Notes under the pieces: model-generated
What the model saw: the letters and a program-made list of their open reading frames with translations, nothing else
The model's database searches: none
Told to the model about the DNA's origin: nothing
In this document: in pieces, positions 1 to 64,000 of the stretch
How positions within the stretch are numbered: the stretch's first letter is position 1
Layout: every line of letters starts with the position of its first letter
Position numbers and translations under genes: made by a program
Assembly: GCA_041228345.1 (NCBI GenBank)
Contig: CP166131.1
Coordinates: 248,001 to 312,000 of the forward strand
DNA from: Alphaproteobacteria bacterium LSUCC0396
GTDB taxonomy: Bacteria > Pseudomonadota > Alphaproteobacteria > Puniceispirillales > Puniceispirillaceae
Reading direction: 5' to 3'
Length of the DNA: 64,000 nt

Positions 1-324
1 TTAGCCATTTGCGCATGGCGCCGCCCATAGCCGCTTTACCAGTCGACCGGACCGAAAATTTTGGAATGATGAGCAATAAACCAACCCTAAAAAAATAAAT
101 CCAACGCAAGAATTTTCTATAAAGCACATCAAACGGATGCCTGATTTGTACCATAAAAGTCATCCAGAAAACCTTTACCGCATTATGCGCTGGCACGGAT
201 AACTGGCACGGGCATGGGCAACGGGCACCTGACGTGGGCATCGGCATGGAGTGAACATAGCCACCCCCTTTTCTAATCTCACCGATTACAAACCTAATGC
301 ACCAGTGACCTCCCCTGATGCCAA
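1..324. other. Window edge, non-coding
   Basis: No gene supported. A minus-strand reading frame could begin at an ATG complementary to positions 26-28 and run off the left edge, but only a few codons are visible. Positions about 189-247 are rich in GGCA-type units: the 9-mer CTGGCACGG occurs at 190 and again at 203 (period 13), followed by looser GGGCA copies. This lies downstream of the SulP gene. I see no convincing terminator. Confidence 0.4.
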
Positions 325-1941
325 TCAATGTTTTGCTTCCAGGATGCCAAGTTTAACGCCGTAATCGACCGCAATCCCATAGTCAGGGTCATCATCACTA
401 TCGATGATCAATTGACCCGATTTCGATAATAACCGGTGACAGTCACGCGATAAATGCCGCAGAAACAAAGTCTTTCCAGCAGCAGCATATTTCGCTGCAA
501 CATCCTCAATCGCCTGCAGGGCTGACTGGTCGACAATACGCGATGCCGCAAAATCAATAATGACTCTATCCGGATCATTCTTGATATCGAATAATTCATG
601 AAAACTGGTAACCGAGCCAAAAAATAATGGACCTTGGATATCATAGACTAACGCCCCTGCCTCGCGCACTGAAGGCCGGGTTGACGCATCAATCCGTTTC
701 GCGGCGTTCCATGCATAGACCAACGCCGACATGATCACGCCAACCACAACCGCGACTGCTAAATCCTCGACAACTGTGACGGAGGTTACAACGATCGTTA
801 CCAACGCATCAGCACGCGGGACAATCAGCAAACTTTTCAGCGAGCTCCAAGCAAATGTGCCGATCACAACCATGAACATCACGCCAGTCAGTGCTGCAAT
901 TGGAATCAATTCAATGGCCGGGCCGGTAAAAAGGATAAAACATAATAGAAACAATGCAGCAACAATGCCCGAAATACGGCTTCGTCCGCCTGATTTCACA
1001 TTAATCATCGACTGGCCAATCATCGCACAGCCGCCCATACCCCCAAAAAAGCCGGTGCATAAATTGGCTGCGCCTTGGGCCAAACATTCCTGCGACGCAC
1101 CGCCACGCTGATTGGTCAATTCTCCAACGAGGTTTAACGTCAACAGGCTTTCAATCAATCCGATGGCCGACAATATCAACGCATAGGGAAAAATAATGAT
1201 CAGTGTTTCCAACGTCATTGGCACCACAGGAATAGCAAAACTAGGTAAACCACCCGATAAGCTGGCAAGATCACCAACGCGCTGAACGTCAAGATCAAAG
1301 CCAAGCACAACCGCGGTCACAACCCCGATTGCTAGCAATGGCGCCGGCACAAGCCGCGTTAACCGCGGCGTCACCCAGATCAAAATCATAGTCGCCGCAA
1401 CCAGACCGCCGGTCAGGATTAATGCCTCACCTGCCAACCAGTCGCGCTGGCCTGAAGCGTCAGTAATTTTGAACTGATCAATCTGTGCAAGGCCAATGAC
1501 AATCGCCAGCCCGTTCACAAAGCCAAGCATCACCGGATGCGGCACCATACGGATGAATTTGCCCCAACGCATTACCCCGGCAAACAGCTGCAAAAGCCCC
1601 ATCAGGATGACTGTCGCGAACAGGTATTGAACACCATGCTGGGCAACAAGCGCCACCATAACCACGGCCAGCGCGCCAGTTGCCCCCGAAATCATGCCCG
1701 GACGACCACCAAAAATTGCGGTAATCAAGCCAACTATGAAGGCCGCATAAAGCCCAACAAGTGGCACAACACCAGCAACAAAGGCAAAGGCAATTGCCTC
1801 AGGCACTAACGCCAGCGATACAGTCAAACCTGAGAGTACATCGAGATTTATTTGACGGAGGCTTAGGGTCTGAGGGTGATCAGCATCATGCGCGGCGCCC
1901 AACAACAAATTGGGTAACCGGGAAAAGAAACTAGGGCGCAA
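325..1941 (-). CDS. SulP family anion permease with STAS domain
   Basis: Inner-membrane SulP (SLC26-like) transporter, 538 aa, the usual length. The N-terminal ~410 residues are a run of hydrophobic helices including the family's early segment rich in small residues (LVPEAIAFAFVAG) and a GxxGGM(G)GCAMIGQS segment. The C-terminal part from about residue 428 is a cytoplasmic STAS domain with a DxxxSRxVDQSA stretch. Substrate may be sulfate, bicarbonate or another anion; the sequence alone does not decide. The start is a TTG, with a GAG-containing weak Shine-Dalgarno upstream, because no in-frame ATG occurs before the first membrane segment. It follows the nitrile hydratase operon on the same strand but is separated by over 200 nt, so co-transcription is uncertain. 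Confidence 0.88.
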   Translation of the reverse strand: MRPSFFSRLPNLLLGAAHDADHPQTLSLRQINLDVLSGLTVSLALVPEAIAFAFVAGVVPLVGLYAAFIVGLITAIFGGRPGMISGATGALAVVMVALVAQHGVQYLFATVILMGLLQLFAGVMRWGKFIRMVPHPVMLGFVNGLAIVIGLAQIDQFKITDASGQRDWLAGEALILTGGLVAATMILIWVTPRLTRLVPAPLLAIGVVTAVVLGFDLDVQRVGDLASLSGGLPSFAIPVVPMTLETLIIIFPYALILSAIGLIESLLTLNLVGELTNQRGGASQECLAQGAANLCTGFFGGMGGCAMIGQSMINVKSGGRSRISGIVAALFLLCFILFTGPAIELIPIAALTGVMFMVVIGTFAWSSLKSLLIVPRADALVTIVVTSVTVVEDLAVAVVVGVIMSALVYAWNAAKRIDASTRPSVREAGALVYDIQGPLFFGSVTSFHELFDIKNDPDRVIIDFAASRIVDQSALQAIEDVAAKYAAAGKTLFLRHLSRDCHRLLSKSGQLIIDSDDDPDYGIAVDYGVKLGILEAKH

Positions 1942-2002
1942 AACGAACTCGCTTTTTTGTTTGTGAGACTAGCCTTATAAAGACTTTGCCCAATAAAGCC
2001 AC

Positions 2003-2028
2003 CGCCGATCTGCAATCAGGCAGCGGCG
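2003..2028 (-). terminator. Weak hairpin after the nitrile hydratase operon
   Basis: An interrupted stem: CGCCG (2003-2007) pairs with CGGCG (2024-2028) and CTGC with GCAG inside, loop AATCAG, with a two-base bulge. On the minus strand it is followed only by a short T run, so it would be a weak intrinsic terminator between the accessory gene and the SulP gene. Confidence 0.25.
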
Positions 2029-2159
2029 ATCGCCATTTTACGAAAAGAAAACTCTGCGGTTTAAGCTGCAATCACACTTCAAATTGGTCATAAGCTCCGA
2101 AATCGACCATGACCCTAAGTCTGACAGCGCACGGCATGGCCTGCATGATCGTGACATTT

Positions 2160-2573
2160 TTATGTTTTTAGATGCACCGGTTCGCCATGCGGCGTCGCGA
2201 GATAGGCGTCACGCCATTGCAATTCCAACGCGGTCAATATTTCAGGATCAACAATGTCCTTTTCCTGCATCAAGCCAATCAGGGTTTCAAGCCATATCTG
2301 ATAGTAATCATCACCACCATTAAGCCCGCCAGCCTTGGCAGATGACGCCGCAGCAAGATTTTTGCCAAAACGGCTGCCCCAGTCTTGCCAGCAGAAATAG
2401 CCCGCCTCATTCAAATGCACGGCAAGCGCAAAGACTTCGGCGTGCCATGGCGCATCAAAGGGCTGATCAGGCAGCAGCGCCGCAATGCCTGCTGCCCGCG
2501 CCGCGCCATATCCGTTATTGGGCGCGCTTTCGGATTTGCTACTTCGCTCAATGGCGGGCTTTACAGCACTCAT
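2160..2573 (-). CDS. Nitrile hydratase accessory/activator protein
   Basis: Small protein (137 aa from the ATG at 2573) resembling the N-terminal half of nitrile hydratase beta subunits; proteins of this family (P14K/NhlE-like) load cobalt and help oxidise the metal-binding cysteines of the alpha subunit. Visible hallmarks are PFDAPWHAEVFALAV and a WxxxFG segment, the counterparts of the beta-subunit N-terminal helices. The ATG chosen overlaps the beta stop as ATGA, the sign of translational coupling; an alternative upstream start would overlap the beta gene by 34 nt. Third gene of the operon alpha-beta-accessory. The role is inferred from family and position. Confidence 0.82.
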   Translation of the reverse strand: MSAVKPAIERSSKSESAPNNGYGAARAAGIAALLPDQPFDAPWHAEVFALAVHLNEAGYFCWQDWGSRFGKNLAAASSAKAGGLNGGDDYYQIWLETLIGLMQEKDIVDPEILTALELQWRDAYLATPHGEPVHLKT

Positions 2574-3247
2574 TCGCTCGGCACCAAATAGCTTTGCCAG
2601 CAATCAACCACAACCTTGTCATTACCATTGCCATCAGCCCAAAGATCTGCGCTTGAAAACTCCACCGAATAGAGTGGCTCGGGGCATTCCCCGAGAAAAT
2701 GGGCGTTACTGTTGGGTAATACATGATAGCCATGGGAGAACAATATCGTGCCAATTTTATCAGCGGCATAATGCGGCAACCGCGTATGGCCTGGCATCTG
2801 CATCTTGGTATCATCAGGTAATAGGGTACGAACCTTTTGACCGCGCCGAAATAGCGGTTCGGCCATGGCGGGGCGTGACGCCTTGGCACCAGTCGCGAGC
2901 ATAAGCGGAACCGCAGCGGCGCGAAGCACGCCATCACGCAGATTTTGCTGGGGGCCATCATAGCCACCAGCAGCGATTTCATCACGCGTCACAAATCCTT
3001 TGGCGACAAAGAGATTGGTCAATGCAGCCAGCCATTTTTCATAGTAACTAAAAGAGTGATAATCATCCTTGGGCAGGGTTTCACGCCAAAACCGCGATGC
3101 GTCGATATTCCACGCGCCCATCGCGCCACCAGCCACAGTCAGCCCCAATACACGCTTGTGCCACGGCGTTTCAAAAACCGGATCATTCGGGTGGTCAGGC
3201 TTGATCGGCCCAGATTGATCGCCGCCCATGTCATGATGTGGTTTCAT
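2570..3247 (-). CDS. nthB: Nitrile hydratase beta subunit
   Basis: Second subunit of nitrile hydratase, which hydrates nitriles to amides in the cytoplasm. 225 aa, normal for the family. The N-terminus has the family's MGGxxxxGP-like opening followed by PNDPVFETPWHKRVLGL, and the C-terminal half has the SH3-like barrel region ending in a VVDCWQSYL strand. The ATG at 3247 is preferred over the GTG one codon upstream because a purine-rich AAAGGGGG lies just ahead. It starts 12 nt after the alpha gene and overlaps the accessory gene by ATGA, so all three are one operon. Confidence 0.93.
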   Translation of the reverse strand: MKPHHDMGGDQSGPIKPDHPNDPVFETPWHKRVLGLTVAGGAMGAWNIDASRFWRETLPKDDYHSFSYYEKWLAALTNLFVAKGFVTRDEIAAGGYDGPQQNLRDGVLRAAAVPLMLATGAKASRPAMAEPLFRRGQKVRTLLPDDTKMQMPGHTRLPHYAADKIGTILFSHGYHVLPNSNAHFLGECPEPLYSVEFSSADLWADGNGNDKVVVDCWQSYLVPSE

Positions 3248-3259
3248 CACCGCCCCCTT

Positions 3260-3967
3260 TCAATCATGATCTGTTGATGCTGTATCAGGAGCAGCCATAT
3301 CGGGCATAGCCATAGCAGGAGGAGATGGCAAGCCGGTCCCAATCATGCAATTGCGATGAACCCAGCCTGCAAGCGCCACTTCATCGAGACCAACACTCTC
3401 GGCAGGCTGCATTGGCAGAACCAGATACCTGATTTCAGCCGTTGAATCCCACACCCGAATGGTCTGCTCAGGCGGGATCATCAGGCCAAATTCAGCCAAT
3501 ACCGCGCGCGGTTCACGCACAGCACGACTGCGGTAAGCGTCAGATTTATACCATGCAGGCGGCACCCCAAGAACGGGCCACGGATAACAGCTACATAAGG
3601 TGCAAACGACCAGATTATGACAGTCAGGCGTATTTTCAACGACAACGATATGCTCACCCTGCCGGCCGCCAAAGCCAAGGTCAGACAGAATGCCATCGGT
3701 GTTATTTACCAGCTGGGCCTTAAACACTGGATCAACCCAAGCACGCGCCACCAGCCCCGCCCCGATTCGTGGACCAATCTGATGCTCGTAGATATCAATG
3801 ATTGCATCAACCGCGGCTGGATCAATCAGGCCCTTACGGGTGAGAATAGTCTCCAGCGCCTTGACCCGCAATGCAGGTTCAGACGGTAATAGCGCGTGGG
3901 CATGAGCCTCATCATGGTGATCGTGCGGCATGCTAAATCCTAGCATTGGATCGTCTGTCTCGTCCAT
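3260..3967 (-). CDS. nthA: Nitrile hydratase alpha subunit, cobalt type
   Basis: Catalytic subunit of nitrile hydratase, 235 aa. The metal-binding claw CTLCSC is at residues 122-127, followed by Tyr; Thr in the second position of the claw is characteristic of cobalt enzymes, whereas iron enzymes usually have Ser. Two of its cysteines are expected to be oxidised to sulfinate and sulfenate. The N-terminus is His-rich (MPHDHHDEAHAHA), which could be a metal-binding extension. First gene of the operon; no amidase to process the amide product is encoded in the window. The last ~25 residues are Met/Ala/Pro-rich and probably disordered. Confidence 0.95.
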   Translation of the reverse strand: MDETDDPMLGFSMPHDHHDEAHAHALLPSEPALRVKALETILTRKGLIDPAAVDAIIDIYEHQIGPRIGAGLVARAWVDPVFKAQLVNNTDGILSDLGFGGRQGEHIVVVENTPDCHNLVVCTLCSCYPWPVLGVPPAWYKSDAYRSRAVREPRAVLAEFGLMIPPEQTIRVWDSTAEIRYLVLPMQPAESVGLDEVALAGWVHRNCMIGTGLPSPPAMAMPDMAAPDTASTDHD

Positions 3968-4122
3968 AGGTGAACCCGTCTTTGGTTGAAAAGCTGCCCT
4001 TCAGAAACCGAAATACAGCAGTTATTGATCTGGATCGCTTGGCAAATCCGGCAAAGCCTATATGGTGTGTACAACATCATTTGGCAGGATTGCCGATTTT
4101 AAAGTTAGGTATAGGTGAGTAA

Positions 4123-4920
4123 ATGCAAGCGAGACTGGATGGGCGTAATGCCATCATCACCGGCGGCAGTGCCGGTATTGGCAAAGCCATTGCCAAGAAT
4201 TTCCTGAAATCAGGTGCAAATGTTGCGATTGTTGCACGCCGCACGGACGTGCTGGATGCGGCCAAAGCCGAGATCGAGGCCGAAGGTCAAAAGGCTGGAG
4301 CGACCGGCCGTGTCATTGCCCTATCTGCCGATATCCGGCATGACAAAAATTGCCAAAATGTTGTTGCCGAAATTGTGTCAGCCTTTGGCCATGTTGATGT
4401 TCTGGTGAACAATGCCGGCACATCACAGCGCGGTGATTTTCTCGAGGTCAGTGACGCGTTATGGCAAGATGACCTTGACCTAAAACTATTCTCGGCGATC
4501 CGGCTGTCTCGTCTTCTGATCCCTGGTATGCGCGAACGTAAATGGGGGCGCATTATCAATGTGTTAAATCTTGGGGCAAAAGCACCAAATGCAGGCGGCG
4601 CGCCAACCGCTGTCAGCCGTGCCGCCGGTATGGCATTGACCAAAATTCTGGCAAACGAAAATGCCAGCCATAATATTTTGGTCAATGGATTACTTGTCGG
4701 GCGAATTCGCAGTGATCAATGGGAAAAACGGCACGCCGCTGATCCGCGTGGCCTCACGCTAGAGGAATGGTACGCCGATGCCGCTGCGGGCCTAAATATC
4801 AGGCGGTTTGGTACGGCTGAAGAATTTGCCAATATGGCAACCTTCTTGGCGTCGGATGCCGGGTCATACATAAACGGCACGGCAATCAATGTGGATGGCG
4901 GCAGCTGTCCTGTCGTTTAA
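4123..4920 (+). CDS. SDR-fold protein with degenerate active site
   Basis: Classical short-chain dehydrogenase/reductase fold, 265 aa. The dinucleotide-binding motif TGGSAGIG (residues 13-20) and the NNAG motif (96-99) are intact, so NAD(P) binding is likely. The catalytic positions are not: by comparison with the family consensus the Asn-Ser-Tyr-Lys set aligns with Lys121, Asn149, Thr162 and Arg166. The C-terminal INVDGG motif is normal. It may bind a cofactor and ligand without ordinary SDR chemistry, or use different residues; I do not assign a substrate. A GGTGAG Shine-Dalgarno precedes the ATG. It is divergent from the nitrile hydratase operon (155 nt between starts) and could share its regulation. 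Confidence 0.85.
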   Translation: MQARLDGRNAIITGGSAGIGKAIAKNFLKSGANVAIVARRTDVLDAAKAEIEAEGQKAGATGRVIALSADIRHDKNCQNVVAEIVSAFGHVDVLVNNAGTSQRGDFLEVSDALWQDDLDLKLFSAIRLSRLLIPGMRERKWGRIINVLNLGAKAPNAGGAPTAVSRAAGMALTKILANENASHNILVNGLLVGRIRSDQWEKRHAADPRGLTLEEWYADAAAGLNIRRFGTAEEFANMATFLASDAGSYINGTAINVDGGSCPVV

Positions 4921-4949
4921 GTCACTGCATTAAAACCAGCTTAGACTGG

Positions 4950-4990
4950 AGGGGCCAGCGTCCCGTCAGGCGGATGATGCGCTGGCCCTT
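4950..4990. terminator. Convergent-gene hairpin
   Basis: A perfect 9-bp stem, GGGCCAGCG (4952-4960) with CGCTGGCCC (4980-4988), loop of 19 nt, followed on the plus strand by TTT. It sits at the meeting 3' ends of the SDR gene and the DMT gene and overlaps the last codons of the latter. Probably a weak bidirectional terminator. Confidence 0.4.
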
Positions 4991-5853
4991 TGCCGTATCC
5001 GTTCCCGGTGAAAGGCGTAAACCCCCATGCCGATTACGATCATTGTGCCAAGGATTGTTGCCGCATCGGGCAAATCGCCAAATAGCAAGAACCCAAACAG
5101 AATTGCCCAGATCATGCCAGTATAACGAAATGGTGCGACAAAGCTAATTTCGCCATTGCGCATCGCCATAACCGCAAACAGATAGCCGCAGGTTATCGCA
5201 ATCGCCGCCACCACGACGATGCCGATCATCGTACCTGAAACAACCGTCCACCCCGTTGTCGCGGTTGCAACCCCGCCATAAATAAAAATTGGAATTGCCG
5301 AAATAAATGCCACGAACAAAGACGGAACCGACCGGTCAAGGCGGCGCGTAATCGCGTCACGCACAGTGACACAAGCAACAGCAACAATCGCCAGAACCGC
5401 ATATTCATTAAAACCATCGTCACTGGGCCGGATAATGATCAAGACGCCAATAAATCCGGCAAGGATGGCACCCCAACGCCGCCAGCCCACCTGCTCGCCA
5501 AAAAAGATTGCCGCAAACATGGTTACCGTCAATGGTAACGCCTGTAAAATAGCGGTGATGTTTGCCAGCGGCATATTTGATAATGCGGTTAGAAACGCCA
5601 TCGTTGCAGCAAGCTCGGCAAATGCGCGGGTTAAAATCACCCGCCAGTTACGCCAATCAATCCGCACAAACAGGCTTTTGCGCAGATAAGCAATCAGCGC
5701 CAACAGCGGCACTGACACCAGACCACGCATGAAAATACCTTGCTCGACCGAAATAGTCTGAAACAAAAATTTCATCAACGCGTCATTGCTGATGAACGAC
5801 AGCATACTCACCGCCATCAAGATGGCGCCAAAAACATTGTCTGTTAATTTCAT
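4966..5853 (-). CDS. DMT/EamA family transporter (copy 1)
   Basis: Inner-membrane drug/metabolite transporter superfamily protein, 295 aa, with two EamA repeats of about five helices each. The N-terminal part contains FISNDALMKFLF and the RG-V-VPL segment typical of the RhaT/RarD-like branch; the C-terminal repeat ends in IGMGVYAFHRER. Substrate unknown; members export amino acids, nucleotides or other metabolites. It is a clear paralogue of the DMT gene ending at 10610, with matching blocks such as GWRRW, IRP and SFVAPFRY. It is transcribed divergently from the pirin gene. Confidence 0.88.
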   Translation of the reverse strand: MKLTDNVFGAILMAVSMLSFISNDALMKFLFQTISVEQGIFMRGLVSVPLLALIAYLRKSLFVRIDWRNWRVILTRAFAELAATMAFLTALSNMPLANITAILQALPLTVTMFAAIFFGEQVGWRRWGAILAGFIGVLIIIRPSDDGFNEYAVLAIVAVACVTVRDAITRRLDRSVPSLFVAFISAIPIFIYGGVATATTGWTVVSGTMIGIVVVAAIAITCGYLFAVMAMRNGEISFVAPFRYTGMIWAILFGFLLFGDLPDAATILGTMIVIGMGVYAFHRERIRQRASASSA

Positions 5854-6177
5854 ATTTTTTAACCTGATGGCGGTTGCAATGGCGTTCTATTGTCAAAACC
5901 CTGTTCGTTCCGACACGTCGGGATGAGCGGGAACAGGTGAAATTGATTTGCTTATGCGCTTGATCCCTCGACAAGACAACAAGAAAAAATACTGCGACTC
6001 ACCCCTTAATTCGCAATAATAGCAGGTGATTTTTATTAATAACGCAAAAGTTCTTTTCTGATTCCCCCGCTGATAAATGCGGTAAAGACGAGTAAAGTGC
6101 ACCCTCAATTGGATTTTCAGACGGACGTTTACCGCCGTAATTTTTCGTTCAGGCTTGTTTCAAACTCGGAGTCACTC
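5854..6177. other. Divergent intergenic region with nested inverted repeat
   Basis: No gene seen. The region separates the DMT gene from the pirin gene and must hold both promoters. It contains a nested inverted repeat: CCTGTTC (5900-5906) pairs with GAACAGG (5931-5937), enclosing CCGAC/GTCGG (5910-5921) with a two-base loop. This could be an operator or a structured leader of the DMT gene. The rest is AT-rich and not otherwise recognisable. Confidence 0.4.
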
Positions 6178-7098
6178 ATGTCAATTCGTCCCGTAAAAAT
6201 GTCGAGCACAGCGCGCCCCACCATGGAAGGTGCCGGTGTTCATCTTCACCGTATTTTTGGTTTTGGTGATACCAAGCCGTTTGACCCGTTTTTGATGATG
6301 GATGATTTTCGGAATGACGATCCGGCGCTTTATAAAAACGGCTTTCCGTGGCATCCGCATCGCGGCATTGAGACGATCACCTATGTGTTAAAAGGAACGG
6401 TCGATCACGGCGATAGTCTTGGCAATGTCGGCACGCTTGGTGGCGGCGATATTCAGTGGATGACTGCCGGTTCTGGCATTATCCATCAAGAGATGCCAAA
6501 GGGTGACAAAAATGGGGCAATGCACGGGTTTCAACTTTGGGCAAACCTGCCGTCGTCGCAAAAGATGACAACGCCGCGCTATCAAGACATCAAGTCGCAG
6601 GAAATCTCTGAACTGCACGATGATGATGACAGCAAAATCCGGATTATCGCCGGTAATTATCGCGGCTATCGCGGGCCAGTTGACGGCATAGCCGCAGACC
6701 CGCAATATCTGGATATCACCCTACCCCCACGTTGTTTTAAACGGTTTCCATTCGATACAAGGCGACAAGGCTTTGCCTATATTTTTGTGGGCAGCGCGCG
6801 GTTCAAAGACGCCTCTAACCCGTTTGGGGTGAAGGTCGAAAAAGAGTTCAATGGCGAAGAGCTGGAAATTCGGGATTTATCCGGTAACCGTACATTGGTC
6901 GTTTTTGGCGCCGGGGACGAAGTCGCCGTGACGTCAGGCGATGAGGGAGTTCGCTTTTTGCTGATATCCGGAGCACCGCTTCGTGAGCCGGTTGCCTGGC
7001 ATGGGCCGATTGTGATGAACACTCAGGCAGAGTTACAACAGGCCATGCGCGAATTAAACAATGGTACATTTATCAAAACTGGCGCAGCTGGCTGGTGA
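6178..7098 (+). CDS. Pirin family cupin protein
   Basis: Pirin-type bicupin, 306 aa. The iron-binding set is present in the N-terminal cupin: His59 and His61 in PWHPHRG, and His103 and Glu105 in IIHQEMP. Bacterial pirins include quercetin dioxygenases and redox-sensing regulators; the actual function here is not determined. The start is the ATG at 6178 preceded by GGAG; an upstream in-frame ATG at 6097 would add 27 residues without pirin similarity. It is followed about 110 nt later by a VOC-fold enzyme on the same strand. Confidence 0.9.
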   Translation: MSIRPVKMSSTARPTMEGAGVHLHRIFGFGDTKPFDPFLMMDDFRNDDPALYKNGFPWHPHRGIETITYVLKGTVDHGDSLGNVGTLGGGDIQWMTAGSGIIHQEMPKGDKNGAMHGFQLWANLPSSQKMTTPRYQDIKSQEISELHDDDDSKIRIIAGNYRGYRGPVDGIAADPQYLDITLPPRCFKRFPFDTRRQGFAYIFVGSARFKDASNPFGVKVEKEFNGEELEIRDLSGNRTLVVFGAGDEVAVTSGDEGVRFLLISGAPLREPVAWHGPIVMNTQAELQQAMRELNNGTFIKTGAAGW

Positions 7099-7209
7099 TT
7101 AATTAACACGCCACCTGGTTACGGCAGGAATTATGAGTGTTTATCGGAACAGACACACCATGCCAGCAACAACATCCGGCGAAAATATAGAGAAGAACGG
7201 GCAGACATA

Positions 7210-7791
7210 ATGCGCAAGATCCAATCTCAAGGAGTGCACCACATCACGCTTATCGGTGCAGATCGGCAAACATCGATTGATTTCTGGGAAGGCATCCTCG
7301 GTATGCCATTTGTTTTCGAACAGCCCAATTTGGACAATCCAAGCGAAGGCCATCTTTACTTTGATCCGGGCGATGGCCGATTAATCACCATCTTTACCGA
7401 TGAAAGCCGCCTTGCAAAGATGACCCGGTTACCCCAAGCACCGGGGCAGGTTCACCACATCGCTTTTGCCATTTCACAAGCCAGTTTCTGGCAAGCGGTT
7501 GAACGGCTGGACGCGCGCAAGATCAAACATTCAGGCGCGAAAGATCGGGGATTTATGGACTCAATCTATTTCCGCGATCCACTTGGATTATTGATCGAGT
7601 TGGCATCCTACCGGTTTGAACCGCCCGCAGGGTCAACACATACCGAGGTATTAACCGCCGCACATCACATTCGGATTGCCGCCGGTGACAGCACCATTGA
7701 TCGAATTCATATCGCCGATGCGATTGAACAGCTTGCCCATGCGAAAACGCAATCCCTATCCACAGATCGTGAGCCAAAAAACCCCTATTAG
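7210..7791 (+). CDS. VOC (glyoxalase/dioxygenase fold) protein
   Basis: Vicinal-oxygen-chelate protein, 193 aa. Two beta-alpha-beta-beta-beta modules are visible, with probable metal ligands His10/His11 (GVHHITLIG), His82/His83 (QVHHIAFAI) and Glu130 (FRDPLGLLIE). This metal triad is typical of glyoxalase I-like and ring-cleavage dioxygenase-like members. The C-terminal ~55 residues lack similarity to the fold and look poorly structured. Weak Shine-Dalgarno. Same strand as the pirin gene and perhaps co-transcribed. Substrate unknown. Confidence 0.82.
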   Translation: MRKIQSQGVHHITLIGADRQTSIDFWEGILGMPFVFEQPNLDNPSEGHLYFDPGDGRLITIFTDESRLAKMTRLPQAPGQVHHIAFAISQASFWQAVERLDARKIKHSGAKDRGFMDSIYFRDPLGLLIELASYRFEPPAGSTHTEVLTAAHHIRIAAGDSTIDRIHIADAIEQLAHAKTQSLSTDREPKNPY

Positions 7792-7817
7792 ACTGGTTAT
7801 CAGTTTAGACTGGTTAT
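7788..7817. repeat. 17-bp period direct repeat (13-bp unit, 2 copies)
   Basis: TTAGACTGGTTAT occurs at 7788-7800 and 7805-7817. The first copy overlaps the stop codon of the VOC gene; the pair lies in its convergent junction with dinB. Confidence 0.85.
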
Positions 7818-7832
7818 TAGGCGGATCGACAC

Positions 7833-9221
7833 TCATTCATCCGGCTTGGACCGGCCATCATCCTCGGGCAAGATGTTTGGGTTGTTTGCTGCGGCGGTCT
7901 TTGTGGCCGTTAATCTTGCTTGTGCACGCGAGAATTGTCGCCCAGTTTGCAGCGCATCAAACCCCAATTTCTGGTGCAGCTGATCTACCGCCGCCTCAAG
8001 TCTGTTACGCTTGTCATCGGCGCCGCCATCAAGATCGAACAACCGCGCATCCCCAACGTCACCAAGATTATCAACACCTATCCCCAAGAGCCTGTATGAT
8101 CTGGATTTTTTAACTTCATTCTTTAATAATTCACGGCCTATATCAAACAGGTGATAGGCTTTATCTATCCGGCTTGGCACGGTTCGGCTGCGGGTAATGA
8201 TGCGGTGATTTGCCAGTTTTAATTTCAAGGTTACCGTACCGCCCGCAAGTCGTTTTGCCTTTAACCTTGCCGATAGTTTTTGACACAGAAATTCAAGCTC
8301 GGTTTCCAGCGCCTCTAGCGCGGACAGATCTTTGGCAAAGGTGGTCTCATTCGATAATGATTTTACTGCACGTTCGGCCACAACCGGACGCAGATCAATA
8401 CCCTTGGCAAGATTCATCACAGTGAAGGTCTGACTGCCAAGAACATTCGACAGCAATTTTGGATCGCCTTTTACAAGATCATCACAAGTAAACACGTTAA
8501 TCGCATGAAGCCGCGCGATTGCCGATTTGCCAATCCCGTAAAGAATTGAAACTGGCTGCGGGGCAAGCCATGCCTGCGCCTCGCGCGTGCCAATTACGAA
8601 AAACCCGTCAGGCTTATCCCGATCAGACGCCATCTTTGCCAGCGATTTTGTGCCACTAAGTCCGACCGAAACCGAAATACCGATATCGCGTTTGATCTCT
8701 TGTTGCAGATGGTGCAGCGCCTCTGCCGGACTGGCACAATGCAGCTTTTGCGTGCCAGCAAGATCAAGAAACGCCTCGTCGATTGACAATGGCTGAACCA
8801 ATGGCGTCAACGACAGCATCTTTTCTCTGATTTCCTGACCGATCGCAATGTAGCGATCCATTCTTGGCCGGATGACCACCGCATCAGGGCAACGTTTTAA
8901 CGCCTGCCATGCGGGCATTGCCGAGCGCACGCCGAACTGGCGGGCGATGTAGCACGCCGCCGCAACAACGCCGCGATCAACACCCCCAACGATGACCGGC
9001 TTGTTAGCCAGTGCCGGATTATCACGCTTTTCAATTGATGCATAAAAGGCATCACAATCAATATGCGCAATCGTCAGCGAGAATAAATCAGGATGCGTAC
9101 GGATATTGGCAGATTGACATATAGGGCAGGTTTCCAGCGGGCCAAGATTGCCGACATGACCCGCCGTCCCGCAATCACGGCACAACATTGCATAAGCGGC
9201 AGCTTTGTTATGACCGGCCAT
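7833..9221 (-). CDS. dinB: DNA polymerase IV with N-terminal zinc ribbon
   Basis: Y-family translesion polymerase, 462 aa. Before the catalytic core there is an extra ~45-residue segment with two CxxC pairs (CRDC and CPIC), a probable zinc ribbon. The palm begins with LTIAHIDCDAFYASIE (first metal Asp), the second acidic pair is in SIDEAFLDL, and helix-hairpin-helix and little-finger regions follow. It extends DNA past lesions at the cost of accuracy. The C-terminus lacks an obvious QLxLF-type clamp-binding motif. Start at the ATG 9221; a second in-frame Met just before the ribbon (MLCRDC) is possible. Convergent with the VOC gene. Confidence 0.93.
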   Translation of the reverse strand: MAGHNKAAAYAMLCRDCGTAGHVGNLGPLETCPICQSANIRTHPDLFSLTIAHIDCDAFYASIEKRDNPALANKPVIVGGVDRGVVAAACYIARQFGVRSAMPAWQALKRCPDAVVIRPRMDRYIAIGQEIREKMLSLTPLVQPLSIDEAFLDLAGTQKLHCASPAEALHHLQQEIKRDIGISVSVGLSGTKSLAKMASDRDKPDGFFVIGTREAQAWLAPQPVSILYGIGKSAIARLHAINVFTCDDLVKGDPKLLSNVLGSQTFTVMNLAKGIDLRPVVAERAVKSLSNETTFAKDLSALEALETELEFLCQKLSARLKAKRLAGGTVTLKLKLANHRIITRSRTVPSRIDKAYHLFDIGRELLKNEVKKSRSYRLLGIGVDNLGDVGDARLFDLDGGADDKRNRLEAAVDQLHQKLGFDALQTGRQFSRAQARLTATKTAAANNPNILPEDDGRSKPDE

Positions 9222-9261
9222 ATTTGCAGCCCTTATCCTCTCATGAAAACGTAAATGACGG

Positions 9262-9327
9262 GCCGCCCGTTCACCCTCGCCGCCCGTTTAGCCTGCACGC
9301 CTACACTGCACGCTTATTCTGCACGTC
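9262..9327. repeat. Cluster of short direct repeats
   Basis: GCCGCCCGTT occurs at 9262-9271 and 9279-9288 (period 17). It is followed by three 13-bp units at 9289-9301, 9302-9314 and 9315-9327, sharing the core CTGCACG. They lie just upstream of dinB and end before the 3' end of the OYE gene; the flanking TCTAGA...TCTAGA could form a weak hairpin. Confidence 0.75.
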
Positions 9328-9340
9328 TAGACTATTTTAT

Positions 9341-10426
9341 CTAGAAACTAACCGCGCGTGCATATTGGTTGGGCACAGATGATGTACTGCGCAGCGCCTT
9401 GGCCGCCCGCCATGTCCAATGCGGGTCACGCAGAAATTCACGTGCCAACGCCACCAAATCAGCCTGCCCTGTGCGAATAATGGTCTCGGCCTGCAACGGA
9501 TCAGTAATCATCCCTACGGCAATGACCGGCATCTCGACCGCGTCACGGATCTGTTTCGCAAGATCGGTCTGATAGCCATAGCCAATGTCGATTTTCTGCG
9601 CCAATGAATTACCGCCACTTGAAACATGGATCGAGGCACAGCCGGCCGCATCAAGCGCCTTGGCAAACTCTATGGTTTGCAAAACGTCCCAGCCGCCATC
9701 AACCCAATCTGATGCTGACACCCGCACCAGCACTGGCATTTCAGCCGGCACAACCGCCTTAACCGCTGCAAAAACCTCTAGCGGATAGCGCATCCGGTTT
9801 TCCAACGAACCGCCATAGGCATCATCACGCTGGTTGCTGATCGGCGACAGGAACTGATGAAGAAGATAGCCATGGGCGGCGTGCAGCTCGATCGCATCAA
9901 TGCCCATTCTAACGGCACGCTCAGCAGATGAGACAAACCCCTCTTTAATCCGCGCCAAACCAGCATCATCCAATGCCTCGGGTGTGTGCCAGCCCTCGGC
10001 AAACGGGATTGCCGATGGCGCAAATGTCGGCCAAGCGGCTTGGGGAGTTGAGCCATCGGCCGGCAATGCATTACCGCCTTCCCATGGGCGCTGGCTTGAT
10101 GCTTTGCGGCCAGCATGACCAAGCTGGATACCAATTTTGCTATGCCCAACCGATTTACAGAAATCAACGACCCGCTTCATCGCTGCTTCATTTTCATCCG
10201 AATATAGCCCGACACAGCCATGCGTGATGCGCCCAGCCGCCTCAACCCCCGTTGCCTCGATAATGATCAGCCCCGGCCCACTCATCGCAAATTGTCCCAA
10301 ATTTGCCAGATGCCAGTCATTCATCGTTCCATCGATGGCTGAATATTGGCACATTGGTGCCACCACAACACGGTTAGCAAGGCCTAATCCAGACAGTTTG
10401 ATCGGGGTAAATAGACGGCTAGACAT
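9341..10426 (-). CDS. Old Yellow Enzyme family NADPH:flavin oxidoreductase (YqjM/NamA-like)
   Basis: FMN-dependent ene-reductase, 361 aa, TIM barrel. Cys26 in APMCQYSA matches the flavin-tuning cysteine of YqjM-type OYEs, and the substrate-binding His pair appears in IELHAAHGYLLHQFLSP, followed by the DxYGGSxENRxRxPLEV signature. It reduces C=C bonds of alpha,beta-unsaturated carbonyls; the physiological substrate is unknown, with detoxification of electrophiles likely. An AGGAG ribosome binding site precedes the ATG. A run of ten C lies about 115 nt upstream. Confidence 0.92.
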   Translation of the reverse strand: MSSRLFTPIKLSGLGLANRVVVAPMCQYSAIDGTMNDWHLANLGQFAMSGPGLIIIEATGVEAAGRITHGCVGLYSDENEAAMKRVVDFCKSVGHSKIGIQLGHAGRKASSQRPWEGGNALPADGSTPQAAWPTFAPSAIPFAEGWHTPEALDDAGLARIKEGFVSSAERAVRMGIDAIELHAAHGYLLHQFLSPISNQRDDAYGGSLENRMRYPLEVFAAVKAVVPAEMPVLVRVSASDWVDGGWDVLQTIEFAKALDAAGCASIHVSSGGNSLAQKIDIGYGYQTDLAKQIRDAVEMPVIAVGMITDPLQAETIIRTGQADLVALAREFLRDPHWTWRAAKALRSTSSVPNQYARAVSF

Positions 10427-10541
10427 AAATTTTGCTCCTAAAAAATAAGTGACCTGAACGCGTGTTCACCGGATGCGCATATTGTAATGAAACCGGTGGA
10501 TATTACCACTAAATCTGCCCCGAAAACCCGCCAGTCCCAGT

Positions 10542-10551
10542 CCCCCCCCCC
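10542..10551. repeat. Poly-C tract (10 C)
   Basis: A homopolymer of ten C in the 183-nt gap between the OYE gene and the 3' end of the second DMT gene. It is a candidate hypervariable site upstream of the OYE gene. Confidence 0.7.
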
Positions 10552-10609
10552 GTGAGCGTGGGCATAGGTTTTGGTATTTATCGGCTATCTAGCGGCAGCC
10601 TCCCCCCTT

Positions 10610-11476
10610 TTATGCGCGCCACATTTGGTCGCGGTAAAAGGAATAAAGACCAGTAGCAACGACAATGATTGCGCCGATCCATGTCCAGCTATCCGGCCAT
10701 TCACCAAACAGCAACGCACCAAGCGCGATTGCCCATACCAGACCAACATATCGAAATGGCGCGACAAAACTCAGATCGCCAAATCGCATTGTCATCACCT
10801 GAAAAAAATAACCTGCAGCGACGCTAAGGCCGCAGAATGACAGAACAAGCCAATTATAAGGGCTGATTATTTGCCACGGTATCGTCACTGTAACGGCACC
10901 ACTAAAAAGGCAAACAGCAGCGGCTGTAAACAATGCTGCAAATAGTGCTGGTACGCGGTTTGGCAGATGGCGTGTTACCGCATCATTCAGCGTGGCAAAA
11001 CCCACAGCACCAACAGCAAGCGTTGAATAGACGTTAAAATCATCCGTCCCGGGACGAATAACCATCAACACGCCGCAAAACCCGATAATGACCGCACTCC
11101 AACGCCGCCATCCGATCATTTCACCAAGAAACAGCGTTGCGACGACAGTAAGCGATAAGGGCACCACCTGCATGATCGCCGAGACATTGGCAATCGGCAT
11201 ATGCGCAAGCGCCGTCAAAAAACAGCTTGCCATGCCGATTTGCGCCGCCGCTCGAACCGATAACAAGCCGAAATCCGCGAAACCCAGACGAACAAAAAGA
11301 CAGTCGCGGTACCATGCCAAAGCCGCAATAATCGGCACCGCCACAGTGCCGCGCAAAAACATCGCCTGAAATACCGACATGTCAACGAACAGGAATTTCA
11401 TGAAAATGTCGTTAGTGACAAAGGCAACACGTGCAACTGTCATTAAAACGGCGCCTTTGGCATTAGCAGATATCAT
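10610..11476 (-). CDS. DMT/EamA family transporter (copy 2)
   Basis: Ten-helix EamA transporter, 288 aa, paralogous along its whole length to the DMT gene starting at 5853: both have FxxND-xxMKFLF near residue 25, GWRRW near 125, IRP near 140 and SFVAPFRY in the second repeat. It directly follows speD-speE on the same strand. The ATG lies immediately after a terminator-like hairpin whose 3' arm supplies GGGG as the only visible Shine-Dalgarno. A role in polyamine or related metabolite export is possible from context but not shown by the sequence. Confidence 0.87.
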   Translation of the reverse strand: MISANAKGAVLMTVARVAFVTNDIFMKFLFVDMSVFQAMFLRGTVAVPIIAALAWYRDCLFVRLGFADFGLLSVRAAAQIGMASCFLTALAHMPIANVSAIMQVVPLSLTVVATLFLGEMIGWRRWSAVIIGFCGVLMVIRPGTDDFNVYSTLAVGAVGFATLNDAVTRHLPNRVPALFAALFTAAAVCLFSGAVTVTIPWQIISPYNWLVLSFCGLSVAAGYFFQVMTMRFGDLSFVAPFRYVGLVWAIALGALLFGEWPDSWTWIGAIIVVATGLYSFYRDQMWRA

Positions 11477-11507
11477 AAAAAGACCCCGTTACTGCGGTAA
11501 CAGGGCC
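11477..11507 (-). terminator. speDE terminator / attenuator before DMT gene
   Basis: On the minus strand, a hairpin of GTTAC/GTAAC extended by CCC/GGG with one bulge is followed at once by TTTTT and then the ATG of the DMT gene. It has the form of an intrinsic terminator for speD-speE. Since its 3' arm contains the DMT ribosome binding site, it may also control DMT translation. Confidence 0.65.
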
Positions 11508-11528
11508 TATTAAGCAACCTTGCCGCCG

Positions 11529-12377
11529 TTAGGGCAATAGCTTTTCGATATAGCGCGGCAGGCTAAAGGCAGCTTTGTGAACGGCTGGCGTATAATAGTT
11601 GAGATCAAGATTTGCGGCATCAAGACGTGCGCGCAAAACCTCGACATCGACAGTCTTCGCGGCGGTTGCATCACTGCCCCACCCAAACGCCATTGGGCCA
11701 CCAGCATAGGTTGGAATACTGGCAACATAGCATCCCCAGTCAGCAAAAAGCGCTTGAAAAGCGCGCATTGTACCGGTCAATTCATCCGGCTGCATGAACG
11801 GAACACCATTTTGCGTAACCAGAATACCGCCCTCAGCCAGACGGCGTTTCGCGTGACCATAAAAACTGTCGGTAAACAGCACCTCGCCCGGGCCAACAGG
11901 ATCAGTCGAATCAATGATTATAACGTCAAACTGATCAGGTGAATTCGCCATGAAATCAGCGCCATCAGCAATCACTAAATTCAGGCGCGGGTCATCAAAA
12001 GCACCATTTGACAGGCTTGGCAGATAGGTCTTTGAAAACTCCACAACCCCGGCGTCGATTTCAACCATTGTGACGTTTACAACCGATTTATGGCGCAAAA
12101 CTTCACGCGCCATGCCGCCGTCACCCCCGCCGATCACCAGAACATTGCGAACATTGCCATGCGCCAGAATTGGCACATGAGTCAGCATTTCGTGATAGAT
12201 AAACTCGTCGCCTTGAGTTGTCTGCACAACACCATCAAGCGTTAGCACACGACCAAACCGCTTATTCTCGAACACCTGAATATGTTGCAGGCTGCTGTTA
12301 TTGTCATAAAGGACATTTTCAACGGCGAGTGACTGCGCATAATCACCATGCAGGGTTTCGGTAAAGCGCGCGCTCAT
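11529..12377 (-). CDS. speE: Spermidine synthase
   Basis: Aminopropyltransferase, 282 aa: transfers the aminopropyl group from decarboxylated S-adenosylmethionine to putrescine. The nucleotide-binding GGGDGGMAREVLRH motif, the VEID strand end and the catalytic region IIDSTDPVGPGEVLFTDSFY (family form DSTDPxGPA) are all present. The ATG overlaps the speD stop (ATGA), so the two polyamine genes are translationally coupled. A terminator-like hairpin follows. Confidence 0.95.
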   Translation of the reverse strand: MSARFTETLHGDYAQSLAVENVLYDNNSSLQHIQVFENKRFGRVLTLDGVVQTTQGDEFIYHEMLTHVPILAHGNVRNVLVIGGGDGGMAREVLRHKSVVNVTMVEIDAGVVEFSKTYLPSLSNGAFDDPRLNLVIADGADFMANSPDQFDVIIIDSTDPVGPGEVLFTDSFYGHAKRRLAEGGILVTQNGVPFMQPDELTGTMRAFQALFADWGCYVASIPTYAGGPMAFGWGSDATAAKTVDVEVLRARLDAANLDLNYYTPAVHKAAFSLPRYIEKLLP

Positions 12378-12904
12378 AGCATTGCCCCCACAACGCCATC
12401 ACCGCGCAGTAATTCACGGACCCGAATGTCGTTTGTGTCAAACGCATCGGCCAAAACGCCAACCGCGTTCCATGGCTGGGCATCACCGCACATAAACACA
12501 TCAAACGCGGCATACCCAATTTCCGGCCATGTATGAACCGAAATATGGCTTTCTGCCAGAACCGCGACACCAGAAACGCCTTGCGGGCTGAATTTATGCG
12601 TATGAATATGAAGCAGTGTTGCGCCACATTCATCAACACAACGCCGAAACGCCGATTGTATCAGGTCCTCATCATCAAGACCCTTCCCGTCCACCACCTC
12701 GATAATCAGGTGCGTTCCGGCAAAGACCTTGCCATCACGACGGATGAAATGATCCTCCCGCGCCTCGTCGGTAACCAGTTTCAATCCGTGGTTAGGTTTT
12801 TGTGTATGTTGGTTACGCGCAGCAGCATTGCTGCAGTCGATATCTTCCGCTTGGGCGCCCGTTGCCAGACCTATCCCCAGTTGGAAAAGGTTGGCGTTAT
12901 CCAT
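12374..12904 (-). CDS. speD: S-adenosylmethionine decarboxylase proenzyme
   Basis: Pyruvoyl-dependent enzyme that makes decarboxylated SAM for spermidine synthesis. Self-cleavage is expected before Ser119 in LAESHISVHTWPE; the catalytic Cys is in FDVFMCGD (about residue 139). At 176 aa it is longer than the ~120-140 aa of short bacterial SpeD: the conserved fold starts near residue 58, leaving an N-terminal extension of unknown role. The ATG at 12904 has a good AAGGGG ribosome binding site, which argues that the extension is translated. Confidence 0.92.
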   Translation of the reverse strand: MDNANLFQLGIGLATGAQAEDIDCSNAAARNQHTQKPNHGLKLVTDEAREDHFIRRDGKVFAGTHLIIEVVDGKGLDDEDLIQSAFRRCVDECGATLLHIHTHKFSPQGVSGVAVLAESHISVHTWPEIGYAAFDVFMCGDAQPWNAVGVLADAFDTNDIRVRELLRGDGVVGAML

Positions 12905-13224
12905 GACGCACCCCTTCTTGAACTAGTAGATGAACCAGCAATGCCTTAGCGCCCCCCATGTAAGAATAGCTATGAGCTGGGGTCGGTCATCGCAACGCGC
13001 ATCCGTTAGCGATCTTGTCATGAAAGCACAAGCAATAAATTTCAAATTTCTAATATTTATTTCGCGTCATCTTAGTTTTTTCGGCTTACACCATCGCGCC
13101 ATTTTCATAAAAAGAGGCTTGACCATAATGCTTGGTTACGGCTAACCCTCTGACGAGCGGCATATTAGCCTTGGATTAGCCGCGCCACTTTGATTGCGCG
13201 GCAGCGTCGCAGCACGAGGATGAA
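12905..13224. other. Divergent intergenic region, speD / queF
   Basis: No gene or RNA recognised. It must hold the promoters of speD and queF. A 5-bp GGTTA/TAACC hairpin and a GCGGC...GCCGC inverted pair (13157-13161 with 13179-13183) lie upstream of queF, but I could not match them to a known preQ1 riboswitch. Confidence 0.4.
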
Positions 13225-13674
13225 ATGGACAATTTAAAAGCGCTTGGACAAGCCTCAAAATTACCAAACAGCCCGGAAGAGGCCGAATTGGAACGCGTGC
13301 CTAATCCGCACCCTGATTGTAATTTTGTTGCGCGTTTTACCCAGCCGGAATTCACCTCGCTCTGCCCGGTGACAGCTCAGCCTGATTTTGCGCATTTGGT
13401 GATTGATTACATCCCCGATCAATGGATGGTCGAGTCAAAGTCGCTAAAGCTATATCTTGGCAGCTTTCGCAACCATCAGGCCTTTCACGAGGCCTGCACA
13501 GTCGATATTGCCAAGGAACTCATCGCGCTGTTATCACCGCGGTGGCTGCGGATTGGCGGATATTGGTACCCGCGTGGCGGCATTCCAATTGATGTGTTCT
13601 GGCAACATGGCACAATCCCCGAAGGCACATGGGTGCCGGATCAGGGCGTTGCCGGTTACCGTGGGCGCGGCTAG
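13225..13674 (+). CDS. queF: NADPH-dependent 7-cyano-7-deazaguanine (preQ0) reductase
   Basis: Reduces the nitrile of preQ0 to the amine of preQ1 in queuosine tRNA modification. 149 aa, the short (unimodular) type. The covalent-thioimide Cys47 and Asp54 lie in [10 protein letters not shown], and the QueF motif [15 protein letters not shown] binds NADPH. A GAGGA Shine-Dalgarno precedes the ATG. Its TAG stop overlaps the TAG stop of the convergent ThiX gene within CTAG. Confidence 0.95.
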
Positions 13675-14411
13675 CTGTTTTGCCGCTGGACGACATAACG
13701 GCATAACCGGTCAACCGACCCATGCAGCAATAGCGTAAGCACTGCCAACACAATCAATGCGGCAAACATCAGATCGATTTTCGCCCGGCCATTTGCCAGC
13801 AACATTAAATAACCCAGCCCTTGCGATGCCCCGACCCATTCGCCAATGATCGCGCCAATCGGGGCATAGACGGCCGCCAGACGCAGGCCAGATGCCAATG
13901 CCGGTATTGCGGCTGGAATCCGGATATGTCGCATGATATGCCACGATCGCGCCTGCATTACCTTGGCAAGATCAAGCATGCCGCGCGGCGTCTGCATCAA
14001 CCCGTCAAAAAACGCAGATGTTACTGGAAAATAAATAATCAGCAGCGCCATGATGATTTTTGGCCATAACCCATAGCCGAGCCACAATGTTAGAACCGGT
14101 GCCAGCGCAAATACCGGCAATGCCTGACTAAGCACCATCATCGGACGAACCACCAGCCGCGCCAGTGGCGACATCGCAAGACTGATGGCCGTTACCACCC
14201 CCAAAAGCGTCCCGAGCAATAGCCCGATCATCACCTCGGCCATAGTCACGCTGGCATGATGCCCAATTAATTCCAGATTGCTGAAAAGTGCCGTCGCCAC
14301 GCGCGCTGGTGATGGCAAAATAAATGCCGGCAGGCCTGTTGCCAAAACCAGAAAATGCCACAGCAATAGGATCAATGCTGTTACGCCAGCGATGCGAAGC
14401 GCCCGGATCAT
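13671..14411 (-). CDS. thiX: ABC transporter permease, thiamin pyrimidine precursor (ThiX)
   Basis: Inner-membrane permease of the SsuC/TauC-like family, 246 aa, about six helices with the cytoplasmic EAA-type loop around [17 protein letters not shown]. With ThiY and ThiZ it would import N-formyl-4-amino-5-aminomethyl-2-methylpyrimidine or a related pyrimidine. The assignment rests on position: it is the last gene of the riboswitch-controlled thiamin operon, overlapping ThiZ by ATGA. Confidence 0.88.
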
Positions 14412-15187
14412 AGCATCTCACGCAGCAGCCGCAAAAGCCGCCCCTGACAAGCCAGAACATCAGGCGCGTCATAATCACGAATTACCCTAGATGATGGTGG
14501 CTCAATAGATTGCAACCCGTTCACATTCATCACAAATATGACATCGCCAAGACGTGCCGCCTCGCCCGGATCATGGGTAATCAAACAAACAGTCTTGCCA
14601 GCAAAAAGCCGTGCCGCCAGTTCCTGCATTTCGGCTCTGATCTTGGCGTCAAGCGCCGAAAACGGTTCATCAAGAAGGACAATTGGCCGCTCCTCCATCA
14701 AGGTGCGCGCCAATGCAACCCGTTGCCGCTGGCCGCCAGATAAGGCATTGGGCTTTTTATGACGATGCGGGGTCAAGCCAACCTGCTCGATCAGCATCTC
14801 AGCCTTTTCTGACTGAATTTCATCGCCACGCAGCCTGCTGCCAATGACGATATTATCATGCACATCCAGCCACGGCATCAGGTTATCAGTTTGCGCCATA
14901 AGACTGATCCGGCCAGCAATCATCTGATGATCATCCGCCGAAATCTGCCCATCATGGTCGATATGATCCCTTAGACCAGCAAGCAACCGCAATATCGTTG
15001 TCTTGCCAACACCGGACGGCCCCAGCAGACAGGTCCATTTACCGGCGGCAATCGGCAGGTCTAGCTTATCAAAAATTTGCGTTCCGGCGATTTTGGCGCT
15101 GCCGGTAAATTGCAATGCCGGACTGGGGATGTCTGGCGGTGTTCCGGCTTTGCGACGCGGCGCCATTTTGACGTTTTTGCCGGTCAC
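14408..15187 (-). CDS. thiZ: ABC transporter ATPase (ThiZ)
   Basis: ATP-binding subunit, 259 aa. Walker A GPSGVGKTT, signature LSGGQRQRVALARTL, Walker B IVLLDEPFSALD and the switch His in CLITHDPGEA are all present. It energises the ThiXYZ pyrimidine importer. The start is probably the GTG at 15187, which overlaps the tenA stop as GTGA; an ATG seven codons later is an alternative. Confidence 0.9.
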   Translation of the reverse strand: MTGKNVKMAPRRKAGTPPDIPSPALQFTGSAKIAGTQIFDKLDLPIAAGKWTCLLGPSGVGKTTILRLLAGLRDHIDHDGQISADDHQMIAGRISLMAQTDNLMPWLDVHDNIVIGSRLRGDEIQSEKAEMLIEQVGLTPHRHKKPNALSGGQRQRVALARTLMEERPIVLLDEPFSALDAKIRAEMQELAARLFAGKTVCLITHDPGEAARLGDVIFVMNVNGLQSIEPPSSRVIRDYDAPDVLACQGRLLRLLREML

Positions 15188-15858
15188 CCATCAAGTCCCA
15201 TTTGCCAAAACCCAGCCTCAAGCCGTGTTGCGGTAACAAACCGTTTACACAAAGCCGGCCATCGCGGACTGGCGGCTGGCTGGTCCCCCAGCCGGCACAA
15301 AACCGCCGCATCAATCAATGCACCCACATCATGGCAAACCTGCTGATAATCGCTGCCGCCATAGGTCTCGATCCAATCGCGATAAGGCGTTTTTTTATCC
15401 GCTGCCAGCAACCGTGCGCCAATCTCGCCATAGCCCAGAACACAAGGGGCCAAGGCCGCCATTAGATCCAGAAAATCGCCTGAATGTCCGGCATCCATGA
15501 CATAGCGCGTATAGGCAATATTGGCGGTTGCCTCCTCGGCGGCGAATAAGGTCGCCTCATCAATGCCCGCCTCGGCACAAATACGGATATGCAAACTGAT
15601 CTCGTCATTGACCAACGCATTTACCGTCGCCGCACAGGTGCGCATCTCTGCGACCTCATCAGCCTTGGTTACGGCCAATGCCCATGCGCGTGAGAAATGG
15701 ATCAGGAACAGGTAATCTTGCACCAGATAATGCAAAAAGGCGGATTCAGGCAGGCTGCCATCGCCTAATTGCGTTACAAAATCATGGCAGACATAATCTT
15801 GCCACGCGGTACCACTCGCCGCTCGCCATGCGCCAAAACTTGCTCCGTAATCTGTCAT
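15184..15858 (-). CDS. tenA: TenA family aminopyrimidine aminohydrolase (thiaminase II)
   Basis: Hydrolyses 4-amino-5-aminomethyl-2-methylpyrimidine to the HMP pyrimidine, salvaging degraded thiamin. 224 aa, all-helical. Likely catalytic residues are Asp48 (VQDYLFL), Cys139 (APCVLGYGEIG) and a C-terminal Glu in LEAGFW. Located between the ThiY binding protein and the ThiZ ATPase, with stop/start overlaps on both sides, as expected for a pyrimidine uptake-and-processing unit. Confidence 0.92.
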   Translation of the reverse strand: MTDYGASFGAWRAASGTAWQDYVCHDFVTQLGDGSLPESAFLHYLVQDYLFLIHFSRAWALAVTKADEVAEMRTCAATVNALVNDEISLHIRICAEAGIDEATLFAAEEATANIAYTRYVMDAGHSGDFLDLMAALAPCVLGYGEIGARLLAADKKTPYRDWIETYGGSDYQQVCHDVGALIDAAVLCRLGDQPAASPRWPALCKRFVTATRLEAGFWQMGLDG

Positions 15859-16793
15859 TCTGCCCCCAGATCAACAGCAATTTTGGATACGGGACGGATA
15901 TCCTTTAACAGGCCCGCTTCCTTTAAAAACGCCTCAAACCGGCTGTAGCGCCCCTCATCCAACGCCTCGGGACGCAACGCAAAACGCGGCAATGTATCAT
16001 TCCACGCCCGCTTGTTCAGCTCGTCATCCAGTTCCTTGGCTGTCCCTTTGAAAATCTCCCAGCTTTCCTGAGGGTGATTGACGATATACTGGGTTGCAAG
16101 CTCGGTTGCCTGTAAAAAGCGGCGCACCACGTCTTTGTTCATACGGTCTGGATTGGCGACATAAATCAACTCGTCATAGGCTGGTAGCCCCTCTTCTTCG
16201 AGATAGAAACAGCGACCGGGGACGCCTTCAATATCCATTTGATTCAATTCAAAATTCCGAAAGGCTCCGATAACCGCATCGACCTGTTTTGACATCAGGG
16301 ACGGTGACAGCGACCAATTGACATTCACCAGTTCAATATCAGACATAGCCAAGCCATTGCGCGCCAAAATCGTGGTTAATAGCGCCTCTTCAACACCGGC
16401 AACCGAAAAGCCAACTTTCTTGCCTTTCAAATCAGCCACTGTTTTGATGTTGCCATCTTTTAGCACCAGCAAACAGTTTAACGGCGTCGCGACTAGGGTT
16501 CCAACACGGATCAAGGGCATGCCCTCGGCAATTTGAAGATGCAATTGCGGCTGGTATGACACCGCCAGATCAGCCTTTCCGGCAGCAACAAGCTTTGGCG
16601 GATCAGCTGGATCAGCTGGCGCGATAACCTCAACCTCAAGGCCAGCATCGGCGAAGTAGCCCTTTTCCTGAGCGATGATAATCGGCCCATGATCAGGATT
16701 GATAAACCAGTCCAGCAACAGCGTGACCTGATCTTTAGCCTGCACTGGAGATGAACATAATAGAGCAAATATAACAATGAGATAACGATACAT
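15855..16793 (-). CDS. thiY: Periplasmic pyrimidine-binding protein (ThiY, NMT1/THI5-like)
   Basis: Substrate-binding protein of the NMT1/THI5-like family, about 312 aa, with a Sec signal peptide (MYRYLIVIFALLCSSPVQA, then KD). The mature protein opens with VTLLLDWFINPDHGPIIIAQEKGYF, typical of formylaminopyrimidine-binding proteins. I chose the ATG at 16793 because AAGAGG stands at the right distance and it is the start of the signal peptide; a frame start 12 codons upstream would lie inside thiF. Confidence 0.92.
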   Translation of the reverse strand: MYRYLIVIFALLCSSPVQAKDQVTLLLDWFINPDHGPIIIAQEKGYFADAGLEVEVIAPADPADPPKLVAAGKADLAVSYQPQLHLQIAEGMPLIRVGTLVATPLNCLLVLKDGNIKTVADLKGKKVGFSVAGVEEALLTTILARNGLAMSDIELVNVNWSLSPSLMSKQVDAVIGAFRNFELNQMDIEGVPGRCFYLEEEGLPAYDELIYVANPDRMNKDVVRRFLQATELATQYIVNHPQESWEIFKGTAKELDDELNKRAWNDTLPRFALRPEALDEGRYSRFEAFLKEAGLLKDIRPVSKIAVDLGAE

Positions 16794-16794
16794 T

Positions 16795-17781
16795 TTAAAC
16801 CTCTTTTTCCGTAAAATTTGGATCACCAACGGCGATTAATGAAATTACGCCCGGCCAAAAGCCAGACAATTTTTCCGCCGCCACCCAGGCCCGTTGTCCA
16901 GACCGGCAACAAAGCACAACGCGTGCGATGCCAGTGAGCGGTAAATCTGTGTTTATCTGATCAAGTGCAAGGCGCGTGGCACCGGGCGTTACCAGCCCCG
17001 CCTCATCCGGCGTCCTAAGATCAATCACGAAATCATGCGGCTGAATTTGAGATGGGCTGATGAAGGGCAACCCAGATTTAGGTTCTTCGGCGTGATCAAA
17101 CCGAAACCCACCAAACCGGTTTCCAACCGCGTCATATGTAACCAACTGGCCCAGCGGCGATGGCTGCGCTCTGGTAATCGCCGCGATCGTCATTTGTGCC
17201 TGCAACGAACCGATAACACCGACGACCGGCCCTAGAACGCCATCTTCAGCACAACTGCCAAAACGCTGCGGCAAATCAGGAAAAACCGCGCGAAGACTTG
17301 GCGCCGTTTCGCAAAAACCGCCAACATAGCCGGCCATGCCAACCACCGAGGCGTGAATAAACGGCAGCCGCTTGACCAAACAATAATCCGAAATGCAATA
17401 GCTCACGGCAAAGCTGTCAGCACAATCAAGTACCAGATCAACCTCTGCTGCATAGGCACTGATCGTATCTGGCGTTACCTGAGCGGTGAGCGGCGTAATC
17501 TCGCAATCAGGATTTAACCGGGCCATATGGCTGGCCGCTGCCGACGCCTTTGCCATACCAAGGTCACTTGAGCGAAAAATCGTTTGGCGGTGCATATTTG
17601 TTACCGACACAATATCAGGATCGACCAGCCGGATATGACCAACCCCGGCTCCGGCCAGATACTGCAATACCGGACTTGCTAGCCCGCCAGCACCGACAAT
17701 CAAAAGACGCGCCGCCGCAAGTTTGACCTGACCATCACTGCCAAATTCAGCAACACCGATTTGCCGGTCATACCTGCTCAT
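16795..17781 (-). CDS. thiF: ThiF/MoeB-like adenylyltransferase fused to a rhodanese domain
   Basis: Activates the C-terminal Gly of ThiS by adenylation. 328 aa: ThiF/MoeB/E1-like domain to about residue 215 with the ATP loop GAGGLASP (30-37), Asp/Arg residues of RLVDPDIVSVTNMHRQ, and the candidate thioester Cys177 in SCAEDGVLGPV. A rhodanese domain covers about 243-325 with active-site Cys292 in CRSGQR and may hand over sulfur. The usual zinc-binding CxxC is replaced by Ser-Leu-Arg-Ala (162-165) and no second CxxC is present, so the structural zinc site appears lost. It overlaps thiE by ATGA. Confidence 0.9.
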   Translation of the reverse strand: MSRYDRQIGVAEFGSDGQVKLAAARLLIVGAGGLASPVLQYLAGAGVGHIRLVDPDIVSVTNMHRQTIFRSSDLGMAKASAAASHMARLNPDCEITPLTAQVTPDTISAYAAEVDLVLDCADSFAVSYCISDYCLVKRLPFIHASVVGMAGYVGGFCETAPSLRAVFPDLPQRFGSCAEDGVLGPVVGVIGSLQAQMTIAAITRAQPSPLGQLVTYDAVGNRFGGFRFDHAEEPKSGLPFISPSQIQPHDFVIDLRTPDEAGLVTPGATRLALDQINTDLPLTGIARVVLCCRSGQRAWVAAEKLSGFWPGVISLIAVGDPNFTEKEV

Positions 17782-18386
17782 CTGGTTACCTCTATCCAGC
17801 CTTTCAGGCGGGTTTCCGGAGCTTCGTTCAAGGTAATGTCGGTCACAACCGAAACAATATCCGCACCGGCTGCATAGACACCTTGTGCCCGGTCAATGTT
17901 CATTCCGCCAATGCCAACCAACGGCAGATCACCGATCCGGTCTTTCCATTGCCTTACACGGCCAAGCCCCTGTTCAACCCATTTCATTTTCTTCAGGATG
18001 GTTGGATAGACCGGTCCCAGCGCAACATAATCAGGCTGTTCAGCAAGCGCACGCTCCAGTTCTTCCTCATCATGCGTACTGATACCTATTTTAAGGCCGG
18101 CACGCCTAATCGCCGCCATATCCGCATCGCCAAGATCTTCCTGACCGAGATGGATCCACGAACAGCCAAGATCAATGGCAATTTCCCAGTAATCATTCAC
18201 CACCATTGTGGCACCAGCGGCATCACATAATTGCTGGGCACGCTGCAAGCAAGCCCGTACCTCGGTGGCCGGTAAATCCTTTATCCGCATCTGCACCAGC
18301 TTTACCCCAAGCGGCAACATTCGTTGCAGCCAGTCAGGATGGTCAAAAATAGGGTAAAACCGGTCAAGGCCATGATCCAAACTCAT
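17778..18386 (-). CDS. thiE: Thiamin-phosphate synthase
   Basis: Joins HMP pyrophosphate and thiazole phosphate to give thiamin phosphate. 202 aa TIM barrel. Pyrophosphate/substrate motifs seen: [37 protein letters not shown] and GIGGMN. Start ATG overlaps the thiG stop (ATGA). Slightly compact but all core strands are present. Confidence 0.93.
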
Positions 18387-19156
18387 TGAAGAAACGCCTT
18401 TCCAATTAAGGGGGTTGATGGCGCAGCCATATCGCGCGGTTCCATCGGATCAGCAGTTTTTGCCAGCTGACCAGCCTCGATGGCCTTGGCAAAGGCACAA
18501 GCCATTGCCACCGGATCACCAGCCTTGGCAACGGCGGTATTCAGCAACACCGCATCAAACCCCATCTCCATCGCCTGCGCCGCCTGAGATGGCAGACCGA
18601 GACCTGCATCAATCACCATCGGCACGTCCGGATATTGCGCGCGCAGGCTGCGCAGTCCATAGGGATTGATCAGCCCCAATCCGGTACCGATTGGCGCGCC
18701 CCACGGCATCAGAACTTCACACCCCGCATCCAGCAAACGCTCGGCAAGCACCAAATCTTCGGTGGTATAGGGAAACACCTTAAAACCGTCGCGGCATAGG
18801 ATGGTTGCGGCCTCGACCAGACCGAATGGATCGGGTTGCAGGCTGTCGCTATGCCCGATGACCTCTAGCTTTATCCAGTCAGTTTCAAATAATTCACGCG
18901 CCATTTGCGCGGTTGTGACCGCTTCGCTGGCCGAGTGACAGCCGGCGGTATTGGGCAGAACCTGCACCCCCAATTCGCGAATAAGGCGCCAGAACCCCTC
19001 ACCTGCCCGCGCACCGGCTGCCTCGCGGCGAACCGATACCGTAGCGACTGACGCCGCAGATTGACGAAACGCCGCATCAAGGATGGCTGGTGATGGATAA
19101 TTTGCGGTGCCAAGCATAAAGGCGGTTGGCAATTCCACGCCATAAAAACTGCTCAT
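18383..19156 (-). CDS. thiG: Thiazole synthase
   Basis: Forms the thiazole ring from deoxyxylulose 5-phosphate, dehydroglycine and ThiS-thiocarboxylate. About 257 aa from the ATG at 19156, which is preceded by a perfect AAGGAGG; the longer reading frame from 19240 lies within thiS and is not credible. The Schiff-base Lys is in [10 protein letters not shown], followed by the phosphate-binding [11 protein letters not shown] and the [12 protein letters not shown] segments. Start is one base after the thiS stop. Confidence 0.95.
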
Positions 19157-19157
19157 A

Positions 19158-19355
19158 TCATCCTCCTTGTCGCGGCGCGACAATTTCCACCGCATCACCG
19201 GCCTCAATCTGGCATGAGGCGCGTTGGCTAACCGGAACAAAATTTCCGTTTACCGCTGTCGCCACGCGCGAATCCCCATAGCCATTTTCCTGTAAAATCG
19301 CCTCAAGGTTGCGCCCAGCTACCTCTGTTGCAACACCGTTAATTGAAATTTTCAT
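19158..19355 (-). CDS. thiS: Thiamin sulfur carrier protein
   Basis: Ubiquitin-like sulfur carrier, 65 aa, ending in Gly-Gly, the residue that ThiF adenylates and that then carries the thiocarboxylate sulfur. Beta-grasp pattern with the typical VNGNFVP and [13 protein letters not shown]. The gene begins 17 nt inside the 3' end of thiO, so the two are coupled. Confidence 0.95.
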
Positions 19356-20361
19356 CCATTACCTCTGGGGTTTGACCCGAAAACAGATAATCGGCCGCCA
19401 TTCGTGCCATTGCTGGTGCCAGCAAAAAACCATGTCGAAACAATCCGTTCACATAAAGCCGGTCACCGCGCCGTCTGATACGCGGTAAATTATCTGGAAA
19501 CGCGGGGCGTGCATCAACGCCGATCTCCAAAATTTCAGCCTCGCCAAAGGCCGGATGCAACGCATAAGCGGCACTCAATAGCTCAAGCACCGAGCGCACA
19601 GTTGCCCCATTTCGGTTACCGGACTCGATTTGTGTGGCACCAAGCATGAATACACCATTACCGCGCGGCACCAGATAGATGGGGATTCGCGGATGCAGCA
19701 ATCGAACCGGCCGCGATAGCTGGATATCGGCTGACCGGATCATCAGCATCTCACCCTTAACCCCGCGCAAATCGGTCAAAGCATCCGCCGCCGACAATCC
19801 GCGGCAGTCGATCTTGCTAATCGGTGACGGCGCTCCGGCCACATTATCATTATCCGGAAAATCCAGCCCATCCGCCGTTTCAATCGTGATATCGCGACTT
19901 TCCAGCTCGCCAACAAGACAGGCCAATGCATCACGCGGCGATAAATGCGCCTCGGTCGAGAAAAACAGCCCGCGCCGCGCACGCCCGGCCAAATCTGGCT
20001 CTAATCCGGCCACCCCATCTGAATCAACCCATTCATAATGCGATGTCCGGCGGGCAAACCGGTCAAGCTCACCGCCATCACGACCAAGCGCTAGCACCAG
20101 TGAGCCGTTCCGTTTGACATCAACATTATGCCGCTGCCACCAATCCGCAGCCTCCTGACCAAGCCGTACCACAGGCTCTTCAGCTGCCTCGCTCTCACAA
20201 AATGGCGCCAGCATCCCGCCAGCCCACCATGAGCAGCTATGTTCTGCCGGACGGCCATAGCGGTCAAACAACCGAAACGCCATGCCGCGTTCAGCCAGTT
20301 CAGCAGCGAGACAAAGCCCGGCAACGCCGCCACCAACGATCGTGATTTGCGGTTTTGCCAA
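19339..20361 (-). CDS. thiO: Glycine oxidase
   Basis: FAD enzyme oxidising glycine to iminoglycine for the thiazole ring; its presence instead of ThiH indicates the aerobic route. 340 aa of the DAO family: GGGVAGLCLAAELAERG dinucleotide fold at the N-terminus, LGATQIESG and a C-terminal NGLFRHGFLLAPAMA. The start appears to be a TTG preceded by GGAG at good distance, four codons after the thiD stop region. Confidence 0.93.
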   Translation of the reverse strand: MAKPQITIVGGGVAGLCLAAELAERGMAFRLFDRYGRPAEHSCSWWAGGMLAPFCESEAAEEPVVRLGQEAADWWQRHNVDVKRNGSLVLALGRDGGELDRFARRTSHYEWVDSDGVAGLEPDLAGRARRGLFFSTEAHLSPRDALACLVGELESRDITIETADGLDFPDNDNVAGAPSPISKIDCRGLSAADALTDLRGVKGEMLMIRSADIQLSRPVRLLHPRIPIYLVPRGNGVFMLGATQIESGNRNGATVRSVLELLSAAYALHPAFGEAEILEIGVDARPAFPDNLPRIRRRGDRLYVNGLFRHGFLLAPAMARMAADYLFSGQTPEVMDENFN

Positions 20362-20364
20362 TGG

Positions 20365-21177
20365 CTATCTCCAGATTTCGTAAAAATGGTGAACTGGGCC
20401 ATGCCCCTGACCGATGTCAAGATCGTCAGCAGCTTTGATCGCGCCATGCAACCAGCGATGTGCCGCACCAACCGCCGCATCCAGCGGCAGCGGTTTGGCC
20501 AGTCCGGCAGCGATTGCCGATGATAGCGAGCAGCCGGTGCCATGCGTGTTATCGGTGACAATCCGCGGCGCCTCAAAGATAGCGATTGTGTTGCTGGTTA
20601 TCAGATAATCGTGACAAACCGCACCGTCGGCATGCCCGCCCTTCATCAACACCGCTGCTGGCCCTAGTGCCAACAACGCCTTGCCCTGCTCTTGTGGGCT
20701 CATATCATGCTGCCCCTCTAACAGGCGCGCCGCTTCAGGAATATTTGGCGTCAGCAGGCTGGCACGAGGCAAAAGCATTTCGGTCAAACAAGATACCGCA
20801 TCATCCTGTAACAAGGCGTCACCCGATTTTGCCACCATGACCGGATCAAGCACAATCGGCCCATGATAATGCGCCAATGCACGCGCCACCGCCTCAATCA
20901 CCGCTGGCGTTGCCAACATCCCGATTTTGATTGCATCAATGCGGATATCAGACAGAACAGCATCAATTTGTGCGCCAATCATCGCGGGAGATACCGCCTC
21001 AACATCGCTGACTAATCGCGTGTTTTGCGCCGTGATGGCGGTGATAACACTCGCGCCATAGACACCATGCGCGGAAAAACTTTTTAAATCAGCCTGAATA
21101 CCAGCCCCGCCACCGCTGTCAGAACCGGCAATTGTTAACGCCGTTGCAACATGGCCTTGCGATTTTGTTTTGCCCAT
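20365..21177 (-). CDS. thiD: HMP/HMP-phosphate kinase
   Basis: Phosphorylates hydroxymethylpyrimidine twice to the pyrophosphate used by ThiE. 270 aa ribokinase fold with ALTIAGSDSGGGAGIQAD at the N-terminus and the anion-hole motif DNTHGTGCSLSSA. ATG at 21177 is preferred to a TTG seven codons upstream. First gene of the operon, directly behind the TPP riboswitch, and the only route seen here for the pyrimidine half, since thiC is absent. Confidence 0.94.
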   Translation of the reverse strand: MGKTKSQGHVATALTIAGSDSGGGAGIQADLKSFSAHGVYGASVITAITAQNTRLVSDVEAVSPAMIGAQIDAVLSDIRIDAIKIGMLATPAVIEAVARALAHYHGPIVLDPVMVAKSGDALLQDDAVSCLTEMLLPRASLLTPNIPEAARLLEGQHDMSPQEQGKALLALGPAAVLMKGGHADGAVCHDYLITSNTIAIFEAPRIVTDNTHGTGCSLSSAIAAGLAKPLPLDAAVGAAHRWLHGAIKAADDLDIGQGHGPVHHFYEIWR

Positions 21178-21254
21178 CAAAAATCCCACAAACAACAAAG
21201 TGACGTATGGATCGACGAGACATTTTGATCTGGATTAGTTTCCGATCTGGAAAG

Positions 21255-21357
21255 GTCTCCGTTCCCTACGCCAGTTTTAACTGGATCAGGTTCTATGGGT
21301 TAGCTCGCGCTTCTCAGCCCCGCCCCTGCCCCTACGGACAGCACCGAAGCACCCCAA
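21255..21357 (-). promoter_or_regulatory. TPP riboswitch (THI element)
   Basis: On the minus strand the leader of thiD contains the hallmark TPP aptamer blocks: GGGGTGC at the 5' side, GGGGCTGAGA (CUGAGA box), ACCTGATCCAG and GCGTAGGGAA near the 3' end. They are in the right order and spacing for a ~100-nt aptamer, so binding of thiamin pyrophosphate should switch off the whole ten-gene operon. About 80 nt separate its 3' end from the thiD start; this short platform fits either translational or transcriptional control. Confidence 0.95.
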
Positions 21358-21367
21358 CAGAACCGAC

Positions 21368-21396
21368 AGCCTAGCTAGGCTCTTGCGCAATTTCAA
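21368..21396 (-). promoter_or_regulatory. Putative promoter of the thiamin operon
   Basis: On the minus strand TTGAAA (complement of 21391-21396) and TAGGCT (complement of 21368-21373) are 17 nt apart, and the riboswitch starts about 11 nt downstream. The -35 is a good match, the -10 only partial. Confidence 0.4.
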
Positions 21397-21581
21397 GCGG
21401 GAAGATCACGCGGCAGTTATCCGCCCTCGCGGTCTTTTTGCAAAAAACCGAAATTTTGCAAATTATTGCCAATGATATTTATAATTGAGCATTTAATTTC
21501 TTTTTATCGGATTTTTATCTTTTAAAAAGACAAAAAAATGCTATCAGACGGCAGTGATGCGATGGCGTTCCGAGGTGGGTT

Positions 21582-22703
21582 ATGGACTTAATTATCGAGT
21601 GGCGTGACATTTATGGTGTGACAACAGTAGTTGTGGCGGCAGGGTTGCTTGCTGGCGGCCTGTTCGGCTGGCTTGCAGAGCGCAGCGACTATTGTGCGCG
21701 CTCGGCTTATGATGAGTTATTTTTGGCGACATCTAATCGGGCGAATTCCAATTTTGGCGCGATAAAATCTGCATCTAAGGATCGCGCCCCCTTCAATCAG
21801 CTATGGCAGGTGTCGATCGCCGCCCTATCAGCCATCATCGCGGTCAGCCTCCTGTCACAAATGGAACTGATCTCACTCGGTGGTGCTCGCCAGCATCAGG
21901 CACCGCTAAATCTGTTTGGCCTGTTTTTTGGAACGCTGGTCTTTGGCGTCGGGATGGGGCTAAGCCGTGGCTGTGTTTCGCGCCTCATTATCCTGTCCGG
22001 TCGCGGTAATGTTCGCGCATTCATTACGCTGATTTTCTTGGCGCTATTTTCATGGTCGGCGATCAGCGGCGTTCTAGCCGTACCAAGGATCACGCTTGCC
22101 AGCCTTGTTCAATTTGACTATTCGCCGATGCTATCCAACAGCCTCGTGGCAATCTGGGTACTGTTTTTACTGGCCGCTATTGTAATGATAGCGCGGCGCG
22201 GCGGGGCTGACCAACCGCTAAAGCGTGCCGTAATGGCGGGTCTTATTGGCCTTTTGGTGCCGGTTTGTTTTTTCATTACCGCGGTAATTGGCGCTGATGA
22301 GTTTGATCCGGTTCCGGTTGAGGGCCTGCGTTTCATTCTGCCGGTTGCTGATAGTCTTGGCTATTTCGTCTATTCAACAGCGCTTGCCCCTAAATTTGGG
22401 CTTGGCCTTGTTGGTGGCACGTTAATTGGGGCGACTTTATCGGCCAAACTTTCTGGCCGTATCGTGATTGAGGGCTTTAACAACGCGCCGCATCCGCTGC
22501 GCTATATTCTTGGTGCTTTCTGCATGGCCTTTGGCGGGGTTATCGCCGGTGGCTGCACAGTCGGCTGGCTTTTGACCGGTGGCAGTGTGCTAAACGGCGG
22601 GGTGCTTGTTGCCTTTGTCGGTTTCGGTCTTGGCAATTTATCGTTGCGCTTGTCATTTATTAGTGGCTTTCTTGAGGCAGATACTGCAGCGAGCAGCGTC
22701 TGA
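21582..22703 (+). CDS. YeeE/YedE family sulfur-compound transporter
   Basis: Polytopic membrane protein, 373 aa, about ten hydrophobic segments, of the YeeE/YedE (TsuA-like) family whose studied members import thiosulfate. Conserved cysteines of the family appear in ERSDYCARS, LSRGCVSRL and AGGCTVGWLLTGGS. A GAGGTGGG ribosome binding site precedes the ATG. It is divergent from the thiamin operon; sulfur supply for thiazole is conceivable, but there is no TusA-like partner next to it. Confidence 0.87.
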   Translation: MDLIIEWRDIYGVTTVVVAAGLLAGGLFGWLAERSDYCARSAYDELFLATSNRANSNFGAIKSASKDRAPFNQLWQVSIAALSAIIAVSLLSQMELISLGGARQHQAPLNLFGLFFGTLVFGVGMGLSRGCVSRLIILSGRGNVRAFITLIFLALFSWSAISGVLAVPRITLASLVQFDYSPMLSNSLVAIWVLFLLAAIVMIARRGGADQPLKRAVMAGLIGLLVPVCFFITAVIGADEFDPVPVEGLRFILPVADSLGYFVYSTALAPKFGLGLVGGTLIGATLSAKLSGRIVIEGFNNAPHPLRYILGAFCMAFGGVIAGGCTVGWLLTGGSVLNGGVLVAFVGFGLGNLSLRLSFISGFLEADTAASSV

Positions 22704-22715
22704 TCAGGGCCTTGG

Positions 22716-22745
22716 TCGTCAGCTAGGTTATCGTCAGCTAGGTTA
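22716..22745. repeat. 15-bp tandem repeat, 2 copies plus part
   Basis: TCGTCAGCTAGGTTA is repeated exactly at 22716-22730 and 22731-22745, with a further TCGTCA beginning a third copy. It starts 13 nt after the YeeE/YedE stop codon. Confidence 0.95.
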
Positions 22746-22774
22746 TCGTCACAGCTTAACGTCAACACGCCCCT

Positions 22775-22830
22775 GATTATTAAGACCCGATAATTAAGAC
22801 CTGATAATTGAGACCTGATAATTGAGATTT
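22775..22830. repeat. 14-bp tandem repeat, 4 copies
   Basis: Four adjoining units based on GATAATTGAGACCT (22775-22788, 22789-22802, 22803-22816, 22817-22830), diverging by up to three bases. The array ends three bases before the HAD start codon and fills its leader, where the ribosome binding site would be. Confidence 0.95.
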
Positions 22831-22833
22831 GGC

Positions 22834-23547
22834 ATGATTAAAGCTGTTTTGTTTGATACTTTTGGCACCATTGTTGACTGGCGTTCATCGATTGCCCGCG
22901 AGGGCGAAGCAGTGGCAGCACGAAAGGGCGTAACCGGGTTTGATGGCGATGGGTTTGCCCGGGCATGGCGGGCAGGATACCGGCCGGGCATGGCACGCGT
23001 TACCAAAGGCGAGCGCCCGTTTGTTTCAATTGATGTCATTCACCGCGAGCGTCTCGATGAAATTCTGCCTGAATTCGGCCTGCCGATGCTAGATGACGCA
23101 GAGCGCGACCATTTGAATCGGGCTTGGCACCGCCTGACCCCGTGGCCGGACAGTGTTCCCGGGCTGAAACGGATCAAGTCAAAATATCTGATCTCGCCCC
23201 TGTCTAACGGTTCAATTGTTTTGCTGTCCACAATCGCAAAACGCGCTGGTATCCCATGGGATTTCATTTTCTCCAGCGACATGCACCGCGCCTTTAAGCG
23301 CAATCCGGCAGTCTATCAAAATGCTATTCGCCTTTTGGGCATGAAACCCGACGAAATCATGATGGCCGCTGCGCATAATGACGACCTTGCGGCGGCTCGC
23401 AAGGAAGGTATGTGCACCGCCTATATCAACCGGCCTACCGAATATGGGGTCGACCAGATCGTTGATTTTGAGGCAACAAGCGACTGGGACATTATTGCCG
23501 ATAGTGTCGAGGGCGTTGCAGATGGTCTGGAATGCCCGTCATTCTGA
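22834..23547 (+). CDS. HAD hydrolase, 2-haloacid dehalogenase type II-like
   Basis: Haloacid dehalogenase superfamily, 237 aa. Nucleophile Asp8 in LFDTFGTIVDW, SNGS motif in the middle, Lys in FKRNPAVYQ and the acidic motif AAHNDDLAAARKEGMCTAY, all in the pattern of (S)-2-haloacid dehalogenases. It may hydrolyse small 2-haloacids, but phosphatase activity cannot be excluded. The ATG at 22834 gives the usual MIKAVLFDTFGT start; upstream there is no strong Shine-Dalgarno, only the 14-bp repeat array. Confidence 0.87.
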   Translation: MIKAVLFDTFGTIVDWRSSIAREGEAVAARKGVTGFDGDGFARAWRAGYRPGMARVTKGERPFVSIDVIHRERLDEILPEFGLPMLDDAERDHLNRAWHRLTPWPDSVPGLKRIKSKYLISPLSNGSIVLLSTIAKRAGIPWDFIFSSDMHRAFKRNPAVYQNAIRLLGMKPDEIMMAAAHNDDLAAARKEGMCTAYINRPTEYGVDQIVDFEATSDWDIIADSVEGVADGLECPSF

Positions 23548-23573
23548 GCCGTAAAATTTAATAGGAGCATGAC

Positions 23574-23876
23574 ATGAGCGCCGAAAACCCCGCCTATATC
23601 CTGCTCGACACCAAAATAACGGATCCGGTCGCCTATGAAGATTACAAGGCAGCGGCGCGGCCAATTGTCGAAAGCTTTGGCGGCATTTACCTTACCCGAG
23701 GCGGCGCAATGGATATCGTGCAGGCTGAGTTGTGGGAGCCGACCCGTATCGTGCTGATTAAATTCCCGTCACGCACCGCCGCCCATGCGTTTTTGGATAG
23801 CCCCGAATATGCGCCGATTAAGGCCATCAGGCTGGCAAATTCGGCCACGACCCTGATGATTCTTGAAGGCATCTAG
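23574..23876 (+). CDS. DUF1330 family protein
   Basis: Small ferredoxin-like dimeric alpha/beta-barrel protein, 100 aa, of the DUF1330 family (PAYIxxDxxITDPxAYxxY near the N-terminus, then FPSRTAAHAFLDSPEYAPIKAIR). Function of the family is not established. A TAGGAG ribosome binding site precedes the ATG, 26 nt after the HAD gene, so the two are probably one operon. Confidence 0.85.
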   Translation: MSAENPAYILLDTKITDPVAYEDYKAAARPIVESFGGIYLTRGGAMDIVQAELWEPTRIVLIKFPSRTAAHAFLDSPEYAPIKAIRLANSATTLMILEGI

Positions 23877-23901
23877 GCGTTTCATTTATGTGAGGGGAAA
23901 T

Positions 23902-24288
23902 TCAATTTGCCCGATTTTGCATAATTTGATTTTGGGCTAGCTGGCAATGACCTAGCTTGGCAAATCTATAATCGGCAAATTTATTATATAGAATTTTTAC
24001 AAGGTGCCTGATCAACGGCAGGCGCACCAATGCCGCCAATAATCGCCAATAGCGTAACTTTTGCCAGATGACCGCAAAGGCCGGCGCGCCAATATGCCAG
24101 TTGCCTGTTGCATCGCGGACGTGAAGATAACGAAGCGCCGCGGCCTGGGTAATCCCGTGCGCGGCCAGTGGCGACGCATCGCTGGCAATGTCCATCCACG
24201 CAAAAATACCGCTTGGGGCGATACGTCGGTAATAGGCAATTTCTTTGCTGCAAAGCCCGCATTTACCGTCAAAAAACACTTCAATCAT
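23902..24288 (-). CDS. DCC family thiol-disulfide oxidoreductase-like protein (DUF393)
   Basis: 128 aa protein of the DCC family, named for its N-terminal DxxCxxC motif, here FFDGKCGLCSKE. Members are predicted thioredoxin-like thiol proteins. The middle has GAPAFAVIWQKL as in the family; the last ~15 residues (QLAQNQIMQNRAN) are not conserved. Convergent with the DUF1330 gene and divergent from the aconitase-X genes. Confidence 0.85.
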   Translation of the reverse strand: MIEVFFDGKCGLCSKEIAYYRRIAPSGIFAWMDIASDASPLAAHGITQAAALRYLHVRDATGNWHIGAPAFAVIWQKLRYWRLLAALVRLPLIRHLVKILYNKFADYRFAKLGHCQLAQNQIMQNRAN

Positions 24289-24442
24289 CGAACATCACCC
24301 TTTGCTAACGCCCTAACCCCTCCAGCATCAAATGGGCATCAAAGCCATATTTGACAAGGCCGCGTCATTTTACGCTTGGCGAGTGCTGGTCAAGTTGAGT
24401 AGCCTTTAGCCCCGAGCAGCGATCAAAACAAGGGTTCCCCTG

Positions 24443-25672
24443 ATGCATCTTAGCGACGAAGAAAAGGCCATGCTCAATGGCGAATTTGGCAAGGCCAAAC
24501 AATGGGCGATCGATCATCAAATCAAGGTAGGCGAATTCTTTGACGCCAAAGACATGGTGGCGGTAAGTCAGGCTCATATGATGGCCGATCCGGAATCGGT
24601 GGGTGATGCCGGTGTCGATTTTATCGAATCGATTGCCACTGCTGGCGGCCGCGTTGTTATCCCGATGATTACTGACCCACGCGGCGTTGACCTGAACCAT
24701 TACCGACCGCTTGGCCAGACCGAAGATATGGCGATGATCGAGCGCCGCTTTATTTCGGCCTGTGAGACGATTGGCATTATGATGACAAATACTTGTGTCA
24801 ATTATCAGACAATTATGCCGCCATTGCTTGGCGATCATGTTGCCTATGGTGATACCGGTGTTGTGATCTATTCCAACAGCGTTTGCGGCGCACGCTCAAA
24901 CTTTGAGGGAGGCCCGTCAGCACTGGCCGCCGGATTAACCGGCCGAACGCCGCGATACGGCCTGCATCTCGACCAGAACCGTAAGGCAACCCGCCGCTTT
25001 CAAGTGACAAGCCAGCCAACAGAGCTGACCGAATGGGGCATTCTTGGCGCAGTGATTGGCCGGCTGGCCGGATCCTATTGGGAAGTCCCTGTTATTGAGG
25101 GTATCGAGCGCGTTCCAACATCCGATGAAATTAAACATTTTGGTGCAGCGATGGCCAGCTATGGATCAATCCCGCTGTTTCATATTATTGGCATCACACC
25201 CGAAGCGCCAAATCTGGCGGCGGTTAGCGCCACTGAATTACCGGTTACCAAAATCACCGATGCTGATCTTGAGGCACTGGCCGGCAACTTTGCCGATAAA
25301 GGCGAAAAACCCGATGTGGTGGTGTTTGCCGCGCCACAACTATCCATTGTCGAGATGGAACAGGTTGCCAGCCTCGTTAACGGACAAAGGCTCAAGCTGC
25401 CGATGATTGTCTGTACCTCGCCGCAGGCCTATGGCGATGCCCGCCGGATGGGGTTTATCGACAAGATCGAAACGGCAGGCGGCACGGTTCTTGAGGGCAC
25501 CTGTTTTTACAATCAATATGCGCGCGAGATTGGCGAGGCCAATGGCTGGGTTCGGTTGCTCAGCAATTCGGCCAAAATTGTGAATATTCTTGGCGGTTAT
25601 GGCTATCAACCCGTGCTTGCCAGCATGGCCGATTGTGTCGCTGCCGCTATCCATGGAGAGATTGTCAAATGA
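24443..25672 (+). CDS. Aconitase X, large (catalytic) subunit
   Basis: DUF521/AcnX catalytic domain, 409 aa. Family segments include YSNSVCGARSNFEGGP (Cys148) and a C-terminal VCTSPQAY with TAGGTVLEGTC (Cys324, Cys354). Studied AcnX enzymes are dehydratases: cis-3-hydroxyproline dehydratase in bacteria and a mevalonate-5-phosphate dehydratase in archaea. Here the place usually occupied by GCP reads AAP (296-298), so an expected Cys is missing, which suggests a separate subfamily; the substrate is open. It overlaps the small-subunit gene by ATGA. Confidence 0.88.
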   Translation: MHLSDEEKAMLNGEFGKAKQWAIDHQIKVGEFFDAKDMVAVSQAHMMADPESVGDAGVDFIESIATAGGRVVIPMITDPRGVDLNHYRPLGQTEDMAMIERRFISACETIGIMMTNTCVNYQTIMPPLLGDHVAYGDTGVVIYSNSVCGARSNFEGGPSALAAGLTGRTPRYGLHLDQNRKATRRFQVTSQPTELTEWGILGAVIGRLAGSYWEVPVIEGIERVPTSDEIKHFGAAMASYGSIPLFHIIGITPEAPNLAAVSATELPVTKITDADLEALAGNFADKGEKPDVVVFAAPQLSIVEMEQVASLVNGQRLKLPMIVCTSPQAYGDARRMGFIDKIETAGGTVLEGTCFYNQYAREIGEANGWVRLLSNSAKIVNILGGYGYQPVLASMADCVAAAIHGEIVK

Positions 25673-26076
25673 AGCTGTTGAAATGCCACAAGGGCGTCGG
25701 CCCAAAAGTCATTGGCGAAGCCCTTGTCGCGGATGATAATTTTTCTGCACGGTATGATCTTGACCGGATAAAGGGCATTTTCTCACGGCCACAGCATAAG
25801 CTTGCCGGTCAGTCGTACGATCAAAAGATACTGGTATTTAACACGGCAAAGGGCGGCGTCGCCACCGCATGGATGCTGCACGAAATGACCGCGAGGGGCA
25901 TCACCCCAAAAGCGATTTTGTTCAATGAGGCAAATACCATTCTGGTGCAGGGGGCAGCCCTCGCCAATATGACCATGTGCGACCGGTTCGAAGATGGCGA
26001 TGTGACCCGCCTCATTAAAACCGGTCAGACCGTCGAGATTAACCCTGCAGCTGGCGAGGTCAGGATTCTCGATTAG
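25669..26076 (+). CDS. Aconitase X, swivel-domain small subunit (DUF126)
   Basis: 135 aa swivelling beta-barrel domain that completes the active site of AcnX. The segment VFNTAKGGVATAWMLHEM stands where other members carry a Ser-containing GS loop. The ATG overlaps the large-subunit stop, so the chains are made in equal amounts. Longer upstream frames lie inside the large-subunit gene and are not used. Confidence 0.88.
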   Translation: MKLLKCHKGVGPKVIGEALVADDNFSARYDLDRIKGIFSRPQHKLAGQSYDQKILVFNTAKGGVATAWMLHEMTARGITPKAILFNEANTILVQGAALANMTMCDRFEDGDVTRLIKTGQTVEINPAAGEVRILD

Positions 26077-26111
26077 CCTGAAATTTCGGTTTTGAGGCCT
26101 TGGGATAGGCC

Positions 26112-26130
26112 GCTGGCAGGTTATGCCAGA
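26112..26130. terminator. Hairpin between convergent genes
   Basis: A perfect 6-bp stem CTGGCA/TGCCAG with loop GGTTA (26113-26129), in the gap between the convergent aconitase-X and small hypothetical genes. There is no clear T tract on either strand, so terminator activity is uncertain. Confidence 0.3.
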
Positions 26131-26142
26131 AACAATTTGGGG

Positions 26143-26409
26143 CTAAAGCGGACCGAAGGCAAATTCCGCCGACCCAACCGGCTTATCCTGTTTTGGTGAT
26201 ACCTCATCCCATTCGGCATGACGGAAATCTCGATGATATTGCTCGTTCAGATCGGTGGCGATTTTCATCACTTCAGGCGACACTTGTGCCGCGACCTGAC
26301 TGAGCATTACCTGTAATGCCTCGTCCCGGCTGAGCCCGGTATCAACCAGTACGCGGATGCTTGCCTCAATCACATCAACAATTAAGTCCGAATCCAATTT
26401 TGGTGCCAT
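26143..26409 (-). CDS. Small hypothetical protein
   Basis: 88 aa, not recognised. Predominantly helical and acidic; the first half (DLIVDVIEASIRVLVDTGLSRDEALQVMLSQVAAQVSPE) looks like a small helical bundle. A GGGAGG ribosome binding site seven to ten bases before the ATG supports translation. No membrane segment or signal peptide. It is downstream of the acyltransferase gene on the same strand. Confidence 0.6.
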   Translation of the reverse strand: MAPKLDSDLIVDVIEASIRVLVDTGLSRDEALQVMLSQVAAQVSPEVMKIATDLNEQYHRDFRHAEWDEVSPKQDKPVGSAEFAFGPL

Positions 26410-26486
26410 AACGCCTACCTCCCATGGTTTGCTGACGCCACCGATAGACGCAAATTTTATGCCAAATCACCGCTAAAATACCGTGA

Positions 26487-26696
26487 TTAATTGGCCGCCA
26501 TTAATTGGTCGCCGATATAACGTGCACGCTTTTTGGGCTTTAGCTGATGCACATCAACCAGCACAAGGCCATCAACACAATGGTTAAATGCTGGATCAAT
26601 ATTAAAGCCGCAAAACCGAACACCACCACGGTTACAAACATCGGCATACTGCTTGAATAAGGTTGGAATTTTAAGCCCCATGAAGCCAAGCTGTTT
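26487..26696 (-). pseudogene. Out-of-frame C-terminal tail of the acyltransferase
   Basis: In the next frame the minus strand encodes LGFMGLKIPTLFKQYADVC followed by GGVRFCGF, CVDGLVLVD and LKPKKRARYIG. This is the conserved C-terminus of the OlsB/hemolysin-like (COG3176) acyltransferases, so it belongs to the gene immediately upstream. One extra base in the AAA at 26694-26696 explains the break; removing it joins the frames as ...AAAQQLGFMG. It could be a true mutation or a sequence error. Confidence 0.8.
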
Positions 26697-28233
26697 GCGC
26701 AGCCGCCTGATCCATTTCAATGTCAAACCCCGGCATCTCCACCCGCAAAGCGCCAGCAGCAGCCGGATTAATGACATAAGGGATCGTCGGCCTTGCATAA
26801 TGATCAGGATCAGGGAAATGCGTCTGATAGAAATAGACCAGCATATCACGCGCCGATTTTGGCAGGCTGTTCGACAAGGTCACCGGCCCAAACAAATATC
26901 TGACGTCCGGATGCGATGCAAGATAGGCACCGATGCCCTGCCACAAATAATCAAGACTACGCCGCCCCCAATATTGCGGCTGGACAAAGCTGCGCCCAAG
27001 TTCAAGCCCCTGCTCAAAAATTGGCTGTATTGACGGCTCATAAGCAAATAACGTGTTGGAATAAAGCCGGTTCTTTTCATGATCCGGCCAGTGCCATATC
27101 TCCCCAAGGCGATAGGCACCGACAATTTCCGCCTCGACATCATCCCATAAAACAAGATGACGGTAATAATGATCAAACCGGTCAATATCCTTACCACGAC
27201 CAGTCCCCTCGCCGACTGACCGGAAACTAAGCTCGCGCAGCCGGCCGATCTCGTCCATGACAGCGCTGTTATCCGCATAATCGAGTAGCAAAATATGCTT
27301 GTTATCTGCGGTAATTCCCAGCTTTTCTGCAGACAGCAACGCATCAATTATCGCGCCGCGCGGAACCCGGTCAATAAGGCGCTCTGTCGTCTTCAGCAAG
27401 GGCGATTTACCGCGCCCAATCCGGCGCAGATGCCGATTTACCAACTGTGCCTTATCGCGCCGGCCCAGCGGCAGGGATTCGATATCCGCACTCGCAACAG
27501 GCTGGCCAATGGTTAGTTTGATATTGCCTCTAAACCCGGTCATTTCACGCGGCAGCATCAACATCGACAGGGTCGCGCTGAGCCGGCCCACAAAATAAAA
27601 CAGCAAGGAATTACGCGCATTGATATGAATTGGCAAAACCGGTGCCGAAGTTTTGGTCGCCATCCGGATAAAGCCCGACATCCATCTGCCGTCGCGCACC
27701 CCCTTCGAGCCAGCGCGCGACACCTCGCCAGCGGGGAAAATAATCACCGCACGATTATCATTGAGCGCCTCAATAATCCGGTCAATATCGGCTCTTTTTG
27801 TCTCGCCGCCAAACGCATCTACTGGTAAAAATACGTTTCTTAAGGAATTGATATTGAATAGTAATTCATTAACAACAACAGACACATCCTGCCGCCGCCT
27901 GCCGACCAGCCGCAGCAAGGCCAGCCCGTCCAGACCCCCAAGTGGATGATTGGCAACAATTAGCACGCGCCCCGTCGCCGGAATATTTTTGATGGCATCA
28001 GGATCAACCGAATAATCAATTTGTAATTCGGCGAAAACCTGATCAATAAAATCAAACCCGCTCAGCGCAGCATGATCCGCTAAAAACCGGTTAATGCGGT
28101 CTTCATTGACCAAGGTTCGAAGGCTCCAGACAAGCGCCCCAAGAAGCCATGACGGGTACGTGCCAAGGGCCGGCATCCGCGCCGCAAGGACCGCGCCAAC
28201 ATCGATTAGTTTTGTGCTTGGCATATCTAACAT
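26671..28233 (-). CDS. Lysophospholipid-type acyltransferase fused to OlsB/GNAT-like domain (frameshifted near the end)
   Basis: Two-domain lipid acyltransferase. The N-terminal PlsC-like domain has the NHPLGGLDG block (HX4D, about residue 95) and FPAGEVSR. The C-terminal half is an OlsB/GNAT-like acyl-ACP N-acyltransferase with RSFVQPQYWGRRSLDYLWQG and YLFGPVTLSNSLP. The same architecture occurs in OlsF-type enzymes that make ornithine lipids, a phosphate-free membrane lipid; ornithine as the acceptor is inferred. The frame ends early at 26671 because of an apparent one-base insertion; the missing ~68 residues follow in another frame down to 26487. Start ATG 28233, or GTG 28236. Confidence 0.85.
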   Translation of the reverse strand: MLDMPSTKLIDVGAVLAARMPALGTYPSWLLGALVWSLRTLVNEDRINRFLADHAALSGFDFIDQVFAELQIDYSVDPDAIKNIPATGRVLIVANHPLGGLDGLALLRLVGRRRQDVSVVVNELLFNINSLRNVFLPVDAFGGETKRADIDRIIEALNDNRAVIIFPAGEVSRAGSKGVRDGRWMSGFIRMATKTSAPVLPIHINARNSLLFYFVGRLSATLSMLMLPREMTGFRGNIKLTIGQPVASADIESLPLGRRDKAQLVNRHLRRIGRGKSPLLKTTERLIDRVPRGAIIDALLSAEKLGITADNKHILLLDYADNSAVMDEIGRLRELSFRSVGEGTGRGKDIDRFDHYYRHLVLWDDVEAEIVGAYRLGEIWHWPDHEKNRLYSNTLFAYEPSIQPIFEQGLELGRSFVQPQYWGRRSLDYLWQGIGAYLASHPDVRYLFGPVTLSNSLPKSARDMLVYFYQTHFPDPDHYARPTIPYVINPAAAGALRVEMPGFDIEMDQAAAQTAWLHGA

Positions 28234-28346
28234 CACGGTTTCACAATGCCGCTATTAAAAGGGGTGATTGTTACGATTTTATGACAATCAAACTTCGTAC
28301 CAACCATGTTGCCAAACATTGTGCCAAAATGACCACAAATTAATTT

Positions 28347-29012
28347 TTAGCCCGATGTTGGGAAAGTTACTGACGCTGCGCCATCTTTCCATTGTGGATA
28401 TTTTTCCATGATTTTCTGAAACCGTGCCGAATTTAAAAATGCCGAAAGCCATGCAGATAGATGCGGCCATGGCTGGGCATCGAACCAAGCGGGATTGGCA
28501 ATCCGAAATTGGCGAACAAACGGCAGGCAGGCAAAATCCAGAATACCCAGATTTGCCCCAGACAGCGCCCTTGTCTGCTGCAACGCCGTATCTAATTCAT
28601 GCAGGAATTTGGCACCATTAGCCTGATGAATTGTTGCATCGGCACCAGCATAGCGGCTGGCATATTTATAGCGATCGAGATCATGTTTAAACGGACCATC
28701 CAGCCGGTCGAGAAACGCGGTAACCCGCTGCGGATCTTGCCGCCAGATCGCCAGCCAATCGTCGGGATCATTGCGGCCAAGCGCCCAAAACATGACATCA
28801 CGGCTTTCGTCGATGACTGTGCCATCCTCAAGCACCAATACCGGCACCGTGCCTTTGGGAGATGCCAGCAGAAACGCGTCTGGCTTGTCACGAAGCAGAA
28901 TCTCACGGAGCTGAACTACCTGTCCGCTTGCCGCAATCGCCAGCCGCGCCCGCATCGCATAGGGGCAACGCCGAAAACTCCAAAAAATGGGCGGCTGACC
29001 CGTATCTGGCAT
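28347..29012 (-). CDS. Glutathione S-transferase family protein
   Basis: 221 aa. The N-terminal thioredoxin-like domain has Cys16 in FRRCPYAMRARLAI and the cis-Pro/ES motif region GTVPVLVLEDGTVIDESRDVM; an all-helical C-terminal domain follows. A Cys-type active site of this form suggests an omega/beta-like GST with deglutathionylating rather than conjugating chemistry. Its stop is followed by the next region without overlap, and the gene lies 4 nt after the HugZ-like gene, so they form an operon. Confidence 0.85.
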   Translation of the reverse strand: MPDTGQPPIFWSFRRCPYAMRARLAIAASGQVVQLREILLRDKPDAFLLASPKGTVPVLVLEDGTVIDESRDVMFWALGRNDPDDWLAIWRQDPQRVTAFLDRLDGPFKHDLDRYKYASRYAGADATIHQANGAKFLHELDTALQQTRALSGANLGILDFACLPFVRQFRIANPAWFDAQPWPHLSAWLSAFLNSARFQKIMEKYPQWKDGAASVTFPTSG

Positions 29013-29016
29013 GGCC

Positions 29017-29535
29017 CTAGGCCTTGCTTATATGTGCGGCAATGTCAAAGCCAGCGCCGGTCACGGTAAATGCCTTGGCAAAGCCGAGAACCAAAACACC
29101 ATCACGCGGCGTTAGCTGAAACATATGAAAATCGCCAAAATTACGGATCAGATCCATGGTCGGGCCATGTGCGCTGGCAAAATCATCGCAAAGCCCGTCA
29201 AACTTTGCATCATCACGCATGATTTCAATAGCATCGACGGTAAATTTCATCCGGTTACGCGCCCAGATATTCTGGCTTTTCGCCTCGTCAGCGCACAGCA
29301 TACAAGTGGCCCTGCCCGCGGCCATCAAATCACGAACATGCTGCGATAGGTGGCTGGTAAAAATATATAATCCATCATCGCGCCGGATAAACGGCGACAC
29401 ACCCATTTCAGGGCTATCCTGCTGGCTGTTGACGGCAAGCTGGAGGGTGCGAAGCTGCAACAGCGTATCTCGCGCCGCTTCAATCTTTTCCCGCTGCATT
29501 CCCGACGATTCTTCAAATGCGGTATTTTCTTGCAT
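29017..29535 (-). CDS. HugZ-like pyridoxamine 5'-phosphate oxidase-fold protein
   Basis: 172 aa split-barrel flavin- or haem-binding fold. The first strand region (LQLAVNSQQDSPEMGVSPFIRRDDGLYIFTSHLSQHVRDL) matches HugZ-like proteins, some of which bind or degrade haem. Residues GVLVLGFAKAFTVTGAGFD match the C-terminal part of the domain. The longer C-terminal haem-binding domain of true HugZ is absent. Co-transcribed with the GST gene. Confidence 0.75.
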   Translation of the reverse strand: MQENTAFEESSGMQREKIEAARDTLLQLRTLQLAVNSQQDSPEMGVSPFIRRDDGLYIFTSHLSQHVRDLMAAGRATCMLCADEAKSQNIWARNRMKFTVDAIEIMRDDAKFDGLCDDFASAHGPTMDLIRNFGDFHMFQLTPRDGVLVLGFAKAFTVTGAGFDIAAHISKA

Positions 29536-29631
29536 AAGCGCTATCCCAAACCATCAAAAAAATAAACTATACAAAACAGTCATTGTCGAAACAGGCTGCA
29601 TCGAGAAAAACCCTCGGTTTTCCCGGAATGC

Positions 29632-29658
29632 GCCGCAATGACCCGGCCGCAATGACCC
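29632..29658. repeat. 14-bp period direct repeat, 2 copies
   Basis: GCCGCAATGACCC occurs at 29632-29644 and 29646-29658 in the 271-nt gap between the divergent HugZ-like and FrnE-like genes. AGCATGAT is also duplicated just downstream (period 17). Confidence 0.85.
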
Positions 29659-29806
29659 CAATGCCCTTATTCAGCATGATGTCTATTTAGCATGATTTCA
29701 GCACCTGACAAAGGCGCCGCCGTTTCCCTCACGCCAATCTCTTTACTTGCCAAGCCTACCGCAAATAGGTTTCGATAGGGTAACATTGCGGTAAAGGATA
29801 GCGAAA

Positions 29807-30436
29807 ATGACCCAATTTGTTGATGTTGAAATTTATGCAGATATCATTTGCCCATGGTGTTACATCGGTAAAAAGCGCCTTGATGCCGCCTTTAAAGCCC
29901 GCCCACAGGTCACACCGCGCTATATCTGGCGTTGTTTTCTGCTGAACCCCTCGATGCCCGAAGACGGCATGGATCGCGGCGCTTATCTGCTTGGAAAATT
30001 TGGCAATGCCGCACCGGCGGTTTATGGCAGAATCGCCGGCGCGGGCCTTGAAAGCGGTATCAATTTTAATTTTGACGCAATCAAGCGCACCCCCGACAGC
30101 CGCAAAACACACCGCTATATTCTTGCCGCGGCAGCAGCGGGGCATGATCTAAGCGACGCGTTCTTCCAAGCCTATTTTCTGGATGGCCGCGATATCGGCG
30201 ATGATCAGGAACTGGCCAGAATTGCTGGCGAACACGGCGTTGAGATTGATCCTGAACGCCTTGCCGATCCAGCATTTGACCGGCAGATCACCAATGATAT
30301 CGAGATGGCGCGTCAATTGCGGGTTGATGGCGTTCCTTTTATGGTGTTTGCGGGCCAATATGCAATCGCTGGCGCGCATATGCCCGAACATCTGATCCCG
30401 GCCATTGATGGCTGTCTGGTAAAACCGGCAAACTAG
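29807..30436 (+). CDS. DsbA/FrnE-like oxidoreductase
   Basis: Cytoplasmic DsbA-family protein, 209 aa, with no signal peptide. The redox site Cys15-Pro-Trp-Cys18 in ADIICPWCYIGKKRL is the FrnE/2-hydroxychromene-carboxylate-isomerase form, and the cis-Pro is in GVPFMVFAGQYAIAGAH. FrnE-like proteins act in disulfide or polyketide chemistry; the role here is unknown. An AAGGA ribosome binding site precedes the ATG. It is convergent with mfd. Confidence 0.87.
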   Translation: MTQFVDVEIYADIICPWCYIGKKRLDAAFKARPQVTPRYIWRCFLLNPSMPEDGMDRGAYLLGKFGNAAPAVYGRIAGAGLESGINFNFDAIKRTPDSRKTHRYILAAAAAGHDLSDAFFQAYFLDGRDIGDDQELARIAGEHGVEIDPERLADPAFDRQITNDIEMARQLRVDGVPFMVFAGQYAIAGAHMPEHLIPAIDGCLVKPAN

Positions 30437-30483
30437 GACAAAACAGCCACCAAATTTGCCGATCAAATCCATCTTTCTAAATC

Positions 30484-30509
30484 AGCGTCATCTATAAGCG
30501 TCGTCTATA
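30484..30509. repeat. 13-bp tandem repeat, 2 copies
   Basis: AGCGTCATCTATA (30484-30496) is followed directly by AGCGTCGTCTATA (30497-30509). The second copy includes the mfd stop codon (complement of 30505-30507). Confidence 0.9.
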
Positions 30510-33500
30510 ATAGGGCGACCAGTTCTTGCAGGACCTGTTTGCACGCATCAGGCTGCATTTCGGGCTTTGGTAATGGCGTTGCCACCACCACACGATGATC
30601 AGCACGAAGCTGAACGCGTCCGCTCTGGCCAGCAATCCAGCCGATTAACGCATCAGGACGGGAAAAATGATTGTCGCGGAAAGACAGCGAAAGCCCTTTC
30701 GGGCCGGCGTCAATTTTTTCAACATTTGCCAGCCGGCATAATTGTTTCAATTCAATCACCGAAAACAGGTTTTTCACCGGATCGGGCAAGCCGCCAAACC
30801 GGTCAACAAGTTCGGCGATCAACACATCGGTTGCCTGCGGATCGGCTAGATCAGCAATCCGGCGATAAAGCGACAGCCGCACGGTTAGATCCGGCACATA
30901 AGCCTCTGGCAGGCGGATTTCTAGCCCAAGATTGATTTGCGGCGTCCAAGCAGGCTTGGCATCATCATCTGCCGCATCGCCGCGGCCGGACTTGGCAGCA
31001 TCAACCGCTTGGCGCAGCATTTCCTGATAAAGCTCGACGCCAACTTCGCGCACATGACCCGACTGCTCGTCCCCAAGCAAATTACCCGCACCGCGAATAT
31101 CCATATCGTAAGATGCGAGGGTGAACCCGGCACCAAGCGTATCCAGCGTTTGCATAACCTCAAGACGGCGGCGCGCTTGCGGGCTTAATAGACGCTTGGG
31201 ATCAGACGTCAAATAGGCGTAGGCACGCTGACGCCCCCGCCCAACGCGCCCGCGAAGCTGATAAAGCTGGGACAGGCCAAACATATCCGCGCGATGGATA
31301 ATCATGGTATTGGCTGATGGAATATCAATACCCGACTCGACGATGTTGGTTGAGAGCAGAATATCAGCCTCACCATCGGCAAAACGCGTCATCACCTGAT
31401 CCAGCTCATTTGCCGGCATCCGCCCATGCGCAGAAATAATCCTTGCCTCGGGTGCCAGCGTGGTAAGCCGGTCATAAACCCGCTGCATATCATCAATGCG
31501 CGGACACACCACAAAGACCTGTCCACCGCGAAACATTTCCCGCTGTACCGCTTCACGAAGCACAACGCCATCCCACGGCCCAACAAAGGTGCGAACCGCC
31601 AGACGATCCACCGGCGGCGTTGCAATCAACGACATCTCCCGTACCCCCGACAGCGCCATTTGCAAGGTCCGTGGGATCGGCGTTGCCGACAGCGTTAAAA
31701 CGTGAATGTCGCCACGAAGCTCTTTTAAACGTTCCTTTTGTCCGACACCAAAATGCTGTTCTTCGTCAATAATCAAAAGTCCGAGGTGATTAAACTCGAT
31801 TGATTTCGCCAATAATGCGTGCGTTCCAATGGCAATCTGAATCTCACCAGTGGCAATCCCCTCACGAATAGCCTTTGCATCTGCACTGGACGTCATTCGC
31901 GACAATACGCCGATCTTGACCGGAAATCCGGCAAACCGCTCGACAAACACCTTGCCATGCTGGCGCGCCAGCAACGTCGTCGGCGCCACCAATGCCACCT
32001 GATAACCCGCCATCGCCGCAATAAAGGCGGCGCGGAGCGCGACTTCTGTCTTGCCAAACCCGACATCACCGCAAATTAGCCGGTCACTTGCCTTGCCCGA
32101 GGCAAGATCGGTCACAACATCATTAATGGCGTTCAACTGGTCTTCGGTTTCGGTAAAGGCGAACCGCGCGCAAAACTCACCAAAACTGCCATCTTCGGCA
32201 ATTAACGGCTCGGCTCGTGCCTTATAACGCGTTGCGGCAATCTTGATCAGCTGTTCGGCCATAATCCGAACACGACCCTTGATCCGCGCAACCCGCGCCT
32301 GCCATGCGGCACCCCCAAGCCGGTCAAGCTGCGCCTCGCCGCCAGCACTGCCATAGCGCGATAGCAACTCGATGTTCTCAACAGGCAAATACAGCTTGTC
32401 ACCGCCAGCATAAACCAGATTCAAACAATCATGATCGCCGCCGGCGCTGTTGATAATGGTCAGCCCCTCATAGCGGCCAATACCATGTTCGGCATGGACC
32501 ACCAGATCGCCGGTTTCAAGCGCGCTAACCTCACGCAGGAAATCATCACCCTTGGCGCGTTTGGATTGCGGACGCGATAGCCGTTGGCCAAAAATATCCG
32601 GCTCGGACACGACGATTAAATGATCGGTTCGAAAACCGGTTTCCAGCGGCCATTGCATCACATAAAAGCCGCCCGGCGCCAGCTCGTCCATCGCGGTAAT
32701 CGGCTGCAGTGGGGGCGCGCCCAGATATGCAGCCAATAAATCCGCTAGGCGGCTTGCCGCACCTGGTGAACTGCACCCGACAATGATCGGGCGCTTGCGG
32801 GCATTGCGCTCGGCTGTTACCAGACCAGCCAGTTCGGGAACCGCGCTATTGCCCTCGACCTTTCCCAACCGGTTGGCGGCGCGCCCTCCTGCATCCTGCC
32901 CCTGCGGAGCGCTCGCCCGGTCTTTGGCTTGGCTTGGCCCATCAGCCTTGTCCGACAGTGGGGCAAAGGCAAATAGCCGGCACGCTTTTCCATTTGCAAA
33001 AACCTGTTCGGTTTCCGCCTCGGCAAGATACAGCTTGTCAACCGCCAATGGCCGGTATCGGCTGGCCGCATCATCATTGCCATGCGCCAGCCGCGCCGCG
33101 TGAAAATCATTAATCTGCGCATAGCGTGCGGCGATTGCGGCGTCACCTTCGTGATCCAGAACCACCGGCCAGCCAGCGCAATAATCGGTCAGGCTTGCCA
33201 TTTTGTCATGAAACAGCGGCAACCAATGCTCAATCCCGGGGTGGCTGCGACCGGCTGAAACTGACTCATACAGCGCGTCACGACTAGCGGTGGCGCCAAA
33301 CAACGCCAGATAGCCGGTGCGAAAGCGGGCAATCGTTGCCTCGTTCATCATAAATTCCGCAACCGGCCGCAGGATTAACCGGTCGATTGCACCCGTACTG
33401 CGCTGGGTTGCTGGATCAAAGCTGCGGATGGTTTCAACATCATCACCAAAGAAATCAAGCCGCGCAGGTGATAGCTGCCCCGGTGGAAACACATCAAGGA

Positions 33501-34020
33501 TACCGCCGCGAACGGCAAATTCTCCGGTTTCCCGCACCGTATCGGTTCGCAAATAGGCCTGCCCCGCCAGATAATCGGCCAGGGCCGCAGGCCCCAATGC
33601 CTGTCCTGTTTCACCATCTCGCGTCGCCTGACCGGCAGCAATCACCAAACTGCTATCGGTGAAATAAGATTTTGGTGGTACCCGCTGCAAGATCGCATTG
33701 ATCGTTGTTAGCAAGATCGTTGGCACGGTTTCTTGACCGGCGGCAAGCTGGGCAAGGGTTTCAATCCGGCGCCCAACCAGCCCACCTTGCGGCGACAGCC
33801 GGTCAAATGGCAAGCAGTCCCACGCCGGAAAATCAAGCAGGCGCAAATCTGGCGACAACCGCGCTAAACTATCGCCCATCAAATTCATGCGCACGTCATC
33901 ACGCGCCACATACACAAAGGATTTGCCGGCCTGTGCTACCTGCAACAAAGCCAACGACGCCACCCCATCAGGCGCGCCCCATATGTCACTTGATAAATTT
34001 ACTTTATTTATAAATTTCAT
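30505..34020 (-). CDS. mfd: Transcription-repair coupling factor
   Basis: 1171 aa superfamily-2 translocase that removes stalled RNA polymerase and recruits UvrA to the lesion. N-terminal UvrB-like region, a CarD-like RNA-polymerase interaction domain (GDLVVHAEHGIGRYEGL, about residue 505), and a RecG-like motor with Walker A GDVGFGKTEVA (about 650) and the DEEQHFG box, then the SAT/GRVGRGRQ helicase motifs and a C-terminal D7 domain. Full length. Unusual only in an Ala/Gln/Arg-rich insert around residue 365 (SQAKDRASAPQGQDAGGRAANR). sdhE lies 4 nt upstream on the same strand. Confidence 0.97.
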   Translation of the reverse strand: MKFINKVNLSSDIWGAPDGVASLALLQVAQAGKSFVYVARDDVRMNLMGDSLARLSPDLRLLDFPAWDCLPFDRLSPQGGLVGRRIETLAQLAAGQETVPTILLTTINAILQRVPPKSYFTDSSLVIAAGQATRDGETGQALGPAALADYLAGQAYLRTDTVRETGEFAVRGGILDVFPPGQLSPARLDFFGDDVETIRSFDPATQRSTGAIDRLILRPVAEFMMNEATIARFRTGYLALFGATASRDALYESVSAGRSHPGIEHWLPLFHDKMASLTDYCAGWPVVLDHEGDAAIAARYAQINDFHAARLAHGNDDAASRYRPLAVDKLYLAEAETEQVFANGKACRLFAFAPLSDKADGPSQAKDRASAPQGQDAGGRAANRLGKVEGNSAVPELAGLVTAERNARKRPIIVGCSSPGAASRLADLLAAYLGAPPLQPITAMDELAPGGFYVMQWPLETGFRTDHLIVVSEPDIFGQRLSRPQSKRAKGDDFLREVSALETGDLVVHAEHGIGRYEGLTIINSAGGDHDCLNLVYAGGDKLYLPVENIELLSRYGSAGGEAQLDRLGGAAWQARVARIKGRVRIMAEQLIKIAATRYKARAEPLIAEDGSFGEFCARFAFTETEDQLNAINDVVTDLASGKASDRLICGDVGFGKTEVALRAAFIAAMAGYQVALVAPTTLLARQHGKVFVERFAGFPVKIGVLSRMTSSADAKAIREGIATGEIQIAIGTHALLAKSIEFNHLGLLIIDEEQHFGVGQKERLKELRGDIHVLTLSATPIPRTLQMALSGVREMSLIATPPVDRLAVRTFVGPWDGVVLREAVQREMFRGGQVFVVCPRIDDMQRVYDRLTTLAPEARIISAHGRMPANELDQVMTRFADGEADILLSTNIVESGIDIPSANTMIIHRADMFGLSQLYQLRGRVGRGRQRAYAYLTSDPKRLLSPQARRRLEVMQTLDTLGAGFTLASYDMDIRGAGNLLGDEQSGHVREVGVELYQEMLRQAVDAAKSGRGDAADDDAKPAWTPQINLGLEIRLPEAYVPDLTVRLSLYRRIADLADPQATDVLIAELVDRFGGLPDPVKNLFSVIELKQLCRLANVEKIDAGPKGLSLSFRDNHFSRPDALIGWIAGQSGRVQLRADHRVVVATPLPKPEMQPDACKQVLQELVALL

Positions 34021-34024
34021 TTAA

Positions 34025-34312
34025 TTATTGTTCTTTTTTAAACTCTTTAATTAAATGAAAAACTGGCGTGTCAAATTCGTCTGGCAACGGTGCATTGCCC
34101 ATTACCCACGCATAGATTGCCGGATCACCCGCCGCCAGTAGATTTTCAAAATCGGTCAAATCAGCCTCACCTAGATGCGGCAAATGCATCTTGGCAAAAT
34201 GCCCAAGCAGCAGGTCAGTTTCCTTCATGCCTGTATAGCTCGCCTGATAGATTAGCCGCCGAATACGGCTTGAGAGATCAGGCTGGACTGGTGAATTGGG
34301 TGACGCTGACAT
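34025..34312 (-). CDS. sdhE: FAD assembly factor SdhE (succinate dehydrogenase flavinylation)
   Basis: 95 aa helical protein that promotes covalent FAD attachment to succinate dehydrogenase. It carries the conserved RRLIYQASYTGMKETDLLLGHF segment, which includes the RGxxE-like motif in the variant form TGMKE, then LTDFENLLAAGDPAIYAWVMG. The ATG at 34312 has an AAGGAA ribosome binding site; a TTG six codons upstream is less likely. mfd follows 4 nt later, a common arrangement in alphaproteobacteria. Confidence 0.9.
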   Translation of the reverse strand: MSASPNSPVQPDLSSRIRRLIYQASYTGMKETDLLLGHFAKMHLPHLGEADLTDFENLLAAGDPAIYAWVMGNAPLPDEFDTPVFHLIKEFKKEQ

Positions 34313-34478
34313 GGTAGAATTCCTTTTCAACCCGTTGCGCGTTTTGATCGGGGCAACAAATGGCTGGCATGAGATAACAGATATGAGCGATAATGCCTAG
34401 AGACAAGCGTGGCGGCGCGATGTCATTTAACTGATTGCCGGTTTTGATCATACGCCGTTTTAACAGGAGACCAGCGCA

Positions 34479-36608
34479 GTGCATCCAAAGCGTCCACCTG
34501 AAATTTTTCAGCTTTTTGCCGCCACAACCAGTCTTTCTGGCGTTGGCGCAAAGCTGGCGTCAGTGCTGGAAAAGCGTGTGGGGCATTACGTTATCGACGT
34601 TTTACGGCATTTACCTGTCGGCCTGATTGACCGCAGCCAGCGCCCCACCCTCGCTGACGTAACCGATGGCAGTGTCGCGACCTTTGACGTTCTGGTGATA
34701 AAGCATGACCGCCCGCCCCGCGGCGTACGGCGTCCTTACCGGGTCTTTTGTGAGAATGAAACTGGCGCGCTGGAACTGGTTTTTTTCCATGCGCATGATG
34801 ATTATGTCGCTAAACAATTGCCCGTTGGCGAGCGCCGCCTTGTAAGTGGCCGTGTCGAATTATTTCAAGGCCGCGTGCAGATGGCGCACCCCGATCATAT
34901 TCTTGCCCCAACGCAGGCAGATAAAATGCCTGTCTTCGAGCCGGTCTATCCCTTAACCGCTGGCCTGACGCCCAAAATTCTTCGCCGGACAATTGATGAT
35001 GCGCTGACCCGCATTCCAGATTTGCCTGAATGGATCCCCCCTGCACTCGTCAAGCAGCATGGCTGGCCCGATTTTGCCACGGCAATGCGCATTGTTCACG
35101 CGCCAAAAAATGCGTCTGACCTTTTGCCCAACAGCCCGGCACGCGCGCGTCTTGCCTTTGATGAGTTATTGGCAAACCAGCTTGCCATGATGATGGTAAG
35201 GCACAGCGCCGCCGAGACAACGCCGGGGCGCGCCTATTGCGGCAATGGTCGCATTACAAACCAGCTGTTAGCCAGCCTGCCGTATGAAATGACCGGCGCA
35301 CAACGCCGCGCCATTGCGGAAATTACCGCCGATCAGGCCAAGCCAAAGCGTATGCTTCGCATGCTTCAGGGGGATGTGGGATCGGGCAAGACGCTTGTTG
35401 CGCTATGGGCGATGCTCACCACGATGGAAGCCGGAGCGCAGGCGGCGTTGCTGGCACCGACCGAGGTTCTCGCACGTCAGCATCATGCCAGTATTCAGGC
35501 CATGCTGGCACCGCTTGGCATTGAAATAGGGCTGTTATTGGGCCAAGGCCGCGGCACTGGAACGGCGCGTGAAAATGGGACGTTGAATGGAACTGCCCGC
35601 ACTCTTAGCCGCAAGGAAACGCTGACACGGCTTGCCGATGGCAGTTTGCCACTGGTGGTTGGCACGCACGCGCTTTTATCGGAAACGGTTGCCTTTCATG
35701 ACCTTGGTCTCGCCGTGGTTGACGAGCAGCACCGCTTTGGTGTGCGCCAGCGCATTCTGCTCGGCGAAAAGGGCGCGCATGTCGATGTAATGGTGATGAC
35801 CGCAACACCAATTCCGCGTAGCCTTGCAATGACTGCCTATGGTGACCTTGATCATTCGCGCCTCGACGAAAAGCCAGTTGGCCGCCTGCCGATTGATACG
35901 CGTGTGCTGCCGTCTGACCGGCTCGGCGATGTGATATCCAACCTCGGGCGGGCTCTTGGCGATGGCAAACGCGCCTACTGGATTTGCCCACTTGTCGAGG
36001 AGTCCGACAAATTAGATATTGCCGCAGCTGAAGACCGTTTCGCCGCCTTGGTGCGGGCGTTGCCCGATGTCACGGTTCAGCTGGCACATGGCAAAATGAA
36101 AGCTGGCGAACGCGATCACGCGATGCAGGCATTTCGTGATGGCACAGCTCAATTACTGGTCGCAACCACTGTTGTCGAGGTTGGGGTGGATGTTCCCCAA
36201 GCCAGCATCATCATTATCGAACATGCCGAGAGATTTGGCCTTGCCCAATTGCACCAATTGCGCGGCCGTGTGGGGCGAAGCAGCCAGCAAAGCAGCTGTC
36301 TTTTGATCTATCAGGGCCCATTGAGCGACACAGCGTCAAAACGCCTTGCCGTTATGCGAGACACGAATGACGGTTTCTTGATTGCCGAAGAGGATTTGGA
36401 ATTACGCGGTCCGGGCGAGTTTCTGGGACAACGACAATCTGGAATGCCGGAATTTGTGCTGGCTGATCTTGCGGTGCATCGTGACCTGCTGGGCATCGCA
36501 AGAGCCGAAGCTAGCCGCGCATTAGACAATAATGACCAGCCGCATATGAATTTGCTGCTTAGCCTTTTTGAGCGCGATAGCGCGGTAAAGTTTTTGGCCT
36601 CTGGCTAG
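34479..36608 (+). CDS. recG: ATP-dependent DNA helicase RecG
   Basis: 709 aa branch-migrating helicase that processes stalled forks and Holliday junctions. N-terminal OB-fold wedge domain, then Walker A GDVGSGKTLVA (about residue 300), DEQHRFG, TATPIPR, and the RecG-typical GRVGRSSQQS and GEFLGQRQSGMPEF near the end. The start is a GTG with AGGAGA upstream. It is divergent from sdhE-mfd and ends 2 nt before the convergent DUF502 gene. Confidence 0.97.
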   Translation: MHPKRPPEIFQLFAATTSLSGVGAKLASVLEKRVGHYVIDVLRHLPVGLIDRSQRPTLADVTDGSVATFDVLVIKHDRPPRGVRRPYRVFCENETGALELVFFHAHDDYVAKQLPVGERRLVSGRVELFQGRVQMAHPDHILAPTQADKMPVFEPVYPLTAGLTPKILRRTIDDALTRIPDLPEWIPPALVKQHGWPDFATAMRIVHAPKNASDLLPNSPARARLAFDELLANQLAMMMVRHSAAETTPGRAYCGNGRITNQLLASLPYEMTGAQRRAIAEITADQAKPKRMLRMLQGDVGSGKTLVALWAMLTTMEAGAQAALLAPTEVLARQHHASIQAMLAPLGIEIGLLLGQGRGTGTARENGTLNGTARTLSRKETLTRLADGSLPLVVGTHALLSETVAFHDLGLAVVDEQHRFGVRQRILLGEKGAHVDVMVMTATPIPRSLAMTAYGDLDHSRLDEKPVGRLPIDTRVLPSDRLGDVISNLGRALGDGKRAYWICPLVEESDKLDIAAAEDRFAALVRALPDVTVQLAHGKMKAGERDHAMQAFRDGTAQLLVATTVVEVGVDVPQASIIIIEHAERFGLAQLHQLRGRVGRSSQQSSCLLIYQGPLSDTASKRLAVMRDTNDGFLIAEEDLELRGPGEFLGQRQSGMPEFVLADLAVHRDLLGIARAEASRALDNNDQPHMNLLLSLFERDSAVKFLASG

Positions 36609-36610
36609 AT

Positions 36611-37333
36611 TTACCGCGCTTTTTTGGCTGCTGGCTTTTTGGTAGCCGCTTTTTTGGCTGCAGCTTTTTTGACGTTTTTCGCCGCAACATTGCCGCGATC
36701 TGGCGGTGAAACAATACCGCCCGAGACCACGAGTTTGACCGCTTCTTCATTCGTCATATCAAGATAGATGATATCTTTAACCGGACAGAACAGCAAAAAG
36801 CCCGATGTCGGGTTTGGCGTTGTCGGGATAAACACATTCACATTCGACCCCGGGACCATACGTGCCACCTCACCCTTGGTTGCACCGGTCACAAAACCGA
36901 TTACCCAAAGACCGCGCCGCGGATATTCAACAAGAACAACCTCGCGAAACGCATCAGATTGCGCCGAGATAACTGTTTCAAGAATCTGTTTGGTTGCTCC
37001 ATAGATGGTGCGCACCACCGGCATCCGGTTCAGCAAGGACTCACCAAGTCGGATGATCCAGCGCCCTAAAAATCCGGCGGCAACCGCACCGATAAGGGTG
37101 ATAAGTACCCCACCAACAAGCAAGCCTGCACCAGGAATATCACCAAGGCTCCATGTTGAAAAAGCCGGTATAAGCTTGTTAACCTGACCATCAATCAGCT
37201 CAATCGCTGCCCAGGTAATATAAACCGTTAACAAGACTGGCGCTGTTACCAAAAGACCGGTGAAAAACCACCCGCGTAGCCGCGCAAGCAAGCCCCGCTT
37301 TACAATTTCTGGTTCATTCTCATTGATCGTCAT
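36611..37333 (-). CDS. DUF502 membrane protein with Lys/Ala-rich tail
   Basis: 240 aa. Two N-terminal membrane segments (WFFTGLLVTAPVLLTVYITW and GAGLLVGGVLITLIGAVAAGFLGRW) are followed by the conserved cytoplasmic DUF502 domain with VRTIYGATKQ, PRRGLWVIGFVTG and FIPTTPNPTSGFL. The last ~28 residues are a lysine/alanine/proline-rich tail like that of histone H1-type proteins, which is not part of the DUF502 core. Family function is unknown. The stop lies 2 nt from the recG stop. Confidence 0.87.
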   Translation of the reverse strand: MTINENEPEIVKRGLLARLRGWFFTGLLVTAPVLLTVYITWAAIELIDGQVNKLIPAFSTWSLGDIPGAGLLVGGVLITLIGAVAAGFLGRWIIRLGESLLNRMPVVRTIYGATKQILETVISAQSDAFREVVLVEYPRRGLWVIGFVTGATKGEVARMVPGSNVNVFIPTTPNPTSGFLLFCPVKDIIYLDMTNEEAVKLVVSGGIVSPPDRGNVAAKNVKKAAAKKAATKKPAAKKAR

Positions 37334-37596
37334 CGCGTAATTCCCGTTTAAAACTCGTCAAAATGCCCGACTAATCGTCTTCTGGTCTCTACTTAGTGTG
37401 GTTTCTGTCTGCGCTTTTTACACTGATTTAGCAACTGCTTTCAATGCTACAGTGATGAGCGGTCTGAAACAGCAAGATCGGGCGGCTTAAACGGCTGTGC
37501 GCAAATCAAACAGGCCACCGGGACTTCGCCGAAATTCCGCTGCTTCAAGACCGCTTTTCATTGCTCATCTATTCGCAGTTTTGGTAAGGTTTCCAC
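37334..37596. other. Divergent intergenic region, DUF502 / mazG
   Basis: No gene or RNA recognised in these 263 nt. It must hold the promoters for the DUF502 gene and mazG. No repeat or strong hairpin seen. Confidence 0.35.
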
Positions 37597-38427
37597 ATGA
37601 AAAAACATTTAGACGAACTTGATCGGCTGCATCAGATTATGATCCAGCTCCGCGATCCGAACACCGGCTGCCCGTGGGACGTCGCACAGGATTTTACCAG
37701 CATCGCCCCCTACACCATCGAAGAAGCCTATGAGGTGGCAGACGCTATTCAACATGGTGAACGCGATGCGATCCGTGACGAGCTGGGCGATCTGCTGCTG
37801 CAAGTCATTTTCCATGCGCGTATCGCCGAAGAGGAAGGCAGCTTTACATTGGCCGACGTCGCCAAAAGCATCAGCGATAAAATGATTGCGCGCCACCCGC
37901 ATGTTTTTGGCAGTGACGACCGCCCAACAATGGAGTCACAAAACGGGTTGTGGGAGGACATAAAGGCACGCGAACGTGCCAAACGAGGCGAAACTCGCCT
38001 TCTCGATGGCATCGCCCGCGGATTGCCGCCGATGTTGCGCGCCTTAAAACTGCAAAAGCGTGCGGCGCGCGTTGGCTTTGATTGGCCAGACATTGATCAA
38101 ATTCTGCAAAAGATGAATGAAGAAGCCGCCGAGTTGCGTGCAGAATTAGCCCGTGCCGACCGCGATCAGGATCGCATAAAAGATGAAGTCGGCGATCTTC
38201 TTTTTGTGGCGGTCAATCTGGCGCGAAAAGCCGGCATTGATCCGGAGACAGCATTACAAACCTGCAATCTAAAATTTGAAAGAAGATTTAACTATGTCGA
38301 AGAACAGGTTGAATTAAATCAAGATTCATTTGAAAACGCATCACTTGACCTAATGGAACGCTATTGGCAGGACGCAAAGGCCCTTGAGCGCAAATCGAAA
38401 GATGCCGAGGCCGGATCAGCAGATTAA
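37597..38427 (+). CDS. mazG: Nucleoside triphosphate pyrophosphohydrolase
   Basis: 276 aa two-domain MazG, which hydrolyses (d)NTPs to NMP and pyrophosphate as house-cleaning. Each half has the EExxE...ExxD metal-binding pattern: EEAYEVADAI with DELGDLLLQVIFHA in the N-terminal domain, and EEAAELRAEL with DEVGDLLFVAVNLAR in the C-terminal one. Also the CPWDVAQ start motif and KLQKRAARVGFDW. The TAA stop overlaps that of the convergent gene. Confidence 0.95.
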   Translation: MKKHLDELDRLHQIMIQLRDPNTGCPWDVAQDFTSIAPYTIEEAYEVADAIQHGERDAIRDELGDLLLQVIFHARIAEEEGSFTLADVAKSISDKMIARHPHVFGSDDRPTMESQNGLWEDIKARERAKRGETRLLDGIARGLPPMLRALKLQKRAARVGFDWPDIDQILQKMNEEAAELRAELARADRDQDRIKDEVGDLLFVAVNLARKAGIDPETALQTCNLKFERRFNYVEEQVELNQDSFENASLDLMERYWQDAKALERKSKDAEAGSAD

Positions 38428-39266
38428 TCGTCCCAGACTGCACCGCGCAACCGATGCCAGCCAGCCGCGCTTGACACCGCCATAAAGGGGGCTTTCATCG
38501 CAACATGAAACCGGCTTTCATCATGCAGCATCGCCGCATAACCGCCCGCCTCTCGGCAAATAAGATCGACCGGCGCATGGTCCCACGGCGTTGAATTGCC
38601 GTGGATCAGGAAATCTTCTTCACCATTCGCGATCAAGCAAGCTTGGATACCGGCGCTGCCAGTGAAACGGCGACCGGCAAGTGACCGCAAGCGCGCCTGA
38701 AATGCACTTTTCTGCGGCTCTTGCAACCCAAGGCTATTGCCTGATCCGTACATCTGATCAATGTCGACAGGTCGGTTTGCCAGCATGAGCCGGGTTTCAT
38801 CACGCGCATTGATTCGGAAAACCCCCTCGCCTTCAGCCGCATAAAACAGCGTTTCAAAAAGCGGTTGCCAAATCCAGCTTGCAACCGGCTGGCCGTTCCA
38901 AAGCAACGCCACCATACTGCAAAAGACCGGCTTGCCTTTGACAAAATTCTTCGTGCCGTCCAACGGATCAATGGTCCATCCATACCCTGATGGGATGTTA
39001 TTGCGGATTGCCGGCGTGAGTGCGGCCGCCTCTTCACCGATTACAAAGCCGGGCTGTTCGATGAGTAATCTGGGGGTTAACCACGCCTCGGCCTGCTGAT
39101 CAGCGATGGTCACAAAATCAGTGTCGCTCGTTTTTGTGGTGATGTCTTGCGATTGCAAATTCTGAAAGCGTGGCAGAACAAACCTTTCTGCCGCCTCACG
39201 CAAAAGCGCTGCGATATTGGATTTTAAGGCGGGATTGACTGGTGGCCGCGTTACCGCCGGCACCAT
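38424..39266 (-). CDS. Inositol monophosphatase family phosphatase
   Basis: About 280 aa lithium-sensitive-type phosphatase fold. Metal-binding motifs GEEAAALTP, DPLDGTKNFVKGKPVFC and WDHAPVDLICREAGGYAA are present. Members include inositol-1-phosphatase, 3'(2')-bisphosphate nucleotidase and HisN-type histidinol-phosphatase; substrate is not decidable here. I prefer the ATG at 39266, eight bases after the hfq stop; a start further upstream would overlap hfq. Its place downstream of hfq, where alphaproteobacteria often have hflX, is unusual. Confidence 0.85.
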   Translation of the reverse strand: MVPAVTRPPVNPALKSNIAALLREAAERFVLPRFQNLQSQDITTKTSDTDFVTIADQQAEAWLTPRLLIEQPGFVIGEEAAALTPAIRNNIPSGYGWTIDPLDGTKNFVKGKPVFCSMVALLWNGQPVASWIWQPLFETLFYAAEGEGVFRINARDETRLMLANRPVDIDQMYGSGNSLGLQEPQKSAFQARLRSLAGRRFTGSAGIQACLIANGEEDFLIHGNSTPWDHAPVDLICREAGGYAAMLHDESRFHVAMKAPFMAVSSAAGWHRLRGAVWDD

Positions 39267-39273
39267 CACGGCG

Positions 39274-39534
39274 TCATTCACTTTCGGGATCCATGTCCTT
39301 ATCATCAAATTCCTGCAGCTGCACAGGGGCTACAGGCATGATTGTTGAGATCGCGTGTTTATAGACCAACTGCACGTGCTGGTCGCGCTTCAACAGGATC
39401 GAAAAATTATCAAACCATGTGATAATGCCCTGCAGCTTGACACCATTTACCAGAAAAACGGTGACGGCAGCATGGGATTTTCGGACGTTATTTAGGAATA
39501 CCTCTTGCAAATTGCGGCTCTTTTCACTGGCCAT
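39274..39534 (-). CDS. hfq: RNA chaperone Hfq
   Basis: 86 aa Sm-like hexamer subunit that pairs small RNAs with mRNAs. Sm1 ([26 protein letters not shown]) and Sm2 ([13 protein letters not shown], with the YKH motif) are both intact; the short acidic C-terminus ([10 protein letters not shown]) is typical of alphaproteobacteria. GGGGAGA ribosome binding site. Follows the ntr-trkA cluster on the same strand. Confidence 0.97.
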
Positions 39535-39672
39535 CTTATTATCTCCCCTATTAGCTGGAAACCTTAGCGTTAATTTAAAAATTAAACAATGCCCGATCCC
39601 GCCTTATTTGATCAGCACCAGATCCAGAGTTAATTTCACGCTAGTATAGCCCGTTTAAAGGGTTAGCACGGC

Positions 39673-41052
39673 CTAGAAGAAATCCAGCCTTACTGATAAC
39701 AGCTTTTCAACCTGAGCAATCTTGCCGCGCACGACGAAAATAATCACCGTATCGCCAGCTTCGATGACCGTATCACCGCGAACCGCAATCGCCTTATCGT
39801 CGCGATAAACGCCGCCAATCGAGATGCCCTTTGGAATTTTTGCCGCGCGCAACGGTTTGCCAACAAGCAATGATGATGGCAGGGCTTCAGCCTCAAGCAC
39901 CTCACCCAGATCTTCAACAATCGGATGAACATCGCGAATGCGCCCGCGCCGCACATGCTCAAGAATTGACGACACAGTAATCTGCGAGGGGTTAATCACC
40001 GCATCGACCCCCAAAGTACCGACAAGCGGAATAAATCCGGGGATGTTCACCAAGGCAACCGCGTGCTTTGCACCGGTTCTTTTCGCCAGCAGCGCCGATA
40101 GGATATTCACCTCGTCATCTTCGGTCACGGCAACAAAGGTTTCGGTCTTATGGACACCAGCCTCGCGCAGGATGGCCCCATCAAGCGCATCACCATTAAT
40201 AATGCCGGTTCCCTGCAATTCCTCAGCCAGTGATTTCGCCCGGCTGTTATCAAGTTCGATAATCTGGTTATTCGTGTTCTGGAAGTTTTTCTCAATTTCC
40301 CGGGAAAGCATCAGCCCGATACTGCCACCACCGGCGATCACAACCGAGCGCGCCTCGCCCTCTTCATGCCCAAAGCTGGCCATCGCGCGATCCAGATGTG
40401 TGCTGTCACAGACGAAATAAACGCGGTCACCGGTTTGCATTGCCTCGACCCCAGACCGCGGCAAAATCACCTTGCCATCACGAATGATCGCCAGAATTGT
40501 AAGGCTTAGATCAGGAAACAGACTGGTCAGGTGACGAAGCGATGTCCCTAGAATAGGACTGTTTTCCGTGCATTGGACACCAACAAGATTCATCTTGCCG
40601 TCACACAGGTTTTGCACATCAAACGCCCCGGGCACACGAAGCTGGTTGCTGATTGCCGATGACACTTCGGCCTCAGGCGAAATAATATGATCAATGGGCA
40701 GGTTTTCAGGGCTGTAAAGGCTAGAGAAAGACGGATCGAGATAGGCATTAGCGCGAATACGCGCAATCTTAACCGGTGTATTGAAAATCGTATGGGCAAC
40801 CTGACAGGCGACCATATTGACCTCATCCGACTCAGTCACCGCAATTAACAGTTCAGCATCACGAACCCCAGCCTCGGCAAGCCGGTCAGGATGCGATGCA
40901 ACACCAACGACCCCACGCACATCATACTGATCGGTGATGCGCTGGATGTTTTCCTGCGATGCGTCGATTACCGTGACGTCATTCTGTTCCTCGGAAAGGT
41001 GCCTTGCGATGGCGCTACCGACAAGTCCGGCGCCGCAGATGACAATTTTCAT
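39673..41052 (-). CDS. trkA: Trk potassium uptake regulator
   Basis: Peripheral cytoplasmic regulator of the Trk K+ channel, 459 aa: two RCK modules, each a Rossmann NAD-binding domain plus TrkA-C. Glycine motifs are ICGAGLVGSAIARHL at the N-terminus and VIAGGGSIGLMLSREI in the middle. The ATG overlaps the ntrX stop (ATGA), so potassium regulation is transcriptionally coupled to the nitrogen regulators, a common alphaproteobacterial order. Confidence 0.95.
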   Translation of the reverse strand: MKIVICGAGLVGSAIARHLSEEQNDVTVIDASQENIQRITDQYDVRGVVGVASHPDRLAEAGVRDAELLIAVTESDEVNMVACQVAHTIFNTPVKIARIRANAYLDPSFSSLYSPENLPIDHIISPEAEVSSAISNQLRVPGAFDVQNLCDGKMNLVGVQCTENSPILGTSLRHLTSLFPDLSLTILAIIRDGKVILPRSGVEAMQTGDRVYFVCDSTHLDRAMASFGHEEGEARSVVIAGGGSIGLMLSREIEKNFQNTNNQIIELDNSRAKSLAEELQGTGIINGDALDGAILREAGVHKTETFVAVTEDDEVNILSALLAKRTGAKHAVALVNIPGFIPLVGTLGVDAVINPSQITVSSILEHVRRGRIRDVHPIVEDLGEVLEAEALPSSLLVGKPLRAAKIPKGISIGGVYRDDKAIAVRGDTVIEAGDTVIIFVVRGKIAQVEKLLSVRLDFF

Positions 41053-42449
41053 GTCTTGTTACCCTCTTCTTGAAGATCCGTTCCGATCTCAAGCGATTTC
41101 ATTTTGCGATGTAAGGCAGATCGTTCCATACCGATAAAAGCCGCCATCCGTGAAATATTACCATTAAACCTATGCAATTGCGTTTCCAAATATTCGCGCT
41201 CAAACTCTTCTCGCGCGCCGCGCAAGGGCAAGGCCAACAGCTTTTCCATATCAGAATTGGCACCTTGACGCGATATATTCTGGATTTCAGCAGGCAGCAA
41301 ATCAAGACCAACTGGTTTGCTGCGATCGTCTGGTGCCATGATCAATAAAGTTTCAATCACATTGTGCATCTGCCGCACATTGCCCGGCCAGTCATAGCCC
41401 TGCATGGCGGCAAAGATCTCATCACTAAGCCGGATTGCTTTGACCCCGATCATTTTGGCGATACGGTTGGTAAAATATTTCGCCAGCAGCGGAATATCCT
41501 CTCGCCGATCAGCCAATGACGGCATTGATAACGGCACCACCCCAAGCCGGTAGTATAAATCCTCACGAAGCCGGCCTTCGCTGATCTCAACCGGCAAATC
41601 GCGACTTGACGCTGAAATGACCCGCACATCGACGACGACCTCGCTGTTGCCGCCAACGCGCCGAAACCGCTGTTCATTCACTGCCCGGACGATTTTGCCC
41701 TGTGTTTCCAGCGGCAAATCACAAATTTCATCAAAATACAGCGTGCCGCGATGCGCCTGTTCGAACAGGCCGACGACCCGGCGATGGCTTTGCAGGCTCT
41801 CAGCCCCAAACAATTCGGCATCAACCCGCTCGCTTGATAGCCGCGCGCAATTCGCAACAACAAAACGTTCGTTGGCGCGGTCTGACTGGCTATGGATCAC
41901 ACGCGCGGCCAATTCTTTCCCACTGCCGCTTTGCCCATTGATCAAAACACGGCTGGCAGTGGGGGCAATCTTTTCAATTGATTGACGAATGCCACGCATC
42001 AGCGTTGAGTTACCTATTAATTCAGGGTTTTCACCAGCATTTACCCGGGCCCGCAACTCGGTATTTTCACGCGCCAGCCGCGCATTATCAAGCGCGCGCT
42101 CGACCGTCATCAACAACCGCGCTTCCTTGAACGGTTTTTCGATAAAATCATAGGCGCCAAGCCTTATGGCCTTCACTGCAGTTTCAATTGTACCATGACC
42201 AGAAATCATCAGAACCGGCAGGCTGGGATAGATTGATTTCACCCATTCCAGTAATTCGATACCGTCCATAGAGGACTCGCGCATCCAGATATCCAAAATC
42301 GCTAGTTTCGGCGGCTGCGCCGACAAAGCTGTGCGCGCCTCATCAGCATTTGCCGCCTGAATGGTATGATACCCCTCGTCCTCAAGCATCATGCAAAGAA
42401 GCGAGCGAATATCCTTTTCATCATCAACAATCAGAATATCATCAGCCAT
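41049..42449 (-). CDS. ntrX: Nitrogen regulation response regulator NtrX, GAFTGA absent
   Basis: 466 aa response regulator: receiver with phospho-accepting Asp53 (LAILDIWM), AAA+ central domain (Walker A GQSGSGKE about 172-179, Walker B GTLYFDEI), and a C-terminal Fis-type helix-turn-helix (FNGNISRMAAFIGMERSALHRKMKSL). The GAFTGA sigma-54 contact loop is missing: between ELFG and GLFEQ there is a shorter, unrelated sequence (residues 216-227). Partner of NtrY, with which it overlaps by 8 nt. Confidence 0.95.
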   Translation of the reverse strand: MADDILIVDDEKDIRSLLCMMLEDEGYHTIQAANADEARTALSAQPPKLAILDIWMRESSMDGIELLEWVKSIYPSLPVLMISGHGTIETAVKAIRLGAYDFIEKPFKEARLLMTVERALDNARLARENTELRARVNAGENPELIGNSTLMRGIRQSIEKIAPTASRVLINGQSGSGKELAARVIHSQSDRANERFVVANCARLSSERVDAELFGAESLQSHRRVVGLFEQAHRGTLYFDEICDLPLETQGKIVRAVNEQRFRRVGGNSEVVVDVRVISASSRDLPVEISEGRLREDLYYRLGVVPLSMPSLADRREDIPLLAKYFTNRIAKMIGVKAIRLSDEIFAAMQGYDWPGNVRQMHNVIETLLIMAPDDRSKPVGLDLLPAEIQNISRQGANSDMEKLLALPLRGAREEFEREYLETQLHRFNGNISRMAAFIGMERSALHRKMKSLEIGTDLQEEGNKT

Positions 42450-44646
42450 CTATCTGACCTTTTTCTGTATGCGTCACTGCATGAATCGGAAATTTCAAAC
42501 AAACCAATGCACCGCCATTATCAGCATTGCCAAGATGCATTGTCCCGCTATGGTCTTCCATAATCTTGCTCACAATCGCAAGCCCCAGCCCTGTGCCCTT
42601 TTGCCGTGTTGTAACATAGGGCTCTATCAGCTTTTCAAAATCCATTTCGGGAAATCCCGGGCCATTATCGGTTAATATAATGGCGATCATATCATCTTCA
42701 CTTTGCAGCTTAATACGAATAGTTGGGGTGGCCGTGCGATGCTCGTCCAAACTGTCTTTCGCGTTCTGTAGCAAGTTGGTGAGCGCTTGGCGCACCAACC
42801 CCGCATCGCAGATCGTCGCATAGTCATTGTTTGCATCATCAATTTCGACATCAAGCGACAGGTCCCTAACGGCAAAAAGCGAAATTTGCCCATTTACAAT
42901 ACCGAGCAACGAATGGCGATCCATCTCGGGCTGGGGCATCCGCGCAAAGGCCGAAAACTCATCAACCATGCGGCCGATATCATCGACCTGGCGGGTGATA
43001 ATCTGCACATATTCCTCAAATTGGTCAGCCGCCTTTTTATCATCGGGACGGTATTTTTTCAGCAAGCGGTCAGAGGCCAGCTGAATTGGTGTTAAGGGGT
43101 TCTTGATTTCATGCGCGATGCGCCGCGCAATATCTGACCATGCCGCCTTGCGCTGTGCGCTTAAAAGGCCAGTAACATCGTCAAACGTAACGACATAGCC
43201 AATGACTCGCCCTTCGATCACCTCGCTGACAATCCGTGCACGCAGGATCAGCTGGCTGTTCTGGCGTTGCAATATAATCTGCTCTTCACCAAAACGCCGC
43301 CTTTTCTGATTGATAATTCCCAGCAATCCTTTGAATTCAGGAATGACGTCGACCAGCTTTTTCCCGATCAGCTCGGTGTCACTCTTGGTCAAAAGGCTTC
43401 GCGCCGTTGCATTTGGCAGCGTTACCTTGCCATCACGATCAAGACCGATGACCCCCGACGATACACCGCCAAGCACGGCCTCGGTAAATTCACGGCGTTG
43501 ATCAATCTGGGTGTTTGCTTGCACCAGCTGCTCGCGGCTGCGCGCTAGCTCGTCCAGCATCCGGTTAAATGCCGAGCCAAGCCGTGAAATCTCTTCGAGT
43601 TGCAAATCATCCGGTACACGTTGCGACAGGTTCCCCCCGCGCACCTGCTCGGCGACATGAATGACCGAGCCGAGCGGCCCGACAATCGCCGTTGCCAGAT
43701 TTAGACCAATCCACAATGACGCAATCAGGATCAACAGCAGGATAATGCCAAAAAGCACAGCAAAGCTAATTTGGAGGTCAAGCTGCTGGAATCCGAGCTG
43801 TTGATAATCTGATGCGGCAAGCCGGGTTTGATCCATGGCCAGCAGAACTTTTGAGTCAATAAACCGGCCAACCAGCAAATAGGCATCGACATAGCTGTTC
43901 AACTTTACCACAGCGCGCAATTTATTGGTTTCGTCAGCGCGCAAGATCACCACCTCGCCTTTCCGCGCTTGTTCAACCCAGCTGGATTCGAGATTGGCAA
44001 AGGTAATCGCAAACGCAAATTGTGATTTCGCAAGAACCTGTCCCGTCCCATCAAAGATGATCGCGTCGGCCATGTTCCGAAGCGCGGCCTGATCACTAAG
44101 ATACCGGCCCATCAAATTGCCCTTACCAACGAGGCGATAGGCCTCGCGGTTAATATCATTCGCCATCGTCAGCACTTCGCCCGAGATCGAGCGCGCATGT
44201 TCATCGAAATAGGATTCGGCAACCCGCACTGACTCATTAACTGCGGTCGAAATGCGCTCGGCAAACCAGCCACGCAATGAGTAATCAACAATAAATAACG
44301 CAAACAGCGTGACAATTACCGCTGGAAACGTCGTCACACCGCCAAACAGAACCGCCATGCGCCAATGCAGCTGATGCCCCGCAAGCCTTTGGCGCCGCTC
44401 TGACCAAAGCCGCCAGATTTGTCGCCCCACAAGCGTACCAAGCACCAACAGCGCCAGCGCATCAATCACAACCAGCCAAATAAGCGTATCCGTATCATTC
44501 GACAGGTAATCAACCCGGGTCAGGGCATAGGCGGTCACCGCCCCCATACCAAGCGTGAACAGGATCGAGATATAAGCCAGCCGATCTTCGCTGAACCACC
44601 CTTTTTCACCCAATTTTGATGCCCTTTGATTGTTTGATTTCAACAT
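42442..44646 (-). CDS. ntrY: Nitrogen regulation sensor kinase NtrY
   Basis: 734 aa membrane histidine kinase. Three N-terminal membrane helices with a large periplasmic loop to about residue 280, another helix (FAVLFGIILLLILIASLWIGL), HAMP, PAS, then HisKA with RRIAHEIKNPLTPIQLA and an ATPase domain with NLLQNAKDSL and DNGPGF/GTGLGLAIV. Linked to redox and nitrogen sensing in relatives. One base after the ntrC stop; overlaps ntrX. Confidence 0.95.
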   Translation of the reverse strand: MLKSNNQRASKLGEKGWFSEDRLAYISILFTLGMGAVTAYALTRVDYLSNDTDTLIWLVVIDALALLVLGTLVGRQIWRLWSERRQRLAGHQLHWRMAVLFGGVTTFPAVIVTLFALFIVDYSLRGWFAERISTAVNESVRVAESYFDEHARSISGEVLTMANDINREAYRLVGKGNLMGRYLSDQAALRNMADAIIFDGTGQVLAKSQFAFAITFANLESSWVEQARKGEVVILRADETNKLRAVVKLNSYVDAYLLVGRFIDSKVLLAMDQTRLAASDYQQLGFQQLDLQISFAVLFGIILLLILIASLWIGLNLATAIVGPLGSVIHVAEQVRGGNLSQRVPDDLQLEEISRLGSAFNRMLDELARSREQLVQANTQIDQRREFTEAVLGGVSSGVIGLDRDGKVTLPNATARSLLTKSDTELIGKKLVDVIPEFKGLLGIINQKRRRFGEEQIILQRQNSQLILRARIVSEVIEGRVIGYVVTFDDVTGLLSAQRKAAWSDIARRIAHEIKNPLTPIQLASDRLLKKYRPDDKKAADQFEEYVQIITRQVDDIGRMVDEFSAFARMPQPEMDRHSLLGIVNGQISLFAVRDLSLDVEIDDANNDYATICDAGLVRQALTNLLQNAKDSLDEHRTATPTIRIKLQSEDDMIAIILTDNGPGFPEMDFEKLIEPYVTTRQKGTGLGLAIVSKIMEDHSGTMHLGNADNGGALVCLKFPIHAVTHTEKGQIDG

Positions 44647-44647
44647 G

Positions 44648-46078
44648 TTAGCGACCTGCCTTAATGTTCAAATCTTTGATCTTTTTTCGCAAGGTATTGC
44701 GGTTCAGCCCCAAAATATCGGCCGCCCGAACCTGATTACCACGGGTTACCTCTAATGTTGCCAGAATCAGCGGATGCTCAACCTCGCGCAGGATCCGCCC
44801 ATAGAGGCCGGGCGCAGGCATGCCGCCTTTTAGCGCTTCAAAATAACGCTTTATGTGGGTCTCAACCGATTCTGACAGGCTTTCGCTATCATCGTTCATT
44901 TCAGCCTGACTTACCGGAAATTCACGTTCAACCGCGCTTGCATCAATGCTGCTATCGGCGTGCAGCACCAGCATTCGTCTGACCAGATTTTCCAGTTCGC
45001 GCACATTGCCCGGCCAATGCCATGATTTCAACGCACGTAATGCCTCTGGCGTAAAGGTTTTGGACGGCAGCCCTTCCTTTACTGCTTGTACCTGAAAATG
45101 ATTGACCAGCGGGCTAATATCCTCGATCCGTTCCCGCAATGGCGGCAGACGCAGCGGCACCACATTCAACCGGTAAAATAGATCCTCGCGAAACAGCCCC
45201 TGATGCATCAAATGATGCAAATTCTGGTTTGTCGCCGCGATAATCCGGATGTTGGTTTTGATCGGACGCTGGGCACCAACCGGCAGATATTCACCATCCT
45301 GCAAAACCCGTAATAGCCGGGTTTGGGCTTCGGGCGGCATATCGCCAACCTCGTCAAGAAACAGCGTGCCACCCTCGGCTTGAGCAAACCGGCCTTGATG
45401 ATGCTTTGTCGGCGTGCCAAGGCTGTCTTCACCGCGCCCAAACAAATCCACCTCAACCAGATCACGCGGGATTGCCGCAAGGTTAATTGCCACAAACGGC
45501 CCTGCGCGCCGACTGCCAAGATCATGCAAAGCGCGCGCAACCAGTTCCTTACCGGTTCCGCTTTCACCGGTCACAAGCACAGTCAGATCAGTACTTACAA
45601 CCCGCGCCATTGCCTTAAAAATATCCTGCATTGGGCGCGACCGACCGATTAACGGGCCGCCTTCCTCAATAGAATTTGTCTTGACCGCCGTCCGGCTTGG
45701 CGCGCCAATCGCCTCAACCGCACGCTGGGTAACTTCAATAAGATTGCGCAATTCGAACGGCTTGGGCAGATATTCAAACACGCCAACCTGCTGCGCCTTA
45801 ACCGCGGTTAGCAATGTCGACCGCGCACTCATCACAATCACTGGCAAGTCCGGCCGACGATCCTGAATACGGGGCAGTAAATCCAGCGCATCACCATCGG
45901 GCAGTGCCACATCAGTGATCAACACATCACCTTTGCCGGACTCGATTAGCTTCCACAAGCCGGCAGCTGTCCCGCTTGACTGCACCGCATAGCCCTGCCG
46001 CGCCAGCGCCTGCTGCACAACGAGCCTGACCGATTTATCATCTTCGGCGACCAGAACTATGGGCGGTTTTTCATTCAT
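44648..46078 (-). CDS. ntrC: Nitrogen regulation response regulator NtrC, GAFTGA replaced
   Basis: 476 aa: receiver (Asp56 in DVLITDVALPDGD), AAA+ domain with Walker A GESGTGKE (171-178) and Walker B GGTLFLDEVGD (236-246), Fis-type DNA-binding domain at the end (NQVRAADILGLNRNTLRKKI). At residues 218-223 the sequence is DSLGTP where enhancer-binding proteins have GAFTGA; the spacing to the flanking ELFG-like and QGRF motifs is otherwise unchanged. It therefore is not expected to activate sigma-54 RNA polymerase. Overlaps ntrB by ATGA. Confidence 0.96.
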   Translation of the reverse strand: MNEKPPIVLVAEDDKSVRLVVQQALARQGYAVQSSGTAAGLWKLIESGKGDVLITDVALPDGDALDLLPRIQDRRPDLPVIVMSARSTLLTAVKAQQVGVFEYLPKPFELRNLIEVTQRAVEAIGAPSRTAVKTNSIEEGGPLIGRSRPMQDIFKAMARVVSTDLTVLVTGESGTGKELVARALHDLGSRRAGPFVAINLAAIPRDLVEVDLFGRGEDSLGTPTKHHQGRFAQAEGGTLFLDEVGDMPPEAQTRLLRVLQDGEYLPVGAQRPIKTNIRIIAATNQNLHHLMHQGLFREDLFYRLNVVPLRLPPLRERIEDISPLVNHFQVQAVKEGLPSKTFTPEALRALKSWHWPGNVRELENLVRRMLVLHADSSIDASAVEREFPVSQAEMNDDSESLSESVETHIKRYFEALKGGMPAPGLYGRILREVEHPLILATLEVTRGNQVRAADILGLNRNTLRKKIKDLNIKAGR

Positions 46079-47316
46079 TTTGCCGCCTCTTTCTGTTTTG
46101 CTGCCGCTTTATGGGATTTTGACTTTGCCGCTGTTTGACCTTCCTCTGCCACTGGAAAATTCATCCGAAACACAGTCCCGCCGGGGGTCGTGTCAACCTC
46201 GATCATGCCGCCATGATCGGCAACCACACTCGCCACCATCGTCAGCCCAAGCCCACTGCCACCACTGCGACCCGAAACAAATGGATCAAAAATATGATTA
46301 CGGATGTCTTCTGGAATGCCCGGCCCATTGTCAATAATATCAACCTGAACTGGCACGTGCGACCCGCCATCACTGGCCGCCAATGACAGACGGCGACCGC
46401 GAGAATAGGATGTCTTTATGATTAATTCTGCATTTTTCTCAGTTGCTTCTGATGCGTTTTTAATAATATTTATAAACGATTGTATCAGCAAATCTCGATG
46501 ACCATTCACCAATGGCAATGACGGATCATACTGCCGGCGGATGACCAGATGCGCACCATAAGACGCCGCCGCCAGTCCAAGACAATGATCGAGGATTTCA
46601 TGGATATTTACCGGGCTTAAAACCAGCCGCGCCCCGCCGGCAAACCCTTCCATCCGGTCAAGCAGCGCCGCCACACGGTCACTTTCCTCGACAATCATTC
46701 TGCTTAACGCGCGATCTTCCTCGCCAAGGCTAGATTCCAAAAGCTGAGCCGCACCTTTAATGCCGGCAAGCGGGTTTTTCACCTCATGCGCCAGTAAGGC
46801 CGCCATTGCGGAAATTGACCGTGCAGCACCGCGAAATAGCGATTGCCCCCGCAATCGTTCGGCAAGCGCGCGTTCTTGTATCGACACCAACAGCCGTGGC
46901 GGCATTTCGCCAAATGGGGTGATTTGCACATTCACTAGCTTTAGCCCAAGTTTTGGCCCCGCAAGTTCCAGCCCCTGATCACCAACCGACACATGCTGAT
47001 CACGCGCCCGCTGCAACATTGAAAACAGGCTGGCATCGGTTGGGATAAATCCCTCAAGCGCCTGCCCAGCAAGGATCATCTGACTGGACTGAAAAAACAT
47101 CTCGGCAGCCTGATTGAGGTACAGAAAACGGTTTTGGGCATCCAGAACAAAAATCGGATTGGGCAAGCTTGCAAGAATTTGTGCCGCGTTGATGCCTGAC
47201 ATCTGCTCGGTATCGTGATCATAGCCCTGATCAGCATTATCGCCAAAACGCTGCATCCCAGCGCCGCCATGCTTGTCAGCCTCGGCCATCCCTGTTGATT
47301 TTGGCGGCACACGCAT
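46075..47316 (-). CDS. ntrB: Nitrogen regulation sensor kinase NtrB
   Basis: 413 aa soluble histidine kinase that phosphorylates NtrC, normally under PII control. PAS domain (ILASLPNPIFVLDAQNRFLYLNQAAEMFF), H-box LLAHEVKNPLAGIKGAAQLLE, and ATPase motifs SFINIIKNASEAT and DNGPGIPEDIRNHIFDPF. The last ~20 residues are an unusual Lys/Ala-rich tail. The ATG at 47316 overlaps the dusB stop (TGATG), so dusB-ntrB-ntrC are coupled, as in many proteobacteria. Confidence 0.95.
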   Translation of the reverse strand: MRVPPKSTGMAEADKHGGAGMQRFGDNADQGYDHDTEQMSGINAAQILASLPNPIFVLDAQNRFLYLNQAAEMFFQSSQMILAGQALEGFIPTDASLFSMLQRARDQHVSVGDQGLELAGPKLGLKLVNVQITPFGEMPPRLLVSIQERALAERLRGQSLFRGAARSISAMAALLAHEVKNPLAGIKGAAQLLESSLGEEDRALSRMIVEESDRVAALLDRMEGFAGGARLVLSPVNIHEILDHCLGLAAASYGAHLVIRRQYDPSLPLVNGHRDLLIQSFINIIKNASEATEKNAELIIKTSYSRGRRLSLAASDGGSHVPVQVDIIDNGPGIPEDIRNHIFDPFVSGRSGGSGLGLTMVASVVADHGGMIEVDTTPGGTVFRMNFPVAEEGQTAAKSKSHKAAAKQKEAAK

Positions 47317-48305
47317 CACGCTGCCACGTCGCTTGGGTCAAGTGTTGCAAAAAACTGATCAACCGCGGCAAATACCTGTGCCGCATCAGTGCTATTATTG
47401 GCGATGTCACGCAATTCGGCGGCACCGGGCAAGCCATGTGCATACCAGGCAATATGTTTGCGCGCCAAACGCATGGCGGCAGTTCCATAATGGCTGAGCA
47501 TATCATCCAAATGCGCCCGCATCAGCTGATGCCGCATCGCAATCGAGGGGGTCGCACGAACCGCCTTACCCGCGAGCAAATCACCGGCCTGCGCCAAAAG
47601 CCACGGCCTTCCCTGCGCGCCGCGGCCAATCATAACACCCGCCGCGCCGCTTTCAGCAACAGCGCGCCGCACCGTATCGAGACAGGTAATATCACCATTC
47701 GCCACAACCGGAATATCCACCCTATTCACAACATCAGCAATTTTTTCCCAATCCGCTGCACCATTATACATCTGGCAGCGGGTCCTGCCGTGAATTGCCA
47801 GCATTTTAATTCCGGTATCTTCAGCCATTTTTGCCAAAATTGGCGCGTTCAAACTATCATCATCCCAGCCAAGCCGCATTTTTAACGTGACCGGCACATC
47901 AACCGCATTGACGACTGCCGCCATGATCGCGCCAGCTAGATGCGGGTCGCGCATTAAGGCCGAACCAGATAATTTACCGGTAACCTTTTTCGCCGGACAG
48001 CCCATATTGATATCAATGAAAGTAGCGCCCAGATCAGCGCAGATTTTTGCAGCCTCGGCCATTACCAGCGGTTCCCAGCCTGCCAGCTGAATCGACAATG
48101 GCGCCTCAGACTTCGCCTCGGTCTTTAATTTCCGCATCTCGCTTCGCACATCACGCAGAACAGCTGCGCTTGCAATCATCTCGGTTACCACCAGACCGCC
48201 ACCACAACGGCGCACGGCACGGCGGAACGGCCAGTCAGTAACACCTGACATGGGCGCAAGAATGGCCGCGTGCGGCACAGCATATCCAGCGATGACTAGA
48301 GACAT
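47316..48305 (-). CDS. dusB: tRNA-dihydrouridine synthase
   Basis: FMN enzyme reducing uridine in the tRNA D-loop, 329 aa TIM barrel. The catalytic Cys is in INMGCPAKKVTGKLSGSALMRDP, with IHGRTRCQMYNGAADW and IPVVANGDI as FMN-binding strands. First gene of the dusB-ntrBC-ntrYX-trkA chain, in which every junction overlaps or is within a few bases. Confidence 0.95.
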   Translation of the reverse strand: MSLVIAGYAVPHAAILAPMSGVTDWPFRRAVRRCGGGLVVTEMIASAAVLRDVRSEMRKLKTEAKSEAPLSIQLAGWEPLVMAEAAKICADLGATFIDINMGCPAKKVTGKLSGSALMRDPHLAGAIMAAVVNAVDVPVTLKMRLGWDDDSLNAPILAKMAEDTGIKMLAIHGRTRCQMYNGAADWEKIADVVNRVDIPVVANGDITCLDTVRRAVAESGAAGVMIGRGAQGRPWLLAQAGDLLAGKAVRATPSIAMRHQLMRAHLDDMLSHYGTAAMRLARKHIAWYAHGLPGAAELRDIANNSTDAAQVFAAVDQFFATLDPSDVAA

Positions 48306-48564
48306 AAAAGACCCCGAAACAGACCCTACTAAACAATAATTTGACTAGACCTTCGAAAAACGCCTAAACAATAGGCAATTAATGCTCAAAAATCCATCAC
48401 TTAACTTTTATCGGCCGCTGTTCGCCCGCCGAGACTAGCCGCAAGCCGCCCCTTAGCGTGCTTGGACTGCAGTAACCGCGGCCCCAAACCCGGATTGGCC
48501 GTAATCACGGCGATGGAATATCCATTGGACAAAGCCGCGCACATTGGGGATAAGAGTGACTATC

Positions 48565-49977
48565 ATGCCACAGCATTCTAGAGCACGCCCCAAGCCCTCC
48601 GGCACCCCGCGATGCGCAGCGATTATTGTCGCAGCGGGATCAGGCGTGCGCGCTGCGGCGGCGCTTGGTCAGCGAAAAACCCCTGCCCCCGATTTGCCAA
48701 AACAATTCTGGCCGCTAGGGACAAAGCCGGTCATTGCGCATTCGCTGGATTATTTTGACGAACAGCCGAGCATTACCGCAATCATCATTGTCCTAGCAGA
48801 TTTTTTTATCGACAAAATGGCCGATCTTTTATCAACGGTAAAAACCCCGGTTCACATCGTTGGTGGCGGCGCCACACGGCAGGATTCAGTTCGTGCCGGC
48901 CTATGCAAACTTGCTGGCCTGCCAGATGCTGAGGGCATTGATTATGTGGCAATCCATGATGCCGCGCGCCCGCTTATCCCCCTTGGATTACTGGATCAAT
49001 TGATCGCCGCCACCAATATGACCAGCGCTGACGCCGTTGATGACAGCAAAATCATTGGCGCGGTTCCGATTCTGCCGATTGCCGATAGCGTCAAGACGGT
49101 AACGCCGGCATCCCCACCCCCCCAAGAATTGGCCGGCCGCCTTGTTACCGGCGGCATTGACCGCAGCTTGCTTGGCGCGGCACAGACGCCGCAATTATTT
49201 CGGCGTCAGGCCATCACTGATCTGCATAATGATTTCGCCGATAATGATGGATTTACCGATGATTGCAGCCTTGCCGAGGCAGCCGGGTTCCAGGTTATCG
49301 GAATCAGCGGTGCAAAACAGCTTATGAAGCTGACCGATGCCGATGATTTTGCTATGTTAACGCATCTTGCCAATGCGGTGATGACAGCGCCGAGGAGAGT
49401 GCAGACGGCGGATCAGGACATGACAACAGAAACACGCCTTGGCACCGGCTTTGATGTGCATAAATTCAGTGATGAAGCCGGACCGATATGGATTGCTGGT
49501 ATAAAGCTGGATAGTGATCGAAAAATGCTTGCACATTCCGATGGTGACGTTGGGCTGCACGCGCTATGCGATGCGATATTTGGCGCGCTTGCCGATGGCG
49601 ATATTGGCGCGCATTTCCCACCATCTGACCCGAAATGGAAAAATGCTGACAGCGCCAAATTTCTAAAATTTGCGGTTGACCGTGTTGCGGCCCGCGGCGG
49701 CAGCATTATTAACCTTGATCTGACGATTATATGTGAGGCACCGAAAATCGGCCCTCACCGTGATGCGATGCGCCAACGAATTGCCGAAATCTGCGGCCTG
49801 CCGATTGACCGCGTTGGCGTTAAAGCTACAACGTCTGAAGGGCTTGGCTTTACCGGCCGCGGCGAAGGCATCGCTGCTCAGGCGAGTGCCAGTATCGCCA
49901 TACCCGCAGCCCCTAAACCCACAGCATCTATCTCCGCAAGACCATCGGCGCCTGAGACATCAGGCACGGCCTCCTGA
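48565..49977 (+). CDS. ispDF: Bifunctional IspD/IspF (isoprenoid, MEP pathway)
   Basis: 470 aa fusion: IspD (2-C-methyl-D-erythritol 4-phosphate cytidylyltransferase) in the first ~240 residues with AAIIVAAGSG, IHDAARPL and DDCSLAE; IspF (cyclodiphosphate synthase) from about residue 285 with the metal-binding GTGFDVHKF, LAHSDGDVGLHALCDAI and GLGFTGRGEGIAA. Such fusions are common in alphaproteobacteria. ATG at 48565 preferred to a TTG upstream. The C-terminal ~30 residues are Ala/Pro/Ser-rich and not conserved. Its stop overlaps the pgpA start (TGATGA). Confidence 0.95.
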   Translation: MPQHSRARPKPSGTPRCAAIIVAAGSGVRAAAALGQRKTPAPDLPKQFWPLGTKPVIAHSLDYFDEQPSITAIIIVLADFFIDKMADLLSTVKTPVHIVGGGATRQDSVRAGLCKLAGLPDAEGIDYVAIHDAARPLIPLGLLDQLIAATNMTSADAVDDSKIIGAVPILPIADSVKTVTPASPPPQELAGRLVTGGIDRSLLGAAQTPQLFRRQAITDLHNDFADNDGFTDDCSLAEAAGFQVIGISGAKQLMKLTDADDFAMLTHLANAVMTAPRRVQTADQDMTTETRLGTGFDVHKFSDEAGPIWIAGIKLDSDRKMLAHSDGDVGLHALCDAIFGALADGDIGAHFPPSDPKWKNADSAKFLKFAVDRVAARGGSIINLDLTIICEAPKIGPHRDAMRQRIAEICGLPIDRVGVKATTSEGLGFTGRGEGIAAQASASIAIPAAPKPTASISARPSAPETSGTAS

Positions 49978-50456
49978 TGAAGATTAGCAGCGCACTTCTA
50001 CCACCGCTTGCCTATATCGCCACGCTGGGGCCGTTTGGACATATGCGACCTGCCCCGGGGACAATCGGCTCGGCCATTGGTATTTTTAGCGGCTATTTTT
50101 TGGCCAGCCATGGCACCGGACTGCTGGCGGCGGCAACATTGCTGGTGACGGCCATTGGTGTCTTTGCCGCCGATGCCTATAGCCAGCAGTCCGGCCGCAA
50201 AGACGCGCCCGAAGTCATTATAGATGAGGTGGCCGGCCAATGGCTTGCGCTGATTATTCTGCCGCTTGACCCGTGGTGGTTTGCTGCTGCGTTTATTCTG
50301 TTCCGATTTTTTGATATTACCAAGATAGGCCCCGTTGGCATGGCCGAATCCCTTGCAGGCGGGGTTGGTGTGATGGCCGATGATATTGTCGCTGGATTAC
50401 TGGCAGCAATCTGTCTCTGGGGGGCGGGACTATTACTCGTTGGAATTGCTATTTAA
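49977..50456 (+). CDS. pgpA: Phosphatidylglycerophosphatase A
   Basis: 159 aa membrane enzyme removing phosphate from phosphatidylglycerophosphate. The N-terminal PAPGTIGSAIG motif and the acidic DEVAGQWLAL motif are characteristic; three to four hydrophobic segments. Translationally coupled to ispDF. Confidence 0.93.
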   Translation: MKISSALLPPLAYIATLGPFGHMRPAPGTIGSAIGIFSGYFLASHGTGLLAAATLLVTAIGVFAADAYSQQSGRKDAPEVIIDEVAGQWLALIILPLDPWWFAAAFILFRFFDITKIGPVGMAESLAGGVGVMADDIVAGLLAAICLWGAGLLLVGIAI

Positions 50457-50476
50457 AGCAAATGTGAGGCACGATA

Positions 50477-50995
50477 ATGACAGCCGAAACAAACATGGCA
50501 ACAGCGGCAGATATGAGCCCAACCACGCTGGCAAAGGCGATCGTTGAGCGTGCGTGCAAGCAAAAAATCATCATTGTCCTTGCCGAGTCCTGCACCGGCG
50601 GCTTGATCGCATCTGCGCTGACCGACATTCCGGGATCATCGGCGGTGCTTGATCGTGGATTTGTGACCTATAGCAATGACGCAAAGATTGATCTTCTCGG
50701 CGTAAGCGATAAGACGCTTGCCGACCACGGCGCGGTATCAGCCGAAACTGCCATTGCCATGACCGCCGGCGCATTGACCGCAACCCCGCGTGCCGCACTG
50801 GCCGCATCGGTTACTGGTATCGCGGGGCCGGGTGGAGGCAGTCCGGACAAGCCTGTTGGGCTTGTGCATTTTAGCTGCCAGAGGCGCGGTAACGCGGCGC
50901 AGCATGAGAGGCATATCTTTACCGGAGACCGCGAAACAGTGCGCAAAAAAGCATTGCTTAACGCATTAACAATGATCTATAATGAATTGAAATAG
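50477..50995 (+). CDS. pncC: Nicotinamide-nucleotide amidohydrolase (CinA C-terminal type)
   Basis: 172 aa. Deamidates nicotinamide mononucleotide to nicotinate mononucleotide, recycling NAD. Contains the family's AESCTGGLIASALTDIPGSS, FVTYSNDAK and VTGIAGPGGGSPDKPVG. It is the stand-alone C-terminal domain; the N-terminal CinA domain is absent. 20 nt after pgpA on the same strand. Confidence 0.92.
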   Translation: MTAETNMATAADMSPTTLAKAIVERACKQKIIIVLAESCTGGLIASALTDIPGSSAVLDRGFVTYSNDAKIDLLGVSDKTLADHGAVSAETAIAMTAGALTATPRAALAASVTGIAGPGGGSPDKPVGLVHFSCQRRGNAAQHERHIFTGDRETVRKKALLNALTMIYNELK

Positions 50996-51009
50996 ATAAA
51001 TATTTTTAT

Positions 51010-51447
51010 TTATTTTTTACCGTATAAAGCATCGGCGCGGGTTTCGAACGCACGCACCATCCGCTTGACTGCCTCGGTAAACAAGGTTTCGATGACCGAC
51101 TGTAACAGCCGCGAATTAAATTCGAAATCAACATAGAAATCAATCTCGCACCCATCCGGATGATCAAGAAAGCGCCAATGATTGGTTAGGTGCTTAAATG
51201 GTCCTTCGGCATATTTTACGGTGATTTCCAATTTATCCGCATCAAGCTCTACATAAGAGGTAAAACGCTCACGGAACATATTAAAGCCAATGATCAAATC
51301 AGCGGTAAGCGCTTTGGGCGATTCATGCCTGATCCGCGACGCCAGACACCATGGCAAGAACTCGGGATAGTCGCGCACATTGGCAACTAGCGCATACAGA
51401 TCTTCAGGCCGATGACGGATCACCCGTTTTTCGCTGTGAACGGTCAT
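51010..51447 (-). CDS. ratA: Coenzyme Q-binding START-like protein (COQ10/RatA family)
   Basis: 145 aa from the ATG at 51447; the longer frame would overlap lipA and lacks similarity. SRPBCC/START-like fold with the family pattern EKRVIRHRPEDLYALVANVRDYPEFLPWC and FEFNSRLLQSVIETLF. Homologues bind ubiquinone (COQ10); the E. coli RatA name implies ribosome binding, which is less certain. Convergent with pncC, and downstream of lipA. Confidence 0.87.
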   Translation of the reverse strand: MTVHSEKRVIRHRPEDLYALVANVRDYPEFLPWCLASRIRHESPKALTADLIIGFNMFRERFTSYVELDADKLEITVKYAEGPFKHLTNHWRFLDHPDGCEIDFYVDFEFNSRLLQSVIETLFTEAVKRMVRAFETRADALYGKK

Positions 51448-51466
51448 AGTCTGCGAACTCCGATGA

Positions 51467-52420
51467 TTAAACGCCCTGATGCGCGGCGTTTCGCGCCGCC
51501 TGTAATGCGGCAAAATCGGCATCGGCATGATAGCTGGATCGTGTTAACGGCGTTGAAGACATCAGCAAGAACCCTTTACCAGCGCCCAATTTCGCGAATT
51601 GCGCAAATATCTCAGGCGTGACGAACCGATCAACTACCGCGTGTTTTGGCGTTGGCTGCAAATATTGACCAATCGTCATAAAATCAACATCGGCACTGCG
51701 CAGATCATCCATCAATTGCCCCACCTCGCCATCAGTTTCGCCAAGCCCGACCATGATGCCCGATTTGGTAAAGATTGTCGGGTCAAGCGATTTGACCCTT
51801 TGCAGGATCGACAGCGAATGAAAATACCGCGCACCGGGCCGGATTGACGGATAGAGGCGTGACACAGTTTCCATATTATGATTAAAGACATCAGGCTGCG
51901 CTGCGACAACGATCTCGACCGCGCCATCTTTACGCAGAAAATCGGGGGTCAGAACTTCGATGGTCGTTTCCGGTGACAAGCGGCGAATGGCCAGAATCGT
52001 CTCGGCAAAATGCTGCGCACCGCCATCATCCAGATCATCACGATCAACCGAGGTGATCACCACATGACGCAACCCCAGCTTTGCAACGGCCTTGCCGACA
52101 TTTTCCGGCTCATGCGGATCCAGCAAATCAGGCCGGCCAGTCGCCACATTACAAAAAGCACAGGCACGCGTGCAAACCGAACCCAAAATCATCATGGTGG
52201 CGTGTTTTTGCGCCCAGCATTCACCAATATTTGGACAGGCGGCCTCTTCGCAAACTGTTACCAGATTATGCTCGCGCATCAATGATCTGGTTTCAGCATA
52301 GGCCGCCGAAACAGGCGCCTTCACGCGCAACCATTCAGGTCGGCGAGGCTGCGGCCTATCCGGATTTTTTCGCTTTTCGGGGTGGCGCTCCGCCCCTTTG
52401 CTTGTGTTTACTTGCGGCAT
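51467..52420 (-). CDS. lipA: Lipoyl synthase
   Basis: Radical-SAM enzyme inserting two sulfurs into octanoyl groups on lipoyl domains. 317 aa. Auxiliary-cluster cysteines in [13 protein letters not shown] and SAM-cluster [10 protein letters not shown] are intact; the C-terminal RSSYHAD contains the third auxiliary ligand Ser (family RSSYxA). Placed right after the PDH genes that need lipoate, a typical order. Confidence 0.96.
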
Positions 52421-52494
52421 GATTTTTTCTTAGCAGACTCAACCCGGAAAGACCAACCGATTAACGGCGACGATGAAGGCTTTTGAAACGGCTG

Positions 52495-53889
52495 TTAAAA
52501 ATGGAGCGCCCGATCATAGGCGTCAAGAACAGACTCATGCATCGCTTCAGACAGGGTTGGGTGCGCAAAGATTGTCGCCATTAATTCAGCCTCGGTGGCC
52601 TCAAGCGTGCGCGCAATCGCATAGCCTTGGATCAATTCAGTTACCTCGGGCCCAACCATATGCGCGCCAAGCAACTCGCCCGTTTTTGCATCAAAAATTG
52701 TCTTAACAAAACCGCCATCATCGCCAAGCGCAATCGCTTTGCCGTTTCCAGCAAACGGAAACCGGCCAACTTTCAAATCATGGCCCGCCTGTTTCGCCGC
52801 CGCTTCGGTCATGCCAACCGATGCCACCTGCGGGCGGCAATAGGTGCAGCCCGGCACCGCCCCAGCACCAATCGCGTGAACATCACGCATACCAGCGATT
52901 TTTTCGACACAGATAATGCCTTCATGACTTGCCTTATGCGCCAACCATGGTGGCCCCGTAACATCGCCAATGGCGTAAATGCCAGCCTCGCCGGTTGCAC
53001 CCCATTGATCAGTGGTGATATGGCCCCGATCAACCTTAATCTTGGTACCTTCAAGACCAAGATTTTCGGTGTTTCCGATAATGCCAACCGCCAGAATCAT
53101 CCGGCTAGCCTGCAAAGGTTTATCATGCCCCTCAATTACCGCCCTCACGCCGTTTGCATCATTGGTCACTGACTGTAACTTCACCCCAGTCATCACCTTG
53201 ATACCGCGCTTTTCAAAAGATTTCTGCACAAAGTCAGAAACTTCAACATCTTCAACTGGCAGAATGCGATCCATCGCCTCGACCAAAGTCACGGCGACCC
53301 CCATGTCATGATAGAATGAGGCAAATTCACTGCCGATTGCCCCCGACCCAACAATGATTAGTGAATCCGGCATGGTTTCGGGAACCATTGCGTCACGATA
53401 GGTCAGAATAGTTTTACCATCTGCCACAATATTCGGCAGCGCGCGGGCACGGGCACCAGTGGCGATAATAATATGTTTTGCCGCCACCGCGTCGCCGGTC
53501 GATAGGGTGATTTGCCGAAGGCCGCCCGTGGATGCGCCGATTTTAGCCTCGGCCTCAATCACGGTCACTTTATTCTTTTTTAGCAGATGCTTGACCCCCA
53601 TCGATAGGCGGCCAGCGACCTTGCGCGACCGTTTCACGACGGCACCAAGGTCAATTTTCACCTCACCGACGGTAATGCCAAATGCCGCCATTTCATCAAT
53701 CGAGTGGCGCAATTCGGCAGCACGCAGCAATGCCTTGGTCGGAATGCATCCCCAATTAAGGCAGATACCACCAAGATGCTCACGCTCGATCACCACCGGT
53801 TTCAGCCCCAGCTGGGCCGCACGAATGGCCGCGACATAGCCGCCCGGCCCGCCACCAATCACAGCGATATCAAAATGCGTATCGGTCAT
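52495..53889 (-). CDS. lpdA: Dihydrolipoamide dehydrogenase (E3)
   Basis: FAD disulfide reductase, 464 aa, re-oxidising the lipoyl groups of the PDH complex and passing electrons to NAD. Redox pair in GGICLNWGCIPTKALL, FAD motif IGGGPGGYVAAIRAAQLG, NAD motif IVGSGAIGSEFASF, and the C-terminal His-Glu active-site segment AHPTLSEAMHE. Follows pdhC by 88 nt. Confidence 0.96.
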   Translation of the reverse strand: MTDTHFDIAVIGGGPGGYVAAIRAAQLGLKPVVIEREHLGGICLNWGCIPTKALLRAAELRHSIDEMAAFGITVGEVKIDLGAVVKRSRKVAGRLSMGVKHLLKKNKVTVIEAEAKIGASTGGLRQITLSTGDAVAAKHIIIATGARARALPNIVADGKTILTYRDAMVPETMPDSLIIVGSGAIGSEFASFYHDMGVAVTLVEAMDRILPVEDVEVSDFVQKSFEKRGIKVMTGVKLQSVTNDANGVRAVIEGHDKPLQASRMILAVGIIGNTENLGLEGTKIKVDRGHITTDQWGATGEAGIYAIGDVTGPPWLAHKASHEGIICVEKIAGMRDVHAIGAGAVPGCTYCRPQVASVGMTEAAAKQAGHDLKVGRFPFAGNGKAIALGDDGGFVKTIFDAKTGELLGAHMVGPEVTELIQGYAIARTLEATEAELMATIFAHPTLSEAMHESVLDAYDRALHF

Positions 53890-53977
53890 TATTCTCTCCT
53901 CATCAGCGCAGCTGGTGGCTGATCAATAACGTATTTCCAGCCGGCAAAAATCATAGCATCAGGCCGTAGGTAGCCGG

Positions 53978-55267
53978 TTACAGCAACATGGTGACAGGAT
54001 CTTCAACAAACCCTTTAAATGCCTGCAGCCATTGCGCCCCAACAGCGCCGTCAACGGCGCGGTGGTCGGCCGATAAGGTAACACTCATCACGGTCGCAAC
54101 AGCCAGATTACCATCAACGACAACCGGGCGCTGCTCGCCAGCACCAACTGCCAAAATGGCACCATGCGGCGGGTTGATCACGGCAGCGAACTCACGAACG
54201 CCATACATGCCAAGGTTGGAAATGGTAAAGCTGCCGCCGGTGTATTCATCTGGTGCCAGCGCACCATCACGCGCCCGCGCCGCCAGATCGGATGTGACCA
54301 TTGACAGGGCCGCCAGGCCCTTTTGCTCGGCCGCCCAGATAATTGGCGTGATCAGACCGCCATCAATTGCAACGGCCATCGCAATATCGGCGTGATGGTA
54401 ACGGCGGGTATGCTCACCCTCCCAAGACGCGTTTGCCGCAGGAACCGCCATCAACGCCATCGCTGCAGCACGGATAATCATGTCGTTAACCGAAATTTTT
54501 ACGCCATCAGGTGCCTTGGCATTCAGTGCCGCGCGCGCCGCAAGCAAGGTGTCAATCTTGCAATCAACGGTCAGATAGAAATGCGGTGCCTGCTGCTTCG
54601 ATTCCTGAAGCCTGCCGGCAATGACTTTGCGCATCTGGCTATTTGCGACAAGGTCGCTGCCGCCCCGCAGATGACCATCTGCCTGCCCAATGGACTGCGC
54701 CACCGGTGCGATATAAGTTGACGCTGGTTCGGCTGGTGCTGCCTCGACATCACGCCGCAAAATACGGCCATAAGGCCCGCTACCAGTAATCCCCTCAAGC
54801 GAAATACCCTTATCTGCCGCAATCCGGCGCGCAAGAGGGCTGGCAAAAAGCCGCGGTTTATCGACAGCAGGCTGCGATATTGCCGGCGTCGCCGGTGTTA
54901 CTGTTGCGGTTGTTTGAACTGGTGCGGTTTTTTGAACCGGCGCGGTTGGTGTTTCAACGGCAGATGCTGATGCTGCTAATTTTTCTGGCTGCGGGTTCAT
55001 ATTGGCAACATCGCTAACGCTTTCACCATCCGCTGCAAGCATCGCGATGACGGCCCCTACCGCAACATTTTCGCTGCCAGCTTGGATTAGAATCTTTGCC
55101 ATTACACCATCATCAACCGACTCGACCTCCATCGTTGCCTTATCGGTTTCGATCTCGGCAATCACATCGCCTGAATTGACCTGATCGCCCTCACCAACGA
55201 GCCATTTTGCCACAGTTCCGCTTGTCATGGTTGGCGATAAAGCCGGCATTTTGATTTCGATTGCCAT
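53978..55267 (-). CDS. pdhC: Pyruvate dehydrogenase E2, dihydrolipoamide acetyltransferase
   Basis: 429 aa. One lipoyl domain with Lys43 ([10 protein letters not shown]), an Ala/Pro/Thr/Val-rich linker, the peripheral-subunit-binding domain (RLFASPLARRIAADKGISL) and the catalytic domain ending with SADHRAVDGAVGA (active-site HxxxDG). Core of the PDH complex. 5 nt after pdhB. Confidence 0.95.
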   Translation of the reverse strand: MAIEIKMPALSPTMTSGTVAKWLVGEGDQVNSGDVIAEIETDKATMEVESVDDGVMAKILIQAGSENVAVGAVIAMLAADGESVSDVANMNPQPEKLAASASAVETPTAPVQKTAPVQTTATVTPATPAISQPAVDKPRLFASPLARRIAADKGISLEGITGSGPYGRILRRDVEAAPAEPASTYIAPVAQSIGQADGHLRGGSDLVANSQMRKVIAGRLQESKQQAPHFYLTVDCKIDTLLAARAALNAKAPDGVKISVNDMIIRAAAMALMAVPAANASWEGEHTRRYHHADIAMAVAIDGGLITPIIWAAEQKGLAALSMVTSDLAARARDGALAPDEYTGGSFTISNLGMYGVREFAAVINPPHGAILAVGAGEQRPVVVDGNLAVATVMSVTLSADHRAVDGAVGAQWLQAFKGFVEDPVTMLL

Positions 55268-55272
55268 CGCGT

Positions 55273-56697
55273 CTACCCCTTAAATCCATCACAAGTGGCC
55301 CTGGCGGTTGCGATAATATCGTCAACCTGCGGCAATGCCAGCGCTTCAAGGTTCGCCGCATAGGGCATCGGCACATCTTTACCGGTGACCCGCGCAATTG
55401 GCGCGTCCAGCCAGTCAAAAGCCTGCTCCATGACCTGCATGGCAATTTCAGCCCCGATACCGGCAAAAGGAAAGCCCTCTTCGCAGGTAACAAGCCGCGA
55501 CGTCTTTTTCACCGACGCCACGATTGTGGCAGTATCAAGCGGGCGAATTGACCGCAGATCAATGACCTCCGCACTAATCCCCTGCTCGGCTAGACGATCT
55601 GCCGCCTCAAGGGCGCGCCCAACCATAATCGAGAACGCAACAATGGTCACATCATTGCCGGTGCGCAAAATATTGGCCTTGCCAATCGGCACAATCCAGT
55701 CATCGTCATCAGGCACCTCAAAGCTCTGCCCGTAAAGCACTTCATGCTCGAGAAAAATTACCGGATTCGGATCGCGGATTGCCGCCTTTAACAGCCCTTT
55801 GGCATCCGCTGCCGAGTATGGTGCAACCACCTTTAACCCCGGACAATGCGCGTACCAGCTGGCAAAACACTGCGAATGCTGGGCAGCAACGCGGCTAGCG
55901 GCGCCATTCGGCCCGCGAAACACGATCGGACAGCCCATCTGCCCACCCGACATATAAAGAGTTTTTGCCGCGGAATTGATGATCTGGTCAATTGCCTGCA
56001 TAGCAAAATTGAACGTCATAAATTCCACAATCGGGCGCAATTCACCAAACGCAGCGCCAACACCAAGACCCGCAAAACCTTGCTCGGTGATCGGCGTATC
56101 GATCACCCGTTTGGCACCAAATTCGTCGAGCAACCCTTGCGTGACCTTATAGGCACCCTGATATTCAGCCACCTCTTCACCCATGATGAAAACATTTTCA
56201 TCGCGGCGCATTTCTTCGGCCATCGCATCGCGAAGCGACTCGCGAACGGTCAGCATTGTCGATGCCCCAACCCCGTTCGCATCAGCAGCAGCGACCGGTG
56301 CGGGAGAGATGGCTGCGGGCACAGTTGATTCGGGCACAGTTGATTCAGGCCCAGTTGATTCGGGCGCAGTTGTTTCGGGCGCAGTTGTTTCGGACCCAGA
56401 TGTCACAGTTGCCGTGTTATCAGGCGTTACCGCTTTGATATCGCTGCTTGTTTCACCATCTTCCAACAGCACTGCAATGACCGCGTTTACCTTCACATTT
56501 TGGGTTCCGGCTGGCACTAGAATTCTTCCGACCTTGCCATCTTCAATGGCTTCGACTTCCATTGTGGCCTTATCGGTTTCAATCTCGGCAATGACATCGC
56601 CCGAACGCACCTCGTCACCATCAGCAACAAGCCACTTGGCAAGCGTGCCCTCTTCCATAGTTGGCGATAAGGCCGGCATTTTGATTTCAATGGCCAT
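55273..56697 (-). CDS. pdhB: Pyruvate dehydrogenase E1 beta with N-terminal lipoyl domain
   Basis: 474 aa: lipoyl domain (Lys43) in the first ~80 residues, a linker of five-residue [10 protein letters not shown] repeats to ~150, then the E1-beta transketolase-like domain beginning [37 protein letters not shown] lipoyl domain on E1-beta is a known alphaproteobacterial feature. The first 48 residues differ at only a handful of positions from those of E2, which points to duplication or gene conversion. Confidence 0.95.
56316..56405. repeat. 15-bp in-frame tandem repeat, 6 units
   Basis: Six adjoining 15-nt units such as CGGGCACAGTTGATT (complement of coding strand) encode the pentapeptide repeats of the PdhB linker. 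Two neighbouring pairs are identical, a sign of recent slippage. Length change by whole units would keep the frame and lengthen or shorten the lipoyl-arm linker. Confidence 0.93.
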
Positions 56698-56700
56698 GAT

Positions 56701-57777
56701 TTACACCTTTGCAATCAGCTTGCTGTCGGTTAGCGGCAGCAAAATATCAGTAAAGAGTTCGGATGGATCCGGCTCGGGGCTGGTTTGGGCAAATTCCGTT
56801 GCCTTGGTGACGATGGCCTTGACGTCTGAATCAATTTCCTTAAGCCGCGCATCATCAACATCCTGATTTTTCAAAATCTCGCGGATTTGATCAATCGGAT
56901 CATGCTGCTTGCGCATCGCATCAACCTCCTCGCGGGTCCGGTATTTTGCTGGATCGGACATTGAATGCCCACGATAACGATAGGTTTTCATTTCCAGAAT
57001 GAACGGACCATTGCCCTCACGGCAATGCGCCAGCGCCTCCAATGCCGCCGTCCGCACGGCCAGCACATTCATTCCATCGACCTGCTTGCCCGGAATACCA
57101 TACGCCATGCCGCGGTCGGCCAGCGCCCGACCAGCCGCCGCGCGCGTCACTTTGGTGCCCATACCATATTGATTGTTTTCAATGACAAAAACGACCGGAA
57201 GGCTCCATAACGCGGCCATGTTAAAGCTCTCGTAAACCTGCCCCTGATTGACGGCGCCATCACCAAGATAGGTCATGCAGACGTTTGGTTCGTTCTTGTA
57301 TTTGTGAGAAAAAGCAAGCCCGACGCCTATTGGCACCTGCGCGCCGACAATACCGTGACCACCAAAGAAATTCTTTTCACGGCTGAACATATGCATCGAG
57401 CCACCCTTGCCGCGTGAATACCCACCGGCGCGGCCGGTTAATTCGGCCATGACCCCATCAGACTCCATCCCGCACGCCAACATATGACCATGGTCACGAT
57501 AGGATGTGACAACCGTGTCGCCGGGCTCCGAGGCCGATTGCAAGCCAACAACAACGGCTTCTTGGCCAATATAGAGGTGACAAAAACCGCCAATCTGGCC
57601 CATGCCATAAAGCTGACCAGCTTTTTCCTCAAAGCGGCGGATCAACAGCATGTCTTTATACATGGAGACAAGATCTTCGGTCGGCGGCATATCATTCACG
57701 CCTGACACCATTGTTTTTGGTGTTTTTGGCGGCCGCCCGGGGCCTTTCTTGCGTTTGGTTTCTGCTTTCGCGCTCAT
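56701..57777 (-). CDS. pdhA: Pyruvate dehydrogenase E1 alpha
   Basis: 358 aa TPP-dependent decarboxylase subunit. TPP motif in YLGDGAVNQGQVYESFNMAAL, phosphorylation-loop-like YRYRGHSMSDPAKYRTREEV. The N-terminus has a basic, proline-rich stretch KRKKGPGRPPKTPKT before the catalytic domain, resembling an AT-hook. First gene of the pdhABC operon, 4 nt from pdhB. Confidence 0.96.
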   Translation of the reverse strand: MSAKAETKRKKGPGRPPKTPKTMVSGVNDMPPTEDLVSMYKDMLLIRRFEEKAGQLYGMGQIGGFCHLYIGQEAVVVGLQSASEPGDTVVTSYRDHGHMLACGMESDGVMAELTGRAGGYSRGKGGSMHMFSREKNFFGGHGIVGAQVPIGVGLAFSHKYKNEPNVCMTYLGDGAVNQGQVYESFNMAALWSLPVVFVIENNQYGMGTKVTRAAAGRALADRGMAYGIPGKQVDGMNVLAVRTAALEALAHCREGNGPFILEMKTYRYRGHSMSDPAKYRTREEVDAMRKQHDPIDQIREILKNQDVDDARLKEIDSDVKAIVTKATEFAQTSPEPDPSELFTDILLPLTDSKLIAKV

Positions 57778-58044
57778 TCATCCCACCCTTATGACCTCAG
57801 CAGGCATCGGCCTGTCCTTGGTCGGTTTACAGCGGATATATCAGGTGAGCAGCAGACATTGCCGCATCATCCCTAACCCCCACATTCTGCACTGGCCATG
57901 GCAACAACTGCCGCGCATGACAAGATAACCAGATGAGAATTCAGCGGATTTTGAATTTTTGCAACAATTTTATTATTCTGTATTTATTGAGTTTTTTTAA
58001 TATAAACTAGAATACAGTTAACTTATCGATGCTTGCAGGTGATA
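57778..58044. other. Intergenic region upstream of pdhA
   Basis: 267 nt with no gene seen; very AT-rich around 57950-58015. It should hold the pdhA promoter, but I cannot place one with confidence. Confidence 0.35.
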
Positions 58045-58365
58045 TTAAAATTTCAAATCTGACAGATCAATTGAAACAATCACATCATTTGGCGCATAAA
58101 GCCCAAGTTCGGCGCGCGCTGTTTCGGCTAAAATATCAGCATCAACCCCGCCCTTATTCATCAAAGTAATCCGGTGGTTCAAAAAATGCTGATGCTTTTC
58201 CAATAAAGCCAATTGTTCCTCAGCCAGCAGGATTTTACGCTCAAGCTGCGGGCGGGCGAGAATTCCCCGCTCGCCAGTAACGGTATGGACACCAAAGAAA
58301 ACGATCATCGTTCCCAGCAGCACAAAGCTGCCAGCAAACGTCAATGTTTTTCGCATCACATACAT
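58045..58365 (-). CDS. ftsB: Septum formation initiator FtsB/DivIC-like
   Basis: 106 aa bitopic division protein: a short cytoplasmic N-terminus, one membrane helix (GSFVLLGTMIVFFGVHTV), and a coiled coil (QLERKILLAEEQLALLEKHQHFLNHRI). The ATG at 58365 has a GGGGTGGA ribosome binding site. Location between eno and pdhA is the standard alphaproteobacterial order. Confidence 0.87.
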   Translation of the reverse strand: MYVMRKTLTFAGSFVLLGTMIVFFGVHTVTGERGILARPQLERKILLAEEQLALLEKHQHFLNHRITLMNKGGVDADILAETARAELGLYAPNDVIVSIDLSDLKF

Positions 58366-58507
58366 TAAATCCACCCCATCAATCGCTTTATCAGCCAGTC
58401 GTCACGGCACAGCACCAAGCGACCATTGCCCTAGTGAATCAAAGGTGATTCGAAACGTCAAGCAAAAAGCGAAAACAGAGATAGCTTTGATTCTTATAAT
58501 ATTTTAG

Positions 58508-59845
<1,338 letters not shown>

Positions 59846-59928
59846 TTAAGCGCAACTGATCTTGGCTATTGGCAACGCATGATCATGGCGTGGTATGGCG
59901 AAAGACAATAGGCTGCCACTGCGAGGAT

Positions 59929-60747
59929 TTACCCCCGTCGCGCCTGATCAATTTGCATTAATTTTGCCAATATTGACGGCATTTCCGACAATGGCACCAT
60001 GTTCGGGCCATCAGACGGCGCCTCGTCCGGATTTTCATGGGACTCCATAAATAAACCCTGCACGCCAACAGCGACCGCCGCCCGTGCCAGCACCGGCACG
60101 AACTCGCGCTGCCCACCCGAACTACCACCAAGCCCACCCGGCTGTTGCACCGAATGGGTCGCGTCAAAAATTACCGGATGGCCAAAGCCCGCCATGGTTG
60201 GCAAGGCACGCATGTCTGATACCAGCGTATTATAGCCAAATGATGTACCGCGTTCGGTAAGCAGCACTTGATTATTGCCAGCGCCCGTCACCTTCTTGGC
60301 AACATGCTGCATATCCCATGGCGCCAGAAACTGACCTTTTTTGATGTTAATGACACAGCCTGTTTTTGCCGCAGCCACCAGTAAATCAGTCTGCCGGCAT
60401 AAAAAAGCCGGAATCTGGATAACGTCCAGAACATCAGCCGCTGCCGCACATTGCTCTGGAAGATGCACATCACTTAGAACCGGAACACCAATTTCAGCCT
60501 TTACCGCCGCCAGAATTTCCAGCCCCTCATCCATGCCGACGCCGCGCTGGGCAGTGGCAGAGGTACGGTTAGCCTTGTCATAAGATGATTTATAGACAAA
60601 GCCCATGCCAGCATCCGACGCCATCTTGGCAAGGCTTGCCGCGCATGATAGCGCGTGGTCATGCCCCTCGATCTGACAAGGGCCAGCGATCAACAACAGC
60701 GGCGCGTCACCGCCGCAAGCAACGTTCCCAATAGTTACGTTTTGCAT
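59929..60747 (-). CDS. kdsA: KDO-8-phosphate synthase
   Basis: Makes 3-deoxy-D-manno-octulosonate 8-phosphate for lipopolysaccharide. 272 aa from the ATG at 60747, which has a GGGGGT ribosome binding site and the usual start close to IAGPCQIEG. The KSSYDKANR and LTERGTSFGYN motifs are intact; IFDATHSVQQPGG also fits. Its presence implies an outer membrane with KDO-containing LPS. Confidence 0.96.
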   Translation of the reverse strand: MQNVTIGNVACGGDAPLLLIAGPCQIEGHDHALSCAASLAKMASDAGMGFVYKSSYDKANRTSATAQRGVGMDEGLEILAAVKAEIGVPVLSDVHLPEQCAAAADVLDVIQIPAFLCRQTDLLVAAAKTGCVINIKKGQFLAPWDMQHVAKKVTGAGNNQVLLTERGTSFGYNTLVSDMRALPTMAGFGHPVIFDATHSVQQPGGLGGSSGGQREFVPVLARAAVAVGVQGLFMESHENPDEAPSDGPNMVPLSEMPSILAKLMQIDQARRG

Positions 60748-60806
60748 GATACCCCCAATCGTCGCAAAGGCCCCAATCAAAGCAAGCAAGCCAATGATTA
60801 CGGGCC

Positions 60807-62538
<1,732 letters not shown>

Positions 62539-62585
62539 TTACAAAAATTCTCAGGATTGACAAAAGGCTAAAGATCAACCAGCCG

Positions 62586-62900
62586 TCACTGACCTGTTGG
62601 CACGACCGGACCGCCAGGCTTGGCCGGCGCTTCCTTGATCACATCATCAACGATGGAAACCGTCGCTTTGCCTGCACCCGCCATGATTGCGAGAATTATG
62701 GTTGTAGCAAAAAATCCGACCGCCAATATCGCCGTCATGCGAGTCAATAAATTAGCCGTTCCGCGGGCTGTCATAAAGCCGCCACCGCCGCCGCCGCTGC
62801 CGCCGATACCAAGACCGCCACCCTCACTGCGCTGCAGCAAAACAGTAATGACCAGCGCAAGCGCGATCAGTATATGTATGGTCAGAACCAGCGTTTCCAT
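62586..62900 (-). CDS. secG: Preprotein translocase subunit SecG
   Basis: 104 aa inner-membrane protein of the SecYEG channel: two hydrophobic segments flanking the LQRSEGGGLG motif and a Gly-rich stretch, then a ~25-residue tail (KEAPAKPGGPVVPTGQ) with Pro/Gly. Typical of alphaproteobacterial SecG. tpiA lies upstream. Confidence 0.93.
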   Translation of the reverse strand: METLVLTIHILIALALVITVLLQRSEGGGLGIGGSGGGGGGFMTARGTANLLTRMTAILAVGFFATTIILAIMAGAGKATVSIVDDVIKEAPAKPGGPVVPTGQ

Positions 62901-63055
62901 AATATTTTATATTCCTGCAAATAAGGTTGTTGCGCCGCTTATATGGTTTCTTCGACCGATTTTCAACCAAAATGCCGCAAATAAGCCCTTGGCAATTGAT
63001 CGCGCCAGCAGTCTTGCACGTAATTTGGCAGATTTTTTTTCAAAAACACGCGCAG

Positions 63056-63805
63056 TTACCCAGATTTTAACATTTGCGACCGGGCCGAAGCACAGATCGA
63101 GTCAAACGCTGGTGCATCAAGACTCGCGCCCCCAACAAGCGCCCCCCCGACATGGTCGACAGCGAATATGGAGGCTGCGTTTTCGGCATTAACCGAACCC
63201 CCATAAAGGATTGGCGGCGGCATATGACCGTTCTGGCGTTTTGGCAGTTCACTGGCGATAGCGGCGTGCATTGCCGCAATATCCGTTACTGATGCCACTT
63301 CGCCCGTGCCGATCGCCCAAACCGGCTCATAGGCGATCATAACCCGGCCTTCGGGGATAGACTTTGGCAATGATGCGTGCAGTTGGTCGATGACAATCTG
63401 CTCAGCGCGCCCGGCGCGCCGTTCATGAAGGCTTTCACCAAGGCAGATCACAACATCAAGATCATGGGCCAAAGCCTGCGCCGCCTTTGCCGCCACCAAG
63501 GCACTGGTCTCAGCATGATTGGCGCGGCGCTCTGAATGGCCCAACAGCACGACAGACACGCCGCAATCGCGCAGCATGGCCGCTGACACATCGCCTGTAT
63601 GCGCACCAGCCGCATCTTGATGACAATCCTGACCACCGAGGCGAACGTCACTGCCACCAAGCCGCACCGACATCGGCACCAGATAGGGGTGCGGCGCAAA
63701 CAGCAGGCGCGTCACCGGCGCAAAGCTTTGTGCAGTCAATGCCAAGGCCAAACCGCCAGCCACCTCCAAAGGTGGGTTCATTTTCCAATTCGCCGCAATA
63801 ATCAT
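63056..63805 (-). CDS. tpiA: Triosephosphate isomerase
   Basis: 249 aa TIM barrel. Catalytic Lys in NWKMN, His in LGHSERR and Glu in AYEPVWAIGTGEVA, phosphate loop GGSVNAENA. Interconverts the two triose phosphates. The upstream 195 nt to the window edge contain no recognisable gene start. Confidence 0.97.
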   Translation of the reverse strand: MIIAANWKMNPPLEVAGGLALALTAQSFAPVTRLLFAPHPYLVPMSVRLGGSDVRLGGQDCHQDAAGAHTGDVSAAMLRDCGVSVVLLGHSERRANHAETSALVAAKAAQALAHDLDVVICLGESLHERRAGRAEQIVIDQLHASLPKSIPEGRVMIAYEPVWAIGTGEVASVTDIAAMHAAIASELPKRQNGHMPPPILYGGSVNAENAASIFAVDHVGGALVGGASLDAPAFDSICASARSQMLKSG

Positions 63806-64000
63806 TCGCGCTTCCCTATTTGCCCTTTCATATCTGCCGTGCCTGCTACCGTCGTATTTGGCAATGGCCTATCCCAATTTGGCGCATCCCGTTTTCTATT
63901 TAAATTTTCGCCAACAAGTGACCGCCAACACCCATAGGGTTCACCCCTGACATGATGCAACAGTTGAAACAGCGTACAGCGGCTGGTTAAAAACCGCCTA
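63806..64000. other. Window edge upstream of tpiA
   Basis: No gene supported. A short plus-strand frame from the ATG near 63953 stops after 12 codons. The region should hold the tpiA promoter. Confidence 0.35.

Follow-up and report, generated by a model that had tools for sequence, protein, structure and literature searches.

A tyrosine-less short-chain dehydrogenase/reductase family with a replaced catalytic tetrad and its candidate role as a conjugate reductase

Short-chain dehydrogenases/reductases (SDRs) form a very large superfamily whose members are usually read as Tyr-Lys oxidoreductases. What, then, does an SDR-fold protein do when the Tyr, the Lys and the two other catalytic residues have all been replaced? 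The question is raised by a 265 aa protein encoded at 4123-4920 on the forward strand of the 64,000-nucleotide stretch of the Alphaproteobacteria bacterium LSUCC0396 genome analyzed here (the window), the host genome being 2.59 Mb in one contig.

Fold, cofactor site and replaced tetrad

The reading frame has no internal stop, and its product matches Pfam adh_short_C2 at 1.4e-44. By sequence and model the protein has the classical SDR fold, with a predicted Rossmann fold (AlphaFold2 model, mean pLDDT 93.9, pTM 0.92) and the TGxxxGxG and NNAG motifs. The original prediction had described both cofactor motifs as intact, and they are: TGGSAGIG, the dinucleotide-binding motif, occupies residues 13-20 (4159-4182, forward strand) and NNAG residues 96-99 (4408-4419, forward strand), with T13, G14, S16, G18 and G20 invariant in the alignment of family members. 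NADP(H)-binding SDRs typically carry a basic residue where beta2 ends and/or in the glycine motif. The window SDR has such a residue in R39 at the end of beta2 (4237-4239, forward strand), which is invariant in 55/55 aligned members, and residue 17, an alanine in the window SDR, is lysine in 28/55 and arginine in 3/55 of them. By R39 the protein reads as an NADP(H)-binding classical SDR, and it would be expected to bind NADPH.

The Asn-Ser-Tyr-Lys tetrad of classical SDR enzymes is absent. Tetrad positions were set by aligning the protein to two solved structures, 3ai1 (sorbose reductase) and 2hq1, as well as to 15 SDR-like paralogues encoded in the host genome, and we consider this alignment sound because 12 of the 15 paralogues read N-S-Y-K and one H-S-Y-K, with two atypical (Tyr and Lys are retained in 13/15). 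Tyr-less paralogues of the same genome lie outside the window at 611184-611864 (K-G-L-G; L118) and 1081773-1082492 (D-G-V-K; L107). In the window SDR, the catalytic Asn position is taken by K121 (4483-4485), the Ser position by N149 (4567-4569), the Tyr position by T162 (4606-4608) and the Lys position by R166 (4618-4620), all on the forward strand; the replacement of all four catalytic positions had been placed at 4480-4625, and all four codons indeed lie inside that range. Four residues past the Ser position there is a further lysine, K153 (4579-4581, forward strand), mostly within a KxP loop.

To describe the conservation of these residues, 92 homologues were extracted. Ten rows (L081-L089 and L092) were removed as duplicates of the window or of a different locus, so that 82 distinct loci remained. 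K153 and R166 are present in 82/82 of these loci, N149 in 79/82 (Ser in the other 3) and T162 in 78/82 (Ser in the other 4); K121 is likewise present in 82/82, a count biased toward K121 because one of the six peptide scan seeds contained it. Searching 114 Alphaproteobacteria genomes without seeds returned 16 matches at E <= 1.5e-54, namely the window SDR, L094 (K-N-T-R) and 14 others (L121-L133 and L149), and K121, K153, T162 and R166 are found in 14/14 of the latter. Position 149 in these 14 matches is N in five, I in five, S in two and A in two, which indicates that variation is tolerated at the Ser position and that the core consists of K-x-T-R plus K153.

Conservation also half answers, at the level of sequence, whether a Tyr and a Lys might sit elsewhere in the active site. 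No second conserved Tyr was found, the sole Tyr column at 85% or more being Y249 near the C terminus (53/55 aligned members), and a relocated catalytic Tyr was rejected on this basis; invariant lysines, on the other hand, do exist in K121 and K153.

The gene is under purifying selection. The dN/dS ratio (Nei-Gojobori) is 0.10 between the window SDR and its closest orthologue, 0.06-0.07 against four orthologues with dS of 1.3-1.4, and 0.07-0.16 among other close orthologue pairs; two window pairs have saturated dS and yield no ratio, and one pair with dS of 3.1 gives 0.04. Decay into a pseudogene, to which the change of all four catalytic residues might point, is therefore virtually excluded by the identical replacements, each present in 78 to 82 of the 82 loci, by dN/dS of 0.06-0.16 between close orthologues where dS is measurable, and by the confident predicted fold, as the original prediction had also judged.

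Distribution and gene neighborhood

At E <= 1e-60, the SDR gene was found in 12/15 genomes of the genus (the window's included) and in 0/46 genomes of other genera; of the three genus genomes in which it was not found, two are 70% or less complete. The homologue of the nearest named relative (L072) is 93% identical, by which the host is judged to be a SAR116 bacterium of the Puniceispirillum type; beyond the genus, Rhodospirillales-type MAGs come closest, at up to 75% identity. The gene is thus patchy, and it was probably acquired or repeatedly lost. A family profile at E <= 1e-75 matched 5/299 genomes of the phylum, these being the window's and four others (L094-L097) that all read K-N-T-R, and PRK07062 proper was found in 8/299.

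The window SDR gene stands alone, with a nitrile hydratase divergent on one side and an EamA transporter gene (4966-5853, reverse strand, per Pfam) convergent on its 3' side. It had been called divergent from nitrile hydratase, which is right in the sense of divergent transcription: the nitrile hydratase alpha subunit gene (3260-3967, reverse strand; Pfam NHase_alpha 1.5e-79) lies 155 bp upstream. Also on the reverse strand, per Pfam, are the beta subunit gene (2570-3250) and a gene for an NHase_beta_N-like protein (2160-2603), which we take to be a probable nitrile hydratase accessory protein; the CTLCSC motif of the alpha subunit is presumably of the cobalt type. A promoter scan of the divergent region gave 2 weak consensus matches versus 0.6 expected. 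Elsewhere in the window, a second EamA-type transporter gene (10610-11476, reverse strand) lies about 5 kb from the first, the two having similar translations that fall in one BLAST cluster, and a run of genes at 13671-21198 (reverse strand) resembles thiamine synthesis and precursor uptake, its members being, as we read their translations, presumably TenA-, ThiE-, ThiG-, ThiO- and ThiD-like together with an ABC transporter.

Within the genus, 10 distinct loci with upstream DNA were compared (L001 and L024 had no usable upstream DNA). Nitrile hydratase alpha and beta flank the SDR at 8 of them (L002-L006, L045, L072 and L081), directly upstream in 7 of these 8 by our own gene calls, and are absent from the flanks of L090 and L091, both of which are short. 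Nitrile hydratase was not found beside the SDR in the other loci among the 148 compared, a figure that includes repeats and short stretches. Outside the genus, the neighbors, as cluster representatives, were TauD with DUF188 (4 loci), an HpcH/HpaI aldolase (4), DUF4139 (4), a TPP enzyme with RidA and aldehyde dehydrogenase (3), TldD (3), a molybdenum hydroxylase (2), HpaB (1) and a class II tRNA synthetase (1). By a crude gene caller that detected the SDR in 81/83 loci given, a same-strand gene lies within 100 bp upstream in 28/76 loci and downstream in 15/80. The original prediction had proposed to find homologues with the same replacements and to see what their neighbors share; the homologues were found, but among the cluster representatives the neighbors are mixed, and often but not always catabolic. 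Since the neighbors change between loci, the context does not name the substrate of the SDR.

Placement among tyrosine-less SDRs

In profile searches against solved structures, AerF (6jh7, 1.8e-63) came out on top, ahead of sorbose reductase (5.4e-61) and Q9HYA2 (3lf1, 4e-58); BacG/YwfH (3u49) was matched at 7e-46. Among the best 25 NCBIfam models listed for the window SDR, none reaches its cut-off; the best, PRK07062.1 (NF005468), scores 190 bits, below the curated cut-off of 266, and is matched by 55/55 aligned family members at E <= 1e-30. A K-S-T-R tetrad is present in 9/9 NF005468 members examined and in 3lf1, and the window SDR agrees with it at K, T and R and has Asn in place of Ser. 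The best 50 structure matches listed have Z of 35.2-37.6 over the whole model and are mostly titled dehydrogenases or reductases, with 3ai3 (sorbose reductase) at the top (Z 37.6, rmsd 1.8, 260 aligned) and Q9HYA2 and AerF at Z 35.5 and 35.4. For the predicted model, structure comparison has no discriminating power between likeness to a ketoreductase and likeness to AerF or Q9HYA2.

In a 70-row tree, whose bootstrap values are not fully settled, the window family joins the PRK07062 group with support of 99/94, and Q9HYA2 groups with PRK07062. When the tetrad and K153 columns were masked, the window family, the PRK07062-type sequences and Q9HYA2 formed one clade of 42 rows (98/88), which is present in 98% of 200 bootstrap trees. 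Throughout this K-x-T-R clade, K121, T/S162 and R166 are constant and position 149 varies (N, S, A, I). AerF and BacG are separate from the window family in both trees, forming a K-G-x-N group (100/95 unmasked; 81/86 masked, as K-x-x-N) that the unmasked tree joins weakly (88/58) to a K-less x-S-S-R group. Among canonical relatives, L-sorbose reductase and L143 lie nearest in the unmasked tree (branch 98/96). Apart from the distant paralogue L107, the Tyr-less rows of that tree fall in a 54-row group (branch 95/82; L118 was left out of the tree), and the masked tree requires two changes for them, a single clade being neither rejected nor demonstrated (AU p 0.557, L107 omitted). The same holds for one origin of K121 (AU p 0.496), so the lysine common to AerF/BacG and the window family may be convergent.

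The 38 next-nearest matches in the 114 Alphaproteobacteria genomes (E 4e-42 to 1e-34) keep Tyr and Lys in 12 cases and lack the Tyr in 26 (K-G-x-N in 9, K-S-T-R in 4, x-S-S-R in 10, N-gap-A-K in 3), which places the window family within a broad Tyr-less radiation. The K-G-x-N loci, which are AerF/BacG-like, are L135, L136, L138, L141, L151, L154, L156, L157 and L159, and the x-S-S-R loci, which are like the solved 2z1n, are L140, L142, L146, L148, L152, L153, L164, L168, L169 and L172. Family names within this Tyr-less radiation can mislead.

Candidate reactions and known relatives

We tentatively prefer to read the window SDR as a functional NADPH-dependent conjugate (ene) reductase of the Tyr-less K-x-T-R branch with a Lys/Lys/Arg pocket. 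With the Tyr-Lys proton relay gone, K121 in the old Asn place, R166 in the old Lys place and K153 in the beta5-alphaF loop would form a cationic pocket, in which a small unsaturated acid, aldehyde or ketone would be held by its carboxylate or its carbonyl oxygen and an enolate would be stabilized. Hydride would pass from NADPH to the beta carbon, a conjugate or 'ene' reduction, and the alpha carbon would then be protonated from water or via T162. We infer both this reaction and what the individual residues do in it. Because the gene stands alone opposite a nitrile hydratase, one might hazard that the substrate is a nitrile- or amide-linked unsaturated acid.

The invariance of K121, K153 and R166, the fixed T/S162, the purifying selection and the masked clade with Q9HYA2 are all consistent with such an enzyme, and so are AerF and BacG/YwfH, which share with the window SDR a Lys at the position of K121 and the K153-x-P loop and lack both the Y and the K of YxxxK. 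AerF is, by the title of its paper, the alkenal double-bond reductase of aeruginosin synthesis, and 6jhb is, by its PDB title, AerF with NADPH and 4-hydroxyphenylpyruvic acid; BacG converts epoxy-3E-H2HPP into epoxy-4S-H4HPP, according to a review (PMC9147277). In Mentha SDRs, exchanging Tyr and Glu at the catalytic residue toggles the activity between ketoreduction and ene reduction, as PMC4988501 states. Together, the K-type AerF double-bond reductase, the BacG reductase and the Mentha switch favor conjugate reduction, and membership in a branch whose neighbors reduce carbon-carbon double bonds makes a working, if unorthodox, NADPH reductase probable; C=C reduction by the window family itself would follow by analogy. 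The analogy is strained by the separate grouping of AerF and BacG, which have Asn where the window family has Arg, and by a predicted fold at least as near to ketoreductases as to AerF or Q9HYA2. No reaction was found for any member of the window family or PRK07062, nor a conserved gene neighbor that points to a pathway.

The sorbose reductase likeness, in the structure matches as in the tree, is what an ordinary carbonyl reductase or alcohol dehydrogenase would lead one to expect, one in which the acid/base role of the Tyr would fall to K121 or to a water that K121 and R166 hold; aldehyde dehydrogenase, 2-hydroxyacid dehydrogenase and HpcH/HpaI aldolase genes also adjoin some homologues. We nevertheless consider this unlikely, as the whole clade has lost its acid/base Tyr and such loss is rare, PMC4988501 counting, among more than 500 SDRs, only four further cases of a replaced Tyr. 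Against this rarity, Tyr-less SDRs are common among the window family's own relatives.

Invariant cofactor residues beside a vanished tetrad could also mark a non-catalytic NADP(H)-binding protein, which might act as a redox sensor, as a regulator or, within a mixed SDR complex, as its silent subunit. One subunit of BbsCD is silent. BbsCD is titled a heterotetrameric SDR (7pcs), E. coli BdcA is by title an NADPH-binding SDR important for biofilm dispersal (PMC4171110), and another SDR adjoins some homologues of the window gene (L070 and L058). However, the active-site positions are charged and as fixed as the cofactor site, where one would expect drift in a silent subunit; the neighbor clusters scanned contain no conserved regulator or SDR partner, and the window gene stands alone. 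On balance we doubt that the protein is non-catalytic.

Less probable still is a redox-neutral lyase, isomerase or dehydratase, in which NADP(H) would be fixed or structural and K121, K153 and R166 would serve proton transfer or a Schiff base. Two lysines and one arginine are invariant at or near the active site, and Tyr-less SDR-fold proteins are diverse, but no characterized relative with such chemistry was found.

Returning to the preferred conjugate reductase, the original prediction had allowed for an enzyme with new chemistry, and a mechanism other than Tyr-Lys is indeed the best reading, but the replacements are not unprecedented, given K-S-T-R in Q9HYA2 and the Tyr-less K-type AerF and BacG. 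What is new in the window family is that the Ser is also lost and K153 is fixed, atypical SDRs of the Q9HYA2 type having already been noticed. An open-licence literature search found no description of the window family, and, the search having covered open-licence literature only, a claim that it is not in print would be weak. It is conceivable, though rather doubtful, that the K-x-T-R clade is a distinct enzyme class within the SDR superfamily, in which the Tyr-Lys relay gave way to a Lys-Lys-Arg cation site that acts on a carboxylated substrate, either by conjugate reduction or in a redox-neutral reaction, the window family, without the catalytic Ser, being the most altered. If conjugate reduction is correct, the window family would supply flavin-free ene reductases and allow active-site rebuilding on a constant fold to be tested.

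The Q9HYA2 paper reportedly lists Lys-Ser-Thr-Arg, and the BacG paper is said to name Lys113, Tyr117, Ser155 and Asn158 as catalytic. The closest parallel to the window SDR, at about 32-36% identity, is with PRK07062/NF005468 and P. aeruginosa Q9HYA2 (3lf1 and 3lf2, NADPH complex, with a PDB title containing 'Atypical Cataly...'), which have the same Asn to Lys, Tyr to Thr and Lys to Arg replacements but keep the catalytic Ser and lack K153 (L/S/T/Y/R there). AerF (6jh7, 6jha and 6jhb) and the bacilysin reductase BacG/YwfH (3u49) share the Asn to Lys replacement, the missing Tyr and the K153-x-P loop; AerF differs in reading K-G-S-N, in grouping apart with BacG and in being encoded in a biosynthetic cluster, and BacG in reading K-G-N-N within that separate group. 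L-sorbose reductase (3ai1 and 3ai3) is the top structural match and the nearest solved canonical SDR in the tree, but it has S-Y-K, with H at the Asn place. Mentha isopiperitenone reductase, finally, resembles the proposed enzyme in its replaced catalytic Tyr and in ene reduction, but it is a plant enzyme that has Glu for Tyr and keeps Asn, Ser and Lys.
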